This document shows, in pieces, positions 1 through 64,000 of a stretch of 64,000 nucleotides of DNA. The stretch is from Thermoplasmata archaeon (GTDB taxonomy: Archaea > Thermoplasmatota > Thermoplasmata > Lutacidiplasmatales > SKW197), in NCBI GenBank assembly GCA_038874435.1, contig JAVZCK010000003.1, positions 1-64,000 on the forward strand, read 5' to 3'. The notes beneath the pieces were generated by a model that worked only from the letters and a program-made list of their open reading frames with translations, ran no database searches and was not told where the DNA came from. Made by a program: the position numbers and the translations under genes. Each line of letters begins with the position of its first letter. The first letter of the stretch is position 1.

Positions 1-138
1 GCCATAGGGGTGTAGGCCGGGAAAAAATCAGTAGGTTTCCCGGTAGTATGTCCACATCAATTCCCTTTCTAATGGTTTTTTGGGTAGTAGTGAGTATCTA
101 GCTTTTCCAACTTCTTCGGAGATACTGGCATATTCGCA

Positions 139-192
139 ATATTTAAATATTACTTGATTTTCTTCAAGTTTAGTTGAAAAAGAGGCAGGTGA
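139..192 (+). promoter_or_regulatory. Promoter and ribosome binding site of the first ABC-importer gene
   Basis: A symmetrical AT-rich box (atatttaaatat) near 139-151 looks like an archaeal TATA element. A Shine-Dalgarno-like AGGCAGGTGA lies just before the ATG at 197. Because the TATA core is palindromic it could also serve the minus strand, but I see no convincing gene leaving that way. Confidence 0.5.
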
Positions 193-196
193 AAAA

Positions 197-1168
197 ATGC
201 CCCAGCAGAAAGGAAATCCGAAAAAGAATTTCAAGATTATTGGAATTGTAACAGTCCTTGCAATTTTGTGTGTTGCTTCCGTAGGGTATGCAGTGCTGGT
301 TACAAATGAGCTGATAATTGGAAGAGAGAAAGTGGATGTGCTTACTGTTGTGGACGATATGGGTAGAGTTGTTAAAGTCCCTCAACCTGTAACTCGGGTG
401 GTGAGCACGGCACCTAGTAATACGGAGATTTTATTTGCAGTGGGTGCTGGTAACCTTATAGTGGGTGTGGACAATTACTCAGATTATCCAGAGCAGGCAA
501 AAAATCTCACGAAGGTTGGTGATTTCGTAGGCCTTAATGTGGAGTTGATTTATTCTCTGAAACCAGATGTGGTTTTTGCCTACTATGGGCAAAGGGTAGG
601 AATCGAGCGCCTTTCAGAACTTGGTATCCCAGTAGTCACAATGAGGCCACAGACAATAGAGGATGTACTGAATGAGATTTTGCTTATTGGTACAATTTGT
701 GGAAAACGAGACAAAGCAGAAAACTATGTAAACCAGCTTCGCCAAAGGATTGATGCTGTAGTAAATGCCACAAAAGACCTTGACGAGAGTCAGAGACCTA
801 AGGTTTACTACGAGTGCTGGAACTCCCCATACATTTCTGCGGGTCCAGGTTCGTTTATAAATGACTTGATAAGGATGGCTGGTGGCAAGAACATTGCAGC
901 AAATACTTCAAAGGACTACCCAGTTCTTACGGAAGAGTTCATTTTGTATGCGAACCCAGAAATAATTATTACATCTTCGATGAATATAGATACGCCTGAA
1001 AAAATTATGCAGAGACAAAACTGGCAGAACATAGATGCTGTAAAGCAGGGAAAAGTGTATTCAATTGACGATAATATTATCTCAAGAGCGGGCCCGAGAA
1101 TCGTTGATGGGCTTGAATTAGTTGCAAAGCTTATTCACCCAGAAATTTTTGGTGGGAATTTTGCGTAA
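197..1168 (+). CDS. ABC importer substrate-binding lipoprotein-like protein, BtuF/FecB type (cobalamin or iron-siderophore)
   Basis: Extracytoplasmic receptor of a class II metal-chelate importer (family with BtuF, FepB, FhuD). After a basic N-terminus, residues 13-37 form a single hydrophobic anchor with no lipobox cysteine, so it is probably tethered as a membrane-anchored protein. The mature part starts with the family's typical DDMGRVVKVPQPVTRVVS opening, followed by the two-lobed Peripla_BP_2 pattern (NTEILFAVGAGN, then PDVVFAYYG, and ending with the AVKQGKVYSIDD region). Start ATG is supported by a good Shine-Dalgarno. The permease gene overlaps its 3' end and the ATPase follows, so this is the first gene of an operon. 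Whether the ligand is corrinoid or ferric chelate cannot be told from the sequence; no cobalamin riboswitch or Fe-regulator site was recognised upstream. Confidence 0.88.
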   Translation: MPQQKGNPKKNFKIIGIVTVLAILCVASVGYAVLVTNELIIGREKVDVLTVVDDMGRVVKVPQPVTRVVSTAPSNTEILFAVGAGNLIVGVDNYSDYPEQAKNLTKVGDFVGLNVELIYSLKPDVVFAYYGQRVGIERLSELGIPVVTMRPQTIEDVLNEILLIGTICGKRDKAENYVNQLRQRIDAVVNATKDLDESQRPKVYYECWNSPYISAGPGSFINDLIRMAGGKNIAANTSKDYPVLTEEFILYANPEIIITSSMNIDTPEKIMQRQNWQNIDAVKQGKVYSIDDNIISRAGPRIVDGLELVAKLIHPEIFGGNFA

Positions 1169-2144
1169 AATTATTTATTTCCTACTTCTTTTTCTCTTCC
1201 TTCTCTTTTCTGCGATTTTGGCAATTTCAATGGGTGCAGTCCAAATTCCGTTTCTAGATGTAGTAAAGGCACTTTGTGGTTTAAGTGATGTAGTTACAAA
1301 AGCCATAGTTGTAAATATACGCGCTGCAAGAGTAATCCTTGCCATAGGCACTGGTATTGCGCTTAGTACAAGTGGAGCCGTCGTGCAGAGCATTTTCCAG
1401 AACCCTTTAGCAGAGCCATACATTCTGGGAATTTCTGCAGGAAGTGTTTTTGGAGTAATGGTTTCCTTGTTACTTTTCCCGAACTACCCTTTTTCAAACC
1501 AGTTACTTTCGTTTTTGTTTGCGATAGCTACGATACTTACTGTTTATAGAATTGCTGGAGTTGGTGGAAGCATTCAGCCATCTACACTGATTTTGGCAGG
1601 TATTGCAATTACTGCACTTTTTTCAGCAGTTACATCCTATTTAATTTATGCATATTTCAGCAAGAACATAGCTAACATCCTATTTTGGACTATGGGTGGG
1701 TTTTGGCAGGCAAATCTCGTTTATGCTCTCGCAGTTGTTTTTGTAGCTCTTGCTTGTGCTACAGGAATGATGTTATTCTGGAGACAGTTGAATGCAATGG
1801 CGTTAGGTGATGGGTTTGCGACGAGTGTTGGGGTAGATGTTGGCAGAACTAGATTTATTCTTATTATGGTAGTTTCTCTTTGTGTCTCATTTGCTGTTTC
1901 GTTTACTGGGATAATAGGCTTCGTGGGCTTAGTCGTGCCGCATATTGCAAGAATGATTGGTGGTGCTGACCATAAGAATTTGCTTTTGTTTTCTGGGTTG
2001 TTAGGGGCTATACTCTTGCTCTGGGCGGACACATTGGCAAGGACCATTGTCTATGGCGAGGAGATTCCAGTTGGAATAATTACGGCAATTCTTGGTGTGC
2101 CCTTCTTCCTTTATTTGCTAGTGAGGAGGCGGAGGTTATGTTGA
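1152..2144 (+). CDS. ABC importer permease, BtuC/FecCD type
   Basis: Membrane permease of the metal-chelate importer. It is almost entirely hydrophobic with about nine to ten membrane segments and the FecCD signatures: RAARVILAIGTGIALSTSGAVVQ near the N-terminus, NPLAEPYILGISAGS, and the conserved cytoplasmic GFVGLVVPHIARMI coupling helix that docks on the ATPase. Length of about 330 residues is normal for the family. The reading frame is open from a TTG at 1122, but GTG at 1152 gives a more normal N-terminus (then TTG 1161); the exact start is uncertain. It overlaps the binding-protein gene at its 5' end and the ATPase gene at its 3' end, implying translational coupling. Confidence 0.88.
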   Translation: MGILRKIIYFLLLFLFLLFSAILAISMGAVQIPFLDVVKALCGLSDVVTKAIVVNIRAARVILAIGTGIALSTSGAVVQSIFQNPLAEPYILGISAGSVFGVMVSLLLFPNYPFSNQLLSFLFAIATILTVYRIAGVGGSIQPSTLILAGIAITALFSAVTSYLIYAYFSKNIANILFWTMGGFWQANLVYALAVVFVALACATGMMLFWRQLNAMALGDGFATSVGVDVGRTRFILIMVVSLCVSFAVSFTGIIGFVGLVVPHIARMIGGADHKNLLLFSGLLGAILLLWADTLARTIVYGEEIPVGIITAILGVPFFLYLLVRRRRLC

Positions 2145-2881
2145 GGGTTGAGAATTTGTCTGCAGGTTATAAGGGAAATGCAGTGATAGAGAATCTCAGC
2201 TTCTCGCTCGACCCGGGTAATTTTCTTGCTGTACTTGGGAAGAATGGGGCTGGCAAAACTACACTGTTGCATGCTATTTCTGGAATAATTGAATACACTG
2301 GGAATGTAGATTATGATGGAATTTCACTCAAGACCTTGGCTCGCTCTGAGATTGCAAAAATTGTTGGTGTTGTGGAGCAGAATATAAATCTCGTTCCATT
2401 CAAAGTACACGAAGTGGTATGTCTTGGAAGAGTGCCTTATGCGAAACTGTTTTCTTGGCAGCAAGAGGATTTTGAGATAGTTGAGAGAGCAATGAAGAAG
2501 GTGGGCATCTGGCATCTCAGGAACCGGTTGATAACAGAAATTAGTGCCGGCGAAACTCAGAAAGTAATGATAGCCAAAGTTCTCGCCCAAGATGCGAAGG
2601 TACTGTTACTTGATGAACCAACAAGCCATTTAGATCTTGAAAGCCAATTTGTTACGATTGAGATTTTGAAGGAGTTGTGTAACAATGGAAAAATTGTGAT
2701 AGCGGTGTTCCATGATATTAATTTAGCAAAATTTGCAACCCATGTGCTTTTTTTGGGAGGTAATCATAAAGGTAGAAGATACCTTTTTGGGGATGAAGGG
2801 ATTCTAACAGCAAAAAATGTAGCTCTTTGCCTAAATGTAGATGAGGATAAAGTGAGCTCGCAGTTCAAAATTTCTAAATAG
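2138..2881 (+). CDS. ABC importer ATPase, BtuD/FecE type
   Basis: ATP-hydrolysing subunit that powers the metal-chelate importer. Walker A is GKNGAGKTTLL near residue 33, the Q-loop is at VGVVEQNINLV, the signature is a variant ISAGETQKVMIAKVLAQ (LSGGQ is replaced by ISAGE), Walker B is VLLLDEPTSHLD and the H-loop is FHDINLA. The start ATG overlaps the permease stop by 7 nt and has a GGAGG just upstream. The C-terminal segment after the H-loop (GDEGILTAKNVALCLNVDED) is the usual Fe-chelate ATPase tail. The degenerate signature motif is noteworthy but is seen in some archaeal members. Confidence 0.88.
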   Translation: MLRVENLSAGYKGNAVIENLSFSLDPGNFLAVLGKNGAGKTTLLHAISGIIEYTGNVDYDGISLKTLARSEIAKIVGVVEQNINLVPFKVHEVVCLGRVPYAKLFSWQQEDFEIVERAMKKVGIWHLRNRLITEISAGETQKVMIAKVLAQDAKVLLLDEPTSHLDLESQFVTIEILKELCNNGKIVIAVFHDINLAKFATHVLFLGGNHKGRRYLFGDEGILTAKNVALCLNVDEDKVSSQFKISK

Positions 2882-2892
2882 GGTGAGGGATT

Positions 2893-3645
2893 TTGAGGAA
2901 CATGTATGAGTTGCGAGAGGGGAAGAAAATTACCCAGGCATTGGTCCTCTATGAAGTACTTCAGGAACGAAATTTCACATTGAAAAAAATAGGAAAAAAA
3001 TTGGGAATAAGTCCCCAAGGTGTTGCTAATTATTTAAAGGAGCTTGAAGAGTTGGGACTTATAGAAGGAGGCGCAGTTACAAAGGAAGGAGTGGAATTTC
3101 TTCATCAGACCTTTGCAGGTCTCCATAAAGAGATAAGTGGGATTGTCTCCAACCTAAATCTTGTTCTGAGCACAGATGCAATTGCGGATGATTTTATAAA
3201 GGAGGGAGAAAGCGTCTATCTCTATATGAAAGATGGTTTGCTGCATGCAAGTAAGAGAATTGGAGAGGCAAAGGGGATGGCTTATGAGGATGCCGAACCT
3301 GGAGGAATTGTGAGAGTGCACGGTCTGAGTGGAATCGTAACGATAAAGAGGGGGAAGATAAGGATCGTAGTTCTGGATAGGGAGGGAGCTACAACTATGA
3401 GAAAAGTGCAATTGCCAGAGGGGGATGTTTATGCTGGCTACGGCCTTAGAGCAATCGCTTTTCTTGGAAGTGCTAATAGAAATGTAGATATTCGGTTTTG
3501 TGTGCCGGAAGGATGTGTAGAGTCGGCAGTCCTGGGCTTGAATGTTGTGTGTGTCCTAACTAAAGAAATGCTCTATGTGTTCCTAAAGGGGCTCCAGGAG
3601 GCCATGCAAAAGTATGGGGAAGTAGAGTATGAATTCATTGATTAA
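2893..3645 (+). CDS. Winged-helix transcriptional regulator with uncharacterised C-terminal domain
   Basis: Residues 10-65 form a winged helix-turn-helix (FTLKKIGKKLGISPQGVANY as the helices, then LKELEELGLIEG as wing). The remainder, about 185 residues, is soluble and beta-rich (SVYLYMKDGLLHAS, GIVRVHGLSGIVTIKRGKI) and I do not recognise it beyond similarity to archaeal HTH proteins of unknown function. TTG at 2893 is preceded by GGTGAGG at good spacing; ATG at 2902 is the alternative. It lies 11 nt after the ABC ATPase gene on the same strand, so it is probably the last gene of the importer operon and may sense the imported ligand, which is an inference from position only. Not a DtxR, Fur or NikR protein by sequence. 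Confidence 0.7.
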   Translation: MRNMYELREGKKITQALVLYEVLQERNFTLKKIGKKLGISPQGVANYLKELEELGLIEGGAVTKEGVEFLHQTFAGLHKEISGIVSNLNLVLSTDAIADDFIKEGESVYLYMKDGLLHASKRIGEAKGMAYEDAEPGGIVRVHGLSGIVTIKRGKIRIVVLDREGATTMRKVQLPEGDVYAGYGLRAIAFLGSANRNVDIRFCVPEGCVESAVLGLNVVCVLTKEMLYVFLKGLQEAMQKYGEVEYEFID

Positions 3646-3686
3646 TTAGCAGATAGATTATTATCATCCTCATTATTCTGTTCCTC

Positions 3687-4118
3687 ATGCTTGAAATTTC
3701 AGAGTTAAAGCCAGAGCACTACAGCCAGATTTTAGAGGTATGGAAAGATGCAGGATTGCCATTTAAGCCCTCAGGTAGGGATTCATTTGAGGAAATTGTT
3801 AAGCAGATGAAAAGAGCACCAGAACTTTTTATTGGTGTTTTTATCGACTCAGAGCTTGTAGGTGTCTGCCTCGGTACCGAAGATGGTAGGAAGGGCTGGA
3901 TAAACAGAATTGCTGTTAAGAAGAAATTTCAACGACAGGGAATAGCATCAAAGTTAATCTCAGAGATGGAAAAGAGGTTAAGAGCAAGGGGCTTGAAAAT
4001 TATCTGTGTGCTTATAGAAGACTGGAATACTGCATCACTCAACCTCTTCCAGAAGAATGGTTATATACTTCATAAAGACATATATTATCTTTCAAAAAGG
4101 GAAAGCGAAGATGTGTGA
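3687..4118 (+). CDS. GNAT family N-acetyltransferase
   Basis: Small acetyl-CoA-dependent acyltransferase of the GNAT fold, 143 residues. The acetyl-CoA pyrophosphate-binding motif A is visible as INRIAVKKKFQRQGIASKLI (R-x-x-G-x-A), and motif B follows as DWNTASLNLFQKNGYI, the arrangement of RimI-like and ribosomal-protein or small-molecule acetyltransferases. The acceptor substrate cannot be predicted. The ATG lacks a Shine-Dalgarno and sits about 30 nt after an AT-rich box, consistent with a leaderless transcript. The dUTPase gene starts 9 nt downstream with its own ribosome binding site, suggesting co-transcription. Confidence 0.8.
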   Translation: MLEISELKPEHYSQILEVWKDAGLPFKPSGRDSFEEIVKQMKRAPELFIGVFIDSELVGVCLGTEDGRKGWINRIAVKKKFQRQGIASKLISEMEKRLRARGLKIICVLIEDWNTASLNLFQKNGYILHKDIYYLSKRESEDV

Positions 4119-4127
4119 GGTGAGAGC

Positions 4128-4610
4128 GTGTGTGTACTTTCAGACGGTGAAATAAAGGAATATCTGAAAAGACAGTCATTAAAGATAGAGCCGTTCGTAG
4201 AGACAAATCTTACACCTAATGGGATTGACCTATGTGCCCATGAAGTATGGGTAGAAGGAATGAATGAGAAAATAATCAGTGCGAGTGTGGCAGTGCCACC
4301 CCATACGAGGTTCATGGTCTCCACAAAGGAAAAAGTTTCGATGCCTGAGGATATTGTCGGGATGCTGTGGATAAAGACATCTTTGGCAAGGAAAGGAATC
4401 TTCGGTGCATTTGGTTTGGTAGATGCAGGATTTCGCGGAACTCTTACCCTTGGATTCTATAATGGGAGTAAAGAAACAATTTCGCTTTCCCCTGATGCGA
4501 AGATAGTTCAACTAGTGTTTGTGAAGTTGAATTCAAACCCTGATAAGCTATATGGAGAAAGGTCTGGCCATTATCAAAATCAGGAGGGCATTACATTCTC
4601 CAGAATATAG
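4128..4610 (+). CDS. dut: dUTPase, archaeal type (dCTP deaminase superfamily)
   Basis: Predicted to hydrolyse dUTP to dUMP and pyrophosphate, keeping uracil out of DNA. The 160-residue protein has the trimeric Dcd/Dut fold signatures: TPNGIDL, the phosphate-binding KTSLARKGIFGAFG, and VDAGFRGTLTLGFYN. In true dCTP deaminases the residue before FYN is the catalytic Glu; here it is Gly, while the Asp of VDAG is kept. Archaeal dUTPases of the same superfamily likewise lack that Glu (Pyrococcus has a Met there, from memory), so dUTPase without deaminase activity is the best call. GTG start at 4128 is chosen because GAGGTGA lies 4 nt upstream. A C-terminal YQNQEGITFS segment corresponds to the flexible lid over the nucleotide. 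Confidence 0.82.
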   Translation: MCVLSDGEIKEYLKRQSLKIEPFVETNLTPNGIDLCAHEVWVEGMNEKIISASVAVPPHTRFMVSTKEKVSMPEDIVGMLWIKTSLARKGIFGAFGLVDAGFRGTLTLGFYNGSKETISLSPDAKIVQLVFVKLNSNPDKLYGERSGHYQNQEGITFSRI

Positions 4611-4622
4611 TCGACAGATGCA

Positions 4623-4690
4623 AAAATATATATAGCACAACTTGATATACCGCAATAGCGAAACTTACAAGGAAACGAAGTAAGGAGGAG
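4623..4690 (+). promoter_or_regulatory. Strong promoter and Shine-Dalgarno for the giant solute-binding receptor
   Basis: An AATATATATA box at about 4625-4634 precedes the ATG at 4696 by some 62 nt, giving a leader of about 35-40 nt. The leader ends with the purine-rich TAAGGAGGAG ribosome binding site, one of the strongest in the window, in keeping with a highly expressed surface protein. Confidence 0.6.
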
Positions 4691-4695
4691 AAAAA

Positions 4696-7600
4696 ATGAA
4701 GAATAAGGACAAAAGATGGGTAGTGACTTCAGCATTAGCCCTTGTGCTAGTGCTAGTGATGATTGCTACACCCTTCTCAGGTGCGGTATCCGCAAAGGCA
4801 CCTGAGAAAAGCGCTCCGACAGCAAAGGCGCCACCCTATGGTGGTGTGTTCAAGATAGGGTTCCAGAGCGATTTGAAAGGACTGAACCCATGTGTGGTAA
4901 ACGATGTGTGGTCCTGGAATGTGATTGGGTTTGTTTATGACACGTTGGGTGGGACCACAAAAGCCACAGAAGAACCAATTCCATGGACCGCGGAAAGCTG
5001 GACTGAAGATACACCAGACCATTTGAACTGGACGGTCACAATACGCCAGGGCGTAAAATGGCATGACGGACAGCCATTGACTGCAGACGATGTTGTCTTC
5101 AGCTACAACTTCCTTCACGATGTGGGTAGATATGTGTCCTCTCTGGAATCTGTAGATTGGACACCCTTAGGTGGAAGTTATACAGACATGAACGAGACAT
5201 ACTTTGTTGGCGTGCAGAAAGTTAATGATTACGCAGTGAAATTCAGGTTATGGCGCACAAATCCAACAGTTCTGCTTGATGTGATGGGAATTCCACTGTT
5301 GCCGAAGCATATCTGGAGAAACCACTGGTCTGATAAGACAAGCTGGAACATGGACCTGAACCCAACCACTGGAGAGGCAAATGTGATTGGTTCTGGGCCA
5401 TTCAAATTCAAATACTGGAAGGCTGGTGTTGAGGCAAGAATCGAGAGAAATCCCGACTATTTCTGGGAGGCAACCCTTGAAGATGGAAACACTTACAAGG
5501 TGCCTTTTGTGGATGCAATCCAGTTTATTATCTACAAGAACATGGATGCAATGGTCACAGCACTGAAGCAGGGTGTCATTGATTACATCTGGTGGAGCAT
5601 TGACCCTGGCTGGGTACCTGTGGTCTCACAAATACCAGGTGCAAAAGTATTCGCAAATGCAGATAGAGGATACTACTACCTCATGTTCAACATGATTCTG
5701 CCATTTGAGGGCTATGATACAGGAACTGGTTATCAGGCAAGAGATGACGAGAACTCCCCCATAACTTATCCAAATCCACAGGGTGGCCAGGATGCTGGCT
5801 TGCCATTCAGGAAAGCCGTATCTCACTGCATTGACAAGGAGTACATTGTGACAAGGTTGCTCCAGGGCTTCGGTACAAAAGGTGACTCGATTGTGCCACC
5901 ATCTTACACATACTGGTATAATGATACATTGCCCCAGTATCCATTTAGTGTCGACACTGCAAAGTCCATCCTGGATGATGCAAACTACAAGGATGTGAAC
6001 AGTGATGGCTGGAGAGAGGACTACAAGGGCAGGACAATGGATGGACCGAACAACAATGGACAGATTGATATTCTCACACCGCCAGCTGACTATGACCCAA
6101 TCAGAGCAGAATCAGGCAAGAAGATTGCAGAGGCAATGAAATTGGCGGGTATAAAAGCTGAGTCAGTGCCAACAAGCTTTGGCCAGATTGTGGACGAGGT
6201 ATTTGTGTACAGAAACTTTGAAATGTTCATACTTGGCTGGAGATTGAGCTTGGATCCAGGTTGGGTGTATGACTTCTTCAATTCAAAGTATGACTGGTAT
6301 AACCCAGGTATCGGTGATGGCGGTAACAACCCATCTGGTTACAGAAACGAATACTACGATAATATCTCAGCTCAAGTGATGAGCGAAATGGACCCTGCAA
6401 CCAGAGTTGCCCTTGTGAAGGAATGCCAGGGTATGATTGCACAGCACCTGCCTACAAATGTCCTCTATTACAGACAGGTGCTTGAAGTTGCAGATACTTC
6501 TGAATGGGTTGGGTATCATGAGAAGCCAGGCGGTATCGGCAACGGTTGGACACTGATGGAAATTCACCATCCAGTGGTGCAGCCGCCACTCAGAGTAGAT
6601 GTGAAGGCATTCCCAGCATCAATGCCTGGTACAAAGAATGCTACACTGAAGCTCACAGTGAGTGCGGTCAAGGCAGATGGTACTGCATATCCAAATGTAA
6701 ATGTGCAGATGAAACTTGAACCAACACCAGACCCAACATACATTGGACTTGATGCAACACAGAAGACCACCGATGCAAATGGCAAAGCAGAGTTTATCGT
6801 AATCTGCAAGGATAACTATCCAATGGATACTGTGTTCAAGGCCATTGTGAATGCTACAGATGGCACAAACTATGCAAATGCGAACACATACTTCACAATT
6901 TCAATGGCAGGGTTGAATGTAGAGGTCACAAGCCCGTTGGTTGTTGATGGGACAAAGGACAACATATTCAAATTCAATGTGACAGTAAAGCAGTTCACAA
7001 CACCGCTCTCTGGTGCACAGGTTGAGTTACAGACACTTACACCGCCAGATAACCTTAAGATTGTAAATGTAAGAGCAAACACGGATGCAAACGGCACTGT
7101 TTCTCTTGGATTGCAGGTGACAGGTAACTTCACAGCTTCTACACCAGTGGAACTGAAGTACACTGTCTGGCCTGCAGGTGGTGCAAAGACAATCTATGCC
7201 CACAATTTCGTGGTGCTTGCACAGGGTGGTAGTGAAGTCAACATTGCTGTAGATACCATTGGCACTCTTGAAGGTCTGCCTGGAAAGACAAAGGAAGTGA
7301 ATGTGACAGTTACCAGTGGAGGCAATCCACTTGCTGGTGCAAGTGTTTATGGTTATGTTACTCCCTCAGGTAATGGCTTGAGTGTAGTAGAGACAGACCC
7401 AGTTGACACCGGAACAGACGGTAAAGCCACCTTCACTTTGAAGGTAGATTCTCTCGTCACTCTAGATACAGACTTCAAGTTTGTAGCAATTGTAGCAAGT
7501 GGCACATATGCAGGTTATGGCTATGCTCCAACTACAGTTTCTGGTGTAACATCAATGAGTGCTGCAGTTGATGTAAACCCATCCTCAATCACTGGAAATG

Positions 7601-8898
7601 TCGGCCAGAGCACAACTGTAAAGGTAACGGTTACCTCTGGTGGAACCCCAATTGAAGGCGTAACGGTATCCTTGGACATCACGCCAGCAACTACATCACT
7701 TGAGGTTTCACCAACCAGTGCAACAACCAATAGCAACGGTGTTGCCACATTCACGGTCTCTGTTGTATCTGCAATAACATCCGACACAACATATACAATT
7801 ACAGCTCATGCCACATATAGCACACTTACTGCAACCGGCACCGGCACTCTCGGGGTACAGGCAGGAGAAAACATAAATGTTGATCTCCAGCTCTCTAAGA
7901 CGGAAGTAGCAGGAATCACTGGTGCGGAAGTAACAGCAACGGTTACAGTGCTGAACGGCACTGCACCGATGTCAAATGTAGGTGTCTCGCTTGTACTCAA
8001 TCCAAGCACTGGGTTGAGTGCCGAGACAGGCAAGACCACTGGTGCAGATGGCAAAGCTACAATAAAGATAACAGTAACTCAGACAGTATCTGCGGATGTT
8101 ACAGTCAGTGTGAAGGCTGTTGCTACAATCGGTAGCAAGACATACGAAAGTGCTGCAGACACACTCACAGTAAAGTATGTGCCATATGCAATTACAGTGA
8201 CGCTTGAAGCTAATCAGATTGATGGCAAGAAGGATGCAGCAGTGAATGCCACGGTGAAAGTGCTGAACGGCACAACTGCAATGTCGGGCATAAGTGTAAC
8301 ACTTACAGCAACCCCAAGCACAAACATCCAGATAAGTCCAGCAACAGCCACGACAGATAGCAATGGTGAAGCCAAGTTCACAATAACTCTTGGTGCGGAC
8401 TTCCAGACAGACACACCAGTAACGCTAGAGCCAAAGGCAACAATAGATGCAGTTGAATACACGGGTGCTGCAGCTACACTCACAATAAAGGGTGTCGCAG
8501 CTGCATACGAAGTGACAATGTCCTTGAATCCGACAGAGATAGAAGGCAAGAAGGACAACACTGTGAAGGCAACAATCTATGTGAAGACAGGTGGAGCTGG
8601 TGTGTCTGGTGTCCAGGTGACAGTAACCTTTGACAAGCCAGGCCTTAGTGCAAACACAGCAACAACTGACCAGGATGGCAAGGCAGAGGTTACAATCACA
8701 CTGACAGAGGACTTCACATCGGAAACAACAGTGAAGATTACACCGAAGGTTGCAGGTGTGGACTATCCGAACAGTGCAGTTAATCTCAAAGTAACTCCAA
8801 AAGCAACAACAACACCTGGCTTTGAGATTGTCGGTGTGATTGCAGCGATTGCACTGGTTGCTGGAATTCTGGTATACACCAGGAGAAAAGAACACTAA
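4696..8898 (+). CDS. Giant surface receptor: family 5 solute-binding domain on a stalk of seven Ig-like repeats with PGF-type C-terminal anchor
   Basis: A 1400-residue secreted receptor. Residues 1-33 are a signal peptide (hydrophobic core ending SGAVSA). Residues about 50-620 match SBP_bac_5, the oligopeptide/nickel/oligosaccharide-binding family: GGVFKIGFQSDLKGLNP at the start, then TIRQGVKWHDGQPLTADDVVF, and the hinge region with GSGPFKFKYW. From about 635 to 1365 come seven repeats of about 100 residues of bacterial-Ig type (Big_1/invasin-like), each carrying a T(T/N)D-x-(N/D)G-(K/E/V)A-x-(F/V) turn. The end is TTPGFE, a hydrophobic helix and RRKEH, resembling an archaeosortase PGF-CTERM sorting tail. 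No permease or ATPase gene for a peptide importer is adjacent, so the partner must be encoded elsewhere or the protein only binds substrate at the surface. Ordinary members of the family are 500-600 residues. Confidence 0.88.
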   Translation: MKNKDKRWVVTSALALVLVLVMIATPFSGAVSAKAPEKSAPTAKAPPYGGVFKIGFQSDLKGLNPCVVNDVWSWNVIGFVYDTLGGTTKATEEPIPWTAESWTEDTPDHLNWTVTIRQGVKWHDGQPLTADDVVFSYNFLHDVGRYVSSLESVDWTPLGGSYTDMNETYFVGVQKVNDYAVKFRLWRTNPTVLLDVMGIPLLPKHIWRNHWSDKTSWNMDLNPTTGEANVIGSGPFKFKYWKAGVEARIERNPDYFWEATLEDGNTYKVPFVDAIQFIIYKNMDAMVTALKQGVIDYIWWSIDPGWVPVVSQIPGAKVFANADRGYYYLMFNMILPFEGYDTGTGYQARDDENSPITYPNPQGGQDAGLPFRKAVSHCIDKEYIVTRLLQGFGTKGDSIVPPSYTYWYNDTLPQYPFSVDTAKSILDDANYKDVNSDGWREDYKGRTMDGPNNNGQIDILTPPADYDPIRAESGKKIAEAMKLAGIKAESVPTSFGQIVDEVFVYRNFEMFILGWRLSLDPGWVYDFFNSKYDWYNPGIGDGGNNPSGYRNEYYDNISAQVMSEMDPATRVALVKECQGMIAQHLPTNVLYYRQVLEVADTSEWVGYHEKPGGIGNGWTLMEIHHPVVQPPLRVDVKAFPASMPGTKNATLKLTVSAVKADGTAYPNVNVQMKLEPTPDPTYIGLDATQKTTDANGKAEFIVICKDNYPMDTVFKAIVNATDGTNYANANTYFTISMAGLNVEVTSPLVVDGTKDNIFKFNVTVKQFTTPLSGAQVELQTLTPPDNLKIVNVRANTDANGTVSLGLQVTGNFTASTPVELKYTVWPAGGAKTIYAHNFVVLAQGGSEVNIAVDTIGTLEGLPGKTKEVNVTVTSGGNPLAGASVYGYVTPSGNGLSVVETDPVDTGTDGKATFTLKVDSLVTLDTDFKFVAIVASGTYAGYGYAPTTVSGVTSMSAAVDVNPSSITGNVGQSTTVKVTVTSGGTPIEGVTVSLDITPATTSLEVSPTSATTNSNGVATFTVSVVSAITSDTTYTITAHATYSTLTATGTGTLGVQAGENINVDLQLSKTEVAGITGAEVTATVTVLNGTAPMSNVGVSLVLNPSTGLSAETGKTTGADGKATIKITVTQTVSADVTVSVKAVATIGSKTYESAADTLTVKYVPYAITVTLEANQIDGKKDAAVNATVKVLNGTTAMSGISVTLTATPSTNIQISPATATTDSNGEAKFTITLGADFQTDTPVTLEPKATIDAVEYTGAAATLTIKGVAAAYEVTMSLNPTEIEGKKDNTVKATIYVKTGGAGVSGVQVTVTFDKPGLSANTATTDQDGKAEVTITLTEDFTSETTVKITPKVAGVDYPNSAVNLKVTPKATTTPGFEIVGVIAAIALVAGILVYTRRKEH

Positions 8899-9217
8899 AA
8901 ACCTCTTTCCCCAAATTTTTTAATTTTTAATTTTTGTTTTTGTGGGATTTCTTGTAGCTGTGTTTCTAATCGTTTTCCTTGCATGAGTGTGGTAAGTGCG
9001 ATAAAAGTTTCAAAGAAGACAGTAATGGATTAGAAGGAGCAAGAGGAGTACAAGGCCCTTACATTGCGACTTCAGAACTGTAAATGGATGGTTGTTTGAC
9101 AGGCATATATAGTGGTGTGCCTCTTTGTGCACTTCTGAAAGCTATACATCTCATATGTGCACATAGATAGAGAAAAAATGGTTACGCAACAAAAGGTGGA
9201 AGAAGAATAATAGGTTT
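8899..9217. other. Intergenic region with T-rich terminator and no supported gene
   Basis: Convergent-gene spacer of 319 nt. Its first 45 nt hold repeated T-tracts (about 8916-8941), a typical archaeal terminator for the upstream plus-strand receptor gene. A TATA-like gcatatatag occurs near 9102-9112, but downstream there is only a ten-codon reading frame (ATG at 9178) that I do not consider real. No RNA structure was recognised. Confidence 0.5.
8911..8943 (+). terminator. Poly-T terminator after the giant receptor gene
   Basis: Three successive T-runs broken by single A or G residues begin about 18 nt after the stop codon. Archaeal RNA polymerase terminates at such U-tracts without needing a hairpin. 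Confidence 0.6.
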
Positions 9218-10933
9218 CTATTGGAGTATGACCCAGAACTCTCCACCTCTAAAGTAAATCCCTGCCCATTTTTCATTACCTATGAGGACCAAATCCTTAA
9301 CTCCAAACAATTGTCCGATGAGGGCAGTATCAACTACCTCAGAGGATGTTGTGGGTGCAGCATAAACTTTAGCGTATTTTCCAGAAACGATATAGTAACT
9401 AGCACTGCTTATTACCGATAAGGAAGAAGAAATCACCCAGCCAGGCCTTTCATCATACCATATTTTATACCATGTCTCTCCATTAAATATAACAGTCTCT
9501 GTAGCGATATAAATCTGACCTGAATAGACAGTCCCTATTTTCGGAAATGCCGTAGAAGGCCCTGAGCGAACATTCAAACTTGAGGTGACAATTTTGATGT
9601 ATTTTGGAGTAGTAGTACCTTGTGGCTCTATATGATAGAAGTTATATCTGGTGAAGAAACTCATGTAGTAGTCCCATGGATAGTGGTATCTGTTGTTCGT
9701 ATGGGCGTTTACCTTTGCATTTGCACCGCTACCTTCCACAATGGTGAGTGTGTGAATCCAGTGGTCTCCATCTGCATCTCCGATTAAAATGATATCTCCA
9801 ACAGTCATGTAGCTTGGGATTGTGCCATTCCATTTTCCATCCTGGCCTTTTACGATGTAGGAAAATTTTACATTTTCCTGTTTAATCAAATGTGTGTGAA
9901 GGTTGTCCACAAAGGGAATAGTACCATGAGGGTCGGCGCCAATGACCCCATGACCTTTTCCGTCAGTACCTTTCCATATACTTAAACCGCCAGAGATTTG
10001 GGACTGGCTGCCGAAATTTGCGCAGTCTCCACCTTGCCCTGAATAATCTGCATAATCTGGGTTGTAATTGTTCCAATAGAGGTCTGAGTAGGCAGCAGTT
10101 CGCTCCCGCAGATATTTCTCAACAACAGGCAGTTGTTTTGGAGTATTCACACTAATGTAAGCGGTAAGTGAGTAGCTGCCAGAACCAGAATATCTTTCAA
10201 CCAGGATGTAGTAAGTGCCAGAAGGATTACTTATTGCAATATTTTCATTTGAAGTTTTTCCATTACTCTTGTAATCGTATGCGCTTCTAGTGGGTTTCTG
10301 ACCTTTCTTCACGAACAGGTCGAAATCTGCGTTCGCAGGACCAGTTAATAGGATTCTCAGCCCTGTGCCTGAGCTAACAGTAATTTTGTAGTAAGATTTA
10401 GGATTTGCTGCATCTAGATTGCTAGTTTTTCCCATTCCACTGGTAAGTTCAATTACATCGCTATTGTTATTGCCCGCGTTTTCACCACCACTGCATCCTT
10501 CTACAGTTGCAGTGATAGTGTAACTTCCAGAGCCCTTGTAGGAATAAACCATTGCGTAGTATGTTCCATATGGATTGTTTACGCTCACCTGTTCATCACT
10601 TGAGCTTGTATAACCCCTTGCAAGATAACTTGAGGTTGTTGGCTTTGCGTCTTTCTGAATGTAGAGGTCAAAATCAATGCTCCCACCATTTGGTCCATCA
10701 GTTTTCACAATCAGCTTGCTCCCGCTGTTTACAACAATTTTGTAATAGTCCTTCTTTCCAGCCCCGCTTAAATTTCCGCTCAAAGTGGAATTAATCGCAA
10801 GGTCTGTTTCCACATCATCTGCACTTCCCATCCTTACACTCACGATTGTGAACAACATGCTGATAATCAGCATGGCTATCACTGCACTCGCCACACCCGC
10901 TACCATTCTGCCTTTTCTTTTCTTCGGCTCCAT
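9218..10933 (-). CDS. Secreted amidase_6-type cysteine hydrolase with two PPC and C-terminal SH3b domains
   Basis: A secreted hydrolase of about 571 residues. After a basic start, one hydrophobic helix (about 10-32) acts as signal or anchor. Two pre-peptidase C-terminal (PPC) beta-sandwiches follow (about 45-145 and 160-262; each has a DLYIQK or DLFVKK strand and a GSGSYxxTA end). The catalytic part (about 272-435) looks like the amidase_6 family: GGDCANFGSQ supplies the nucleophile Cys, HWIHTLTIVEG the His, and NAHTNNRYHYPW the third polar residue. The C-terminus holds an SH3b repeat (SLNVRSGPST, IGTVYSGQ) and a more divergent second one. Such proteins in bacteria act on peptides or cell-wall amides. 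ATG 10933 has GGGGTG upstream and is preferred to GTG 10942. Substrate is unknown; since archaea lack murein, bacterial wall debris is a possible target. Confidence 0.8.
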   Translation of the reverse strand: MEPKKRKGRMVAGVASAVIAMLIISMLFTIVSVRMGSADDVETDLAINSTLSGNLSGAGKKDYYKIVVNSGSKLIVKTDGPNGGSIDFDLYIQKDAKPTTSSYLARGYTSSSDEQVSVNNPYGTYYAMVYSYKGSGSYTITATVEGCSGGENAGNNNSDVIELTSGMGKTSNLDAANPKSYYKITVSSGTGLRILLTGPANADFDLFVKKGQKPTRSAYDYKSNGKTSNENIAISNPSGTYYILVERYSGSGSYSLTAYISVNTPKQLPVVEKYLRERTAAYSDLYWNNYNPDYADYSGQGGDCANFGSQSQISGGLSIWKGTDGKGHGVIGADPHGTIPFVDNLHTHLIKQENVKFSYIVKGQDGKWNGTIPSYMTVGDIILIGDADGDHWIHTLTIVEGSGANAKVNAHTNNRYHYPWDYYMSFFTRYNFYHIEPQGTTTPKYIKIVTSSLNVRSGPSTAFPKIGTVYSGQIYIATETVIFNGETWYKIWYDERPGWVISSSLSVISSASYYIVSGKYAKVYAAPTTSSEVVDTALIGQLFGVKDLVLIGNEKWAGIYFRGGEFWVILQ

Positions 10934-10947
10934 TTTTAACACCCCAA

Positions 10948-11012
10948 TATAGTTAACAATATGGAAAGGAAATATATAAGTGTTTTGTTGATTAACTACT
11001 AATTATAGTTAA
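10948..11012 (-). promoter_or_regulatory. Promoter of the secreted amidase gene with flanking TAGTTAA boxes
   Basis: Read on the minus strand, a TATA box (cttatatatt, about 10969-10979) lies about 40 nt before the ATG. Three copies of TAGTTAA or its complement surround it: 10950-10956 near the expected transcription start, and an inverted pair at 10992-10998 and 11006-11012 (7-bp arms, 7-bp spacer) just upstream of the TATA box. The arrangement suggests a regulator binding both sides of the promoter. Confidence 0.45.
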
Positions 11013-11094
11013 TTCACTTCAAAAGCGTGCCCCCTTTATCTGTGGACATGATGGAATCCCAAACCTTTATTTCCACGAGACCTTTTATAGGTTG

Positions 11095-12798
11095 ATGAAT
11101 CCGCTACAACTGTTCAGAGGAGAAATTGCTAGGGTGATAGGTGCAGTCATAGGACATGACATGCACATCCAAATAGACGAGCCCCCAGAGGGATACGGAG
11201 ATTTTTGTGTGAAATGCTTCCAGTTTAGCAAAAAACTCAGTAGATCTCCGGAAGAAATAGCTAAAGAATTTGCGACCCGATTTAGCAGTAACCCAATGTT
11301 TAAAAATGTGGAGGCAAAAGGCGGTTATCTCAACTTTTATGTAAATCAGAATGAGCTTACAAGAATTGTGCTGGAAATGGTGCTGGAGGAAAGGGAGGAA
11401 TATGGAAATGGGAACAAAAAAGGCAGTATAATCGTGGAACACACAAGTGCAAATCCCACAGGACCTTTGCATGTAGGCAGAGGCAGAAACCCAATAATTG
11501 GTGATACACTGGCTAGAATTCTCCGTGCTCTCGGCTACAATGTTAAAACCGAGTATTATGTAGATGATATGGGAAGACAGCTAGCCATTCTTGCTTGGGC
11601 ATACAAGAAATATGGAGTTGAAGCGGTGAAGTCATCAAGAGAAAAAGAGGACCACGTGTTTGTTGAACTCTATAGGAAAGGAAACGAAATGTTTGAGAAA
11701 GATGAGCAGGCAAGGCGAGAAATTGAGGAAACAATTAGACAGATAGAACATGGCAATAGAGAAGTGATTGCCTCTCAGCGAAGAATTGCAGAGCAATGCA
11801 TGAAGGGTATAATTTCTACATTGGCGCAATGTAACATCCACATAGATAACTTTGTGTATGAGTCAGAATTTCTGCTTGACGGTAGCGTTTACGAAGTCAT
11901 GGAAAAGTTGAAAAAATCGGAGCATGCAGGATGTGAAAACGGCGCTTATTTCATAGACCTTGCATCCTTCGGTTTTCACGGCAAAGACAGTAAGTTTTTC
12001 TTTACAAGAAGTGATGGCACCTCTCTTTATACGACAAGAGATATTGCCTACCATATAAATAAATTATCAAGATGCGATGTGGCAATCAATATTTTAGGCG
12101 AAGACCATAAGCTTCAGGCTAGAATGGTTGCAATATCTTTAGGTGAGATTGGCTTTGAGAAAAAGCCAGAGGTTTTATTTTATTCGTTTGTGTCTTTGCC
12201 GGAGGGGAAAATGTCCACAAGAGCGGGTAGGGTTGTATATCTTGACGACCTGATTGATGAGGCGATTGCTAAAGCAAGAGAGGAGATTCTTAAGAGAGGA
12301 AGAGAAAATAAGGTAGATGTGGAGAAGGTGGCGGTCTCAGTAGCGATTGGTGCGATTAGGTTTAACATTGTGAAAATTCAGCCAGAGAAACAAATTGTCT
12401 TTAGATGGGAGGAAGCGCTCAATTTTGAGGGCAATTCCGCACCTTTTGTCCAGTATGCTCATGCGAGAGCAGCAAGCATTCTCAGAAATGGAAATGTTGA
12501 TGTCAGTAAGATTTCATACAACGTTGAGCACCTCCACACTCCAGAAGAGATTGCATTGATTAAGGTGTTAGCGAAGTTCCCAGATGTTGTAGAGATTGCA
12601 GGAGAGCAGAGAAAAGTTTACCTTATTCCACAGTACCTTCATAAGCTAGCTGAAACATTCAATACATTTTATAGATATGTACCTGTCCTAAATGCTGGTG
12701 AAGAGCGGGAAACTAGAATCGCTCTGGTGTATGCAACCAAATGTGTGCTTGCTAAGGGTCTGAGATTGCTAGGGATTGACGCGTTAGAGGAGATGTGA
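11095..12798 (+). CDS. argS: Arginyl-tRNA synthetase
   Basis: Class I aminoacyl-tRNA synthetase that charges tRNA-Arg. The N-terminal additional domain (about 1-100) is followed by the catalytic core with the HIGH-like motif in TSANPTGPLHVGRGRN near residue 120-130 and the second nucleotide-binding motif as LPEGKMSTRAGRVV near residue 370 (KMS retained). The C-terminal helical domain that recognises the anticodon arm (NSAPFVQYAHARAASILRN) and the family's terminal LRLLGI are intact. Length of 567 residues is normal. An upstream TATA box (ctttattt, about 11063-11070) places the expected transcript start close to the ATG, suggesting a leaderless message. Its stop is 2 nt before the start of the HTH-Nudix gene. 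Confidence 0.96.
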   Translation: MNPLQLFRGEIARVIGAVIGHDMHIQIDEPPEGYGDFCVKCFQFSKKLSRSPEEIAKEFATRFSSNPMFKNVEAKGGYLNFYVNQNELTRIVLEMVLEEREEYGNGNKKGSIIVEHTSANPTGPLHVGRGRNPIIGDTLARILRALGYNVKTEYYVDDMGRQLAILAWAYKKYGVEAVKSSREKEDHVFVELYRKGNEMFEKDEQARREIEETIRQIEHGNREVIASQRRIAEQCMKGIISTLAQCNIHIDNFVYESEFLLDGSVYEVMEKLKKSEHAGCENGAYFIDLASFGFHGKDSKFFFTRSDGTSLYTTRDIAYHINKLSRCDVAINILGEDHKLQARMVAISLGEIGFEKKPEVLFYSFVSLPEGKMSTRAGRVVYLDDLIDEAIAKAREEILKRGRENKVDVEKVAVSVAIGAIRFNIVKIQPEKQIVFRWEEALNFEGNSAPFVQYAHARAASILRNGNVDVSKISYNVEHLHTPEEIALIKVLAKFPDVVEIAGEQRKVYLIPQYLHKLAETFNTFYRYVPVLNAGEERETRIALVYATKCVLAKGLRLLGIDALEEM

Positions 12799-12800
12799 AA

Positions 12801-13532
12801 ATGTACACGACAGATGTTAAGGTTTATTTGAAGAGAGGTGAGAAATTTATTCTCAGTGAAGGAAGATATACCATTCTCAGAGCCATTGCAGAAACTGGCT
12901 CTCTTTCTAAGGCCTCAGCAAAACTTGGAATGTCCTACAGGTATCTTTGGGGTGTTGTCAGAAAAATAGAGGATGCATGTGGCGAAAAAGTTGTGGTGAG
13001 AGAAAGAGGAGGAAAAAGAGGAGGTGCTGCGTGGCTTACGCCAAGTGGCAAGGAGATGCTCGAAATGTTCGAACGTGAGAATAGCACAATAAAAAATTAT
13101 GCAAAATACAAGCATCAGCGCAAGCCCTTGCTAACCGCGGATGGAGTGCTTATTAAGCATGACAAAATTTTGCTTATCCGGAGAAAGAATGAGCCCTGGA
13201 AAGGAATGTATGCATTGCCTGGTGGTTTTGTAGAGTATGGTGAAACGGTTGAACAGACGGTTTTGAGAGAAGTTCAGGAGGAAACAGGTCTCCAGGCCAA
13301 AATTTTAGGGATTGTAGGTATTTACTCTGCACCAAATCGAGACCCAAGAGGACACATAATCACTGTTGCTTATCTTCTTGATACACCACGGCTCGAAAAT
13401 GCAAGAGCAGGCGATGATGCTGCAGCTGTAAAAATTTTTGAGCTTGAAAAGTTACCCCCTCTCGCCTCAGATCATCAAAAGATTGTTAGCGATGCAATTG
13501 AGATTGTGAAAAAGCAGAGAAGAAGTGTGTAA
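12801..13532 (+). CDS. ModE-like HTH domain fused to a Nudix hydrolase domain
   Basis: A two-domain fusion of 243 residues. Residues about 1-95 resemble the DNA-binding domain of ModE/LysR-type regulators (GRYTILRAIAETGSLSKASA, then MSYRYLWGVVRKIE, and RGGKRGGAAWLTPSGKEML), normally found alone in archaea as a molybdate-type regulator. Residues about 110-240 are a complete Nudix domain with an intact catalytic box: GGFVEYGE, then REVQEETGL, i.e. the Gx5Ex7REUXEExGU pattern, followed by a GxxxPxxDPRGH segment that resembles ADP-ribose pyrophosphatases. Unlike NrtR regulators the HTH is N-terminal and the Nudix box looks catalytically competent. ATG at 12801 has GAGGAG 8 nt upstream; a GTG at 12795 overlaps the argS stop. 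It may be a metabolite-sensing repressor or a bifunctional enzyme. Confidence 0.8.
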   Translation: MYTTDVKVYLKRGEKFILSEGRYTILRAIAETGSLSKASAKLGMSYRYLWGVVRKIEDACGEKVVVRERGGKRGGAAWLTPSGKEMLEMFERENSTIKNYAKYKHQRKPLLTADGVLIKHDKILLIRRKNEPWKGMYALPGGFVEYGETVEQTVLREVQEETGLQAKILGIVGIYSAPNRDPRGHIITVAYLLDTPRLENARAGDDAAAVKIFELEKLPPLASDHQKIVSDAIEIVKKQRRSV

Positions 13533-13554
13533 TTGGGAGAATGAGATAAACAAT

Positions 13555-13594
13555 GTTTATATATTTCTAATGGATTATACCATGCTGTGAGACA
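13555..13594 (+). promoter_or_regulatory. TATA promoter of the 831-residue surface protein gene
   Basis: A clear TTTATATATT box at about 13557-13566 lies some 30 nt before the ATG at 13595, so transcription should start within a few bases of the start codon. Confidence 0.6.
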
Positions 13595-16090
13595 ATGAAA
13601 AAATCTATGGTAGTATGTATGGTCATGTTAGTTTGTGCAGTGATATCAGTGCCCACAAACACAGTGTCTGGGAGTGGTTTTTCAAGCGTAGCGATTACAA
13701 CGGACAAGAGTAGTTATTTTGCAGGTGAGATAATGCATCTTACCGTGGTCGGCACCGACAGTGATACGAATCCAAATGATAATTACATTGATGTCTATAT
13801 CTATGTAATAAATTCTACAAGTTACATAGAAATTTTTGCAGATACAGGAATTCGAGTATCTCATACATGGAACCAGAACATAGAGATTCCATCCCATGCA
13901 AATGGTACTGGCTACATCTATGTGCTTGATACGAACACCTCAAATATGCTAGGATTCAAGACATTCTCTGTTACTGGTGGAGGTGTGGTAAGTGGGCGTC
14001 TCACTCTCCAGCAGAGTATTTACACGAAATCGCTAACATTTGTACCTGGAGAGACCCTCCACATTTCAATCCATGATTGCACGCCGTTTGGGAATTACAC
14101 ACTAAAAATCATGCTTGGAACCACTCTGAAATATGAAAGAAACCTTACGGTGGATGCAAATGGGAATTACTTTTTGAACTACACAATACCTGAAAATGCA
14201 CCGGATTCTCCGAGGCCAGACGGCACGAGATACAGCGTAGAACTTTACAATGGAACCACACGTATAGATAGAATAAGGTACGATGTCAAACTGTACGAAA
14301 TTTACGCAGCCTCACAAAGAAACGTTTACATTCCAGGCGAGGTTGTGGTAATTAAATATGCAGTTCTCTATCTTAAGAATTCCACGCCTGTTGCTGACGA
14401 CCTCTTTGGAACATGGTATGTGCTCACTCCATCTGGCACCACACTACAACAGCCCAGCACATTTAGAAAATCAATTGGTGAGTTTTCGTTTAGCCTTGGT
14501 AATGCTGCGGACCTCGGTTATTATAACATTGTAACTTATTACAACGATTCTGCTACGGCCACTGAGCCAGATAGATGGGATATGGACACAACCTCAATTT
14601 ATTGTGGTAATCTCGGAGTTTATATTTACTCACCTTTCAATGGTAATTTTGCCCAAGCTGGAGAGATTATCACAATCAGTTTAAAAACCTATGTAGCAAG
14701 AAGCACTACAGGAACAGATATGGGTAATCTTCCAGAGGTTAGCATTAAATTAAGTATAAAGAAGGGCGATGAAACAATCATTACAAAGAATTTTGTTACT
14801 GACTATAGTGGATACATGACTTACAACTGGCAGATACCAGAGACAATGCCAGAAGGTACAATTCTGGAGTTTAACATCACTGCATCTAAAGAGGATGCAA
14901 TGGTTTCAAAATCTGTAGTTCTCACAGTTACGAGATCGGTTACCCAGGGAATTCTTGCAGTGCTAGAATTTAACAAACAGAGTTATCTTACTGGGGACAA
15001 TATCTCCCTTCATGTGACAGCAACATACAAGGACGGAAGTTCCGGCAATTTTTCGTATGTCTATTGTGTATATAGGGATGCAGCTGGAACAAACCTCATG
15101 GCAATGAGCACATCAAATTCTCCAGATTACACATACACACCTCCTGCTAACTTCTACGGCACTCTATGGTACTATGTACGGATTGCAGATAATCTGGGGA
15201 ACTCTACCCAGATTACCAAGGGAGTGAGTGTTGACTACGCCACCATCCTGCTCTCTGCTGATAGAACAATGTACCTGCCTGGTGAAACTCTCTACTTCTC
15301 CTATGAAATTCTCTCTAACATGATGAAAAATCCAGAATGTTTTGTAACTCTGACAGATAACCAGGGTAAAACCATAGAAAACAAACGCGTAGGAAACGGA
15401 AGCTTTGAAATCCAGATACCTCAAAGGCCTGCTGACCAGTATACAATCACAATTGTAGCTCAAGAAGATGGATTTGCTGCTACGGATTACCTTACAATTA
15501 CTAGATATTCCGGCTATGAATTTACGGTCTCTATTTCTCCTTCTGCGTACACCACAAATGTTTACAAGCCAGGGGAAACAATATATCTCACATACACACT
15601 GAGGCCACGAGATAACTCACCGCTACCTCAATCAATCAAAATTTCTGTGAGCATATACTCAACCCAATCCGATGCAAAGATAATTGAAACAAAGGAAATG
15701 AGTGGAACAATTGCTTACACAATACCTTCAAATCTTGAAAGAGGGACATACATGCTTTTAGTTACATGCCAAGTGAATTCTACATATTCTGGGACATTTT
15801 ACAGTTGGAGCACAGTGTCAATTGTCAAAGAGCCATCTGCCGCGGACCTCAATATCGGTGGCTTAAGGGCAATGGACTTGATACTGCTCATTCTTGTCAT
15901 TATCACACTGGTACTTACAATTCTGTTCTTTGTATTGCTTTATAGACGTCTTACAACAACAACTTTCAAGCGGGAGCAGTATCCAACACAAAATGCACAG
16001 AGCCAGCAACAAACCCAAAACTCACAATCTGCACAGAATATCCAACGCCAGCCTCCGAGCTCTTCCCAACAAAACCAGCCAAGATTGTAA
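13595..16090 (+). CDS. Surface protein with repeated beta-sandwich domains, C-terminal membrane anchor and Gln-rich cytoplasmic tail
   Basis: Unidentified secreted protein of 831 residues. Residues 1-27 form a signal peptide. The ectodomain consists of repeated beta-rich modules that often begin with a DKSSYFAGE- or ADRTMYLPGE-like phrase (about residues 34, 150, 240, 345, 455, 550 and 650), a pattern typical of MG2/Ig-like macroglobulin strands. There are many N-glycosylation sequons. A transmembrane helix sits at about 762-788 (LILLILVIITLVLTILFFVL), followed by RR and a 40-residue cytoplasmic tail very rich in Gln, Ser and Asn. Function is unknown; structure suggests a cell-surface adhesin or S-layer-associated protein. 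A T-rich stretch after the stop should terminate transcription. Confidence 0.75.
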   Translation: MKKSMVVCMVMLVCAVISVPTNTVSGSGFSSVAITTDKSSYFAGEIMHLTVVGTDSDTNPNDNYIDVYIYVINSTSYIEIFADTGIRVSHTWNQNIEIPSHANGTGYIYVLDTNTSNMLGFKTFSVTGGGVVSGRLTLQQSIYTKSLTFVPGETLHISIHDCTPFGNYTLKIMLGTTLKYERNLTVDANGNYFLNYTIPENAPDSPRPDGTRYSVELYNGTTRIDRIRYDVKLYEIYAASQRNVYIPGEVVVIKYAVLYLKNSTPVADDLFGTWYVLTPSGTTLQQPSTFRKSIGEFSFSLGNAADLGYYNIVTYYNDSATATEPDRWDMDTTSIYCGNLGVYIYSPFNGNFAQAGEIITISLKTYVARSTTGTDMGNLPEVSIKLSIKKGDETIITKNFVTDYSGYMTYNWQIPETMPEGTILEFNITASKEDAMVSKSVVLTVTRSVTQGILAVLEFNKQSYLTGDNISLHVTATYKDGSSGNFSYVYCVYRDAAGTNLMAMSTSNSPDYTYTPPANFYGTLWYYVRIADNLGNSTQITKGVSVDYATILLSADRTMYLPGETLYFSYEILSNMMKNPECFVTLTDNQGKTIENKRVGNGSFEIQIPQRPADQYTITIVAQEDGFAATDYLTITRYSGYEFTVSISPSAYTTNVYKPGETIYLTYTLRPRDNSPLPQSIKISVSIYSTQSDAKIIETKEMSGTIAYTIPSNLERGTYMLLVTCQVNSTYSGTFYSWSTVSIVKEPSAADLNIGGLRAMDLILLILVIITLVLTILFFVLLYRRLTTTTFKREQYPTQNAQSQQQTQNSQSAQNIQRQPPSSSQQNQPRL

Positions 16091-16140
16091 ATTTTTTAAT
16101 AATCTTTAAATTATTTTATTATTTTTGTATTTTATTTAAT
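16089..16140 (+). terminator. T-rich terminator
   Basis: AT-rich stretch containing several T-runs of four to six directly after the stop codon of the surface protein gene, typical of archaeal U-tract termination. Confidence 0.45.
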
Positions 16141-16233
16141 AGTAAGTATAGTTTAGTAACAAACATCTAATACGAATTCAGTCAGATGATATGAAACACA
16201 AAGTATTTATTCATTTTTTGCATTCTCTTCCTG

Positions 16234-16572
16234 ATGACAGATACTACATTCCTCATCCTCACGGTGATGGTCGTACTGGCTTTTGTGCTCTTGCTCCTGT
16301 TTTGGCTCACTAAAATTATGCTGGGAAGAAGAAAAGAACCAGTAGAAACGGAATCGTACACTAAAGATAAGGCCTACAATGCCCTTAAATTTACTGAGAA
16401 AATTATTGAAGCCAGTAATGTCAAATACGATGTGAAAAGGGAGTGCTACGAGAAACTGAGGTCAGCGAAAAGTGCGTATGAGCGGGGCCAGTACACAATT
16501 GCAATTGAACTCACAGACGACATAAAAAGCAGGATAAGGGGGAGTATGGGTGGAGCTCGGAATAGTGGGTAA
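16234..16572 (+). CDS. Small membrane-anchored helical protein upstream of the YchF-like GTPase
   Basis: A 112-residue protein of unknown function. The N-terminal 28 residues form one strong transmembrane helix (FLILTVMVVLAFVLLLLFWL) followed by GRRK, giving a cytoplasmic soluble part. The remainder is helical and amphipathic (ALKFTEKIIEASNVKYD, then EKLRSAKSAYERGQYTIAIE), resembling a single TPR-like hairpin. The ATG lies about 27 nt after an AT-rich box (aagtatttatt), consistent with a leaderless mRNA. The downstream GTPase gene starts inside its last 23 nt, so the two are almost certainly co-translated. Confidence 0.65.
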   Translation: MTDTTFLILTVMVVLAFVLLLLFWLTKIMLGRRKEPVETESYTKDKAYNALKFTEKIIEASNVKYDVKRECYEKLRSAKSAYERGQYTIAIELTDDIKSRIRGSMGGARNSG

Positions 16573-17743
16573 GCCCAATGTCGGGAAGAGCACATTCTTT
16601 GCTGCGGCCACACTTGCAAGTGCACAGATTGCAAGCTACCCTTTCACCACAATCGAGCCAAACATGGGGGTTGCGTATGTGCGTGCCAAATGCCCCCATG
16701 TTGAGCTCAATGTTCAGTGCAATCCTAAAAATTCGCTCTGCGTGGATGGCACACGGCTTGTGCCAGTAAAAATGATTGATGTTGCTGGGCTTGTCCCTGA
16801 TGCCCACAAGGGCAAGGGGCTGGGAAACAAGTTCCTGGATGACCTTCGACAGGCAGATTGTCTGATACATATAGTTGATGCCAGTGGTTCCACAACATGC
16901 GATGGGAACCTCTGCAATGTAGGTGAGCATAACCCTATAGAGGATGTGCAATTTCTGGAAAAGGAAATTTATTACTGGCTTGCTGGAATTCTGATGAAGG
17001 ACTGGGAGAGGAGGGCAAGAGGAATTGAAATTTCTGGTGGAAAGCTGGAAGACATGCTTTCAGAGAAACTTGCAGGTCTCGGAATAACCCAGAAACACAT
17101 CATTGCTGCCCTGCATACAGCACCAGTCGATGTTTCAAAGCCCAGCAAGTGGAGGGAAGAGGAATTTGTTGCATTTTCAAAAGTTCTGATTAAAATTTCG
17201 AAGCCAATAATCATTGCTGCAAATAAGGCGGACATAGCTCCAGAGGAACATCTGAAAAAACTTCTCTCTTTAAAAGATTACATTGTTATTCCTACTATGG
17301 CGGACTATGAGTTGGCATTACGAAGGGCTGCGAAGGCGGGAGTGATAAGATACACGCCTGGTGATATGGAATTTGAGATTTTGAAGCCGGAAAGCTTGAA
17401 TGAAGCCCAGAAAAAGGGACTTGAAAAAATCAGCATTGCACTAAAAAAATTTGGAGGTACAGGTGTGCAGAAGTGCATTGAAACTGCCGTATTCAAGTTA
17501 CTGGACAGAATTGTGGTATATCCAGTTGAGGATGAAAATCATTTCAGGGATAAGGAAGGAAGGGTGCTTCCTGATGCATTTCTAATGCCCAAGGAGAGCA
17601 CTGCAAGAGATTTAGCTTACAAAGTGCATACTGACCTTGGGAAAAATTTCATAAGAGCGATTAACGCCAGAACAAAGATGGTGCTTGGCTCCGACTATGT
17701 GCTAAGAGATGGGGATATAATTAAAATTGTTGCGAAGGTTTAA
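16550..17743 (+). CDS. YchF/Obg-related GTPase with TGS domain (archaeal COG0012 type)
   Basis: Translation-associated P-loop NTPase of 397 residues. G1 is GKPNVGKSTFF at residues 7-17, G3 is DVAGLVPDAHKGKGLG, and G4 is NKAD (in AANKADIAPEE). A helical insert follows G3 and the C-terminal 80 residues are a TGS domain (VYPVEDENHFRDKEGRVL, and ending DYVLRDGDIIKI). Bacterial YchF and human OLA1 have a degenerate G4 (NxxE) and prefer ATP; the NKxD here predicts GTP specificity, as in the DRG/Obg branch and archaeal homologues. Start GTG 16550 has GGGGGAG upstream. Expected to bind ribosomes; precise role unknown. Confidence 0.88.
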   Translation: MELGIVGKPNVGKSTFFAAATLASAQIASYPFTTIEPNMGVAYVRAKCPHVELNVQCNPKNSLCVDGTRLVPVKMIDVAGLVPDAHKGKGLGNKFLDDLRQADCLIHIVDASGSTTCDGNLCNVGEHNPIEDVQFLEKEIYYWLAGILMKDWERRARGIEISGGKLEDMLSEKLAGLGITQKHIIAALHTAPVDVSKPSKWREEEFVAFSKVLIKISKPIIIAANKADIAPEEHLKKLLSLKDYIVIPTMADYELALRRAAKAGVIRYTPGDMEFEILKPESLNEAQKKGLEKISIALKKFGGTGVQKCIETAVFKLLDRIVVYPVEDENHFRDKEGRVLPDAFLMPKESTARDLAYKVHTDLGKNFIRAINARTKMVLGSDYVLRDGDIIKIVAKV

Positions 17744-17803
17744 AGCTAAAATTAAATATCTACTGTGGTTATGGGGCCAATAACTCTTATGCAGAAATGG
17801 CAT

Positions 17804-17901
17804 GCCGAGGTGGCCCAGCCCGGGACGGCGCAAGCCTGGAGACACTGGCCAGCAAGCTTGTGGGTCTTGTACCCTCGGGAGTTCAAATCTCCCCCTCGGC
17901 G
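17804..17901 (+). tRNA. tRNA-Ser(GGA) with a 13-nt intron
   Basis: Folded by hand: acceptor stem GCCGAGG (17804-17810) with CCTCGGC (17894-17900); D stem GCC/GGC (17813-17815, 17827-17829); anticodon stem CAAGC (17831-17835) with GCTTG (17856-17860); long variable arm GGGT/ACCC (17862-17865, 17871-17874); T stem GGGAG/CTCCC around TTCAAAT. The anticodon loop is interrupted: removing 17842-17854 restores a standard 7-nt loop CTGGAGA with anticodon GGA at 17838-17840. Flanking CTGG/CCAG pairing and 3-nt bulges (AGA, CAA) fit a relaxed bulge-helix motif for splicing endonuclease. The long variable arm and G73 discriminator at 17901 fit serine. CCA is not encoded. Confidence 0.93.
17842..17854 (+). 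other. tRNA-Ser intron at position 37/38
   Basis: Thirteen nucleotides between G37 and A38. The 4-bp helix CTGG (17836-17839) with CCAG (17849-17852) and the bulges AGA (17840-17842) and CAA (17853-17855) place both cuts after the second bulge nucleotide, giving exactly this excision. Confidence 0.85.
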
Positions 17902-17919
17902 TCCCAGTGGTTTTAGAGA

Positions 17920-20900
17920 TTAAGATTGTTTCTTTTTCTTTCTGAGGAATAGGAAGTAGATAAGAAGGACCACGACTACAATTCCAGCAATCACAACCAG
18001 CAGAATACCAAGAATGCAGGTGTTGACGATTGCTTCGCTTGTCTCAACTGTTGCCGTGATTTCATTTGATTTTTCACCTTCTCCTGCTCCATTTACTGCA
18101 GAGACCCTGTAGTGATAACTCTTTCCCGGCTCCACACTAATGTCAATGTATGTTGTGTTGCCAGCACTCACTTCCTCAAGCAAGGTCTCGTTTTCACCAT
18201 CCACCCATCTGTAAATTCTGTATGCAGTGATGTTTGAACCGCCATCGTCTGTGGGCTTGCTCCATTCTAGCGTTATCCAGAGCAATTTGCTCACCACACG
18301 AAGATTCAGCACCTTGCCTGGCACTGTGAAAGGCACCGCACTCACAATTGCCTTCTCGCTTTCTCCAGCAGCATTTTCAGCACTCACTGCATAGTAGTAT
18401 CTGACACCGTTCTTCAGATTTTTGTCCATGTATGTTGTAGTATTGACCTCTGCAATCTTCGTCAGGTTGGTCTCATTTAGACCCCTGTAAATGTTGTATT
18501 TGATTATCTGGCTCCCACCATCGCTCAATGGAGGATACCAGCTTAAATTCACAGTTCCATTGCCTGCAACTGCTTCCAAATACTGGGCTTTGCCTGGCAC
18601 ACCAATCGCTTTTGCACTCACCACATCGGAAAGAAGTCCTTCTCCATAACCATTTACCGCACTCACCGCATAGAAGTAATCTGTGCCAGAGATAATGTTT
18701 GTGTCTGTGTACGAATACTGGACTCCTAGTGTGGCAAGAAGCGAGAGGTTATCTGGACTCATGCCCCTATAAACTTTATAATTAGTTATTTGGCTTCCAC
18801 CATCACTCAGTGGGGCCTCCCAGCTAAGCACTATTTTTCCAGCTTTTCCTTCAGCAGTGAGATTTCTTACCTTACCTGGTGCACCAATCACACTTGCACT
18901 CACAACATCGGATTTTGCACCTTCTCCCACTGCATTCACAGCACTTACAGCATAGTAATAAGTTCCACCAGTTGAGAGCGTGTCGGTGTAGGAGGTTATG
19001 TTAGCATTGACTGCAATCAGAGAAAGATTACCTGGTTCAGTGCCTCTGTAAATTCTGTAGTTTGTGATTGGGAAATAGCCAGTATCTAACGGCATCACCC
19101 AGGTAAGAGTAACATTCTTATCCAGAACTGATGCAGTCAGGAAACGGGGCTGGGAGGGAAGATAGCCAGTAAGCACAGAAATTTCGTTGGAGGCAGGGCT
19201 TTCGCCCACTGTGTTATAGGCCCTCACCACATAATAGTATGTTCTACCGAACTGCACAGTTGCATCTACATAAGCAAGGGCACTTACGCTGTCTAGATAT
19301 GTCTCAGCTCCACTTACAAGCCCACGATAAACCTTGTAGCCAGATATTTGAATTCCGCCTGTATCTGAAGGAGGTTGCCAGGCAATTCTCACCACACTTC
19401 CTGCTGCGTCAAAGTACCCAGTTAAATTCTTTGGTGGTGCTGGTGTGGTTGCTGCAGTTGCGTTTGCCTCATTCGATTTGTTTCCTTCTCCAATTGCATT
19501 TATTGCTGAGACCTGATAGTAGTATGTTGTGCCAGCTGTTACATTTGTATCTGTGTAAGTTGTTATGTTGCCTATCACTGCAAATGGGGTTTCTGCACCA
19601 GATGCTGTGCTCCTGTAAATCCTATAGTTTGTAATTGCACTGCCACCATCGTTAAGTGGAGGCAACCATGTTAGCACGAGAGAACCATTTTGCTGCGTCA
19701 CAAGGAGATTCTGCGGTTCAGATGGGGGTGTGGGGCCAGTAACCAGAACTTTAAGTTCATCAGAGCGGACACCTTCACCAGCAGAATTTATTGCTGAAAC
19801 CTGATAGAAATACTCAGTCCAGATGGCTACCGTGTTATCTGTATAGTGCGTTATGTTTGCAATAGTGGCAAGCAAAGTTTCGTTCCCAGATGTGTTGCCC
19901 TTGTAAATTTTGTAGTTTGTGATCGGAGTGCCTCCATCATCTGCTGGTGGATCCCAAACGAGGGATACTTTGGCATATGTAGCAGTTATCCGGAGGTTAA
20001 GGGGTTTTGTGGGTGGTTGGGGGGGCTTAACTGTCACATTTATTTCATTTGAAAAGTTACTCTCTCCTTGCGGGTTTATGGCGGTGACTTTGTAGAAGTA
20101 GGTGTTACTTAGGGATACATTTGTGTCTACAAAAGAGAGAACATTGCCTATTTCTGCATATAAGCTTTCGTTTCCAGAAGAGGAGCCTCTGTAGATTCTG
20201 TAGTTCGTGACAGCACCTGTTATCGGTGCTTGCCAGTTTAGATATACCTTGGAGTTGTAACAGTAGCCACTGAGATTTTGGGGTTCACTTGGCTTCACCA
20301 GCGCTATAGACACTTCATCTGAGAGGGCACCTTCACCCAGCACATTCACTGCAGAAACACGATAGTAATACACTTCTTCTGGCAGTACATTTGTATCTAG
20401 ATATGTAGTTGTATTCCCTATTGTAGTAAGAAGTGTCTCTCCACCAGATACTGTGCCTCTGTAAACTTTATAGTTAAGCACTTTGCTTCCAAGAAGGTTG
20501 GCTGGGACTTCCCATGAAAGCCGAATTGCACTGCCTTCAATTGTTGCGCTTAGATTTTGGGGTGCTGAGGGAAACTTAGCAAGATAATGCTCCATTATTT
20601 CACTTCCGTTCAATGCACGGGAATAAATCGCCACTTCGTCGATGATGCCGGGATATGCGTGCATGTATCCGGAATCTCTATCTCCAAATCTAAGGTCCCC
20701 TGTTGGGGTTTTCAATACACCAGTGACATTATGAATGCCAACAAGTGAACCGTTAATATAGAGCTTTGCCGAAAGGCCATCATATGTGCCTACGATATGG
20801 TACCAAACGCCGTTTTGGAGATCAGGACCAGCAATACTAAAACGATTACCATTAGCCAATTCGCCTTCAAACGTGTAGTGCTTACTCCCGGGCGAACCAC

Positions 20901-21285
20901 CAACCAGTTCAGGTCTGTCCCAGTCATATTGAGAAGTAATAATAGAAGGATAGTAAGAGTAATATGGGATAACCGGTTTAATCCAACATTCGAGAGTAAT
21001 TTGAGAGGTAATTGACAGAGAGGCACTCTTCGGCACACTCACAATGTCATCAGTTCCGTCGAATTCGAGAGCACTTCCAAAAACTCCCTCCGTCCATGTG
21101 GCCCCTGATATTGTTCCGTTGTTATTATTTCCACTCAGATCATGTACAATAGACGAAGATGCTTCATTGAAATCCCAGATGCCCACGATGTCTTCAGTTT
21201 TGAAATCTGCAGAACATAGCCCTTTAAAAGGGATTGTAGACACTGCAACCATGAATACAAGCACGAACATTGCCAAGTTCTTCAT
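17920..21285 (-). CDS. Surface protein with LamG-like domain, nine fibronectin type III domains and C-terminal membrane anchor
   Basis: A 1121-residue cell-surface protein. Residues 1-25 are a signal peptide. About 30-235 is a concanavalin/LamG-like (Laminin_G_3) jelly roll: GIWDFNEASSSIVHDLSGNN, then ALEFDGTDDIV, LECWIKP, WYHIVGTYDG and IDEVAIYSRALNGSEI. Nine consecutive FN3 domains of about 92 residues follow, each with the order PxxPxNL, a V-x-L-x-W strand, ITNYKIYRG, TYYYxVSAxNxxGEG and SNE. The end is a transmembrane helix (ILGILLVVIAGIVVVVLLIYF) and RKKKKQS. LamG jelly rolls bind carbohydrates, so adhesion to polysaccharide is a likely role, but no catalytic domain is visible. The start ATG has GGAGTTGAG upstream. 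Sequence similarity between domains 4, 6, 7 and 8 suggests expansion by duplication. Confidence 0.85.
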   Translation of the reverse strand: MKNLAMFVLVFMVAVSTIPFKGLCSADFKTEDIVGIWDFNEASSSIVHDLSGNNNNGTISGATWTEGVFGSALEFDGTDDIVSVPKSASLSITSQITLECWIKPVIPYYSYYPSIITSQYDWDRPELVGGSPGSKHYTFEGELANGNRFSIAGPDLQNGVWYHIVGTYDGLSAKLYINGSLVGIHNVTGVLKTPTGDLRFGDRDSGYMHAYPGIIDEVAIYSRALNGSEIMEHYLAKFPSAPQNLSATIEGSAIRLSWEVPANLLGSKVLNYKVYRGTVSGGETLLTTIGNTTTYLDTNVLPEEVYYYRVSAVNVLGEGALSDEVSIALVKPSEPQNLSGYCYNSKVYLNWQAPITGAVTNYRIYRGSSSGNESLYAEIGNVLSFVDTNVSLSNTYFYKVTAINPQGESNFSNEINVTVKPPQPPTKPLNLRITATYAKVSLVWDPPADDGGTPITNYKIYKGNTSGNETLLATIANITHYTDNTVAIWTEYFYQVSAINSAGEGVRSDELKVLVTGPTPPSEPQNLLVTQQNGSLVLTWLPPLNDGGSAITNYRIYRSTASGAETPFAVIGNITTYTDTNVTAGTTYYYQVSAINAIGEGNKSNEANATAATTPAPPKNLTGYFDAAGSVVRIAWQPPSDTGGIQISGYKVYRGLVSGAETYLDSVSALAYVDATVQFGRTYYYVVRAYNTVGESPASNEISVLTGYLPSQPRFLTASVLDKNVTLTWVMPLDTGYFPITNYRIYRGTEPGNLSLIAVNANITSYTDTLSTGGTYYYAVSAVNAVGEGAKSDVVSASVIGAPGKVRNLTAEGKAGKIVLSWEAPLSDGGSQITNYKVYRGMSPDNLSLLATLGVQYSYTDTNIISGTDYFYAVSAVNGYGEGLLSDVVSAKAIGVPGKAQYLEAVAGNGTVNLSWYPPLSDGGSQIIKYNIYRGLNETNLTKIAEVNTTTYMDKNLKNGVRYYYAVSAENAAGESEKAIVSAVPFTVPGKVLNLRVVSKLLWITLEWSKPTDDGGSNITAYRIYRWVDGENETLLEEVSAGNTTYIDISVEPGKSYHYRVSAVNGAGEGEKSNEITATVETSEAIVNTCILGILLVVIAGIVVVVLLIYFLFLRKKKKQS

Positions 21286-21391
21286 AATCTCAACTCCATT
21301 AAATGTTGTACAATATTATACCCTTCCAATATTTAACTTTTATGCAGTGCCAAACATTTATTAGGAACAAGTGATTTATCTGAGCATTAGT

Positions 21392-22540
21392 ATGAAAAAG
21401 GTGTGCATAATCACAAAGGACTTAACAGCTAATCCTAAAATTGGATTTGCACTTCATGTGCACAATCTAGCAAAAGAACTGGGAAGAAAATACAGTGTGG
21501 AAGTTATATCCTTTGGTGGCATGATTACCGAGAGTAGAACCATAAAAATTGCAAAGCATGTTACTATTGTTGAAATACCTGATTATTTCTCGCTTTTTAT
21601 TGGTGCAATTACATATAAACTTTTCAAAAAACCTACACTTGACTACTTTTTAAGTGTTAGTGCGAAAAAAAGAGCCATATTCAGGAAAATTGCATTGAGA
21701 AAAATAGAAGAGTCTGATGTCGTTGTGTTTGAAGGATGTTGGCATGCCGGAGTTTTACCATATATTTCAGAAAATAAACTCATAATATATAATGCACACA
21801 ATCTAGAATATTTTTTAAAACGACAGGTATATACTGATTTTTTTACTAAAAAATACCTTCTTGAAAATATATATGATATCGAAAGAAATATGGTCAATAG
21901 GGCGAGGTATATTTTTGCGTTATCTCCTGTAGATGCAGAAGAATTCGTACGGTTCTATAAAACAAATCCAACAAAAATATTGGTAAATTTTACATTTGCG
22001 GTTGACATACCTGATAAAAATTACACAAGAAAATATGCAGATCCGAAAAATATTGTATTTATGGGGAGCACTTACTTTGCAAACATTGAGGCAGTTGAGT
22101 TCATTAATAATGTTCTTGCAGTAGAAATGCCGGAGTATCAATTTCATTTGATTGGGGAGGCAGGAAAACACATAAAGAAGCCAAGAAAAAATGTGCAAGT
22201 CCATGGCTTTGTTCCAAAAACAGTTAAACAAACAATTCTAGAAAAATGTGGAATTGCAATTGCACCAATATTTCATGGGAGTGGGATTTGTGGAAAGATA
22301 ATTGAGTATATGGCGTACGGACTGCCAGTTGTATGTACTCCCCTTGCATTCAGAGGATTAGGGATCCCTATAAACTTAGTTATTTTGGCAGATAGGGAGG
22401 ATTATCCAGAAAAGATACGGCAATGCAGCTCAGAAATGCTGGAGAACCTTTCAAGAAATGGACGAGAGTTCTTCCTCACGAACAGAACACCAGAAGTTCT
22501 TATGAAGGACTGGGAAAGGGTTATAGATGGAACATGCTAA
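21392..22540 (+). CDS. Glycosyltransferase, GT4-like (GT-B fold)
   Basis: Predicted glycosyltransferase of 382 residues acting at the cytoplasmic side. The N-terminal Rossmann lobe begins MKKVCIITKDLT and contains a GFALHVHNLAKELG helix, the usual place for the acceptor-side loop. The C-terminal lobe carries IVFMGSTYFANIEAVEFIN, QVHGFVP, and the nucleotide-sugar binding segment GIAIAPIFHGSGICGKIIEYMAYGLPVVCT (given here only to locate it: the key residues are the G-S-G-x-x-x-K and the E of IEYMAYG). The reading frame opens at GTG 21371, but ATG 21392 gives the natural N-terminus. It is divergently oriented from the FN3 gene. Codon and base use are clearly more A+T rich than its neighbours, which could mean transfer. 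Donor and acceptor are unknown; glycosylation of surface proteins is plausible given the surroundings. Confidence 0.8.
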   Translation: MKKVCIITKDLTANPKIGFALHVHNLAKELGRKYSVEVISFGGMITESRTIKIAKHVTIVEIPDYFSLFIGAITYKLFKKPTLDYFLSVSAKKRAIFRKIALRKIEESDVVVFEGCWHAGVLPYISENKLIIYNAHNLEYFLKRQVYTDFFTKKYLLENIYDIERNMVNRARYIFALSPVDAEEFVRFYKTNPTKILVNFTFAVDIPDKNYTRKYADPKNIVFMGSTYFANIEAVEFINNVLAVEMPEYQFHLIGEAGKHIKKPRKNVQVHGFVPKTVKQTILEKCGIAIAPIFHGSGICGKIIEYMAYGLPVVCTPLAFRGLGIPINLVILADREDYPEKIRQCSSEMLENLSRNGREFFLTNRTPEVLMKDWERVIDGTC

Positions 22541-22587
22541 TCATTAGATTACTTATGGTATTCCGCACTAGTGTCTGCATGCATGAT

Positions 22588-22635
22588 AGTTTTATATATA
22601 TCTAACCTTTATGAGAGCACAATTTACAGGAGGAA
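22588..22635 (+). promoter_or_regulatory. Promoter and ribosome binding site of the NG-tailed surface protein
   Basis: TATA box tttatatata at 22591-22600 and a strong AGGAGG at about 22628-22633 precede the ATG at 22642. A nearer ATG at 22637 is in another frame and is not used. Confidence 0.6.
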
Positions 22636-22641
22636 AATGAT

Positions 22642-25011
22642 ATGGCAGTATTGATGAGCGCAAATAATGGGCAAATGAACCATAGAAATGGTGAGCGCGG
22701 GTCTAGAAGGGTAGGCGCTGTAAACGGGCTTACAAATGGTTCTGGTATGACTAATGGTAATGGACAGAGAAGAACTAACGGTAGAAATAGGGGTACCAAC
22801 GGCACAAACATGAAAGCAGGACTTGCAATTCTCGTCTTCATAGTTCTACTCATCCCTCCAATAATGATTTTACTTGGACCTTCAGAGCAGCGAAAGATAG
22901 ATGGAAATCTAGATGATTGGGCTGGTAAGGCATCAATAGAGCAGGTGCCAACTGGAATGGATGTGCCAATAACGAAGTATGCGATCGATGTAGATGAAAA
23001 GTATGTGTATTTCTATCTGGAAGTGCAAAGCCCTCGTGCAGTGTTTGAGAGCAGTGGGAATCAAAGGGACACCGTTGTGCTGTTTCTAGATACAGGACAA
23101 GCTGGCTATAGATTTGATGGAATAAATGCAAAGTACAAGGTTGAGATTTCTGGTAGTGAGGGAAATGTGGTTTCTACATCGCTTTCCGAATATCAGGGCG
23201 ATGGCACAAGCTGGAAATGGGCACCAAAGGGTTCAATTGAAGCAAAGGCAAGTATTGGAACACTTGAAGGTAGGATAAAGAAGAGCGATATTGGAAATGC
23301 TGAGCCGACAGTTTACATTCTAGCACAGCATGCGGATGGCAAGACGGGGAAGAGTATCATACCATTCAACAAAGAAATGAAAGGTGTGGCACTCACACAG
23401 GTTGGCATTGCGGACGAGATAGTACAGCCAGATGCCAGCACCACGCTTCTTACAGTTAATGCAAGAGCATATGGGAAAGATGTTGAGCTGAAGACATTGA
23501 CGCTGAAAAGGGCAGGTGGCTACAACGGAGTGCTAAATGTGAGAGTGGTTGATGCAAACAATGCGGAGCTTGGCACTGCGAGCTTCAGTGATGGAGCAAT
23601 AGAGACAACAGCCACGCTGAATCGTGCAGTGGGTACGACTGGAGACCTTACTTTTAAGGTCGTTGCAGATGTGAGTGGAATTGCTAACAATTCAATTGGA
23701 TTGAAGGTTGCTGGTGCCACAGTTGAAGGCACTGTAAAGGTTTATGGGGAAAGTAAAGTGGTGTATGTTGGTGCACCCACAGGAATAATAATCGATGGAG
23801 CATTTGGAGATTGGGCAGGAATTCAGGGAGATGATGACCCTGCGGGAGATGTGGCTATGATTCCAACGACTCTACCAGCGAATTCAAACATAGACATAAA
23901 TGCAACAAAGTACACGAACGACACAAACAATGTGTACTTCTATGCAAAGGTCTATGGTGATAAAATAATGGCAGGGTTGACACAGGTGTATCGAGGAGTA
24001 GCAGGTGGAGGTCAGAGTGGCACACCTACACCAATTGAAGAGGTGGACATTTACGATTACCTTTACATCAACTTTACAGTGAGTGCAGTGGGGAAGGAGT
24101 ATTCGATCCAAGTTGTGGGTAAAGATGGTGTAGTTCTTAGCAAGAAGGTGTTGGAGAAAGATATACAGGCAATGGTTTGGACAGAGAGCACGGGCTTAAC
24201 AGCAAGCTTGACAGTTGCTTGTGCAGCAGGGGAACTTGAGCTTGGCATACCATTTGCAGATGGACAGATTACCACATACACAGTGACAATGAGCGACTGG
24301 ATTGGGGAGGACACGACAAGTGTGATATTCAGAATGAATGGTCATGGGAGAACAACATACAACACAATCAATGTAAACGGGGATATGAGTGACTGGGAAT
24401 CTGATGAACTTATCGCAACAAGAAACGGTAAGAACCTATATATTACTTGGGATGAGAATAATATTTATATTGGATGGACTGGAACAGACTGGACTTCAGA
24501 AGGAGATTTGTTTATCTATTTGGACACTAAGACAGGAGGCACAACCACAAGTAAGGATTGGTATCTGACACACACACTGCCATTTGAAGCTGATTTCGTG
24601 TTCTGGGTTGAAAATGGAGCCCCGGGTAACAATGGGTTAGATGCGTACACAACCCAATGGAGTGGGACCACCTATAGTGGCAGCAATTTCATTGGCTGGA
24701 GTGGAAACAAGAACACTGAGATCGCCATTCCTTTGAGCGATATAGATGCTACATCGTCTTCCCAAATTAAAATCATGGTTTTCGCACAATGGGAAGAAGC
24801 AGGCAATGTTTGGAATTCATTTCCAGAGGGTAATCCAACAGGTTCAGGGTCTCAAACCTTTACAAGTGCATATTATGCAAACGGACTGCCAAGTGGTGTT
24901 TCTCCAAACACGTACATCTCTGAATTAGATTACCATAGAATGAGCGTGTTCTATCCCATATTTGTTGGTATAGTCGCCTTAGTTTTTGTAGTTAGAAAAC
25001 GCAAACTCTAA
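22642..25011 (+). CDS. Membrane-anchored surface protein with Asn-Gly-rich cytoplasmic tail and three CBM9/DOMON-like domains
   Basis: A 789-residue protein. Residues about 8-56 are an Asn-Gly-rich low-complexity segment built on TNG and NGN units, with Arg interspersed. A transmembrane helix follows (about 58-76: AGLAILVFIVLLIPPIMILL), so the tail should be cytoplasmic and the rest outside. Three ectodomain modules open with a DG-x-x-x-DW phrase: KIDGNLDDWAG (about 86), IIDGAFGDWAG (about 384) and NVNGDMSDWE (about 575), each followed by YVYFYLEV-, VYFYAKV- or IYIGWTG-type strands, the pattern of CBM9 or DOMON-like sugar- or heme-binding sandwiches. Between the first two lies a region with ADEIVQPDASTTLLTVNARAYG. 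A second transmembrane helix closes the protein (YPIFVGIVALVFVV) with RKRKL. The ligand is unknown. Confidence 0.75.
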   Translation: MAVLMSANNGQMNHRNGERGSRRVGAVNGLTNGSGMTNGNGQRRTNGRNRGTNGTNMKAGLAILVFIVLLIPPIMILLGPSEQRKIDGNLDDWAGKASIEQVPTGMDVPITKYAIDVDEKYVYFYLEVQSPRAVFESSGNQRDTVVLFLDTGQAGYRFDGINAKYKVEISGSEGNVVSTSLSEYQGDGTSWKWAPKGSIEAKASIGTLEGRIKKSDIGNAEPTVYILAQHADGKTGKSIIPFNKEMKGVALTQVGIADEIVQPDASTTLLTVNARAYGKDVELKTLTLKRAGGYNGVLNVRVVDANNAELGTASFSDGAIETTATLNRAVGTTGDLTFKVVADVSGIANNSIGLKVAGATVEGTVKVYGESKVVYVGAPTGIIIDGAFGDWAGIQGDDDPAGDVAMIPTTLPANSNIDINATKYTNDTNNVYFYAKVYGDKIMAGLTQVYRGVAGGGQSGTPTPIEEVDIYDYLYINFTVSAVGKEYSIQVVGKDGVVLSKKVLEKDIQAMVWTESTGLTASLTVACAAGELELGIPFADGQITTYTVTMSDWIGEDTTSVIFRMNGHGRTTYNTINVNGDMSDWESDELIATRNGKNLYITWDENNIYIGWTGTDWTSEGDLFIYLDTKTGGTTTSKDWYLTHTLPFEADFVFWVENGAPGNNGLDAYTTQWSGTTYSGSNFIGWSGNKNTEIAIPLSDIDATSSSQIKIMVFAQWEEAGNVWNSFPEGNPTGSGSQTFTSAYYANGLPSGVSPNTYISELDYHRMSVFYPIFVGIVALVFVVRKRKL

Positions 25012-25071
25012 ATCTTTTTCCAACACCCTTTTTTCCTTTTCCGACACCTTTATCTACGCAGTCGTAATTCT

Positions 25072-27486
25072 GTGGTTGTGGTCTGGCAGAATGTTATCGG
25101 ACACTTTTTCACAAAGAAAGAATGGCTAAACAGCACTGCCCTCGTGTTTCAGCTCACAATTTTGGTTTCGCTCCTTACTTACTACCTTTTCCGTGATTTT
25201 TTCACAACAATCTTCTTTGGCTATGCTCTCACAATGCTTTTGCTCTGCATTCTCGCCTTTCTGTTCACCCTTCTTGCCCTAAGGAAAGCCCTCTCACTGC
25301 GTGGGATTGCTGCACCCGCAAACATTGTTTTCGTCAGCGGACTCTGTCTTTTGTCTGCTGAAGCCCTGTTCCACAGCTTCGGTACCGATGTCCTTATCTT
25401 TCCTCACAGTGCATTCTTTTTTATGGGTGTCATCCTGCTTGCTGCAGGTGCTTACCTAGTAGCCAAACTCACAGAATTTGAGAACAAGCACACTGCTGTT
25501 CTGATGCTATGGGTAATCGGGAACATTCTACTCATCTTTGCGGTTTCAAAACACTGGTATGAGAACATCACCTTTTCCGTACGTGACAGCATAGTCCTTT
25601 TCGGTGGAGCCCTCATTTCGCTTCTTGGGGTCTTCCAGCACATTCTCATAACAAGCTATGGCCGAGAGTTGGATAGTGCAATCATTCTTGGAGATGCGAA
25701 GTATGTTTCAGGCAAGTTTGATGAGGCAATAGAGCATTATGAAACTGGCTTAAAACTTGACCCAAAAAATGAGTACCTGATCGTGAGGAAAGGAATGACT
25801 CTTCTGAGAATGGGGTTGAATGAAAATGCCTATCGGCTCTTTTCTAGTGCGTCAAATGATTTTCCTAGCAGCATGGAGATTTTGATTGGTGCAGGCATCG
25901 CAGCTACTAAACTCGGGAGACATAGCACTGCGTTGGAACATTTTCATAGGGCAGAAAGTATCCAGAAAACCGCAGGACTATACAACAACATGGGCAATGT
26001 GCTCTTCAACATGGGGAGAATTGAAGAGGCATTAGATTATTACAAGAAGGCAATTGAGCTTGATAAAAACTATGAGACCGCATATTTAAATGCAGCAAAT
26101 GTGCTTACCAGAGCCAAACGATTTGAGGAAGCAATAGCACTTATTAACACGCTCCTTAAACAGAACCCAAATTCTGCCGAGGCACATTATCAGATGAGCA
26201 AGATATACATGGAGATGGGCGAGTATGTAAAGAGCATTGAAGAAGTAGATACAGCAATTATGCTTAAACCCACATTCAGTGATGCCTGGATTGGTAGAGG
26301 TGCCTTGATAGAACGAATGAGACATGGAAAGATCGAAATTGAGCCAAAACCAGTACCTAGTGCTTCAAGAAAAACCACGGTGCTTAACCTTCTTCGCCTT
26401 AGAATTTTTTCTACACTGGAGGAATATCAGAAATTTGCTAACACAATATTTCCAGAGCCCTCTACAGAATTTAAAGGAACGGTGGAGATTACAGAAACAG
26501 TTGAACAAGCGAGAAAGGCCTTTTTGGAAAAGAAGTGGGAACCTGCTGTTAAACTCGCTAAAAAAGTTCTTGAGCAAGAGCCAGATAATCTTGATGCACT
26601 TCTGATTCTTGCCAACGCACTTGAAGCTACAGGGAATTACGGAGATGCTAGTACTGCCTATAGAAAAGCTGCAGAACATTCAAAAAGACCAGAAACATAC
26701 ATCAAAGCTACGATTACTGCGGCGATGGCGGGCTATTGGCTTGAAGCAGTTGAATCCATAGATGCCCTTCTTGAGAAAGAGCGTGAGAATGCAGAGGCGT
26801 GGGTCATAAAGGGTTTGCTGCTCTATTTTCTAGATGTGCCATTGTCCAGCATAGAATGCTTTGAGTATGCCCTTGCTTTCCAGCCTGAGAACAAGGATGC
26901 ATTGTATGGTAAAGGCCTTGCTCTTATGAAGCTCGGCTTGGAAAGTGAGGCTGCGGCATGTTTTTCCCAGGCAAACGCGGTTTCCATATACTTTACAGAA
27001 ATTTTTTCAAAACTACCAGAAAGAAAGAAGTCGTTGAAGGACTATCTTAGATATGCAGCTGAACTTGCTCATAGAAAGAAATTTGAGGAAGCAATTCGAT
27101 TTTTGAGCTTCGTGTTAAAGGTCAAGGGAGACGATGAAAATGTATGCTATTTTGCCGCTGTTATCTATGGGACTATGAAAAAATACGGGAAGGCAGAAGA
27201 ATTGCTTCGAAGTGCCGTTGAGAAAGATGCAGACAATCCAAATTTCGTAACCGCACTTGCAGAAATCCTTCGAAAAAGTGGTAAGGCAAAGGAAGCGGTA
27301 AGCTTGGTTGAGAACTACATATCTAAACGTGAAAATCCACCAGCAGAATTGATTGCAGAGCATGCAATGTCTTTGCATGAGTTGGGAAATTTTGAGGAAG
27401 CAAAAAAATACATGAAAATTGCCATGCAGAATGACCCTGATAATGAGAGGGTGAAAAGAGCTAGTAGGAGCATTACGCAGTTATAA
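25072..27486 (+). CDS. Polytopic membrane protein with cytoplasmic TPR repeats
   Basis: An 804-residue protein with about six to seven transmembrane helices in the first 190 residues (for example LVSLLTYYLF, ALTMLLLCILAFLFTLLAL, and SIVLFGGALISLLGVF) and then a long tetratricopeptide domain to the C-terminus. About ten TPR motifs are visible, e.g. AKYVSGKFDEAIEHYETGLK, NVLFNMGRIEEALDYYKKAI, SKIYMEMGEYVKSIEEVDTA and MSLHELGNFEEAKKYMKIAM. There is a weaker linker between about 415 and 465. TPR domains serve as protein-binding scaffolds; partner unknown. GTG 25072 is the first start, GTG 25078 is an alternative. A T-rich terminator for the preceding gene lies just upstream. Confidence 0.75.
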   Translation: MVVVWQNVIGHFFTKKEWLNSTALVFQLTILVSLLTYYLFRDFFTTIFFGYALTMLLLCILAFLFTLLALRKALSLRGIAAPANIVFVSGLCLLSAEALFHSFGTDVLIFPHSAFFFMGVILLAAGAYLVAKLTEFENKHTAVLMLWVIGNILLIFAVSKHWYENITFSVRDSIVLFGGALISLLGVFQHILITSYGRELDSAIILGDAKYVSGKFDEAIEHYETGLKLDPKNEYLIVRKGMTLLRMGLNENAYRLFSSASNDFPSSMEILIGAGIAATKLGRHSTALEHFHRAESIQKTAGLYNNMGNVLFNMGRIEEALDYYKKAIELDKNYETAYLNAANVLTRAKRFEEAIALINTLLKQNPNSAEAHYQMSKIYMEMGEYVKSIEEVDTAIMLKPTFSDAWIGRGALIERMRHGKIEIEPKPVPSASRKTTVLNLLRLRIFSTLEEYQKFANTIFPEPSTEFKGTVEITETVEQARKAFLEKKWEPAVKLAKKVLEQEPDNLDALLILANALEATGNYGDASTAYRKAAEHSKRPETYIKATITAAMAGYWLEAVESIDALLEKERENAEAWVIKGLLLYFLDVPLSSIECFEYALAFQPENKDALYGKGLALMKLGLESEAAACFSQANAVSIYFTEIFSKLPERKKSLKDYLRYAAELAHRKKFEEAIRFLSFVLKVKGDDENVCYFAAVIYGTMKKYGKAEELLRSAVEKDADNPNFVTALAEILRKSGKAKEAVSLVENYISKRENPPAELIAEHAMSLHELGNFEEAKKYMKIAMQNDPDNERVKRASRSITQL

Positions 27487-27508
27487 AAGGGTCGATTTAT
27501 TGGGGCCA

Positions 27509-29401
27509 TCAACTCCTGTGTTCACAGTATTTGGGGTTCTCCCACTTCCCGTGCATTTCACCAGGGATGTGAGCAGTATCGGCGCGCACAAACTCTTTTT
27601 CGTATCTAATTCTACAAAGCAATTCTTGTGGTAATGCATGCATTGCGGTGAAAAGCCCAGCTCGTCGAACTACATCATATGGTGTTAAATCTGGAATCAT
27701 ACTCTGTGTCGCAGCGAGCCAGGAAGGTTCAGTAACTTCCCAACCCTCTGCCCCATAAAGGGAGCCAAGTCCGAACTTTCCAAAATTTGATCTGAAATTA
27801 AGAAATTCTAGCGTAAAAAGATTGAACAGTTTCTCCCTTTCTTGTTCTGCGTCCCAGCATAATTTCATGAGCTCAATTATAGCATGGGCTGCATATACGG
27901 TGCTCTGGAATGTCACACGTGTATCAATTATGTCCCAGAACCTAGAGCATGAGCGATTTGCAGCTAGAACGTTGTAGTAGGCCCTTGCAGCCCTTGCGAT
28001 TCTTTCGTGATTTCCAGATAAGCCAATTGTTTGGGCAGCAATCTCTTCATATCTTAAATTGGATTTGTCAACACCTGCAGCTAGATATATAGGCCTGAAA
28101 TAGATGCGATTATAAAGAACAAGAAAGTTACTGATCAAATCCTGGTTTTTTACGCCCGTCTCAGAAGAGATTATCTCAAAGGCCTTGTTTCGTACTGCTC
28201 TGGTGATTATGTAAAGAAACTGGTTATATCCTTGCTTCCAGATCTGGCTTATTTTGTATTTTCCCACACGTCTTGAGATCACCTTGCCATCTGCCCTTCT
28301 CATTCCAATCCATCGTGTGTCCGAGGTTTTTCCATCAATCAGCGTGTCCGCATAATCTGACCAACTGGAATTTTCCTTGATCTTTGCATAAAAATCCCTT
28401 GTCTCACCTTCTCCTTCCCATCTTTTAAGTCCGTTATTCAGTTTGAGGCGAATATATTCAGATATTGCTGTAGGAGTAATACCCTCATGTTTGAGTGAGG
28501 GCATCAATGTTCTGAACTTCTCAATCTGTTTTCCATTCGAAACTAAACTTTCCAGGTCGCTAGAAAGGGTAATAAGATATGGAATTTGTTCTGTTTCTTT
28601 GATTTCGTCCCTTTTCATCTTAATTTTGCTAATCATATCTTTCACAAATTCATCTGTTGTAGTATCTGTCCTACTGAATGCGAATACATCACTTATTTCT
28701 GGATTTCTTCCGAACACGAACACCTTTGTATCTGCCACTTCTATGTAATTGAGTGAGTAGAGATAGTGCTCAAACTTTGGCTCAATAAACTGGCGTTTGT
28801 CCAGAATAAAAAATAACTTCGGTTTTTTTCCTCTGAGATGCGGGTGATGATAGAAAAGCGAAGCAAAGCTCTCAGTTACTATGTGTGCGGTCTCGAGTGT
28901 GTAGAGGTTTTCAGGGAGCCAGACCCCATAGGGTTGAACTCCGTCTGTTTCCTTTCTGTATTTTTCAAAAACGGTGAGGGTGAGGTCCCACATTGCTCTC
29001 GCAACTATCGTTTGATCAAACCTATGCATGAGCGAAAGTGGAGGATGGAATGGTGGCGTAGCCACGAAATCCACATTTTTGTTGAAAATCGAAAGCAACT
29101 CGAGTAATGCAGCAATTCCAAATTTATTTGCATAACACACGAGGGTGAAGGGCTCAATGTCTACCGAAACCACCTTTTCATCTTTTCCACCGAGTTTATT
29201 GAATGCTTCTGGAAATAATCGGTACCCGTTAAGAACTGCATCAGTCCAGTTATTTCCATAAACCACATTCCCAGCAACTTCTAGAGTAAGTGGAGATTTT
29301 CTTTCTATGTATCTGATTGGTTCAAAAGGGGAGTTATCCTCTAGCAGAATTACATCGCCTGGCTGATAACCGTGCAAATGGTATCCTACATGTAGATACA
29401 T
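27509..29401 (-). CDS. Glycoside hydrolase family 57-like protein
   Basis: Predicted alpha-glucan-active enzyme of 630 residues in the GH57 superfamily (amylases, 4-alpha-glucanotransferases, branching enzymes). Motif 1 is at the extreme N-terminus (YLHVGYHLHGYQPGD, with the His residues), motif 2 is near PPFHPPLSLM, and motif 3 with the expected nucleophile Glu is GVWLPENLYTLE. A candidate acid residue is in TLSSDLESL, as in the short motif 4 of divergent members. The C-terminal helical half (KAFEIISSETG, GLGSLYGAEGW) is not one I can match closely, so the exact reaction is open. It starts 10 nt after the rpoL stop with AAGGGCATGTGA upstream, so the two are likely co-transcribed. Cytoplasmic, with no signal peptide. 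Confidence 0.7.
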   Translation of the reverse strand: MYLHVGYHLHGYQPGDVILLEDNSPFEPIRYIERKSPLTLEVAGNVVYGNNWTDAVLNGYRLFPEAFNKLGGKDEKVVSVDIEPFTLVCYANKFGIAALLELLSIFNKNVDFVATPPFHPPLSLMHRFDQTIVARAMWDLTLTVFEKYRKETDGVQPYGVWLPENLYTLETAHIVTESFASLFYHHPHLRGKKPKLFFILDKRQFIEPKFEHYLYSLNYIEVADTKVFVFGRNPEISDVFAFSRTDTTTDEFVKDMISKIKMKRDEIKETEQIPYLITLSSDLESLVSNGKQIEKFRTLMPSLKHEGITPTAISEYIRLKLNNGLKRWEGEGETRDFYAKIKENSSWSDYADTLIDGKTSDTRWIGMRRADGKVISRRVGKYKISQIWKQGYNQFLYIITRAVRNKAFEIISSETGVKNQDLISNFLVLYNRIYFRPIYLAAGVDKSNLRYEEIAAQTIGLSGNHERIARAARAYYNVLAANRSCSRFWDIIDTRVTFQSTVYAAHAIIELMKLCWDAEQEREKLFNLFTLEFLNFRSNFGKFGLGSLYGAEGWEVTEPSWLAATQSMIPDLTPYDVVRRAGLFTAMHALPQELLCRIRYEKEFVRADTAHIPGEMHGKWENPKYCEHRS

Positions 29402-29411
29402 TCACATGCCC

Positions 29412-29702
29412 TTAGATTTTCGCATCCTTAATTGAATCGTGCAGTTCAGAAAATTTTGTCTCCAGGTTTTTCGCCGCCTTCTTTATTATTGTCTGGGGCT
29501 TACTCTCCTTTATATCCTTTACCTTCACATATATTTCGTAGTTTGAAATGTAAGGGTGGGGTCTTATTGCTCTTGCCTCTTCTACATGTGGGTCATTAAG
29601 AATCTCTTCTATGAGCGGCATCACAATTGTCTCATCTACACCTAGAATTTCGAATCTAATGCTCTGCTTCTCTTTTGAGATTAGATTTATTTTCATGTCC
29701 AT
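29412..29702 (-). CDS. rpoL: DNA-directed RNA polymerase subunit L (Rpb11 homologue)
   Basis: Small assembly subunit of archaeal RNA polymerase, which pairs with subunit D in the alpha-like platform. The 96-residue sequence shows the family pattern: an N-terminal strand, RFEILGVDETIVMPLIEEIL, and RPHPYISNYEIYVKVK, followed by an amphipathic C-terminal helix. Typical length is 90-100 residues. Start ATG 29702 has GAGGCGGTG 7 nt upstream. It appears to head a two-gene transcript with the GH57-like gene. Confidence 0.9.
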   Translation of the reverse strand: MDMKINLISKEKQSIRFEILGVDETIVMPLIEEILNDPHVEEARAIRPHPYISNYEIYVKVKDIKESKPQTIIKKAAKNLETKFSELHDSIKDAKI

Positions 29703-29792
29703 GAGTTACACCGCCTCTTAGGATAACACGGATGGTTTTAAAACTTTCTGATTGGACATTGAGCAGAAGGACACTACAAAATCCTTAAGTTA

Positions 29793-29834
29793 GTTCTGTT
29801 TTTGTACCAAACAGTTCGGTTTTTGCACCAAAAA
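29793..29834. repeat. Two tandem 21-bp direct repeats upstream of a surface protein gene
   Basis: Copies at 29793-29813 and 29814-29834 match at 18 of 21 positions and share the core GTTTTTG(T/C)ACCAAA. They sit immediately upstream of an AT-rich TATA-like element (cttaataaaa, about 29838-29847) of the gene starting at 29879. Two helical turns per unit would put two regulator molecules on the same DNA face. Confidence 0.6.
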
Positions 29835-29878
29835 TTACTTAATAAAATCGCAGAAATCTAATGTAGGAGGTGCTCAAA

Positions 29879-32062
29879 ATGAAAACAATAACAATAATGA
29901 ATGTGCTACTTTGGTTTGTGGTTGGAATGCTAGTTGTTCCCGCTCTCCCTGGGAGTATGGGAAGTTCTATTATAACGCCAGCGGGATATGGTGAGTTGAA
30001 AAACATGACCTTTTACTTCCACAATGAAACTGTAAGCCAGTATGTGTTTGACTATTCCACAACCTATATTTATAACACCATTCTGGGGAGCAAGCAGGAA
30101 AGCATAGCAAGATGGGGCAGTGTTGTTGTCGACTTCTACCTTTATCCCCAGCTTGCAGACAACATCACGATAACTGGTAATGTATCAGTAATTTTCTACA
30201 TGAACATGAGCGCAACGAGCAACAACTTCAATGGAAATTTTGCGGTCACACTGTACGATGTGTCCTACATTGCTGCAGATGGAACAGAGACAAGCACGCA
30301 GATTGGCAGTGCCCAGGTTGCCTTGGTTCTCACCACTAATCGTGCTGCCTACGGTGTCACAATTACAGACATAAACTGGACAGTTGAAAAAGGCCATTCT
30401 CTGAGGGCAAGAATCTCGCTCAGCGGCGGTGCCAGTAACTACTATTTTCTTTGGTTTGGCACAGGCAACTATGATTCTAGAATTATTATACAAACTTGCC
30501 AGTCAATCCGTGTCGAGGTAATAACCACCTATGATGCAGAAAGACATCCAACAAACTGGTTCAGTCCACTATCAAACAATACCACGATTATTGTTGAGGC
30601 GAACATAACAGACCCCTATGGCGGGTATGACATATACTATGTGACAATCACTGTGAAGGATGCGGCTGGGAATGTGATTCCTTGGTTGAACAATTGCACA
30701 ATGGAAAGAGTAAGCGGAAACAATAAAAGTTTTCTCTCTGTTTATGCCTACAGTTTCAACTATTCATCTTTATCATCTGGAAAATATCAGATAATTGTCT
30801 GGGCGTTGGACTTAAATGGGTATTACTGGTACACGCATCTCCAGCAATTTGATTATGGTCCATACCCAGATACTGGTGTGACATATTTCTTCATCGGTGG
30901 ATTTCCTGTTAATGTGAATTTCACCTGTCTTGATGCTAATAGCAAGCCGTTGAAAAATGCTACTATAGTTGCAATCTACACATCAAAACCTGTAGCACAA
31001 AACCAAACGGATGAGCAAGGGAATACTACCCTATTCCTCTTTCCAAGCAACTACACAATCCTCGTTTATTTTGAATCACAACTTGTGGCAACAAATTCTA
31101 CAGAGATACCAGAAAATTTCTCAGGTACGATTGTGATTTATTGCAAGGTCTACAGAGTAGATCTGAAGGTTTTGACGGGAGATGGAACACCTCTAGAAAA
31201 TGCTCTGGTATTTCTTACCAAGCTAAATGCAGAGATTATTGAGCTTAAAACAGATATGGCAGGAATGATTCTTAACAACCCTTTGCTTGCCCAGATGCCG
31301 ATTGGAAACTATTCTGTTAGAATAATGTGGAAAGGTTTGGAAGTCGGGCGTACTCTTTTGCGGATAGACCACAACTCTCCACCACCCTACACACTGGTCG
31401 CAGAGGTATTTAATGTGAAATTTATTGCTTCCGACAACCATGGAATTGGGTTGTCTCAGGCGCAAGTAATTGCAATGGACGATGCGACTGGTTTTGTGAT
31501 TGACTATGGATTTACAGATCCAAATGGGAATGTTACTCTCAGATTACCACTTATTACTGCTAAGATACAGGTTTACTGGCATGGAGTGTTGGTTTATTCA
31601 GATAACCATGTAGTTAAGGACATTCTAACGAATGTAACAGCGCTCAACTGCAGTGTTTATTATCTTTCTCTCTTTGTATGTGATGCAAATGGAAAGGCTC
31701 TTTCTGGTGCAGTGTGCACACTCTACACAGGTGACACAATTTTTGGTCTAAACACTACTGATATTGACGGGAAGTGCATTCTTAGAGTGCCATCTGGCAA
31801 CTACTCCCTTTATGTAGGCTACAGAGGTACAGAAGAATTCACGCCTGTGGAGGACCACTATAAAATAGAGCTTGACATTCACGAAGACAGGGATTACACA
31901 GTCGCTCTCCTATCAATTCCACCACCTTTCTATGCCACAAACCTTGCTGCGGTGGTTGCTATTATCACAGTGCTTCTCTTAGTAATCATTCTCCTTAGCT
32001 ATATGCTGCTCAAAGAGAGAAAGAAACAGAAGGGAACGCAAGATAGGAGCAATACAAACTAG
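29879..32062 (+). CDS. Surface protein with CarboxypepD_reg-like repeats and C-terminal membrane anchor
   Basis: A secreted protein of 727 residues of unknown function. Signal peptide at 1-30 (TIMNVLLWFVVGMLVVPALPG). Residues about 35-210 look like a beta-sandwich of the galactose-binding type, and about 215-330 an Ig-like module (DPYGGYDIYYVTITVKDAAGN). Four carboxypeptidase-regulatory-like repeats follow, each with a pattern such as VNFTCLDANSKPLKNATI then TDEQGNTTLFLPSNY-like strands (about 340, 425, 520 and 605). A transmembrane helix lies near 690-715 (AAVVAIITVLLLVIILLSYMLL) and the tail is basic. ATG 29879 is preferred over GTG 29870 because TAGGAGGTG lies just upstream. The 3' end overlaps the convergent hydrogenase gene by 4 nt. 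Confidence 0.75.
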   Translation: MKTITIMNVLLWFVVGMLVVPALPGSMGSSIITPAGYGELKNMTFYFHNETVSQYVFDYSTTYIYNTILGSKQESIARWGSVVVDFYLYPQLADNITITGNVSVIFYMNMSATSNNFNGNFAVTLYDVSYIAADGTETSTQIGSAQVALVLTTNRAAYGVTITDINWTVEKGHSLRARISLSGGASNYYFLWFGTGNYDSRIIIQTCQSIRVEVITTYDAERHPTNWFSPLSNNTTIIVEANITDPYGGYDIYYVTITVKDAAGNVIPWLNNCTMERVSGNNKSFLSVYAYSFNYSSLSSGKYQIIVWALDLNGYYWYTHLQQFDYGPYPDTGVTYFFIGGFPVNVNFTCLDANSKPLKNATIVAIYTSKPVAQNQTDEQGNTTLFLFPSNYTILVYFESQLVATNSTEIPENFSGTIVIYCKVYRVDLKVLTGDGTPLENALVFLTKLNAEIIELKTDMAGMILNNPLLAQMPIGNYSVRIMWKGLEVGRTLLRIDHNSPPPYTLVAEVFNVKFIASDNHGIGLSQAQVIAMDDATGFVIDYGFTDPNGNVTLRLPLITAKIQVYWHGVLVYSDNHVVKDILTNVTALNCSVYYLSLFVCDANGKALSGAVCTLYTGDTIFGLNTTDIDGKCILRVPSGNYSLYVGYRGTEEFTPVEDHYKIELDIHEDRDYTVALLSIPPPFYATNLAAVVAIITVLLLVIILLSYMLLKERKKQKGTQDRSNTN

Positions 32063-33525
32063 GGGAGATTGCCCATCTCCCTCAAAACTTTTCCCTGGCT
32101 ATCGTAGATTGTGATTGTTATTGGCAGTGTGCCAGGCAATGTGTGAGTTGCACAGGCAAGGCAGGGGTCGTAAGCTCGGAAGTTCATCTCCACCATGTTC
32201 AGCAGTTTATCACTTACCTCTCCGTTCTTTATTAGGGCTTTCGCAGTTCTTGCGATGCCCAAATTCATACTTGCGTTGTTATGACCTGTTGCCACAAGCA
32301 AGTTAACCTTCTTAATTATTCCATTTTCATCAGCCCAGTAATGGTGGAAGAGCGAACCTCTTGGGGCTTCCACAAACCCAACTCCTTCACCTGGCTTTCC
32401 GAGTTTGCCTCTAACATCCTTTGCAGTAATGCTCTTGTCTGATGCAAGTTCCAGAATCCTTTCGCTCACATAGAGGGTTTCAATCAATCTCGCCCAGTGA
32501 TATGCAAGTGTGTTCTGCACTGGCCTTGTTTTGAAGACCTCGAAGAATTTCTTGTATTCTTCATTTGCCAGAGGCGTTGTAAAGCCATTTGCAACATTTA
32601 TTCTTGCCAGTGGCCCTACGCGGTAAATCCCTGTTCCATCCCCATCCACAAACCCCTTCCAGCCAATCGCCTTCAGATAGGTAAATTTCAAAGATGACCA
32701 TGGTTCCACATGTTCACCCAGATGCTTATAGTATTCTTTGCCATCATACTTGACTATCTCATTTCCCTTGGTATCTATCGCACGGAAAATGCCATCGTAA
32801 AACGCAACCTTTCCATCTTTGTCTACGAGACCTTGAAAATTGGTTTTAAGCTTGTAAACATCGCCCATTATCAAGTCCACATAGTCCTTGTTCTTCAGCA
32901 CCACATTCTCAAAAATCTCCAGCGACTTTTTCCCATATTCCACCATTTCCTTACCCATTTCTTCAATCTGAATTCGCTCGGTTTCATCAAGGGGCTTGGA
33001 AACACCACCTGGAATTGCAAAGACAGAATGTGTCGCCCTACCAGAAAGCATCTGCTGGATTTTCTGGGCATGGGCACGATATTTAATCACAATCTTTCCT
33101 GCATCCAGTCCAACCTTTTCAATCAGGCCAAGGATGTTTCTTTTCTCCTTCGGTGCATCAGGACCGACAACAAAATCAGGAGCGGCAAGCGCATAGAAAT
33201 GAAGAATGTGGCTGTGGGCGGTATGAGCACAGAGATAAAGCTCTCGCAGCTTCTTCGCCGTTTCCGGCACCTCTGCGTTGAACACAGCATCAACTGCTTT
33301 ACCAGAGGCAATGTGATGAGGGCCAGGGCAAACACCGCAAATCATTGGCACAATTCTGGGCATTTCCTCAACTGGCCTCCCCTGACAGAATTTTTCAAAA
33401 CCACGAAGTTCAACAACCTGGAAGAAAGCATTCTCCACATTTCCCTTCTCATTCAGAAAGATTGAGATTTTTGCCTCGCCTTCAAGCCTTGTTATGGGTT
33501 CAATTGTGATTTTCTTTGACTTCAT
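32059..33525 (-). CDS. [NiFe] hydrogenase large (catalytic) subunit, group 3-like
   Basis: Catalytic subunit that carries the Ni-Fe centre of a cytoplasmic hydrogenase (Mvh/Frh/sulfhydrogenase family). The two ligand pairs are intact: ICGVCPGPHH near residue 65 (L1) and YDPCLACATHT near residue 458 (L2). The N-terminal TIEPITRLEGEAKI is the standard opening. About 30 residues follow the His of the L2 motif, consistent with a C-terminal peptide removed during maturation. Start ATG has GGGGGTGA upstream and directly follows the small-subunit stop. No maturation protease, MvhD, FrhB, HdrA or NAD-binding subunit is encoded nearby, so the electron partner is not defined by context. Group 3c or 3b are the best guesses. 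Confidence 0.9.
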   Translation of the reverse strand: MKSKKITIEPITRLEGEAKISIFLNEKGNVENAFFQVVELRGFEKFCQGRPVEEMPRIVPMICGVCPGPHHIASGKAVDAVFNAEVPETAKKLRELYLCAHTAHSHILHFYALAAPDFVVGPDAPKEKRNILGLIEKVGLDAGKIVIKYRAHAQKIQQMLSGRATHSVFAIPGGVSKPLDETERIQIEEMGKEMVEYGKKSLEIFENVVLKNKDYVDLIMGDVYKLKTNFQGLVDKDGKVAFYDGIFRAIDTKGNEIVKYDGKEYYKHLGEHVEPWSSLKFTYLKAIGWKGFVDGDGTGIYRVGPLARINVANGFTTPLANEEYKKFFEVFKTRPVQNTLAYHWARLIETLYVSERILELASDKSITAKDVRGKLGKPGEGVGFVEAPRGSLFHHYWADENGIIKKVNLLVATGHNNASMNLGIARTAKALIKNGEVSDKLLNMVEMNFRAYDPCLACATHTLPGTLPITITIYDSQGKVLREMGNLP

Positions 33526-34521
33526 TTAGTCACCCCCTTGCTTCTTTATATTTCTATTAACAATACCGGAGGGTAGTGTATAGCGGTAGAATGTTCCTAC
33601 TGGGTCCACAATTTTATCAAGGATTTTCTGCAGATTAGCTTCACCCAGTTCTTTCTCCTTACCAACGCCTACGATTGAGGCAAGAGCAGAGAGCATTTTA
33701 GCGCCCTGGTCAGTAACATTGGGCAATGGGCCCATACATCCCCTGCAGGGCATGTTTGCAGTGATGCATTGCACTCCACAGCCACCTCTGGTTGCCGGTC
33801 CAAGACAAATTATGCCCTGCTCAAGCAAACATTTTTCTGGTTCAGGCGTTTTTTCATGCACCCTGTAAATGTCAAATATTGCCTTGTTATCTCGCTTTCT
33901 CGGGCATTCATCACATAGCGATTTCTGGCTTCCAATTACCGTGCCCTTCTTTGGCAACTCACCAGTCTTTCTATAAGCAATTGCAATATCAATGAGTTGA
34001 GAGATTAGTGTTGGAGATGGTGGACAACCTGGCAAATAATAGTCCACATCAATAACAGCGTTGAGCGGTCTTGAACTATCAAACCATTCGGGCATTGTAA
34101 GTTCCATTCCATCCAGCACAATTTTTTCCTGAGGTTTTGTACCATCTGGATTCTCCGTTGTCACAGTATTTTTATAAACTTCTTCAAACATCTCCTCCTT
34201 GTTGAAGAGATTAATCAGCCCGAAAACACCTCCAAAGCAGGCGCAGGCACCAAAGGCAACAACCAGCTTGGATTTCTCCCTTGCCAGCTTTGCAACATGC
34301 AGATGTTCAGAAGTTCTTATTGGCCCATGAAAGATGCTTATATCAACTTCCTTGCTTCCAAACTTTTCAAAATCCTCGAGTTTGAAATCCATTGCAGTGG
34401 GCCAGAACACAATCTCAGCGTTTTCAGCAAGCTCCAGAATTTTTTCGTTTGTATCAAGAATTGCCACATCGCAGCCTGAGCATGTAGAGCCAAGAGGTAT
34501 GGCTATCTTGAGTTTTTCCAT
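33526..34521 (-). CDS. [NiFe] hydrogenase small subunit, group 3-like
   Basis: Electron-transferring iron-sulfur subunit paired with the large subunit. Proximal cluster cysteines appear in GSTCSGCDVAI, GACACFGG and PGCPPSP. A C-terminal half with CDECPRKRD, EQGIICLGPATRGGCGVQC and PCRGCMGP supplies additional [4Fe-4S] clusters, as in MvhG/FrhG-type subunits. No twin-arginine signal is present, so the enzyme is cytoplasmic. ATG 34521 with AAGGTGG upstream is chosen; an in-frame upstream ATG at 34572 has no such site. The large-subunit gene follows without a gap, so a two-gene operon is clear. Confidence 0.9.
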   Translation of the reverse strand: MEKLKIAIPLGSTCSGCDVAILDTNEKILELAENAEIVFWPTAMDFKLEDFEKFGSKEVDISIFHGPIRTSEHLHVAKLAREKSKLVVAFGACACFGGVFGLINLFNKEEMFEEVYKNTVTTENPDGTKPQEKIVLDGMELTMPEWFDSSRPLNAVIDVDYYLPGCPPSPTLISQLIDIAIAYRKTGELPKKGTVIGSQKSLCDECPRKRDNKAIFDIYRVHEKTPEPEKCLLEQGIICLGPATRGGCGVQCITANMPCRGCMGPLPNVTDQGAKMLSALASIVGVGKEKELGEANLQKILDKIVDPVGTFYRYTLPSGIVNRNIKKQGGD

Positions 34522-34640
34522 TAAACCACCTTCTTTCATTTCGGGGTAAGCAGTTCTTATATAAAATTCCATCTGAAGGGGAGAAACAAACCAAACCGTT
34601 AGGAAAAGGATTAAAATACTCCTTCCCTAATCACGCCACA

Positions 34641-35459
34641 ATGCATCGGCTAAGAGTGTTGTTCATAGCCACTTTACTTCTTTCTGTTGCCATAATTTCC
34701 TTTCAGACGAGCCAGATTGCTTACGGTGAGGACTACACAGCACCTGGCAAGGTAAACAAGCTTTTTGGTAATTTCACCACGCCAGTGATAAAACCTGGTG
34801 AAAATGGGATTCTCAACTTTACAATAAGGAATTATTATTCCACACCTGTGTATAACATTGTCCTCGTTGCAGAAATTTATTTTTATGCGACAATTGAAAC
34901 TGGCAAGAAACTTAGTGATGGTATTTCAAATCCACCAAAATTCAGAATCACTGGAAACCAGATAATAAGGCAGGAATGGAGTGAGTGGAGAGTTTATGCT
35001 GGACAGCCCTACAACCAGTACAACACCGTGTTTGGAATCTCCACTGCAAGGGAGACACCAGAAGGAACCTATTTTGTTAGGTTTATACTCACCTTCTATG
35101 ACCCAAACGGAAACCAGCACATTCTCAAATCCAGGGGCTGTTTTACAAATGAAGAATGGAAGGAGGCAACAACCAATGTCTCCGACTATGACATGAACTA
35201 CCATGGAGGCGTGAACATTTCAAAACTAGGCGTGGACGGGATTTTGCCAGACACATCATTCACTGTCTCTTCAGGACCCAACCTCGTGCTTTTCTTCTTC
35301 CTTGTTGGCCTCACAATTTTCTTTGCCTGCCTTACTGTGATGTTTTATCTCAATGAAACCAAGGGGATGTTTCCATGGCTACAGCATATCACTTATAGAT
35401 GGAAGGGCAAGTTTAACCAGTTTCGGGCAATGTTTAAGAAGCGGCTTAAGAAGAAGTGA
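34641..35459 (+). CDS. Membrane-anchored extracellular beta-sandwich protein
   Basis: A 272-residue protein with a signal peptide (1-30, LLSVAIISFQTSQIAYG), a single Ig-like/CARDB-type module (KPGENGILNFTIRNYYSTPVYN, RITGNQIIRQEWSEWRVYAG, GTYFVRFILTFYDPNGN), a transmembrane helix at about 213-238 (VLFFFLVGLTIFFACLTVMFYL) and a strongly basic cytoplasmic tail ending KKRLKKK. Function unknown. The ATG lies about 27 nt after a TTAAAATA box, consistent with leaderless transcription. Its last 81 nt overlap the 3' end of the convergent reductase gene. Confidence 0.65.
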   Translation: MHRLRVLFIATLLLSVAIISFQTSQIAYGEDYTAPGKVNKLFGNFTTPVIKPGENGILNFTIRNYYSTPVYNIVLVAEIYFYATIETGKKLSDGISNPPKFRITGNQIIRQEWSEWRVYAGQPYNQYNTVFGISTARETPEGTYFVRFILTFYDPNGNQHILKSRGCFTNEEWKEATTNVSDYDMNYHGGVNISKLGVDGILPDTSFTVSSGPNLVLFFFLVGLTIFFACLTVMFYLNETKGMFPWLQHITYRWKGKFNQFRAMFKKRLKKK

Positions 35460-36551
35460 TGGGTAGTCAATGTCGCCATACTTCGCAATCACATTTTTTG
35501 CTTCCGCACATGAGCACAAAATTTCAACTGCAGTTTCAACTGTCTCGTCAGAGATGTTTCTCAGCACTTTCCTGGCTCTCATTCCAAACTTAATTTCTTT
35601 CTTGAAGGTCTGGAGGAAACGCCGTGGATACTCTCCCATTCTCTTTTTGGAGAAGTTATTCTCCAGGAGTGCACGCTCAAGCACATCTGCACAAATTAAG
35701 GCAGCAGAAATTCCGAGGTAGAGTCCACCACCGCTAATAGGTTTGACATGGCAGGCGGCATCACCCACAAGCACAACATTATCCTTTACAAATTCATCAT
35801 AGAGCCCAAGTGGAATCGCTCCAGTTATTGTTCTAACTTTCTCAATTTTCACATTTCTTCTTTTCTGGATTTCTTCAACGAGTGCGTCGAAGTAGCGTTT
35901 GGGATGCCCCTCTGCAGAACCAATGCCCAGCCGCACATAGTCGCCGCATGGAACCGCCCAGCCGAAAAACCCGGGTGCAAAGTTTCTTCCAGTGTAAATC
36001 TCGACCTCTTTTACTCCAAAGTTCTTCACTTCTGCGCCATAGGTGGCAATGTATTCCTCTGGTTCATTGAATTTGAATAACTTTCGTGTGGTACTCACAA
36101 CACCATCGGCGCCCACAACCACCTTTGCTGTGAGCTTTTTCTCTCCATGTTTGTTCCTCAAAACCACTTCAACCTTTCCCTCATTTACCTTTGCACCTAT
36201 GAGTTTGGTATTGAGCGAAAGTTCTCCATATCGTCTATACCTCTCACCAAGTTTTTCGTCAAATTTTTCCCTGTCTATTGCATAGGCCTTGATTGTATTT
36301 GCAGAGAAACGGAAATCCTTCCATGATGGAGAATAGAGTGTTGCCCCATTAAACTTTGCCACTACACAATCCCAGAGTTTTGTAAGTTCCAGAACTCGGG
36401 AAGAAACAAGCCCTGCACACTGCAACGGCTTTCCAATTTTCTCATGTTCCTCAACAACCAGAACCCTGTGTTTTTTTCCAAGTGCTTTACCGAGCGTCAG
36501 CCCTGCGGGTCCGCCACCGATAATCACCACATCATAATCGGGATTTTCCAT
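35379..36551 (-). CDS. Geranylgeranyl reductase family flavoprotein
   Basis: FAD-dependent reductase that in archaea saturates the isoprenoid chains of ether lipids (digeranylgeranylglycerophospholipid reductase family) . The N-terminal dinucleotide fold is YDVVIIGGGPAGLTLGKAL with the acidic VVEEHEKIGKPLQCAG following; the second FAD motif is VVLVGDAACHVKPISGGGLYLG near residue 265. The C-terminal helical part has the usual CPKL-type cysteine region. Related proteins reduce menaquinone or chlorophyll side chains, so substrate is inferred. ATG 36551 is preferred to the upstream in-frame start at 36605 because the fold begins 6 residues later. Promoter is shared in a 54-bp gap with the divergent amidohydrolase gene. 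Confidence 0.85.
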   Translation of the reverse strand: MENPDYDVVIIGGGPAGLTLGKALGKKHRVLVVEEHEKIGKPLQCAGLVSSRVLELTKLWDCVVAKFNGATLYSPSWKDFRFSANTIKAYAIDREKFDEKLGERYRRYGELSLNTKLIGAKVNEGKVEVVLRNKHGEKKLTAKVVVGADGVVSTTRKLFKFNEPEEYIATYGAEVKNFGVKEVEIYTGRNFAPGFFGWAVPCGDYVRLGIGSAEGHPKRYFDALVEEIQKRRNVKIEKVRTITGAIPLGLYDEFVKDNVVLVGDAACHVKPISGGGLYLGISAALICADVLERALLENNFSKKRMGEYPRRFLQTFKKEIKFGMRARKVLRNISDETVETAVEILCSCAEAKNVIAKYGDIDYPSLLLKPLLKHCPKLVKLALPSISDML

Positions 36552-36605
36552 GCTGGGCAATAAAGGGGGAAATATTTTTATGTTGTGGTTGTTTGTCAAC
36601 CACAA

Positions 36606-37664
36606 ATGACTGCAGGAAGAAGGAGAAAAACGCTGTGCATTGGTGGAATGATTTACGAAGGTAATGGGAAATTTTTCAGAGGTTACATTAAGATGAAGGA
36701 GAATGAGATTGTGGAGGTGAACACTGGCTCATCTCCATCTGAGGATTACACAGGCGTCGTGATTCCAAAGTTTGTGAATGCCCATACACACATAGGGGAT
36801 GCAATTGTGGAGCAGGAGCCAAAAGGGACACTGGAGGCACTAGTTGCGCCCCCTAATGGGCTGAAATTTAGGATGTTAAGAGAGAAGACCCGCACTGAAA
36901 AAATCGCAGCGATGCGGAAGTGTGCAGAAGAGATGGGAAAAACCACCGCTTGTTTCGTGGATTTCAGGGAGGAAGGAGTCGAAGGTGTGGCCAATCTGAG
37001 AAAGGCAATTAAGGGGCTTAAAATTCAAGCCAAAATTTTAGGAAGACCTGATAATTCCGCCAGAAAGGAAATCTCAACCTTGCTTACGGAATGCGATGGG
37101 TTTGCAATGAGTTCAATTTCTGACTGGGATTACAGTTATCTTGCAACCCTAAGTTCAATGGCCAAGGAGAAAGGCAAAATGTTTGCATTGCATGCTTCCG
37201 AGCGGATAAGGGAGGACATTGAAAAGGTACTTTCCCTGAAGCCTGACTTCATTGTGCATATGTGCAGAGCTGAGCCAGATGACTTTGCTGCCTGTGCTGA
37301 AAAAAATGTGTCAGTTGTGGTTTGTCCAAGAAGTAATCTCCTGTTTGGAAGTTTCCCTGATGTCAGAAAAATGCTGGATGAGGGTGTTGAGCTCATGCTC
37401 GGTACTGACAATGCAATGTTCAATGTTCCAAGCATTTTTAGGGAAATGGAATTTCTTTACAAGTGCAGGCTGAAGGGATACATAGAGCCAGAAAGGATTT
37501 TGAGAATGGCGATAGACACCCCAAGGAAATTTTTCCTTGGCAAGAAGGAGTTTTTTGAGAGGGGCACAAGAGCTGAACTGATTGTTCTGAAACTTCCATT
37601 TACTGAGCCGGCGTATCAGGTTGTGGCCAGAGGAGGGGAGCACAATGTGATGCTCTCAATTTGA
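36606..37664 (+). CDS. Amidohydrolase-superfamily metal-dependent hydrolase (cytosine deaminase/TRZ-ATZ-like)
   Basis: Predicted zinc- or iron-dependent hydrolase of about 352 residues. Metal ligands are seen in VIPKFVNAHTHIGD (HxH), FALHASER (His), a further His in DFIVHMCRA, and LGTDNAM (Asp), the pattern of the deaminase branch of amidohydrolases. The N-terminal small beta domain (GGMIYEGNGKFFRGYIKMK) and its C-terminal return strand (RAELIVLKL) are present. Substrate unknown; related enzymes deaminate nucleobases or hydrolyse guanidinium and chloro-triazine compounds. ATG 36606 is used, with the in-frame GTG 36585 an alternative. It converges with the ATPase gene with no intervening base. 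Confidence 0.75.
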   Translation: MTAGRRRKTLCIGGMIYEGNGKFFRGYIKMKENEIVEVNTGSSPSEDYTGVVIPKFVNAHTHIGDAIVEQEPKGTLEALVAPPNGLKFRMLREKTRTEKIAAMRKCAEEMGKTTACFVDFREEGVEGVANLRKAIKGLKIQAKILGRPDNSARKEISTLLTECDGFAMSSISDWDYSYLATLSSMAKEKGKMFALHASERIREDIEKVLSLKPDFIVHMCRAEPDDFAACAEKNVSVVVCPRSNLLFGSFPDVRKMLDEGVELMLGTDNAMFNVPSIFREMEFLYKCRLKGYIEPERILRMAIDTPRKFFLGKKEFFERGTRAELIVLKLPFTEPAYQVVARGGEHNVMLSI

Positions 37665-40436
37665 TTACAATGTCTCAATTTCTTTCCTAACCCTTTCCAC
37701 CCAGTTCTTATTCCCAATTTTTTCAAAAAATGCCAGTGCCTTCTCAAGCAACGCCTTGTCTTTTCTTATTTTTCCGAGCTCGAATAATGTTTTATGATAC
37801 TCCATATCTAAGATTCCAGTTCTTTCGTAAATTTCAATTGACTTTTTCAGTTCTACCTCTGCTTTTGCTGCCTCTCCTTCCGCAACAAGCAGTTCGCCCA
37901 AAATCTGGTAAAACAGGGCCTCATGTTCTTTCATTGAAATCTCATCCAGTATTGTTCTTGCCTCTTCAAGGTACTTTTTACTGGCAATGGTATCATTCAA
38001 TCCTAAATAACACTCTACGACACCAAGCAAACTCTTGCACATCTCTCCTTTTTCCCCAATTTCTTTTCGTATCTCGCAGCTTTTTTTGTAAAACTCAAGT
38101 GCCTTTTCGTATTCTTCCTTATTCCGGTAAACTTCACCGAGTCCATAGTATGCCCATCCAATCCCATCCACATCCCAGATTTTTTCTTTCAATTCCAAGC
38201 TTTTTGTGAACAGGTCCAGTGCCTTCTCATAGTCGCCTTTCACAACATAGATAGCTCCAATGTTAAAATATGTTGAGGATGTGCCCCAGACCTCTCCGAT
38301 TTTCTCAAACAATTCTATGCTTCTTCTATAGAACTCCAGTGCCTTCTCGTAGTTACCCTTGTGATGGTAAAGAAGTCCAATGTTGTTGCACGAAGTTGAA
38401 ATCCCTGAGAGGTCCCCTAATTTTTCCTTCAATTCCAAGCTTTTCGTCAAAAACTCCAGTGCCTTCTCATAGTCCCCTTTGTCTTGGCAAGTAACTCCAA
38501 TGTTGTTATATGTTCTGGCGATGCCAGAAAGGTCGCCTATTTTTCTGTACAATTCCAAGCTTTTTCTCAAGAATTCCAGTGCCTTCTCGTAATCTCCTTT
38601 ATCGCCCAAGACATTCCCTATGTTGTTGTATGCCCCAGCCATCCCACGCAAATCACCAGTTTTTTCACGAAATTCGAGTGCCCTCCTGTACATCTCAAGG
38701 GCTTTGTCAAACTCTCCGAGATACCAGTAACATGTTCCAATTCTATGAACTGCGTTTCCTTGCTCCCACTCCGCATTCAAACGCTCGAACACAGCATTTG
38801 CCTTCTCCTCCAGTTCAATTGCTTTCTTGTATTCACCCTTGCGGGTATATACAACCCCTTTTTCACTCCAGGCTCTTGCAAGCTCAAGTTCTCCACCTAC
38901 CACGCCAGAAAGAACTTGCTCTGCCTTCTCCACTTCTTCCAGTGCATTGTCGTAATCTCCTTTCTGGATGTAAATCTCACATCTGCTCCTGTAACTCTTA
39001 CCTATCTCTACAGGTTGTTCTGGGGTTAGGTGTGTAATTCTAATTTTAAGAGTTTCAAGTGCATCGTCATACCTGCCAGCAATCTCAAGAACCTCTGCAA
39101 GGTCCCAGAGGAGTTCGACTTTCTGGGAAGCTTCTTCTGGAGCATCACCTAGTACTTCTATGGCACCCTGCAGAAACTCGATTGCCTCATCATTTGCAAA
39201 TCTTTTTGCAGCACTTTTCCCTGCTTTCACGGCGTACTCCACAAATTTATCTTTATTGTGGCACGCCCTGTAATGATATGCTAGTGCACTCCAGAATTTT
39301 TCATCGCCACCATGATACTTCTCTATCACTTCACCCGCCTTCTGGTGCATGATTCTTTTTCGTGAAGCACTTAACTCTCCATAGACAACTTCATGAGAAG
39401 TGTTGCTTGCAAATCTATAGCCCTCCTCAACCTCATCTGTCTCAAAAAGAAAGTGTTGGAGAATCAGTTCATCTATACAATCCAAGAGTTCTTCCTCGGC
39501 TATGTCCACGAGCTCTTTCAATACCCTGTACTCAAAAACCCTTCCCAGGATTGCTCCGGTAACCAAAACCTTCCTTGATTTTTCACTCAGTTTTGAGATA
39601 CGGAACTTTACGATTTCCTTAATGCTTGGAGGCAAGGCCATCTTTTTTATGTTTTCTATGTCCTTAACTCCCATACTCTTCATTGCAGCCAGAAATTCAA
39701 CTGTAAAAAACAAATGCCCTGAAGTTCTTTCGTGAATGTACTTTGCTATTTCCTCAGATTCTTCAAATCCCAATTGCTCGACAATCAACTGTATCTCTTC
39801 TTTACCCAAACTCTCCGGTTTCAAAAGAGTGTACAGGCGTTCAATATTCATATTTTTCAGTGTTTTGGCAAGCGAAGTGTCTCCACTAGCATAATCCTCC
39901 ACATAAGCAGCAAGGGCAATGATTCTCTCCTTCTTTATGTTTCTTGCAAGATAGTGAAAGAATGCAAGAGTTGCAGAGTCAGCATAATGCAGGTCATCAA
40001 TGACAAAAAGCACTGGTTGCCTTTTTGAAATTTCAAGAAACTGCTTAAACAGATGCTCAAGGGCTCTTGTTCGCTCTTTTGAAAGCCCATTTGGATTTCT
40101 CTCCTCCACCTCAAAACTCTGAAAGCCCGCAAGTCCGATTGGAATGTATGTTTCTGTTTGCTCTGAAACTTTTTTGGCATATTTTTCAAGGGCTGAAAGC
40201 ACTGGCAAATAAGCGGGTTCGTTGTTTCCAACACAGCTCGAGTAAAGTACAACAAAGTCCTCTTGTGCACAAATCTCCGTAAACTCTTCAGCAAGCCGTG
40301 TTTTTCCAATTCCTGCTTCGCCAGTAATTAAAATAGTGCTTCCTCTTCCTTCCTTGCAATCATTCATTGCTTTTCTGAGAATGGCAATTTCCTTTTCTCT
40401 GTCCGCAAAAATTGGAGGAAATTTTTTTGTTTCCAC
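37665..40436 (-). CDS. STAND-like AAA ATPase with C-terminal TPR repeats
   Basis: A 923-residue signal-transduction type ATPase. N-terminal AAA_16-like module: FADREKEIAILRKAM, Walker A GEAGIGKTRLAEEF at about 39-52, Walker B PVLFVIDDLHYAD at 141-153. A helical winged region follows (VLVTGAILGRVFEYRVLKEL), as in MalT-like regulators. Residues about 410-880 hold ten or more TPRs; five consecutive ones are exact 40-residue units with the phrase GDYEKALEF(L/Y), seen in DNA as a 120-bp period (repeated units begin near 38101, 38221, 38341, 38461 and 38581). No DNA-binding domain is seen at either end, so it may be a sensor or scaffold. The start is a GTG with a TATA box about 23 nt upstream (about 40455-40463), so probably leaderless. 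The paralogue at 48.2-51.3 kb carries an extra inserted domain. Confidence 0.82.
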   Translation of the reverse strand: METKKFPPIFADREKEIAILRKAMNDCKEGRGSTILITGEAGIGKTRLAEEFTEICAQEDFVVLYSSCVGNNEPAYLPVLSALEKYAKKVSEQTETYIPIGLAGFQSFEVEERNPNGLSKERTRALEHLFKQFLEISKRQPVLFVIDDLHYADSATLAFFHYLARNIKKERIIALAAYVEDYASGDTSLAKTLKNMNIERLYTLLKPESLGKEEIQLIVEQLGFEESEEIAKYIHERTSGHLFFTVEFLAAMKSMGVKDIENIKKMALPPSIKEIVKFRISKLSEKSRKVLVTGAILGRVFEYRVLKELVDIAEEELLDCIDELILQHFLFETDEVEEGYRFASNTSHEVVYGELSASRKRIMHQKAGEVIEKYHGGDEKFWSALAYHYRACHNKDKFVEYAVKAGKSAAKRFANDEAIEFLQGAIEVLGDAPEEASQKVELLWDLAEVLEIAGRYDDALETLKIRITHLTPEQPVEIGKSYRSRCEIYIQKGDYDNALEEVEKAEQVLSGVVGGELELARAWSEKGVVYTRKGEYKKAIELEEKANAVFERLNAEWEQGNAVHRIGTCYWYLGEFDKALEMYRRALEFREKTGDLRGMAGAYNNIGNVLGDKGDYEKALEFLRKSLELYRKIGDLSGIARTYNNIGVTCQDKGDYEKALEFLTKSLELKEKLGDLSGISTSCNNIGLLYHHKGNYEKALEFYRRSIELFEKIGEVWGTSSTYFNIGAIYVVKGDYEKALDLFTKSLELKEKIWDVDGIGWAYYGLGEVYRNKEEYEKALEFYKKSCEIRKEIGEKGEMCKSLLGVVECYLGLNDTIASKKYLEEARTILDEISMKEHEALFYQILGELLVAEGEAAKAEVELKKSIEIYERTGILDMEYHKTLFELGKIRKDKALLEKALAFFEKIGNKNWVERVRKEIETL

Positions 40437-40504
40437 AGGAAGTGGAAAGGCACAAAATATATAACTGTTTTTTCACTCCAGATTCAGTGGATGTAGTGAT
40501 TTGT

Positions 40505-40687
40505 CCCAATGAAATTAACTGGTTAATCCCATAGTAAATGTCCCTCGAAAGTAACAGGGAATTTCATCGCTGGCAATGCCAGTGCTCCTTACCCTGACCC
40601 ATTCGAGGGTGTCAGACACCGGGGTTGTCCTCAACTCATTGATTGATGACACACCATAACTCATGGAGGGACCCTTCGACGGCGTCC
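40505..40687 (-). ncRNA. Candidate structured RNA, part of it H/ACA guide-like
   Basis: The 380-bp spacer between the ATPase and metal-importer genes is packed with hairpins. Read on the minus strand from 40687: GGAC/GTCC arms (40687-40684, 40672-40669), CCAT/ATGG, GTTG/CAAC, the near-perfect palindrome GGTGTC-A-GACACC (40608-40620), then a long hairpin: lower stem 40609-40602 with 40549-40542 (8 bp), 5-nt internal loops on both sides, upper stem 40596-40592 with 40559-40555, a GA/UGA-containing internal loop and tip stem GCCAG/CTGGC (40582-40578, 40574-40570). An ACA (40541-40539) directly follows the lower stem, as in archaeal H/ACA RNAs. A minus-strand TATA (about 40709-40717) sits 25 nt before 40687. 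Identity is inferred; the kink-turn is imperfect. Riboswitch or leader functions for the neighbouring genes are alternatives. Confidence 0.4.
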
Positions 40688-40706
40688 AAAGATAATAAGG
40701 AAAAAG

Positions 40707-40718
40707 GAGATATTTAGG
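40707..40718 (-). promoter_or_regulatory. Minus-strand TATA box of the candidate RNA
   Basis: On the minus strand the sequence reads CTAAATATC, with C-T-rich DNA following. Its centre is about 26 nt from the G-rich 5' end of the hairpin series at 40687, the normal archaeal TATA-to-start distance. Confidence 0.4.
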
Positions 40719-40817
40719 GTTATGGGTTGCCAAGCTATTTTTGCTTATGGTATCCCTCTATACGCCAATACCAAAAAATTAATGCTATGCTGCTATATCC
40801 ATCCCATAAGTGAAGCA

Positions 40818-42128
40818 ATGAATAGGCGGCAGAAAATATTTCTAGGAGTGATATCCGTTGCAGTGGCTTCTCTTATCATAGCGGGAACTATTATTACCAC
40901 CTACCAGAAAAGCTCGGAAAATCTGCAGGTAGTGGTCACATTTTATCCACTCTACTTCTTTGCATCCGAAATAGGGAAAGAAAGAGTAGAGGTAAGCATG
41001 CTTATCCCTGACAATGCAGAGGTTCATTCATGGCAGCCGGCAATTTCAGACATGTTGAAGGTGGAGAAGGCAAAAATTTTCGTTTACAATGGTGCAGGAC
41101 TCGAGCCCTGGGTGGAGGATTTTCTTGGTGCAGTAAAAAATAAACCAGTAATTGTTGACACAAGCCAGAACATCCCTATTCAACTCTCGCCACATCTTCA
41201 GGAAGTCCTTGAATCGGCTACAAACCTACTCGCACAAAATTGCACACAGATATCTTTTCCGCAGAGCATGCCGATACAACCAAGCAACACCACTGCATAC
41301 TCTCTTCACCTAAACCAGAACATAGTTACTCTGCAGCTAAATATATCACATGAATCAAAAATTCTTCTTGCTTTCAATAAAACTTTTAGCTTTGAACTGA
41401 GAAATACAACTGTGCTTTCTCCTGCACTATCTCTAAACTATACTCTTCTCGCAAGCTACTCACTCAGCTTTGTCCATATTTTCCATCTAGACCCTGGGAT
41501 TTATGAAATGGTTTTCAACGCGAGTAACCAGAACGAAATTTATTTCACCGTTTTTCCATTCGAAGTGACAGAAGGTGAGGAAGAGGAAGAGCATGGGCAT
41601 GGAATTTATGACCCTCACATTTGGCTTGACCCATTGTTAGCGAAAATTCAAGTAAGAAACATCCTTGAAGGTTTCAAAGCTGCGGATCCAGAAAATGCTC
41701 ATTTCTATCAGACAAACGCAGAAACACTTCTCAAGAAACTAGACAAACTTCACTCAGATTTTACCAATGGACTTAAAAACAGGACAAAAAATGCCATAAT
41801 TTGCTCTCATCTTGCCTTCAACTACATGGGTAAGAGATATGGGTTTAATGTTCATGCAGCAATTGGTATCACTGCTGACCGAGAACCATCCCCAACTGAA
41901 CTGGCTAAGCTTGTAGACCTGATAAATACACTTCAACTTCACTATGTGTTTGTAGAGCCAGGTTATTCAGATAGATACATGCAAACCCTTGCAAATCAGA
42001 CGGGTGCGGGAATCCTTGTTTTGGATGCAGTACATGGAAGAACAGGGGAACATGCAAATTTGGACTATTTTCAGATAATGTATGAGAATCTGAAAAACCT
42101 GAGAACTGGCTTGGAGGTAGTGGATTGA
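40818..42128 (+). CDS. Zinc/manganese ABC importer substrate-binding protein with an extra inserted domain
   Basis: Cluster A-I metal receptor (ZnuA/TroA family) of 436 residues, anchored by an N-terminal helix (about 7-29). The family's metal ligands are visible: His in DNAEVHSWQP, His in YDPHIWLDP, His in ICSHLAFNYMG and the acidic EPGYSDRY/AVHGRTG region near the C-terminus. The acidic-His loop EGEEEEEHGHG near 253-262 is the usual metal-gathering loop. Residues about 123-250 are an insertion not found in ordinary ZnuA: a Ser/Asn-rich, beta-strand-rich segment with many N-glycosylation sequons. The reading frame opens at 40722, but ATG 40818 starts the natural signal anchor. ATPase and permease genes overlap downstream, so this is an operon. 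Zn versus Mn cannot be decided. Confidence 0.85.
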   Translation: MNRRQKIFLGVISVAVASLIIAGTIITTYQKSSENLQVVVTFYPLYFFASEIGKERVEVSMLIPDNAEVHSWQPAISDMLKVEKAKIFVYNGAGLEPWVEDFLGAVKNKPVIVDTSQNIPIQLSPHLQEVLESATNLLAQNCTQISFPQSMPIQPSNTTAYSLHLNQNIVTLQLNISHESKILLAFNKTFSFELRNTTVLSPALSLNYTLLASYSLSFVHIFHLDPGIYEMVFNASNQNEIYFTVFPFEVTEGEEEEEHGHGIYDPHIWLDPLLAKIQVRNILEGFKAADPENAHFYQTNAETLLKKLDKLHSDFTNGLKNRTKNAIICSHLAFNYMGKRYGFNVHAAIGITADREPSPTELAKLVDLINTLQLHYVFVEPGYSDRYMQTLANQTGAGILVLDAVHGRTGEHANLDYFQIMYENLKNLRTGLEVVD

Positions 42129-42904
42129 GGAAGGATGTAGTGATTGAAGTGGAAAATTTGGAAGTGCGGCGCGGTGCAACTACAGTGATAACTGATGCTT
42201 CGTTTACAATTTCTAGAGGGGAGTATGTTGGAATTGTTGGCCCGAACGGTGGCGGTAAAACTACGCTTGTGGAGGCAGTGCTTGGTCTCCTGCCAAAAAC
42301 GAAAGGACAAATCCGAATTTTTGGAAAATCAGTTGATGATTTTGATGAATGGGAGAGGATTGCGTATGTGCCCCAGCATGCTACAAATTTTGATGAGATG
42401 TTTCCACTAACTGTAAAGGAACTTGTAGCCCAGGGTAGAATTGGAAGAACAAATATGGGGAGGAAGCTAGGTAGAGAGGACTGGAACAAAGTTAAGGAGG
42501 CAATGGAGTTTCTTGAAATTTCTCACCTTGCAGACAAACGAATTGGTAAGCTTTCAGGAGGGCAGAAGCAGCGCGCTTTCATTGCAAGGGCGATTGCGAG
42601 AGAACCAGAAGTTCTATTCCTTGATGAGCCAGTTGCAGGTGTTGATCCCAGCGTTCAAGAAAAATTTTACAAATTGCTCAGTGATTTAAACCTGAAAAAA
42701 GGCACGACAATAATTTCGGTCTCCCATGACCTCTCTGTGGTGTTCTGCAGGATGTCGAGAGTGATCTGTGTAAATCAGCGCACTTATTCATGCCACATAG
42801 ATGAGAGAATGGACCCAGAAAAAGTTTTAAGACAGGTGTATGGAGAGCATTTCCACTTTGTGTTTCACAGGCATGAGTGTAGGGGTGTCTTTGGAAATGA
42901 GTGA
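42125..42904 (+). CDS. Zinc/manganese ABC importer ATPase
   Basis: ATPase subunit of the metal importer, 259 residues. Walker A GPNGGGKTTLVEAV near 41, Q-loop IAYVPQHATNFDE, signature LSGGQKQRAFIARAIA, Walker B VLFLDEPVAGVD and H-loop SVSHDLSVV are all intact. The C-terminus ends in FHFVFHRHEC, a His-rich tail common in ZnuC-like ATPases. TTG 42125 overlaps the receptor stop and has GGAGGT 6 nt upstream, so an unusual start codon is well supported. The permease start overlaps its end by 8 nt. Confidence 0.9.
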   Translation: MRKDVVIEVENLEVRRGATTVITDASFTISRGEYVGIVGPNGGGKTTLVEAVLGLLPKTKGQIRIFGKSVDDFDEWERIAYVPQHATNFDEMFPLTVKELVAQGRIGRTNMGRKLGREDWNKVKEAMEFLEISHLADKRIGKLSGGQKQRAFIARAIAREPEVLFLDEPVAGVDPSVQEKFYKLLSDLNLKKGTTIISVSHDLSVVFCRMSRVICVNQRTYSCHIDERMDPEKVLRQVYGEHFHFVFHRHECRGVFGNE

Positions 42905-43715
42905 TTTTTCAGTACTTGCCAGCTTATTTTCCTACCAATTTTTCCAGTTTGCAGTTCTAGGAGGGATTCTTGCAGGGAGTGCTTGTGCTATGGTTGGAGT
43001 TTTCATAGTTCTCAAAAAACAGTCAATGTTAGGTGATGGCCTGGCACATGCTTCGTTTGGAGGCATTGCAATCGGGCTTTTCCTTGGGCTTCTTCCACTC
43101 CTGACTGCATTACTTGTTTCCATACTAACTGTGCTGGCAATCTCCTACATGAGAAGACATGGGATTGCGCCTTCAGATGCATCAATTGCAGTGTTTCTTG
43201 CACTTGGTTTTGCAACTGGCTTAGTGCTTATCAGTTTAAGTGGTGGTTTCAGTGTAGACCTCTTCTCATATCTTTTTGGCTCTATTCTCACAATCAATGC
43301 CATGGACCTTATGGTCATCGGTTTGCTCGGTTTAACCATTATAATCTTCATGCTCGTTTTCTATAAAGAAATTGTGGCTCTATGTTTCGACGAGAATTTT
43401 GCGAAACTTTCAGGCATCCCAGTGACAACATTCAACCTTGTTTTTGATGTTCTAGTAGCAATCACAATCGTGATTTCAATAAAGATTGTGGGCGTAATTT
43501 TGGTCTCAGCCCTCGTTGTGATACCAGCTCTTTCTGCCCTGCAGCTTAATCTTTCATTCAGGAGAACGATGGTTGCAAGTGTAGCAATTGCAATAGTGAG
43601 TGTAATTACGGGAATTATAACTTCAGCACTGGTTGGAGTTGCTACAAGTGGAATGATTGTGTTTATTGCGGGAGCAATATTCGTGATTTGTGCAATTTAC
43701 AAAAAACTAGGGTAG
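42897..43715 (+). CDS. Zinc/manganese ABC importer permease
   Basis: ABC-3 family permease (ZnuB/TroC type) of 272 residues with about eight membrane helices. Typical phrases are GGILAGSACAMVGVFIVLKK, MLGDGLAHASFGGIAIG, SLSGGFSVDLFSYLFGSIL and KIVGVILVSALVVIPALSA. ATG 42897 is preferred to the upstream in-frame ATGs at 42840 and 42873 because it yields a small overlap with the ATPase gene. The stop codon lies inside the start of the truncated acyl-CoA synthetase alpha reading frame. Confidence 0.88.
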   Translation: MSDFSVLASLFSYQFFQFAVLGGILAGSACAMVGVFIVLKKQSMLGDGLAHASFGGIAIGLFLGLLPLLTALLVSILTVLAISYMRRHGIAPSDASIAVFLALGFATGLVLISLSGGFSVDLFSYLFGSILTINAMDLMVIGLLGLTIIIFMLVFYKEIVALCFDENFAKLSGIPVTTFNLVFDVLVAITIVISIKIVGVILVSALVVIPALSALQLNLSFRRTMVASVAIAIVSVITGIITSALVGVATSGMIVFIAGAIFVICAIYKKLG

Positions 43716-44473
43716 TCGCCCTTTACCTTGAAAACCTTGCGAATGGCGTAGAATTTTTTAGAACATGCAAGGAGTATCCAAAGCCCATCGTTCTGTTGAA
43801 AGGCGGGCGAGGCAATAAGGGCTCAAAGGCTGCGATGCTGCACACTGGTAGGATGGGTGGAAACTATAGAATTTTTAAAGATGTGACGGAGCAATTGAAC
43901 CTGATTCTTGCATCAGATGAGGTGGAGCTTCTCGACTATAGTCGGGCATTTATTTGTCCATATCCACCTATCGGCAGAAGGGTTATGATTGTCACCAATG
44001 GTGGTGGAAATGGAATACTCGCAGCTGACCTCATAGAAGAAAGATGGTCCGAAAACATAGAGGTCACGGAGCTTTCAATGAGTTTGAAGAAAAAATTGAG
44101 TGCTCTTCTTCCATCCTATATTTCTCCGAACAATCCTGTGGATTTAACTTCAGAGAGCACAAATGAACATTATCTGTCAGTAATTGAAATGTTAGCTGCA
44201 GAAGGTTGCTCTGACATTCTGTTATTTGGCATCACACCAAACGAACGGTTGAATGCAGATATTGTATCGGGGATTGCTGAGGTATGCAGTAAATATAAGC
44301 TTCCAGCTTTTGGGTATGTAAAATGTCCGGGTTTGCAAATGGGCTTGATAAAAAAATTTGCTCAGATGAACATTCCTGTCTATCCTAGTGTTGCGCGTGC
44401 GGTAAATGCAATGGGCACATATGTGGACTGGCACTTTAAGGGGGCATGGGGGGATGTCGGGAAACGAACATGA
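43688..44473 (+). CDS. ADP-forming acyl-CoA synthetase alpha subunit lacking its CoA-binding domain
   Basis: Resembles domains 2 and 5 of the alpha subunit of ADP-forming acetate/acyl-CoA synthetase, the archaeal enzyme that makes ATP from acyl-CoA. The reading frame starts inside the known phrase VVALYLENLANGVEF and then has KPIVLLKGGRGNKGSKAA, MLHTGRMGG (the family's phosphorylated His), VMIVTNGGGNGILAADL and NNPVDLT. The N-terminal CoA-binding Rossmann domain, about 200 residues in relatives, is missing; the upstream DNA is the intact permease 3' end. The only start in frame is TTG 43688, without a Shine-Dalgarno. The beta-subunit gene follows with a 20-nt overlap. It is either a decayed gene after a deletion or a shortened enzyme with a new role; I cannot tell which. 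Confidence 0.78.
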   Translation: MCNLQKTRVVALYLENLANGVEFFRTCKEYPKPIVLLKGGRGNKGSKAAMLHTGRMGGNYRIFKDVTEQLNLILASDEVELLDYSRAFICPYPPIGRRVMIVTNGGGNGILAADLIEERWSENIEVTELSMSLKKKLSALLPSYISPNNPVDLTSESTNEHYLSVIEMLAAEGCSDILLFGITPNERLNADIVSGIAEVCSKYKLPAFGYVKCPGLQMGLIKKFAQMNIPVYPSVARAVNAMGTYVDWHFKGAWGDVGKRT

Positions 44474-45083
44474 AATAAAACGCCTTCTTGAGAGTTATGG
44501 AATAAAGAGACCAGAATACTGGATTGTGCCGCCCTCTGATTTTTCTGAGATATTGTCCTCACTTCCTCGCGGAAAGCGATTTGTAGCAAAAGTTTTAGAT
44601 GGAGAAATAAAACATAAGAGTGAAGTGGGGGCAGTTCATGTAGACCTCACAAAAGATGAACTTGGGGTAGTAATAATGAATTTCTGGCATAAATTTCCGC
44701 AGAGAGCAATCCTCATAGAAGAATACATTCCGCATGCCGTTGAGTTTATTCTAGGTGTAAAAAAGGATGAAAACTTTGAGCTTGTGGTTTGCTTCGGTGC
44801 GGGTGGTTTTTTAACTGAAATTTATGGGGACATTGCTTTCAGCAAGCTTCCACTTACCAAAAAAGAGATTGTAAGAATGGTTAATTCTACAAAAATTTCA
44901 GCTGTTTTTAAGGGCTTTAGGGGCATCCACTATGACTATGTAGCAATTGAAAAAGCAGTCAATGGAATCCAGAAATTATTTGATGAAAAGGGCGACGATG
45001 TTGCCCAGCTAGAAATAAATCCTTTCATAATTTGTGATTCTGAGCCGGTCGCATTAGATGCAAAAATTGTTTTAACTACATAA
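44454..45083 (+). CDS. ADP-forming acyl-CoA synthetase beta subunit (ATP-grasp)
   Basis: ATP-grasp partner of the acyl-CoA synthetase, 209 residues, which carries nucleotide-binding domains 3 and 4. Family phrases include IKRLLESYGI at the start, KVLDGEIKHKSEVGAVHVDL (phosphate-loop region with the His of the swinging pair), ILIEEYIPHAVEFILGVKKD, CFGAGGFLTEIYGD and QLEINPFII near the C-terminus. Length is near normal for a separate beta subunit (about 230). ATG 44454 is chosen because a run of G residues precedes it and the sequence begins as relatives do; the earlier in-frame start at 44406 would add an unlikely Trp-rich leader. It looks intact, which argues against simple decay of the pair. 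Confidence 0.82.
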   Translation: MSGNEHEIKRLLESYGIKRPEYWIVPPSDFSEILSSLPRGKRFVAKVLDGEIKHKSEVGAVHVDLTKDELGVVIMNFWHKFPQRAILIEEYIPHAVEFILGVKKDENFELVVCFGAGGFLTEIYGDIAFSKLPLTKKEIVRMVNSTKISAVFKGFRGIHYDYVAIEKAVNGIQKLFDEKGDDVAQLEINPFIICDSEPVALDAKIVLTT

Positions 45084-45143
45084 GCACCAGTTTCCACCGA
45101 TACCTTTATTTCCCATGAGCCCATTTCAGCATCGGTGATTGAG

Positions 45144-48119
45144 ATGAAAAAAGCATTGTTGGCTTTCATCACAATCCTGCTGGTTTTCGGGATTGTCAGG
45201 GCTTCTGGCGATGGCTATAGTTCTGTGAGGGATTTGACATTGCATCCACCCATCCACATTTCAGACAATACCGAATTTAACGCCTCCAATGGTGTGAGTG
45301 CTGGCAGTGGCACAGCAGCAGACCCATACATCATTTCAGACCTTGAAATTGATGCCCAGGGTGGTGCATTTGGAATTTACATAGAATTTACCAATGTTTA
45401 TTTCAGGATTGTGAATTGCACTGTTTACAATGCTACGAAGTGCGTGATTTCTCCCTATGGCTGCGGCATTGCCCTCAACTTTGTGAGCAATGGAACAGTG
45501 GAAAACTGCACAATTTACGCAAATAAATACAATGGTATCTGGGTAAGGAGCTCAACGCTTGTGCACCTCTCTGGAAATCATCTTTACAACAATGCCCAGA
45601 ATGGCATCATGGTTGCAAATTCTGATAATGTGGTTGTGGCAGGAAACAATGTGGCAGATAATGGAGAGGCGGGAATTTTGCTCCAGAATACCCTGAACAC
45701 AACTGTCCAGAGCAATACACTCACCAAGAATGATATCCAGATTAATGGAGATGCAGTAAATTACTGGGTTGCCCATTCAATTGATAATAACCTTGTTAAC
45801 GGAAAACCAGCAATTTACATAAAATCCCAGAGCGGGCAAACACTGAATGCGGATTATGGCCAGCTAATTATTGCAAACAGCACTGCAATAAACATCAACA
45901 GCATTACAATCAAAAATGCATCCATTGGCCTGCAAATTGGCTTTTCCAGCGATGTTAAAATCACTACATCAAAATTCAGTGAAAACAAATTGTGTGGAAT
46001 ATCTGCTTACAAATCTACGAATATAGATATAATGAACTGCACAATCACTGCAAATGGAAAGCATGGCTTATTCGCAGATGGTTCTACTGCCCTCGCAATC
46101 CATCAGTGTTACATTGCTCAAAATGGTGAAAACGGAATTCATTTTATGGAGACACAGGATTCGCAAATCGCAGAGAACCAGATTGTGAGTAATACCCAGT
46201 ATGGAGTTTACATCACTTTTGGCTCAACTTCAAATGAAATTCATCATAATGATTTCATAGGGAACAATGGAGCAACTGCAAGTTATGATGCAAACCATAC
46301 TCAAGCTTATGACAGCACAGGCGGAAACTCCTGGTGCCCTGACAATTACGGCAATTACTGGAATGATTGGCATTCTCCTGATGCGGATAACAACTTTGTA
46401 GTGGATGCTCCATACCAGTTGGATGGCGTTGCTGGTGTGAAAGACGAATTTCCGCTAATGAGCCAGCACAACTTCATCTGGATATACCACACACCAATTA
46501 AGTATGTTGAAGAAAATTCAGAGATCAAGGTGGATGCTCTGCTTCATACAGTTTCGCCTGTTTCAGGTGTGGAATTGAAGTATCTTCCTCTCCAAGGTAG
46601 CCAGTATCTCAGCATCCAGATGAACCTTGTGTCAACCGACGGCATCTACGAAGCCACAATCCCAGCACAGAGTGGCACAGGTTATCTGAAATACTATATC
46701 ACGGCCAGTGTTTCAAGTTCATCAATGCGAACACCCACATATATCTGCATTGTTGGAGAGCTTGTTATGAATGTGAGTATCTCACTCTCACAAACCCAGA
46801 TTAATCCTGGTGGAACAACCACGGTAATGGTTAGCGTGAAAGATGCAAGCACCCAGGCAGTGCTGGCTGGAGCAGAGGTGACGCTTGGAAGTGCAAATCT
46901 GGCTGGAAGTTTCGACAAACAAACTGGTTACACAGACGGTAACGGAATCTTTGTTGCAAATTTCACAGCAGATAGTGGTGCACCAGGCAGCACAGGAAAA
47001 ATTACTGCAAGTGTAAGTGCCAGTGGCTACAAGCCCGGCAGTGCCGAGGTCTCTCTCACAATCTTCTCTACTTCTGGCACTCCTTCAGCACCCACAAATC
47101 TTCTTGCAACCGCTGGAGACCAGCAAGTTACTCTCACCTGGCAACAACCCTCGAACGATGGCGGCTCTCCAATCACTGCCTACAAAGTTTACTGGGGTAC
47201 AACAAGTGGTTCTTACACAAACAGCCAGAATGTGGGAAATGTGTTAACATACACAGTCACGGGGTTAACAAATGGACAGACCTATTACTTTGCGGTGAGT
47301 GCAATAAATTCAGTGGGTGAAGGTCCGAAAAGCACAGAGGTGAGTGCGACACCATCAGGTGGTGCACAACAACTCTACAACTTAACTGTGAGTATCTCTC
47401 TTTCCCAGACCCAAATAATTGCAGGGAATTTCTCCATGGTCACGATTCTGGTGGAAAATGCTACGAGTGGAGAACCAGTGGCAAATGCATATGTGAGTTT
47501 GAGTACTGTGGATGTGCCAGGAACATTCGAACAGCAGAGCGGCTACACAAACAGTAATGGAGAGTTCACAACGAAATTTACCGCAGGAGATGTTTCTGAG
47601 AATACAACAGGCAAAATCCTTGCAGATGTGAGTGCTAGCGGGTATAATCCAGCAAATGTTCAAAAATCCATCACAGTTTATCCGGCTGGAACTTCTCTTC
47701 ACACAATGAGCGTGAGCATTGAGGTGAGCAGTGCAGAGCTGAAGGCAGGAGAAACCATTGCAATCACTGTGACGGTACAAGACGAGAACAGCCAGCCCAT
47801 TTCTGGTGCAAATGTGACGCTTGAATTGTTGCCTCTACTCGGGACAATAGACAATGTTGCAAAGACCACAGATGATGCTGGCCGTGCCACTTTTTCCTTC
47901 ACTGCAAACTCTAATGTGGAAAAAGATACGATGGTGACGCTGAAGGCAAAGGCAACGAAGACGGGCTACGCTGATGCTGAGAAATCCGTAACAATCTCGG
48001 TTAAGAAGAAAGCGGAGGCAAAGACCACACCTGGATTTGAGTTGCTGCTGCTCTGTGCTGCAATTGGTGGTGGGATAATCGTAACCTCAAGGAAGTTTTC
48101 CAAATTATTCGCAAGGTAG
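45144..48119 (+). CDS. NosD-type parallel beta-helix surface protein with FN3, Ig-like repeats and PGF-type C-terminal tail
   Basis: A 991-residue surface protein. Signal peptide at 1-19. About 35-440 is a right-handed parallel beta-helix (NosD/PbH1): GTAADPYIISDLEIDAQGG, then short repeats such as NKYNGIWVRSSTLVHLSGN and NAQNGIMVANSDNVVVAGN, ending with NYWNDWHSPDADNN. A beta-sandwich follows (IWIYHTPIKYVEENSEIKVD, TYEATIPAQSG type), then an Ig-like repeat, one FN3 domain (SAPTNLLATAGDQQVTLTW) and two more Ig-like repeats with TDGNG or TDDAGRA turns. The end is TTPGFELLLLCAAIGGGIIV plus RKFSKLFAR, resembling a PGF-CTERM sorting signal. Beta-helix proteins of this family usually bind or cleave polysaccharides. 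GGTGA 5 nt before ATG 45144 fixes the start. Confidence 0.82.
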   Translation: MKKALLAFITILLVFGIVRASGDGYSSVRDLTLHPPIHISDNTEFNASNGVSAGSGTAADPYIISDLEIDAQGGAFGIYIEFTNVYFRIVNCTVYNATKCVISPYGCGIALNFVSNGTVENCTIYANKYNGIWVRSSTLVHLSGNHLYNNAQNGIMVANSDNVVVAGNNVADNGEAGILLQNTLNTTVQSNTLTKNDIQINGDAVNYWVAHSIDNNLVNGKPAIYIKSQSGQTLNADYGQLIIANSTAININSITIKNASIGLQIGFSSDVKITTSKFSENKLCGISAYKSTNIDIMNCTITANGKHGLFADGSTALAIHQCYIAQNGENGIHFMETQDSQIAENQIVSNTQYGVYITFGSTSNEIHHNDFIGNNGATASYDANHTQAYDSTGGNSWCPDNYGNYWNDWHSPDADNNFVVDAPYQLDGVAGVKDEFPLMSQHNFIWIYHTPIKYVEENSEIKVDALLHTVSPVSGVELKYLPLQGSQYLSIQMNLVSTDGIYEATIPAQSGTGYLKYYITASVSSSSMRTPTYICIVGELVMNVSISLSQTQINPGGTTTVMVSVKDASTQAVLAGAEVTLGSANLAGSFDKQTGYTDGNGIFVANFTADSGAPGSTGKITASVSASGYKPGSAEVSLTIFSTSGTPSAPTNLLATAGDQQVTLTWQQPSNDGGSPITAYKVYWGTTSGSYTNSQNVGNVLTYTVTGLTNGQTYYFAVSAINSVGEGPKSTEVSATPSGGAQQLYNLTVSISLSQTQIIAGNFSMVTILVENATSGEPVANAYVSLSTVDVPGTFEQQSGYTNSNGEFTTKFTAGDVSENTTGKILADVSASGYNPANVQKSITVYPAGTSLHTMSVSIEVSSAELKAGETIAITVTVQDENSQPISGANVTLELLPLLGTIDNVAKTTDDAGRATFSFTANSNVEKDTMVTLKAKATKTGYADAEKSVTISVKKKAEAKTTPGFELLLLCAAIGGGIIVTSRKFSKLFAR

Positions 48120-48222
48120 TGGTTTGTGGAACAAATACAATTTAGTCGGAATTAACTTGAGATTGGAGCATAAGCATGCAAATTGATAAATATCTAATTT
48201 CAATATAGTGAGATGAGTGTCC

Positions 48223-51200
48223 ATGCTACATTTACCACCAGAATTTGTTGCAAGGGATCAAGAGTTTGCGTTTCTGAAGCAGAAGCTTGAGAAGGCAGGG
48301 CAGAAAACTGGCTCAACCATTTTTATTGCTGGCGAGAGTGGAGTGGGCAAGACACGGCTCGTTGAGGAATTGATTTCTGTTGCTGAAAAACAGGGCTTCC
48401 AGGTGTTCAGAGGCCAATGCTTTCTTGAGTCCCTGGCACCCTACACACCTATTTCCGCGGTGCTGAGAGATGCAGGGCTGGACCATCTGCTCACAGAAAC
48501 AAAACCGCTAAGACTTGAGGCACTCTATGCTGTGAACAAGGGCGGTGTGATTGTGGCCAAACATGAAAGGCTTGAAGCCCTTGATGCTGACATTTTCATG
48601 GGGATGGTGACAGCAGTTGAAACCTTTGTGAAGGACTCTGTTTCCCAGATGCAGAAAAAAGAAGCGAGAGAGGAGATTGGCCACATGGGTTATGGGAATT
48701 TTTTCATCACGAATGTACCTGGCAAGTTGCTGAACCTTGTTGCAGTAACCACAGGTAGAGAGAACGAGTATCTGATTTCAGAGATGCGGGAGTTGCTGGA
48801 GAGAATTGAGAAGGAGTTTGCTAGTGCAATTTCAAGCAGCCAAGGGACACAGATTGCTGGGATTGAAGAGCGGCTCAAGGGATTGTTTCTCACAGGAAAG
48901 TACGAGGGCATTGATTATGCTGAAGATGATGTAAGGATAAGGCAGGCAAATTTGCTTGAGAATGTAACAAGAGGATTGCAGCGAATATCTAAGCAGAAGC
49001 CAGTGCTGATATTCATTGATGATTTGCAATGGAGCGACCCCTCAAGTTTAGCAATGCTGCACTATATAGCAAGAAACACGAGGAAAAATGCGGTGCTCGT
49101 TCTTGGGGCATACAGAAGCGAGGAAATTGTGACAAGGTATGATGGTAAGGTTCACCAGCTCGTTGAGGCAATGGAGAAAATGGAGAAGGAAGAGTTGCTC
49201 GAGAAGATTGAGTTGAAACGGCTGGACAAGGAAGGATGCCATACGCTCATCTGCAGAGTTCTCGGCACTGAAATAAACCCAGAATTCACAGAAAAGATTT
49301 ACACCGAGACAGAGGGCAACACCTTTTTTGTGATTGAAATTCTGAAGAACCTATACGAGGAGAAACAACTGTATTTTGACAGGGGCGAGTGGCATTACAA
49401 CTTAGCAACAATGCAGATTCCGAAGAGAATCTACGAGGTCGTGCTTAGACGCTTGCAGCGACTGGCAAGGGAGGAGAGAGAATTGCTGGATGCAGCAAGT
49501 GTGCTTGGTGAGGAATTCACCTCAAATATTCTTGCCAGAATTACAGAGATGAACCGTGTGCGGGTTGTGAAATTACTTCTGAACATAGAGAGGATTCACA
49601 AGTTAATCAAGGCACTGAGAGAAAAATACCGCTTTGAGCATGCAAAAATTCGAGAAGTGCTTTATGCAGAGCTTGGCGAGGAGCTAAAAACCCTCTATCA
49701 TGAGATTGCCGGGAAAATGCTTGAGGAGGAATACAGGGAAGGGAAGGCGGAGGTGGCAGGGGACATTGTTTACCACTACAGCAAGGCGGGAAATCGGGAG
49801 AAAGTGATAGAGTATGGACTGCCTGCAGGGAAACTTGCAAAGGAAAGATTTGCAAATGAAGATGCAATCAAGTTCTACAAGGCAGTGCTAGAAGCAATGG
49901 GAGATGAAGCTGGCTACAAAGAACTGAGGATGCAGGTGCTGGAGGAGCTTGGAGAGGTGCTAGAGCTGACTGGAAACTATGATGAGGCATTGGTTGTTCT
50001 TAAAATTTGGATAGCAGAGCTGATAACAGAAAAACCTGTTGAGGCGGGAGTAATCTCCAGAAAGCGGTGCGAGATTTACATTCAAAAAGGAGAATACGAG
50101 AAAGCAATGGCTGAAGTAGAGCGAGGGGAGCAACTGCTTACTGGTGTAGAAAAAGGAAGGATTGAACTTGCAAGGGTATGGGGTGTAAAAGGCTTGGTTT
50201 ACGAGCGAAAAGGGGAGTACGAAAAGGCAATAGAGTGGCAGGAGAAAGCCTATGAAGTGTTTGAAAAGGCAAATGTAGAGAAAGAGATGGCAAGTACAAT
50301 CCATAGAATTGGAACATGTTACTGGTATCTCGGAGAGTACGAAAAAGCAATGGAGTTTTATTCAAAAGCCCTGACAATACGTGAGAGAAGAGGGGATTTG
50401 CGTGAACTAGCAGGAACTTACAATGGCATGGGAGTTCTCTATCACGACAAGGGCGACTATGAGAAGGCACTGTGGTTCTACACAAAGAGCCAAGAATTGA
50501 TGGAGAAAATCGGGGATGTGTGGGGCATTGCAACTTCCTACAACAACATTGGAATTCTCTATCAGGACAAAGGAGAATACGAGAAGGCACTGTGTTTTTA
50601 CACAAAGAGTATGGAATTGAGAGAGAAAATTGGTGACGTGAGGGGAATTGCAAGTTCCTATAACAATATAGGCCTTATCTATCACGAGAAAGGAGAATAC
50701 GAGAATGCACTAGTATTTTACACAAAGAGCCTGGAATTGATGGAGAAAATCGGAAATCTAAGGGGGATTGCGATTTCTTACAACACCATAGGACTTCTCT
50801 ATTACGACGAGGGAGAGTACGATAAGGCACTAGAGTATCACACAAAAGGCATTGAGCTTGCTGGAAAAATTGGGGATAAATCAACATTGTGCAAGGGGAT
50901 GCTGGCGATGGTGGAGTGTTTTCTTGCATTAAAAGATTTTGAGAGCTGCAGAAAAACTCTGGAGGAGGCAAAGGGAATTGTTAGCGAGCTCGGTTTGAAA
51001 GAACTGGAAGGTGTTTTCCTTGCTGTATCAGGTAAACTTCTTGCTGCAGAGGGTAATGTGACTGAGGGGAACGAAGCCCTAGCAAAGGCAGTTGAGATTT
51101 ACGAAAGTATTGGCAAACTGGATATAGATTACTACAAGGCTTTGTTTGAACTCGCGAAGCTTCGGAAGGACAAGGGGTTGCTGGACAAAGCACTGGCTTT

Positions 51201-51264
51201 CTTTGAGAAGATTGGGAACAAGGAATGGGAGGAGAAGGCGAGAGCGGAGATTGGGAAGGTATAG
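48223..51264 (+). CDS. STAND-like AAA ATPase with inserted sensor-like domain and TPR repeats
   Basis: Paralogue of the ATPase at 37.7-40.4 kb, 1013 residues. Walker A GESGVGKTRLVEEL at about 37-50, Walker B PVLIFIDDLQWSD at about 260-272. Between them, about residues 96-203, is an extra domain absent from the paralogue: LEALYAVNKGGVIVAKHE, then ALDADIFMGMVTAVETFVKD, MGYGNFFITNVPGK and LLNLVAVTTGRENE, and a long helix. The strand-helix-strand order and the DADIFxGMxTAVxxFVKD phrase resemble roadblock/longin-like sensor modules of archaeal proteins (inference). A winged helical region (VLGEEFTSNILARITEM) is followed by about nine TPRs from residue 560 on. At least four of these are near-identical 40-residue units with a 120-bp period (50461, 50581, 50701, 50821). 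No DNA-binding motif is seen. Start ATG 48223, alternative GTG 48217. Confidence 0.82.
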   Translation: MLHLPPEFVARDQEFAFLKQKLEKAGQKTGSTIFIAGESGVGKTRLVEELISVAEKQGFQVFRGQCFLESLAPYTPISAVLRDAGLDHLLTETKPLRLEALYAVNKGGVIVAKHERLEALDADIFMGMVTAVETFVKDSVSQMQKKEAREEIGHMGYGNFFITNVPGKLLNLVAVTTGRENEYLISEMRELLERIEKEFASAISSSQGTQIAGIEERLKGLFLTGKYEGIDYAEDDVRIRQANLLENVTRGLQRISKQKPVLIFIDDLQWSDPSSLAMLHYIARNTRKNAVLVLGAYRSEEIVTRYDGKVHQLVEAMEKMEKEELLEKIELKRLDKEGCHTLICRVLGTEINPEFTEKIYTETEGNTFFVIEILKNLYEEKQLYFDRGEWHYNLATMQIPKRIYEVVLRRLQRLAREERELLDAASVLGEEFTSNILARITEMNRVRVVKLLLNIERIHKLIKALREKYRFEHAKIREVLYAELGEELKTLYHEIAGKMLEEEYREGKAEVAGDIVYHYSKAGNREKVIEYGLPAGKLAKERFANEDAIKFYKAVLEAMGDEAGYKELRMQVLEELGEVLELTGNYDEALVVLKIWIAELITEKPVEAGVISRKRCEIYIQKGEYEKAMAEVERGEQLLTGVEKGRIELARVWGVKGLVYERKGEYEKAIEWQEKAYEVFEKANVEKEMASTIHRIGTCYWYLGEYEKAMEFYSKALTIRERRGDLRELAGTYNGMGVLYHDKGDYEKALWFYTKSQELMEKIGDVWGIATSYNNIGILYQDKGEYEKALCFYTKSMELREKIGDVRGIASSYNNIGLIYHEKGEYENALVFYTKSLELMEKIGNLRGIAISYNTIGLLYYDEGEYDKALEYHTKGIELAGKIGDKSTLCKGMLAMVECFLALKDFESCRKTLEEAKGIVSELGLKELEGVFLAVSGKLLAAEGNVTEGNEALAKAVEIYESIGKLDIDYYKALFELAKLRKDKGLLDKALAFFEKIGNKEWEEKARAEIGKV

Positions 51265-51375
51265 ATGGGATGCAAACGAACTCCAATTGGCACCTGCACT
51301 TGAGGACTATCATTTATGGCTCATCTTACAGGGAAGAAGTAAAGTCGAGCACTTTCACTCACCCCTCCCTTCTAT

Positions 51376-51385
51376 CTTTAAATAC
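51376..51385 (+). promoter_or_regulatory. TATA box of the mre11-rad50 operon
   Basis: CTTTAAATAC lies about 26-30 nt before ATG 51407, so the operon transcript probably starts at or next to the initiation codon. Confidence 0.6.
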
Positions 51386-51406
51386 TCCTCAAGCATCCTT
51401 TTAACC

Positions 51407-52801
51407 ATGAGTTTGTTGGACTATGTGCGGGAAGAAGCATCTGAGAAAAAGACGGAATCTCAGAATACAAACCAGATTATCGAAAGAAGCACGAAAAACC
51501 TGAGAGATAACCAGGTAAAAATTCCAGCCAAAAAAAAGATAAGGTTTGTCCATCTTGCGGATGTCCACCTCGGGGCATTCAAAGCCCAGCATGAGGCATT
51601 GAGAGATGCACCTGCAAAACTTCTGAAAATGGTTGTGGAGTTCTGCAAAGAATACGATGTGGATTTCATTTTAATTGCTGGTGACCTCTTCCATGGAAAT
51701 GTGGTGAAAATAGAGGTGCAAAAGGAGGCTGCATCAATTCTGACGGATGCGGATGAGCACGGGATAAGGGTTTATGTGGTTTATGGTTCCCATGATGCCA
51801 GTCCGACGCACAGCTCTTCCGTGGATGTGCTTGCTGCTGCAAAGAGAATCACTTCTGTGGAGAGAATGGAATATGGGGAGAATGAAAAAATCCAACTTCA
51901 GCCAGTGATTGATAAAACTGGTGTTGCGATTGTTGGCGTGCATGGACGAAAGCGAGAGATTGAGGCGGCGTATCTAGCAGCACTGGATTTTGAGGCACTT
52001 GAAAAAATCCCGAAACCAAGGATTTTTCTCTTGCATTCCGCAGTTGCAGAGTATCGCCCAGATTTTTTGCGGGAAGATGAAGGCGTTCCTCTTTCTCTAA
52101 TTCCTAAAAACTTTGATTACTATGCATGTGGGCATGTGCACAGGAGAAGTGTGAACCTTGTAAAGGGGTATGGACCAATAGTATATCCTGGTGCTCTTTT
52201 CGGCTCAAGCACGAAAGACCTTGAAGAAAACACTGAGAGATTGCCTGGCATCTATCTTCTGGACTTTGACGACAAAATTGGTGAAGAAAATCTTACATTT
52301 GTGGATGTTTATTCTCTTGCAGAACTCACTGGGCATCCAGGTGAAATTCCCGACATAATGTTTGCTCAATTTTCTTTCGGAACCACGACTCCTGGCGAGG
52401 TGGAGGAGCAACTTAAAAACTGGATTGAGAAGAAGGAATTGAGCAACACAATTGTGTATTTGAAGGTGGAGGGAAAGCTTTCTGAGGGCAAACGCTCACA
52501 GATTCCATTTGAAGCAATTGCGAAAGCTGGTATCGAAAGGGGAGCAATTGATGTGCTTGTAAACAGAGAAGGGCTTAGAGAGCCAATAGATGAGATTGAG
52601 CATGTAGTCCATGGAGAGAGTGTTGCGGAGATTGAATGGAAGGTGGCAGAAGAAGTTTTTCAGGATAAGGAGGCAGCGAGGCAAGCGCTAAAGTTCTTAC
52701 ACATTCTTGGTGCTGAGAAACTTGAGGGTGAAAGTGATAAGGATTATTTTGGAAGAATCAAGAGTGAGGTCTGGAAAGAACTAGGGCTGGGAGGTGAGTA
52801 A
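51407..52801 (+). CDS. mre11: DNA double-strand break repair nuclease Mre11
   Basis: Manganese-dependent 3'-5' exonuclease and endonuclease that works with Rad50 in break resection. The 464-residue protein has about 45 residues of unusual charged N-terminus and then the calcineurin-like phosphodiesterase motifs: FVHLADVHLG (D-H), LIAGDLFHG (G-D), VYGSHDASP (motif III), LLHSAVAE (His) and YACGHVHRR (G-H-x-H). Motif III is GSHD where GNHD is usual. The C-terminal capping and Rad50-binding part (after about residue 300) is present. The frame is open further upstream, but the TATA box and homology fix ATG 51407. The rad50 GTG starts immediately after its stop. Confidence 0.92.
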   Translation: MSLLDYVREEASEKKTESQNTNQIIERSTKNLRDNQVKIPAKKKIRFVHLADVHLGAFKAQHEALRDAPAKLLKMVVEFCKEYDVDFILIAGDLFHGNVVKIEVQKEAASILTDADEHGIRVYVVYGSHDASPTHSSSVDVLAAAKRITSVERMEYGENEKIQLQPVIDKTGVAIVGVHGRKREIEAAYLAALDFEALEKIPKPRIFLLHSAVAEYRPDFLREDEGVPLSLIPKNFDYYACGHVHRRSVNLVKGYGPIVYPGALFGSSTKDLEENTERLPGIYLLDFDDKIGEENLTFVDVYSLAELTGHPGEIPDIMFAQFSFGTTTPGEVEEQLKNWIEKKELSNTIVYLKVEGKLSEGKRSQIPFEAIAKAGIERGAIDVLVNREGLREPIDEIEHVVHGESVAEIEWKVAEEVFQDKEAARQALKFLHILGAEKLEGESDKDYFGRIKSEVWKELGLGGE

Positions 52802-55312
52802 GTGCAGATAAGAAAGATTCTGCTTGAAAACATAAGGAGCTATGTTCAGGAGGAGATAGAGTTTCCTAACGGACTCAATTTTCTTCAGGGCGACATTGGG
52901 GCTGGAAAAAGCACAATTCTGATGGCTGTGAAATTTGCGTTGTTTGGCAAGAGCCGTGGCCTTGACTACACACAACTTTTGAGGGAAGGTGCAAGAGAAG
53001 GTTCTGTCAAATTGACCTTTGTTGCAAATGGCAAAGAATACACAATAGCAAGGAGATTGCGGAGGAAGACTGGCAGGAAAAAGGGAGAGGTGGTTGAGGG
53101 AATTGAGCAGGAGAAAGTTGTAATTGAAGATGAGCACAGCAGGCAAGAACTCTCACCAACTGAAGCGGATGAGCTAATCCTGAAAATAGTGAGTCCTAGA
53201 GGGAGAGTAGAAAAAAAGGCATTTTCAAAGATGTATGAATTTGCGCTCTATGTCCCGCAAGAGCAAATGAAGGAAATTCTCGCCAATTTGAAACAGGAGA
53301 GAGAAGCAAAGAAGAAAACCATTTCCCAGCTTTTTGGCTGTGAGGTTTATGGGATGGCAAGAGTGAATGCGAATGAGGTAAGGAAAATGCTGGAGAGGGA
53401 GATAGAGGTCGGAATGGCGAGATTGGGGGAGAATTTTGTTGAAATCGAGCGAAGGGAGCAAGAACTGAATGTTGAAAGTGTTCAACTGGAAACGATGATG
53501 AGTGAAGCAGGAAAGATTGAGCAGGAAATTGAAGTTTTAAAGCATGAAGTTGCGGAGTTGAGGGGAAAGCTGAAAAACTTTGAGGAATTGCGGAGAAAGA
53601 AGGAAGGTTTGGAGAAGGAAAAAAGTGGTTTAGTTGCTAGGAGAGACCAGATTGGACGGGAAATTGAAAGAGCCAAGAGGGATATTGAGAAGCTGGGGAA
53701 GGAACTTGAGGAGGGAAGAAGACAGGTTGAAGTGCTGCAGCCAATTCACGAGAACTATCTCCAGATTGCTAAATCCATTGAAAAGGAGAAAGAGAAAAAG
53801 AAGAGGGTGGATAGAATTGAGGTGCAGATTGGAGAACGGTTGGGTAAGCTGGAGGCATTGAAAGAGCAGATTTCCAATCTGGAAACTGTTGTTGCAGGTT
53901 CTGAGGAATTAGAAAAGAAGATTGAGGAGTATGGGAATCTAGAAATTGAGTTGGAGAAGCTTGAGGCAGAGAAGGAGGAGAATACAGCAAAGATTTCGAG
54001 GTTGAGAACTGAAATTGGAATGCTGAAGGAAGAGATTGAGACAGCTGAGAAAGAAAAAAAAGAGATGACTGGGCTTACAAAAATGCAGGCGTGTCCAAAG
54101 TGCAAACAGCCACTCACAAAAGAGCATATCGAGCGGATTGTAAATGAGATTGAGGAAAAAGTGGGGGAGAAAAGGAAAGCGATGAGCGAAAAGGAGAATA
54201 TGGTAAAGAAAGTGAATGCAAGACAGGTTTTTCTGGAGAGCCAGATTAAGGAGAAGCGGAAACTGGTGAAGGAAAGGGAGAAGCTTCTCCAGATGCTTAG
54301 GGAGATTGAGCAAAAGAGAAAGGAATTGGTGGATAAGAAAAAGAGGCGCGAATGTGTTGAAGGAGAGATAGAAGGGTTAAGGAGAGAGGTTGAATCTATC
54401 GGGTTTGACCCACAGCGCTATGCCGAGAATGAAAAAAAGCTTTCTGAACTTAACCAGTATGAGGAGAAATGGAAGAAGCTGGTTGTGGTGCTTGAGGAAG
54501 GAGAAAAGCAGCTGGAAAAACTCAGAGGGAGCATAGAGGAGATGGAAAAGAATTCTCTGCTGGTTAGCCAGCATCTAATTGAGCTTGAGAAGGAGCTGGC
54601 GGAAATTGGATATGATGAGCAGGAACATGGAAAAACCCAGCAAATGCTGAATGAAAAGTTTGGCGAGCTGAAAGGAAAGGAGGCAAAGATTGCTGAGATA
54701 CGGAAACAGGTTGAGGAGAAAAGAAAGAGAATTGCAGAGATTGAAAAAGAAGTGGAGGAGTTGCGGGCTATCAGAGGCAGGATAGAAAAGATGAGTGGGT
54801 ATCTGGGCTGGCTTGAAAAATTGATAAAATGTTACGAGGAGATTGAGAAAAATGTGCTTAGAGAGGCAAAGTACAGGATTGAGGCAGAACTCAGAACTTT
54901 CTTCCAGCAATTGGTTGAAAACTCCGAGATGGAAATCACGCTTGACGAGGATTTCACACCAGAAATCATGGTGGGAGATGGTTACACACGCCCATTTGAA
55001 AATTTGAGTGGTGGCGAGGGCACAGCTCTTTCGCTTGCTTACCGCCTTGCACTGAATAAGGTGCTCACAAGGGATTTCTTTGGGGAGAATGCATTGCTTA
55101 TTCTAGACGAGCCCACTGACGGATTCTCCAGTGAGCAGATAAACTCTCTGCGAGAGTTGCTTGGCAGAATCAAGGAGAGCTATGGAGATGGCCAGATTTT
55201 TGTGGTTTCCCATGAGCAGGAACTGGAAGGGGCTGCAGATACTGTGTATGAAGTGATGCAAACCAGCAATGGGACAAAAGTCAAAATGAGGGGTGCGAAT
55301 GCAAACAGCTGA
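52802..55312 (+). CDS. rad50: DNA repair ATPase Rad50
   Basis: SMC-like ATPase that tethers DNA ends and controls Mre11. The N-terminal lobe has Walker A GDIGAGKSTILMAVKFAL and Q-loop region; the centre is a long coiled coil (about 170-680) interrupted near residue 430 by the zinc hook ACPKCKQPL (CxxC). The C-terminal lobe has signature LSGGEGTALSLAYRLAL, Walker B LLILDEPTDGFS and the His switch VVSHEQEL. Length of 836 residues is usual for archaea. GTG start has GGAGGTGA 5 nt upstream. The xseA gene starts inside its 3' end. Confidence 0.95.
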   Translation: MQIRKILLENIRSYVQEEIEFPNGLNFLQGDIGAGKSTILMAVKFALFGKSRGLDYTQLLREGAREGSVKLTFVANGKEYTIARRLRRKTGRKKGEVVEGIEQEKVVIEDEHSRQELSPTEADELILKIVSPRGRVEKKAFSKMYEFALYVPQEQMKEILANLKQEREAKKKTISQLFGCEVYGMARVNANEVRKMLEREIEVGMARLGENFVEIERREQELNVESVQLETMMSEAGKIEQEIEVLKHEVAELRGKLKNFEELRRKKEGLEKEKSGLVARRDQIGREIERAKRDIEKLGKELEEGRRQVEVLQPIHENYLQIAKSIEKEKEKKKRVDRIEVQIGERLGKLEALKEQISNLETVVAGSEELEKKIEEYGNLEIELEKLEAEKEENTAKISRLRTEIGMLKEEIETAEKEKKEMTGLTKMQACPKCKQPLTKEHIERIVNEIEEKVGEKRKAMSEKENMVKKVNARQVFLESQIKEKRKLVKEREKLLQMLREIEQKRKELVDKKKRRECVEGEIEGLRREVESIGFDPQRYAENEKKLSELNQYEEKWKKLVVVLEEGEKQLEKLRGSIEEMEKNSLLVSQHLIELEKELAEIGYDEQEHGKTQQMLNEKFGELKGKEAKIAEIRKQVEEKRKRIAEIEKEVEELRAIRGRIEKMSGYLGWLEKLIKCYEEIEKNVLREAKYRIEAELRTFFQQLVENSEMEITLDEDFTPEIMVGDGYTRPFENLSGGEGTALSLAYRLALNKVLTRDFFGENALLILDEPTDGFSSEQINSLRELLGRIKESYGDGQIFVVSHEQELEGAADTVYEVMQTSNGTKVKMRGANANS

Positions 55313-56531
55313 GGAAATAAAGATATATTCAGTTACAGAACTTGCCTCCAAAATAAGAAACCACATTAAGGCAGAGAAAAGTTTTCTGGATGTCTATGTG
55401 AGAGGGGAGGTAAGCAATTTCCGTATCCGTGGCACCCAGGTTTACTTTGATATTAAAGATGAGTTTTCAATAATTCATGTGGTGATGTTCAATCCACCAG
55501 AATCAGTTTCTCAGCTGAAAAATGGAGTAAGTGTAGTTGTCCATGGGAACCTTGAGTTTTATCAGCGAGAGGGAAAATTGAACTTGATTGCGGACAATTT
55601 TTTTGTTGGAGGCGTTGGCGAGGTTTATCTGAAGCTGGAACGCCTCAAGGAGCGTTTAAGAACTGAAGGCCTTTTTGCACCAGAAGTAAAGAAAAAAATC
55701 CCAAGATACATTTTCAAGGTGGGAATTGCGACTTCTCTGAAAGGGGCGGTTGTGCATGATATTCTTCACGCACTCCAGGATGCAAGGGGACTTGAGATTT
55801 ACATTATTAATACGCTGGTGCAGGGAGAGGGAGCAAAGGAGAGCATTGTGCGTTCGATTGAACTTCTGAACACACTCAATGTGGATGTGATTGTGCTGGC
55901 AAGAGGTGGTGGAAGTATTGAGGACTTGTGGGCATTCAACGAGGAAATTGTGGTGAGAGCGATAAGGAATTCAAGGGTGCCTGTGGTAACTGGTATCGGG
56001 CATGAAACAGATAGAACACTGGCGGATATGGCTGCAGACAGAGAGTTTCCAACGCCTTCGTATGCTGGTAAGTTCATTTACGAACAGTGGAAAAAGGCCT
56101 GCGAGGAAGTTGAGGAAGCTAGAAAAGAACTTGTGAGTGAAGTCCAGTCCTGCCTGCAAGAGTTGCATGTATCCCTTGATTTACTTGCCTCTAAAATTTC
56201 AAAGGAGGAGTTTCACAGAGTTGTGCAGGTTTATGGAATGAGAGTGGGGATGCTTTCTCAGGGACTGAAAAATGCTGTGGGGGATTACCTCCAGCACAGA
56301 AAAATGCAGGTGGAGAAGGCGGAGGCATTGCTTGTCTCCCTGAACCCTGAGGAGATTTTGAGGCAGGGGTATGCTTACATCACAAAGGAGGGCAAGATTG
56401 TTGTGCGTGGTACAGAACTCGGGATTGATGAACATGTTAGAATTCATTTCATTGATGCAGTTGTGGATGCGGTTGTGCTTGGAAAAGAGGTGGAACAATG
56501 GAAACTGGAAAAAATTTTGAAGAAAAATTGA
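55299..56531 (+). CDS. xseA: Exodeoxyribonuclease VII large subunit
   Basis: Catalytic subunit of a single-strand-specific exonuclease of bacterial type. Residues about 10-105 form the OB-fold ssDNA-binding domain (YSVTELASKIRNHIKAEKSF, VYVRGEVSNFRIRGTQVYF, VVVHGNLEFYQREGKL). The catalytic part shows the family phrases IATSLKGAVVHDIL, VIVLARGGGSIEDLWAFNEE, RAIRNSRVPVVTGIGHETD and ADMAADREFPTPS. A long coiled coil and the C-terminal RQGYAYITKEGKIV close the protein. Length of 410 residues is normal. ATG 55299 lies inside the rad50 end and has GGGG upstream. The small-subunit gene overlaps its end. Archaea rarely carry this enzyme; here it is embedded in the mre11-rad50 operon. Confidence 0.93.
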   Translation: MQTAEEIKIYSVTELASKIRNHIKAEKSFLDVYVRGEVSNFRIRGTQVYFDIKDEFSIIHVVMFNPPESVSQLKNGVSVVVHGNLEFYQREGKLNLIADNFFVGGVGEVYLKLERLKERLRTEGLFAPEVKKKIPRYIFKVGIATSLKGAVVHDILHALQDARGLEIYIINTLVQGEGAKESIVRSIELLNTLNVDVIVLARGGGSIEDLWAFNEEIVVRAIRNSRVPVVTGIGHETDRTLADMAADREFPTPSYAGKFIYEQWKKACEEVEEARKELVSEVQSCLQELHVSLDLLASKISKEEFHRVVQVYGMRVGMLSQGLKNAVGDYLQHRKMQVEKAEALLVSLNPEEILRQGYAYITKEGKIVVRGTELGIDEHVRIHFIDAVVDAVVLGKEVEQWKLEKILKKN

Positions 56532-56725
56532 AGCGTGTAGAGGAGATAATCGCAAAGATACAGAAAAGGGAAGTGTCGCTAGATGAGATGCTGGCTTACT
56601 TTGAGGAGGGCACAAAACTTCTGAGCGAATGCAGGGAAGAACTGACAAGAGTTGAGAACAGAATTAAGTATTTGATTGAGGAGGAAAAACAGGTAAAGGA
56701 GATAAAGCCAGATGAAGGTAATTGA
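56498..56725 (+). CDS. xseB: Exodeoxyribonuclease VII small subunit
   Basis: Small helical subunit that binds the coiled coil of XseA. The 75 residues form a helical hairpin with the family phrase NFEEKLKRVEEIIAKIQ, then VSLDEMLAYFEEGTKLL and an acidic tail. GAGGTGG 4 nt before the ATG and a 34-nt overlap with xseA indicate coupled translation. Length is typical (60-80). Confidence 0.92.
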   Translation: METGKNFEEKLKRVEEIIAKIQKREVSLDEMLAYFEEGTKLLSECREELTRVENRIKYLIEEEKQVKEIKPDEGN

Positions 56726-57296
56726 GACAGTTGTTGTTACGAGAAATTCGCACATAAACGCTGCTGCAATTGGTGTCTGGAAAGAGGAGGAACACTACCA
56801 CCTGAGGGTTTTTGAGAATTCTAACACCTATGCTAATCTTATTAAAAATCAAAAATTTTCAATAAACTTTGTATCGCCAGAGCAGCTTGCCCTTTTAATC
56901 AGATGTGCATTGGTGGGGCATAACAATAATGTGCAGGAACTGGAGGAGAGTAAATTCCTTTTCTGGGAAGGTGTGCCTTATCTCAAAGAAACATTCAGTG
57001 TGATTGCAAATGTTGAGCAGAGAAAGTTTGAGATTGTTGAGGACTGGGTTGGAAAAACAGGATGTCTTTTGATTGAGGCGAGCGAAATTCAGAGGTTCGG
57101 TAAGATGAGAGGTGTGATTACAAGGGAAAAGTTTATTCCCATTCTTGAGTGTGCTGTGCTCGCTACAAAATATTTTGAGGCCAGTGTTGAGGCAAAAACA
57201 AGTATAAGGGAGAGGATTGAGGCCTTGCTTCCCATGGTTAAGGGCTTTGAGGAAGAGGTGAAATGGATACGGGAGGGTCTAAAAATTGATAAATGA
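56712..57296 (+). CDS. DUF447 family protein (flavin-reductase-like split barrel)
   Basis: Uncharacterised archaeal family of about 190 residues whose N-terminal part resembles FMN-binding split barrels. Visible features are an N-terminal strand with VVVTRNSHINAAAIG, LRVFENSNTYANLI, KFSINFVS and a C-terminal helical region with ECAVLATKYFEAS. In methanogens this family occurs near methanopterin biosynthesis genes, from memory, but no such gene is here. Its ATG is inside the xseB 3' end (14-nt overlap), so it is the last gene of the mre11 operon. A role with repair or with a flavin or pterin cofactor is open. Confidence 0.72.
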   Translation: MKVIETVVVTRNSHINAAAIGVWKEEEHYHLRVFENSNTYANLIKNQKFSINFVSPEQLALLIRCALVGHNNNVQELEESKFLFWEGVPYLKETFSVIANVEQRKFEIVEDWVGKTGCLLIEASEIQRFGKMRGVITREKFIPILECAVLATKYFEASVEAKTSIRERIEALLPMVKGFEEEVKWIREGLKIDK

Positions 57297-57330
57297 GTAA
57301 ACTGATAAGAGCATGGCGTCTAACTCTCAA

Positions 57331-57372
57331 AGAATATATATACTACCATCCTATATATGAAGCGGGATTACC
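57331..57372 (+). promoter_or_regulatory. Promoter of the KaiC-like gene
   Basis: AATATATATA at 57333-57342 (a second, CTATATATG, at 57351-57359) is followed by ATG 57373, so a very short leader or leaderless transcript is expected. Confidence 0.5.
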
Positions 57373-58056
57373 ATGATACCAAGAGTGAAGACATTTGTAA
57401 GGGGACTGGACGAAATAATGGATGGCGGCATTCCCGAGGGTAGTGTAGTGCTTTTGCTCGGAAAGCCGGGCACAATGAAATCCTCAATTGCCTACTCCAT
57501 AATCTACAAAAATGTGGAGGAGGCAGGGAGGAAAGCACTTTATGTGAGCCTGGAACAGAGTGCCTCAAGTTTGATTGAGAACATGGGTGGCATGGGATTT
57601 GCACCTCCTGGTGTGGATTCAAACCTGAGTGTGCTTGACCTCGGATTGCTGCGAAAAAAGATGACCCAGCTGACACAGCAAGCATGGATTGAGATATTTA
57701 GAATGTACATTCTCAATCTGAAGAGCAACTTCAATTTTGATTTGCTCGTGATTGACTCGCTGCCTGTGCTTGAAATGCTGGCAAAATTCAAGGAGCCAAG
57801 AGATGAACTCTTCCAGTTGTTTGAATGGCTGCGTGACCTCAAGGTAACAACTTTCCTGATACATGAGGAAACAGGTGGCTCAATGAGCTATGGTGAGGAC
57901 TTTCTTGCAGATGGCATAATCCATCTGGATTTGCGCAGGGAAATGAACGCAGTGAACCTGTTCCTGAGTATAATGAAGATGCGAAGAACAAATCACAGAA
58001 GAGGTTATTTCCCGCTGATTTTTGAGCATGGGAACTTTGAGATAGTTACAGATTAA
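57373..58056 (+). CDS. KaiC-like RecA-superfamily ATPase
   Basis: Single-domain RecA-fold ATPase of 227 residues, of the archaeal KaiC-like family (COG0467). Opening MIPRVKTFVRGLDEIMDGGI is followed by Walker A LLGKPGTMKSS, a Glu-bearing strand ALYVSLEQSASSL and Walker B FDLLVIDSLP. The C-terminal part (LADGIIHLDL, MKMRRTNHRRGYFPL) is standard for this family. Bacterial KaiC is a clock protein; the archaeal single-domain forms are thought to act in signalling, but the partner is unknown here. No second domain is present. Confidence 0.85.
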   Translation: MIPRVKTFVRGLDEIMDGGIPEGSVVLLLGKPGTMKSSIAYSIIYKNVEEAGRKALYVSLEQSASSLIENMGGMGFAPPGVDSNLSVLDLGLLRKKMTQLTQQAWIEIFRMYILNLKSNFNFDLLVIDSLPVLEMLAKFKEPRDELFQLFEWLRDLKVTTFLIHEETGGSMSYGEDFLADGIIHLDLRREMNAVNLFLSIMKMRRTNHRRGYFPLIFEHGNFEIVTD

Positions 58057-58101
58057 GCCAGTCAAACTCAAACCTTTTTTTTCGTCAGGAGAGTGGTAAC
58101 T

Positions 58102-59289
58102 GTGTTTTTAACCAAAGAAGAAGAGCGAATTTTGGCTGGAGAACATGGAGAAGTAGCAGAGCGGATGCTTCGCTTGCTCGTTCGCCTTGGTGAAATCTAC
58201 AATGCAGATAAGATGATTCCAATTGCTTCAGCACAGGTGGCAGGAGTTTCCTACAAGTCAATTGGAGATCCTGGACTGGAATTTCTCGAGGACATTGCTG
58301 GTAAAGGTGCAAAGGTATCTGTGCTCACATTTCTTAATCCTGCAGGAATGGACATAGAAAGTTGGAAGGAGCTTGGTTTTCCAGAGCATTTCGTTGGGAA
58401 GCAGTTGAGAATTATTGATGCCTTCAGAAAAATGGGAATTGTAATTTCGGCTACCTGCACGCCCTATCTGAGCGGGAATCTACCGAGGTTTAAAGAGCAT
58501 GTTGCCTGGTCTGAATCATCTGCGGTTTCATTTGCAAATTCAGTCATTGGTGCAAGAACCAACAGGGAAGGTGGGCCCTCTGCACTTGCAGCTGCAATTC
58601 TGGGCAGAACACCAAACTATGGTTTTCATCTTGATGAGAACAGAAAGCCAGATATGCATGTGGTTGTGAATGTGGAATTGAAAACAGATGCGGATTTTGG
58701 GGCACTGGGCTATTTTGTGGGCAAAATTGTGAAAGACAGAGTGCCGTATTTTACAGGCATAACACATCCAAGTGTGGATGCGCTGAAAGCTTTGGGTGCT
58801 GCAATGGCTGCTTCAGGGGCAGTTGCTCTATACCATGTTGATGGCTTGACACCAGAGGCAAAAAATTATTCTCCAGAAGGACTTGAGAAAATTTCATTTG
58901 GTGAGAAAGAGTTGAAAGAAACCTACCAAAATTTAAATTCTGGCGAAGAGCCAGACATCGTTATTCTCGGTTGTCCCCATTCCTCGCTGAATGAGATAAG
59001 GACTGTTGCGATGCTTGTCGAGGGCAAGCGACTGAAGAAACCGCTGTGGGTTTGTACCTCTAGAGGAGTGAAAGAATTGGCGATAAGAATGGGCTATGAT
59101 GAGAAAATCAGAGCTGCTGGTGGAAAAATTGTGGCGGATACATGCACTGTTGTTGCTCCTGTTGAAGAAATGGGTTTCAAAACAATTGCTGTGAATTCAG
59201 GAAAGGCAGCGAATTATCTGCCTGGCTTCTGCAAAGCAAAGGTAATTTTCGGAGATACAGAAAGCTTAATCAGGAGGGTGCTGGAATGA
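58102..59289 (+). CDS. Phosphomevalonate dehydratase large subunit (aconitase X type)
   Basis: Large subunit of the aconitase-X-related dehydratase that converts (R)-5-phosphomevalonate to trans-anhydromevalonate phosphate in the archaeal mevalonate pathway. The 395-residue sequence has the family phrases FLTKEEERILAGEHGE, DPGLEFLEDIAGKGAKV, the Fe-S Cys regions ISATCTPYLSGN and VADTCTVVAP, WSESSAVSFANSVIGARTNREGGPSA, and PDIVILGCPHSSLNEI. GTG 58102 is chosen since AGGAG is about 10 nt upstream and the N-terminus then begins as relatives do; GTG 58093 is the alternative. The small-subunit gene overlaps its end by 4 nt. Cytoplasmic; feeds isoprenoid ether-lipid synthesis. Confidence 0.9.
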   Translation: MFLTKEEERILAGEHGEVAERMLRLLVRLGEIYNADKMIPIASAQVAGVSYKSIGDPGLEFLEDIAGKGAKVSVLTFLNPAGMDIESWKELGFPEHFVGKQLRIIDAFRKMGIVISATCTPYLSGNLPRFKEHVAWSESSAVSFANSVIGARTNREGGPSALAAAILGRTPNYGFHLDENRKPDMHVVVNVELKTDADFGALGYFVGKIVKDRVPYFTGITHPSVDALKALGAAMAASGAVALYHVDGLTPEAKNYSPEGLEKISFGEKELKETYQNLNSGEEPDIVILGCPHSSLNEIRTVAMLVEGKRLKKPLWVCTSRGVKELAIRMGYDEKIRAAGGKIVADTCTVVAPVEEMGFKTIAVNSGKAANYLPGFCKAKVIFGDTESLIRRVLE

Positions 59290-59678
59290 TGTTGCAAGGA
59301 AGGGGCATAAGCCCGGGAATTGTTGAAGGCACTGCGATAGTTTCAAAAACGCCGCTCAGCTTTTATGGTGGTGTTGACCCGAAGACAGGAATTGTGATTG
59401 AGAAGGGTCATGAGCTTGAGGGCAAATGTGTAGCAGGTAAAGTCCTTGTGTTTCCAAACGGCAAGGGTTCAACAGTTGGCTCGTATGTGATTTACGGATT
59501 GAAAAAGTATGACAAAGCCCCTCTTGCAATAATAAACCAGAAGATGGAGACCATTGTTGCAACTGGTGTAATCCTTGCGGGAATCCCTGCAGTGGATTCT
59601 GTGGACATTTCTAAAATTAGTGATGGTGCGCAGCTGAAACTAGATGGGGCGAAGGGGACTGTGGAAATTGTCGAGTGA
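59286..59678 (+). CDS. Phosphomevalonate dehydratase small subunit
   Basis: Swivel-domain partner of the large subunit, 130 residues (formerly DUF126). Family phrases are RGISPGIVEGTAIVSKTPLS, GGVDPKTG, GKVLVFPNGKGSTVGSYV with the conserved Ser of the active site, and PLAIINQKMETIVATGVILA. The ATG overlaps the large-subunit stop and has GGAGGGTG upstream. The pair is a hallmark of archaea that use the dehydratase route. Confidence 0.92.
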   Translation: MMLQGRGISPGIVEGTAIVSKTPLSFYGGVDPKTGIVIEKGHELEGKCVAGKVLVFPNGKGSTVGSYVIYGLKKYDKAPLAIINQKMETIVATGVILAGIPAVDSVDISKISDGAQLKLDGAKGTVEIVE

Positions 59679-60195
59679 AACAATTCCGGACGAGAAGGCA
59701 TGCCTTGAAATTCTCAGAAAGGCGGGATGCTCGCAGGAAGTGATTGCCCACACTTTATTTGTGAAGGAAGTGGCTTTAAAAATTGCGAGCAAATGCAAGC
59801 AGCCAGTCAACATCGAACTCTTGGTTGCAGGTGCGATTCTCCATGACATTGGGCGAGCAATCACCCATGGTGTTGCCCATGGTGTGAAAGGCGGAGAAAT
59901 TGCAAGGAGGTTCGGGCTTGATGAAAGGATTGTGAGAATTATTGAGAGGCATGTGGGTGGTGGCATCACCAGGGAGGAAGCAATTAAATTAGGGCTTGGA
60001 AATGAGCCTCTTGTTCCAGAAACACTGGAGGAGAAGATTGTGTGCCTCGCAGATAAGCTTATTGCCCATGATAGAATTGCAGGAATTGAGGAGGAAGTAA
60101 AGAAGCTGGAGGAAAAGGGATTGCATAGTGCTGCGGAGCGAGTGATGACTCTTTACAGAGAGATTGTTGGTCTCTGTGGGGAATTAGAATTCTGA
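59668..60195 (+). CDS. HD-domain phosphohydrolase (HDIG subfamily)
   Basis: Metal-dependent phosphohydrolase of about 175 residues. The HD signature has its first His in VIAHTLFVKEVALKIA, the HD pair in LVAGAILHDIGRAITHG, and further His in GVKGGEIARRFG and RHVGGGITREEA; the Asp in CLADKLIAHD completes the set. It belongs to the small archaeal TIGR00295-type HDIG family. The substrate is unknown. The start is uncertain: TTG 59668 with GGGGA upstream is preferred, ATG 59644 would add eight residues; both overlap the end of the dehydratase small-subunit gene. The 3' end overlaps the convergent beta-helix gene by 12 nt. Confidence 0.8.
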   Translation: MSSETIPDEKACLEILRKAGCSQEVIAHTLFVKEVALKIASKCKQPVNIELLVAGAILHDIGRAITHGVAHGVKGGEIARRFGLDERIVRIIERHVGGGITREEAIKLGLGNEPLVPETLEEKIVCLADKLIAHDRIAGIEEEVKKLEEKGLHSAAERVMTLYREIVGLCGELEF

Positions 60196-62343
60196 TTTTT
60201 TGCGGAACAGCAGGATTGCAGCACACAGCAGTAAAACCAGAATGCTAGTCAGTTCTGGTGTTGGTGAGGTTACCTGCACTGAATACACTGGTGTCTGGGC
60301 AACACCGCTCTTTTCATCTGTTGCGGTAATATAATAATCTACTGTGCCAGAAGCACTTTGCGCTGGAATTGTTGCCTGGTAAATACCATCTGTTGCGTTT
60401 CCAGAGGTGCGCGTCATTGTAAGGGCATACCAGGTGCTGCTGCCCACTGGGCGATAGTAAAGCTTCGCATCTGTGAGATTGTAGATGCTCTTTATTTCAG
60501 CAACGATGATGATGGGCTGATTGAGATATGCTGTACCAGGTGGTGTATGCACTATTTGAATTGCAGGTGCCTTTGCAGCAAGGGGATAGTAGTCCTTTGC
60601 AAGTGCGCTCCCGTTTATTGTGTACGGGTTATCCACAATTCCATCATGGTTGGCATCAGGCGAAGTCCAGTCATCCCAGAAGTTTCCTGCAATGCTTGTA
60701 TTCCAGTAATTTGCGGTGCCATTGTCTGCACTCTGTTTGTTGATGTTGCCATTGGAAATAAAGTTGTTTGTATGGATGCGGTTGCCAGTTGAACTTGAGG
60801 TGATGTTCACGCCAAATATTAAGTTGAACGAAAAGTCGTTAGCAGTTATCAGATTCGTGTTTGAGGATTGCACCTGCACACCGATGTTGTTGTTTTTGAG
60901 TGTGTTGGCTGAAATGTTATTGCCATTTGAATATAACAGAAAGAGCCCATGGTTGTTGCTGAGCAAGTTGTTGCCAAAAATCTGGTTGGAATCGCAGGAG
61001 TAGTTGAGGTTGATTCCAGCATTGCAGTTCATTGCCGTGTTGCCAGAAATTTTATTGGAATTTGCTCTGTAGAGACGGATGCCAGCAGTGTTGTCAGAGA
61101 CATTACAACCTGCTACACTGTTCTCATCTGAGTTTGTGAGAGCAATGCCATACCTTGCGTTGCCATTTGCGTTGCAGCCAGAGATTACATTCCATTGCGA
61201 GTAAACACACTGAATTCCATCTTCTCCGTTCTGGCTCCCCTGGCTGTTAATAATGTAATTGCTATTACTTGCATCCAGTTTAATTCCAGTGTTCTGGTTC
61301 CCATTAGTTTTTATTCCATGCAGTGTGTTATTGTTTGAGTTTGTGAGAAGGATGCCAGTACCCTGATTTGTGTCAGCAGTGAGGGTGTTCAACCTGTTCC
61401 AGTTTGAATTTGTGAATGCAATTCCAGAAATGCCATTCTGGCTAGTGGTTGTGGTGTTTATGGTGTTTCCATCACAAGAATAGAATTCAATTCCATAATA
61501 ATTGCCTGAAAAATTGCAGCTCTCAATTTTCGTGGAGGAGGTGAAACCTGCAAGGAGGGCAGTTGTGGTACCAGAAATCACAAGGTTCTTGACAGAAAAC
61601 CCGGTGCAGTTTGCAAGAATTATCTGTCCTGCAGAAGGCACAGTGATGCCATTCGTGTTTTTGTAATAATATAGTGCCTTTCCATTCACAGTGTTGGTTG
61701 TGGAAATTGTGTGCGAATTCCAGTACTCTAAGCTCTCTCCTCTGATTACAACCCCATCATTGGAGAATGTGTTTCCAGTGAGGGTGCAGCCGGTGGAAGC
61801 GTCGAGTAGTACACCACATGGGTTGTTTGAAATTGTGTTTGCACTCACGGTAAATGTGTCTGTGAGATAAATCTGAAGTCCTGTGTCAGTGCACTGGATT
61901 ATTGTGTTGCCAGTAATTGTGCATCCACTTGAGAAGACAGCATAAATGCCAATCCCATTGCTTGAGATTGTGTTACTCTCAATTTTTCCGTTGATTACAT
62001 TGTAGAGAAAGATGCCTGAGTTTTTCGTAAAATCACCAGAATTCCCAGAGGCATGATGAAGATAGCAGTTCCTTATGATGAAATACGCAGTTGTGTTTCC
62101 GATGTAAATTCCAAAACCATAGCCAGAGCCGTCAATTTCCCAGCCCTCAATGATGTAAGGGTTTGTCTCTGAGCCATTACCAGCAACCACGCCATTGGTG
62201 GTAGTGAAACCATTGTCTCCGTTGATACGGATGGGTGTGCGAACCGTAAATTTCTCAGCTACAGAATTACAGGATACGGTCAAAATTGTTCCCAAAATAA
62301 GTACACAGCATGATACCACTATAATCGCTTTTCGTAGGTGCAT
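60184..62343 (-). CDS. NosD-type parallel beta-helix surface protein with C-terminal membrane anchor
   Basis: A 719-residue secreted protein related to the one at 45.1 kb. A signal peptide covers about 1-27 (RKAIIVVSCCVLILGTILTVS). The right-handed beta-helix spans about 35-590 and consists of repeated 22- to 23-residue coils such as NSNNNTLHGIKTNGNQNTG and NSDENSVAGCNVSDNTAGIR, preceded by GSETNPYIIEGWEIDGSG and ended by YWNTSIAGNFWDDWTSPDANHDG. A single beta-sandwich follows (IVHTPPGTAYLNQP, DGIYQATIPAQSASG). The C-terminus is LTSILVLLLCAAILLF then RKKSEF, an anchor without the PGF motif. GGTGAGG lies 4 nt before ATG 62343, which therefore is chosen over the longer frame from 62406. Probable carbohydrate-related surface protein; catalytic residues not identified. 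Confidence 0.8.
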   Translation of the reverse strand: MHLRKAIIVVSCCVLILGTILTVSCNSVAEKFTVRTPIRINGDNGFTTTNGVVAGNGSETNPYIIEGWEIDGSGYGFGIYIGNTTAYFIIRNCYLHHASGNSGDFTKNSGIFLYNVINGKIESNTISSNGIGIYAVFSSGCTITGNTIIQCTDTGLQIYLTDTFTVSANTISNNPCGVLLDASTGCTLTGNTFSNDGVVIRGESLEYWNSHTISTTNTVNGKALYYYKNTNGITVPSAGQIILANCTGFSVKNLVISGTTTALLAGFTSSTKIESCNFSGNYYGIEFYSCDGNTINTTTTSQNGISGIAFTNSNWNRLNTLTADTNQGTGILLTNSNNNTLHGIKTNGNQNTGIKLDASNSNYIINSQGSQNGEDGIQCVYSQWNVISGCNANGNARYGIALTNSDENSVAGCNVSDNTAGIRLYRANSNKISGNTAMNCNAGINLNYSCDSNQIFGNNLLSNNHGLFLLYSNGNNISANTLKNNNIGVQVQSSNTNLITANDFSFNLIFGVNITSSSTGNRIHTNNFISNGNINKQSADNGTANYWNTSIAGNFWDDWTSPDANHDGIVDNPYTINGSALAKDYYPLAAKAPAIQIVHTPPGTAYLNQPIIIVAEIKSIYNLTDAKLYYRPVGSSTWYALTMTRTSGNATDGIYQATIPAQSASGTVDYYITATDEKSGVAQTPVYSVQVTSPTPELTSILVLLLCAAILLFRKKSEF

Positions 62344-62371
62344 TTGCCTCACCAAAAATAGAATTACAGGA

Positions 62372-62446
62372 GGATATATAATGGTTATTCCCAGCTTCCT
62401 CCTCATGGTGTGTAAAAATCTCTCACCGAAAGTCTTATATATGTCC
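62372..62446. promoter_or_regulatory. Divergent promoters between the beta-helix gene and the 85-residue gene
   Basis: On the minus strand an ATTATATATC box (about 62374-62384) serves the beta-helix gene. On the plus strand CTTATATATG (about 62434-62443) lies about 55 nt before ATG 62496, which also has a strong AAAGGGGTGG ribosome binding site. Confidence 0.55.
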
Positions 62447-62495
62447 GACGCTATATCTTAATTAGCAGACAAAAAGCAGACAAAGGGGTGGGAAA

Positions 62496-62753
62496 ATGAA
62501 CCAGAAACACATTAACGGAAGGGTTCTGAATTCAATCCCAAAATCCGTGAAGGATTGGATGAAAAGCCATACGATAAGCGATGCTAAGCTTCTGGTACGA
62601 GAACTCAGTGAACTTGGTGAAGATACCACAGAGCTCCAGCCCCTCATTTACCAGCTCGAGGAAATGGAGGACGAGGCGAAGGAGTATCTGGGGCTGAGCG
62701 AGGAAGACATTGTGGAATTCTCTGAACCCGAATCAGTGAAAGCAGTAGCTTAG
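62496..62753 (+). CDS. Small acidic helical protein of unknown function
   Basis: An 85-residue protein I do not recognise. It is predicted helical and acidic with hydrophobic heptad-like spacing (SVKDWMKSHTISDAKLLVRE, then LQPLIYQLEEMEDEAKEYLG) and a low-complexity SEPESVKAVA end. No cysteines and no membrane segment. Good promoter and ribosome binding site (GGGGTGG) support a real gene. Followed by a T-rich terminator shared with the convergent gene. Confidence 0.65.
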   Translation: MNQKHINGRVLNSIPKSVKDWMKSHTISDAKLLVRELSELGEDTTELQPLIYQLEEMEDEAKEYLGLSEEDIVEFSEPESVKAVA

Positions 62754-62761
62754 CATCTCAA

Positions 62762-62787
62762 AACTTTTTTTCTATTTTTTGTTTTTA
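62762..62787 (+). terminator. T-rich terminator after the 85-residue gene
   Basis: Three consecutive T-runs of 5-7 between the two convergent genes, in the correct orientation for the plus-strand gene. Confidence 0.55.
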
Positions 62788-63108
62788 CTCAGTGTCTTTT
62801 GCAACTTCCTTCTGGAGTTTTTTCACTCTCTCCTTTGCAGTATAGCCAGTTGCTCTTTCAAGAAACAGGTTGTATTTTTTAACTGTGTCTTCTGCGACCT
62901 CGTTAGGCACATTTTTATCCATCAGTGTTTCAACAGCAAGTGTCTTTTTGTCCTTTGCAAACACCCGTAGTTCCTTCAAAGCACCATAACTGGCTTTTAT
63001 CAGGTTTCCCTCTTGTGTGGCATTTCCGAAAATCTCCTTTACAAGGGATAGTAGTTTCTCGCCTTCAATGTTCTTGTAGTTACCTGGCTTTATTGGATAA
63101 TCTCGCAT
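62785..63108 (-). CDS. Small archaeal protein, DUF5611-like
   Basis: A 107-residue soluble protein with an N-terminal MRDYPIKPGNYKNIEGEKL, a central RVFAKDKKTLAVETLMD strand-turn and a basic helical C-terminus with KERVKKLQKEVAKD. From memory it resembles the archaeal DUF5611 family, which is uncharacterised; confidence in the name is moderate. A TATA-like TATATACC element read on the minus strand near 63130-63137 lies about 25 nt upstream of the start, consistent with a leaderless transcript. Confidence 0.6.
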   Translation of the reverse strand: MRDYPIKPGNYKNIEGEKLLSLVKEIFGNATQEGNLIKASYGALKELRVFAKDKKTLAVETLMDKNVPNEVAEDTVKKYNLFLERATGYTAKERVKKLQKEVAKDTE

Positions 63109-63204
63109 GGTGTGATAGAAAATGGAAAAGGTATATAAGCGATGTGGAGGATGGAATTTGGATGAAAGAAAATGTTTATCATGCTGAAGGGTTTTTGGAA
63201 AACC

Positions 63205-63906
63205 ATGAAGGTCTCTGTGATCATTCCCACAATGAACGAGGAGGCGTCGATTGGCGGCGTAATCCAGACAATTAAGGATGCCTTTGCAGCAGCCAATGTC
63301 TCCCTCTTTGTGAAAAATCCACTGGAATATGAAATTCTTATAGTAGATACTAATTCAAAGGATAGAACAAGGGAGATTGCAAAGGAGAAGGGTGCGATTG
63401 TCATTGATGAACCTAGAAGGGGTTATGGAAGGGCTTACAAAACTGGATTTGAAAAAGCAACTGGAGAAATAATTGCCACACTTGATGGCGATTCCACATA
63501 TCCTGCTGAAAAAATCCCCGAGTTTGTTGACTTTCTCATCAAAGAGGACCTTGACTTTATCACATGCGACAGGTTGAGCACCTTAAAGCCAGGAGTGATG
63601 TCTTTCAAACACCGCATAGGAAATAAAATTCTTACATTAACCTGCAATCTTCTGTTTGGTGTGAAAATAAGAGATTCCCAATCTGGAATGTGGATTTTTA
63701 AGAAGGCAATTCTGAAGAAGTTGAAAGTTGAGAGTGATGGGATGCCCTTTTCTGAGGAAATTAAGATTGAGGCATTTAGAAAGTGTAACAGATGCATTGA
63801 AATTCCAATAGAATATCGCGTTAGAAAGGGTGAGGTGAAGCTGAGTTCCTGGAAGGATGGTACGAAGAACTTGAAGTATCTGTTTAAGATGAAATTCAGA
63901 AAGTAA
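63205..63906 (+). CDS. Glycosyltransferase family 2 (dolichyl-phosphate hexose synthase-like)
   Basis: A 233-residue GT-A glycosyltransferase. It begins MKVSVIIPTMNEEASIGG, followed by ILIVDTNSKDRTREIA, GRAYKTGFEKATGEIIATLD and the DGDSTYP segment that supplies the DxD-type metal site. The C-terminal part has GVKIRDSQSGMWIFKK and EIPIEYRVRKG, typical of dolichol-phosphate mannose or glucose synthases without membrane helices. It probably makes lipid-linked sugars for surface-protein glycosylation. ATG 63205 is preferred over 63172 because the first four residues of the domain follow directly and an AT-rich TATA-like box lies about 28 nt upstream. Confidence 0.85.
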   Translation: MKVSVIIPTMNEEASIGGVIQTIKDAFAAANVSLFVKNPLEYEILIVDTNSKDRTREIAKEKGAIVIDEPRRGYGRAYKTGFEKATGEIIATLDGDSTYPAEKIPEFVDFLIKEDLDFITCDRLSTLKPGVMSFKHRIGNKILTLTCNLLFGVKIRDSQSGMWIFKKAILKKLKVESDGMPFSEEIKIEAFRKCNRCIEIPIEYRVRKGEVKLSSWKDGTKNLKYLFKMKFRK

Positions 63907-63948
63907 GCTGTTGTTTTACCTATTTCATAAGTGTTATGTTCACCGTAA

Positions 63949-63960
63949 CCTTTAAAACTT
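63949..63960 (+). promoter_or_regulatory. TATA box of the gene that runs off the window end
   Basis: AACCTTTAAAACTT at 63947-63960 is a good BRE/TATA pair about 35 nt before ATG 63990. Confidence 0.45.
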
Positions 63961-63989
63961 CCTACAATATGGATGGAAGAGGTAATATC

Positions 63990-64000
63990 ATGACTGAAGA
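63990..64000 (+). CDS. Start of an unidentified gene, truncated by the window end
   Basis: ATG 63990 follows a GGTAAT element and the TATA box noted above, giving MTE as the first residues. Only three complete codons are visible, so function cannot be inferred. Confidence 0.35.

Follow-up and report, generated by a model that had tools for sequence, protein, structure and literature searches.

The window analysed here, a single stretch of DNA of 64,000 nt, contains at 48217–51264 on the forward strand an open reading frame with a GTG start whose 1015-aa product, P0001, has Pfam matches to AAA_16 and TPR and is a STAND-type ATPase with a longin-like insertion and a TPR array (residues ~620–1002, 50074–51222; Pfam and PDB sequence matches). 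A paralogue without the insertion, P0002 (923 aa, 37665–40436, reverse strand), was identified by its reading frame, its Pfam AAA_16 and TPR matches and the positions of its motifs. Walker A occupies residues 39–46 in both proteins (GESGVGKT in P0001, 48331–48354), whereas the first Walker B aspartate is residue 268 in P0001 and residue 147 in P0002, and the distance from the Walker A lysine to this aspartate is 223 residues in the former and 102 in the latter, an excess of 121. The Walker B strand of P0001 with its acidic pair (VLIFIDD, residues 263–269; 49003–49023) was placed by motif position and coincides with a modelled strand at residues 263–268. A first-pass annotation of this DNA had reported extra residues between the two motifs and their absence from the paralogue; both observations hold, although the excess is larger than the ~107 residues it gave. 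Its interval, 48508–48837 (residues 98–207), is close to the domain as we delimit it with AlphaFold, Foldseek, alignment A4 and a controlled hhalign comparison (residues ~99–225; 48511–48891), but misses the last helix, a3 (residues 210–225).

STAND ATPases are marked by a GRxxE-type motif, Walker A, an acidic Walker B, a T.R motif after strand 4, and a GxP motif near the winged helix. An alignment of 44 nucleotide-binding domains from many genera (A3) displays these hallmarks, with R13, Walker A (G39, G42, G44 and K45) and G367 invariant and D269 and R300 nearly so; its consensus includes VGR..EL, GTYRPED and EGNPLF, and P0001 itself has GNT where the consensus has GNP. Alignment A3 gave no match at 1e-5 to the sequences of solved nucleotide-binding domains, and a Foldseek search with the model of the whole domain put RuvBL1/2 on top with a TM-score of only ~0.3; the core was not placed more finely.

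AlphaFold modelling of the insertion together with 33 homologues (pLDDT 79.8) predicts two strands, a helix, three strands and two helices, a five-stranded domain whose elements follow the longin order. By DSSP of the model, helix a1 spans residues 124–147 (48586–48657) and in alignment A4 carries the most conserved motif of the family, D.DIF..M..AV..FV.DS; strands b3–b5 span residues 155–179 (48679–48753), and the C-terminal helices a2 and a3 residues 184–205 and 210–225 (48766–48891). In a second model, of P0001 residues 1–472 (pLDDT 87.3), the AAA core is intact around the insertion, which is placed between a helix at residues 77–85, after core strand b2, and a helix at residues 239–260, before Walker B. 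The sheet of AAA+ and STAND proteins has the order 5-1-4-3-2, and the b2-to-a2 crossover is at its far edge. In the predicted structure the insertion thus sits in the nucleotide-binding domain between strand b2 and helix a2 of the core and not in the ATP pocket, which contradicts the proposal of the first-pass annotation that it is planted within the nucleotide-binding site. Neither is the placement as unusual as had been supposed, since the OB-fold domain II of RuvBL1/2 also lies between Walker A and Walker B (PMC6137109), and the position alone is therefore not new. In RuvBL1/2 as in P0001 a whole domain is inserted at an equivalent stretch of a P-loop ATPase; however, the inserted fold is different, and RuvBL proteins are hexameric AAA+ ATPases that lack a TPR array.

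When the modelled insertion was compared with the PDB using Foldseek, the matches were to Ragulator/LAMTOR roadblock subunits, AP2 sigma, the Vamp7 longin domain, COPI zeta, an Asgard roadblock protein and MglB, with E-values down to 1.9e-4 and TM-scores up to ~0.6. The prediction has the sheet flanked by helices, with longin or roadblock connectivity, that characterises the roadblock/longin superfamily. Single-sequence searches of Pfam, NCBIfam and PDB with the insertion gave no match, and no Pfam or NCBIfam family matched the domain in profile searches; only two of 33 domain members reach PF03259 (Robl_LC7), with a best E-value of 0.1, below the gathering threshold. Sequence homology to a member family is nonetheless detectable, as hhalign aligns A4 with a profile of archaeal Robl_LC7 (22 proteins from seven genomes of the phylum) over 103 columns with a probability of 92.5 and an E-value of 4.8e-7, versus best E-values of 0.056 for 20 column-shuffled copies, 0.17 for a reversed copy and 0.13 for a Ras profile.

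Because the predicted fold and the profile alignment, with controls at 0.056 or above, point the same way, we assign the domain to the roadblock/longin superfamily, in the longin arrangement and outside Robl_LC7 in the strict sense, an assignment that rests on models and alignments. Strict Robl_LC7 membership was rejected on the sub-threshold Pfam score and on the lack of a helix before the first strand; the modelled insertion opens with strands and closes with two helices, and it is the N-terminal helix that separates the roadblock from the longin arrangement (PMC10933270). A separate domain of roadblock/longin type had been suggested in the first-pass annotation, with structure prediction and a structure-based search as the means of checking it, and the longin-order model, the PDB matches and the alignment to Robl_LC7 agree with that suggestion. 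With Roadblock/LC7 domains (PF03259; MglB, LAMTOR2/3) the insertion shares a superfamily, as both the fold search and the profile alignment show, and a tendency of its genes to adjoin those of Ras-like GTPases, as MglB does MglA; it differs in lacking the N-terminal helix, in having an extra C-terminal helix, in scoring below threshold in Pfam, and in residing within an ATPase rather than standing alone as a small protein. Longin domains (AP sigma, Vamp7, TRAPP, DENN) have the identical order of elements and are matched by Foldseek, but the insertion has no sequence match to them, is archaeal, lies within an ATPase core and has no known tie to membrane traffic. AAA+ proteins vary in their b2–a2 region, which is frequently extended, as would suit an ordinary helical elaboration with no fold of its own. 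That explanation is hardly credible and was rejected, being already contradicted by a five-stranded model with kinship to Robl_LC7 and by the occurrence of the domain outside ATPases, in a 312-aa protein with TPRs (L018) and on the tails of receptors.

The genome that encodes P0001 (2.16 Mb in 43 contigs) has ten copies of the segment, nine of them in AAA_16-TPR proteins and at the same site. The tenth (G000:C3:89844-90245; L018 2925–3860, reverse strand) is in the 312-aa protein, which consists of the domain and a short TPR stretch with no P-loop, and is the only copy found outside an ATPase in this genome. More than 30 AAA_16-TPR genes are present, most of them without the insertion; the expansion is similar in a sister genome (G001), and in the remaining genomes searched most such genes carry the insertion. 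Nine copies of the domain were found in G001, and it is present in 135 of 300 genomes drawn from the class and in 50 of 390 drawn from the phylum, the two draws overlapping. Scanning 84,980 species genomes yielded 74 loci with archaeal titles, which name Thermoplasmata, Methanomassiliicoccales, DHVE2, Aciduliprofundum and similar, or merely Euryarchaeota or archaeon; the scan patterns were derived from the AAA-inserted form, and occurrence in other phyla is therefore possible. The insertion begins ~51 residues past Walker A in alignment A3, and the same spacing separates Walker A from the domain in nearly all AAA loci examined. Conservation in other genomes, which the first-pass annotation had named as a further check, thus extends at the same site across Thermoplasmata. 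That the feature is peculiar to the P0001 gene was rejected on the nine same-site copies in its own genome and those in other genera.

A tree of the ATPase core built without the insertion separates insert-bearing from insert-free rows with two changes, compared to a mean of 16.5 for shuffled labels, and 43 of the 44 insert-bearing rows form one cluster with moderate support. An insert-bearing row from another class (L126) falls outside the main cluster, among long insert-free branches. Because the insert-free rows come solely from P0001's own genome, a single insertion event is favoured by this tree but not proven; the sequence comparisons nevertheless indicate an ancient and widely distributed insertion in Thermoplasmata, with a single origin the favoured history. 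The insertion could instead be a functionless relic of domain shuffling, carried along by duplicating paralogues, and the >30 AAA_16-TPR paralogues of the genome, some of them broken, and a copy on contig C9 without much of the a1 motif are consistent with this. We regard it as very improbable, in view of the class-wide conservation at one site and the retention of the motif.

Genes for Ras-like GTPases adjoin insert-bearing STAND genes beyond what is expected by chance. P0001's own genome encodes seven Ras-like GTPases and three ordinary Robl_LC7 proteins. On contig C16 a Ras-like GTPase gene lies 252 bp upstream of an insert-bearing gene on the same strand, a pair that the sister genome G001 retains with a spacing of 281 bp; on contig C4 one lies behind an insert-bearing STAND gene with a single 249-aa gene between them. 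This intervening gene (L063 4814–5560, reverse strand, on G000:C4) has no Pfam match. HMM searches of the 74 named loci (L135–L208) found 11 GTPase genes, eight of which are 65 bp or less from an insert-bearing STAND gene (L163, L166, L167, L170, L180, L183, L184 and L187), the chance reference being the 5% of flank sequence that lies within 150 bp; several of the GTPase-adjacent loci share ancestry and are not independent cases. Three of the eight pairs (L163, L166 and L170) are convergent rather than co-directional, and together with the shared ancestry this makes the nominal probability of the adjacency too favourable. The GTPases of L180, L183, L184 and L187 are 58–84% identical, with the gene upstream of the STAND gene at two of these loci and downstream at the other two, a pattern that points to repeated association. 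The contrast within genus g1 is modest, with GTPase neighbours at 3 of 18 insert-bearing and 0 of ~44 insert-free STAND genes; among the matches listed, no insert-free STAND of P0001's genome or of G001 has a GTPase gene within 1 kb. On three complete chromosomes at least five copies of the domain are less than 1.5 kb from a GTPase gene among the matches listed, versus 0.43 under random shifts (p 0.0004), these five close pairs involving a terminal form of the domain and not the AAA-inserted form. For the majority of insert-bearing STAND genes, among them that of P0001, no GTPase gene lies alongside. There is none within the 64,000-nt window, and a partner of P0001 would therefore be encoded elsewhere, among the seven Ras-like genes of the genome.

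Proteins that end in the terminal form have PKD, Ig-like or cadherin-like repeats, with one membrane span predicted ahead of the domain. Loci L223–L227, from other Thermoplasmata genomes, encode such repeat proteins of ~1000–2250 aa, with the domain at the presumed cytoplasmic end and Ras-like GTPase genes within 163 bp; they were picked for apparent GTPase adjacency and illustrate that arrangement rather than test it. It is conceivable, though doubtful, that receptors with PKD/Ig repeats and STAND proteins share a longin-like platform, with Ras-like GTPases passing between them and their state being read inside the STAND nucleotide-binding domain.

For the most part, roadblock and longin domains form dimeric platforms that serve to exchange, activate or hold small GTPases (PMC10933270; PMC4316618), and the resting state of STANDs with a TPR sensor is a closed, ADP-bound one that ATP opens, leading to oligomerisation (PMC6468293). 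The longin/roadblock domain in the STAND nucleotide-binding domain is most likely a platform on which a Ras-like GTPase docks to set the state of the ATPase, a reading we hold with reasonable but limited confidence. The domain would have entered an AAA_16-TPR nucleotide-binding domain between b2 and a2, probably in a single event early in Thermoplasmata, and it would probably pair with another copy from an adjacent subunit, which is the usual behaviour of roadblock/longin domains. Docking of a Ras-like small GTPase would displace helix a2 of the core and its Walker B strand, b3, setting the ATPase to closed (ADP) or open (ATP, oligomerising), and the TPR array would read a second input or recruit a target. 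We infer GTPase docking, dimerisation of the insertion and coupling to ATP turnover; docking could bias the switch because the insertion lies on the crossover to helix a2 and the Walker B strand, the superfamily serves as a platform, and the STAND core is a switch. Insert-bearing ATPases may thus be under small-GTPase control, given that a platform-type domain is often encoded beside a Ras-like GTPase gene. Some longin domains bind no GTPases, and the three ordinary Robl_LC7 proteins of the genome could serve the GTPases instead.

The main rival is that the insertion is chiefly a self-association module, whose copies pair between subunits and aid the STAND oligomer with no GTPase involved. Roadblock/longin domains are usually dimeric (PMC10933270), STANDs act through oligomerising (PMC6468293), RuvBL domain II mediates protein contacts from the same site (PMC6137109), and most insert-bearing genes have no GTPase neighbour. 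We nonetheless think it unlikely, as it leaves unexplained both the GTPase genes that abut insert-bearing genes and the same domain on receptor tails beside GTPases. The first-pass annotation had read the insertion as a small-molecule or peptide sensor reporting to the ATPase, and it is indeed a separate domain within the nucleotide-binding domain, and profilin-like folds are able to bind ligands. This is quite improbable; in the alignment the best conserved positions appear to form the helix motif with no obvious pocket, and the closest relatives by Foldseek are protein-binding platforms. Protein docking is likelier than ligand sensing, as the superfamily consists mostly of GTPase platforms (PMC10933270) and Ras-like GTPase genes adjoin.

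If GTPase docking is correct, these proteins represent a STAND switch with a small-GTPase platform inside the ATPase core, in archaea outside Asgard. We know of no such insertion in MalT or PH0952. These STANDs with a TPR sensor resemble P0001 in having a nucleotide switch core followed by a TPR domain (PMC6468293). In Streptomyces conservons, which comprise a kinase, a roadblock protein, a DUF protein and a Ras-like GTPase (PMC4316618), a signalling unit likewise combines a roadblock-type module with a Ras-like GTPase, but the genes are separate and a histidine kinase takes the place of the STAND ATPase. Full-text literature searches, which covered few subscription journals, found no paper for STAND NTPases with roadblock and only Asgard papers for Thermoplasmata with roadblock and GTPase; a prior description may exist. 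The domain family is absent from the Pfam and NCBIfam versions searched, and it offers a route to study the role of the many Ras-like GTPases in Thermoplasmata and the links of small GTPases to archaeal ATPases and receptors.

PADLOC matches were limited to generic TPR entries and a weak one to mad8, and no defence-system assignment was made. Among the other copies in this genome, an insert-bearing STAND gene (L016; G000:C2:48-55.5 kb) is broken by a frame change close to Walker A and by an in-frame stop downstream of the winged-helix region, and is probably a pseudogene; another (L013; G000:C6:111.0-112.4 kb) stops at 468 aa, before the TPR array, near a contig end. Two or more insert-bearing STAND genes stand in tandem in L141, L143, L151, L162, L167, L171 and L200, and an array of seven or more occupies G078:C19:19-43 kb. 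Elsewhere in the window, at 17803–17904, there is a tRNA-Val(GAC) gene of 102 bases, which is longer than usual and perhaps contains an intron.
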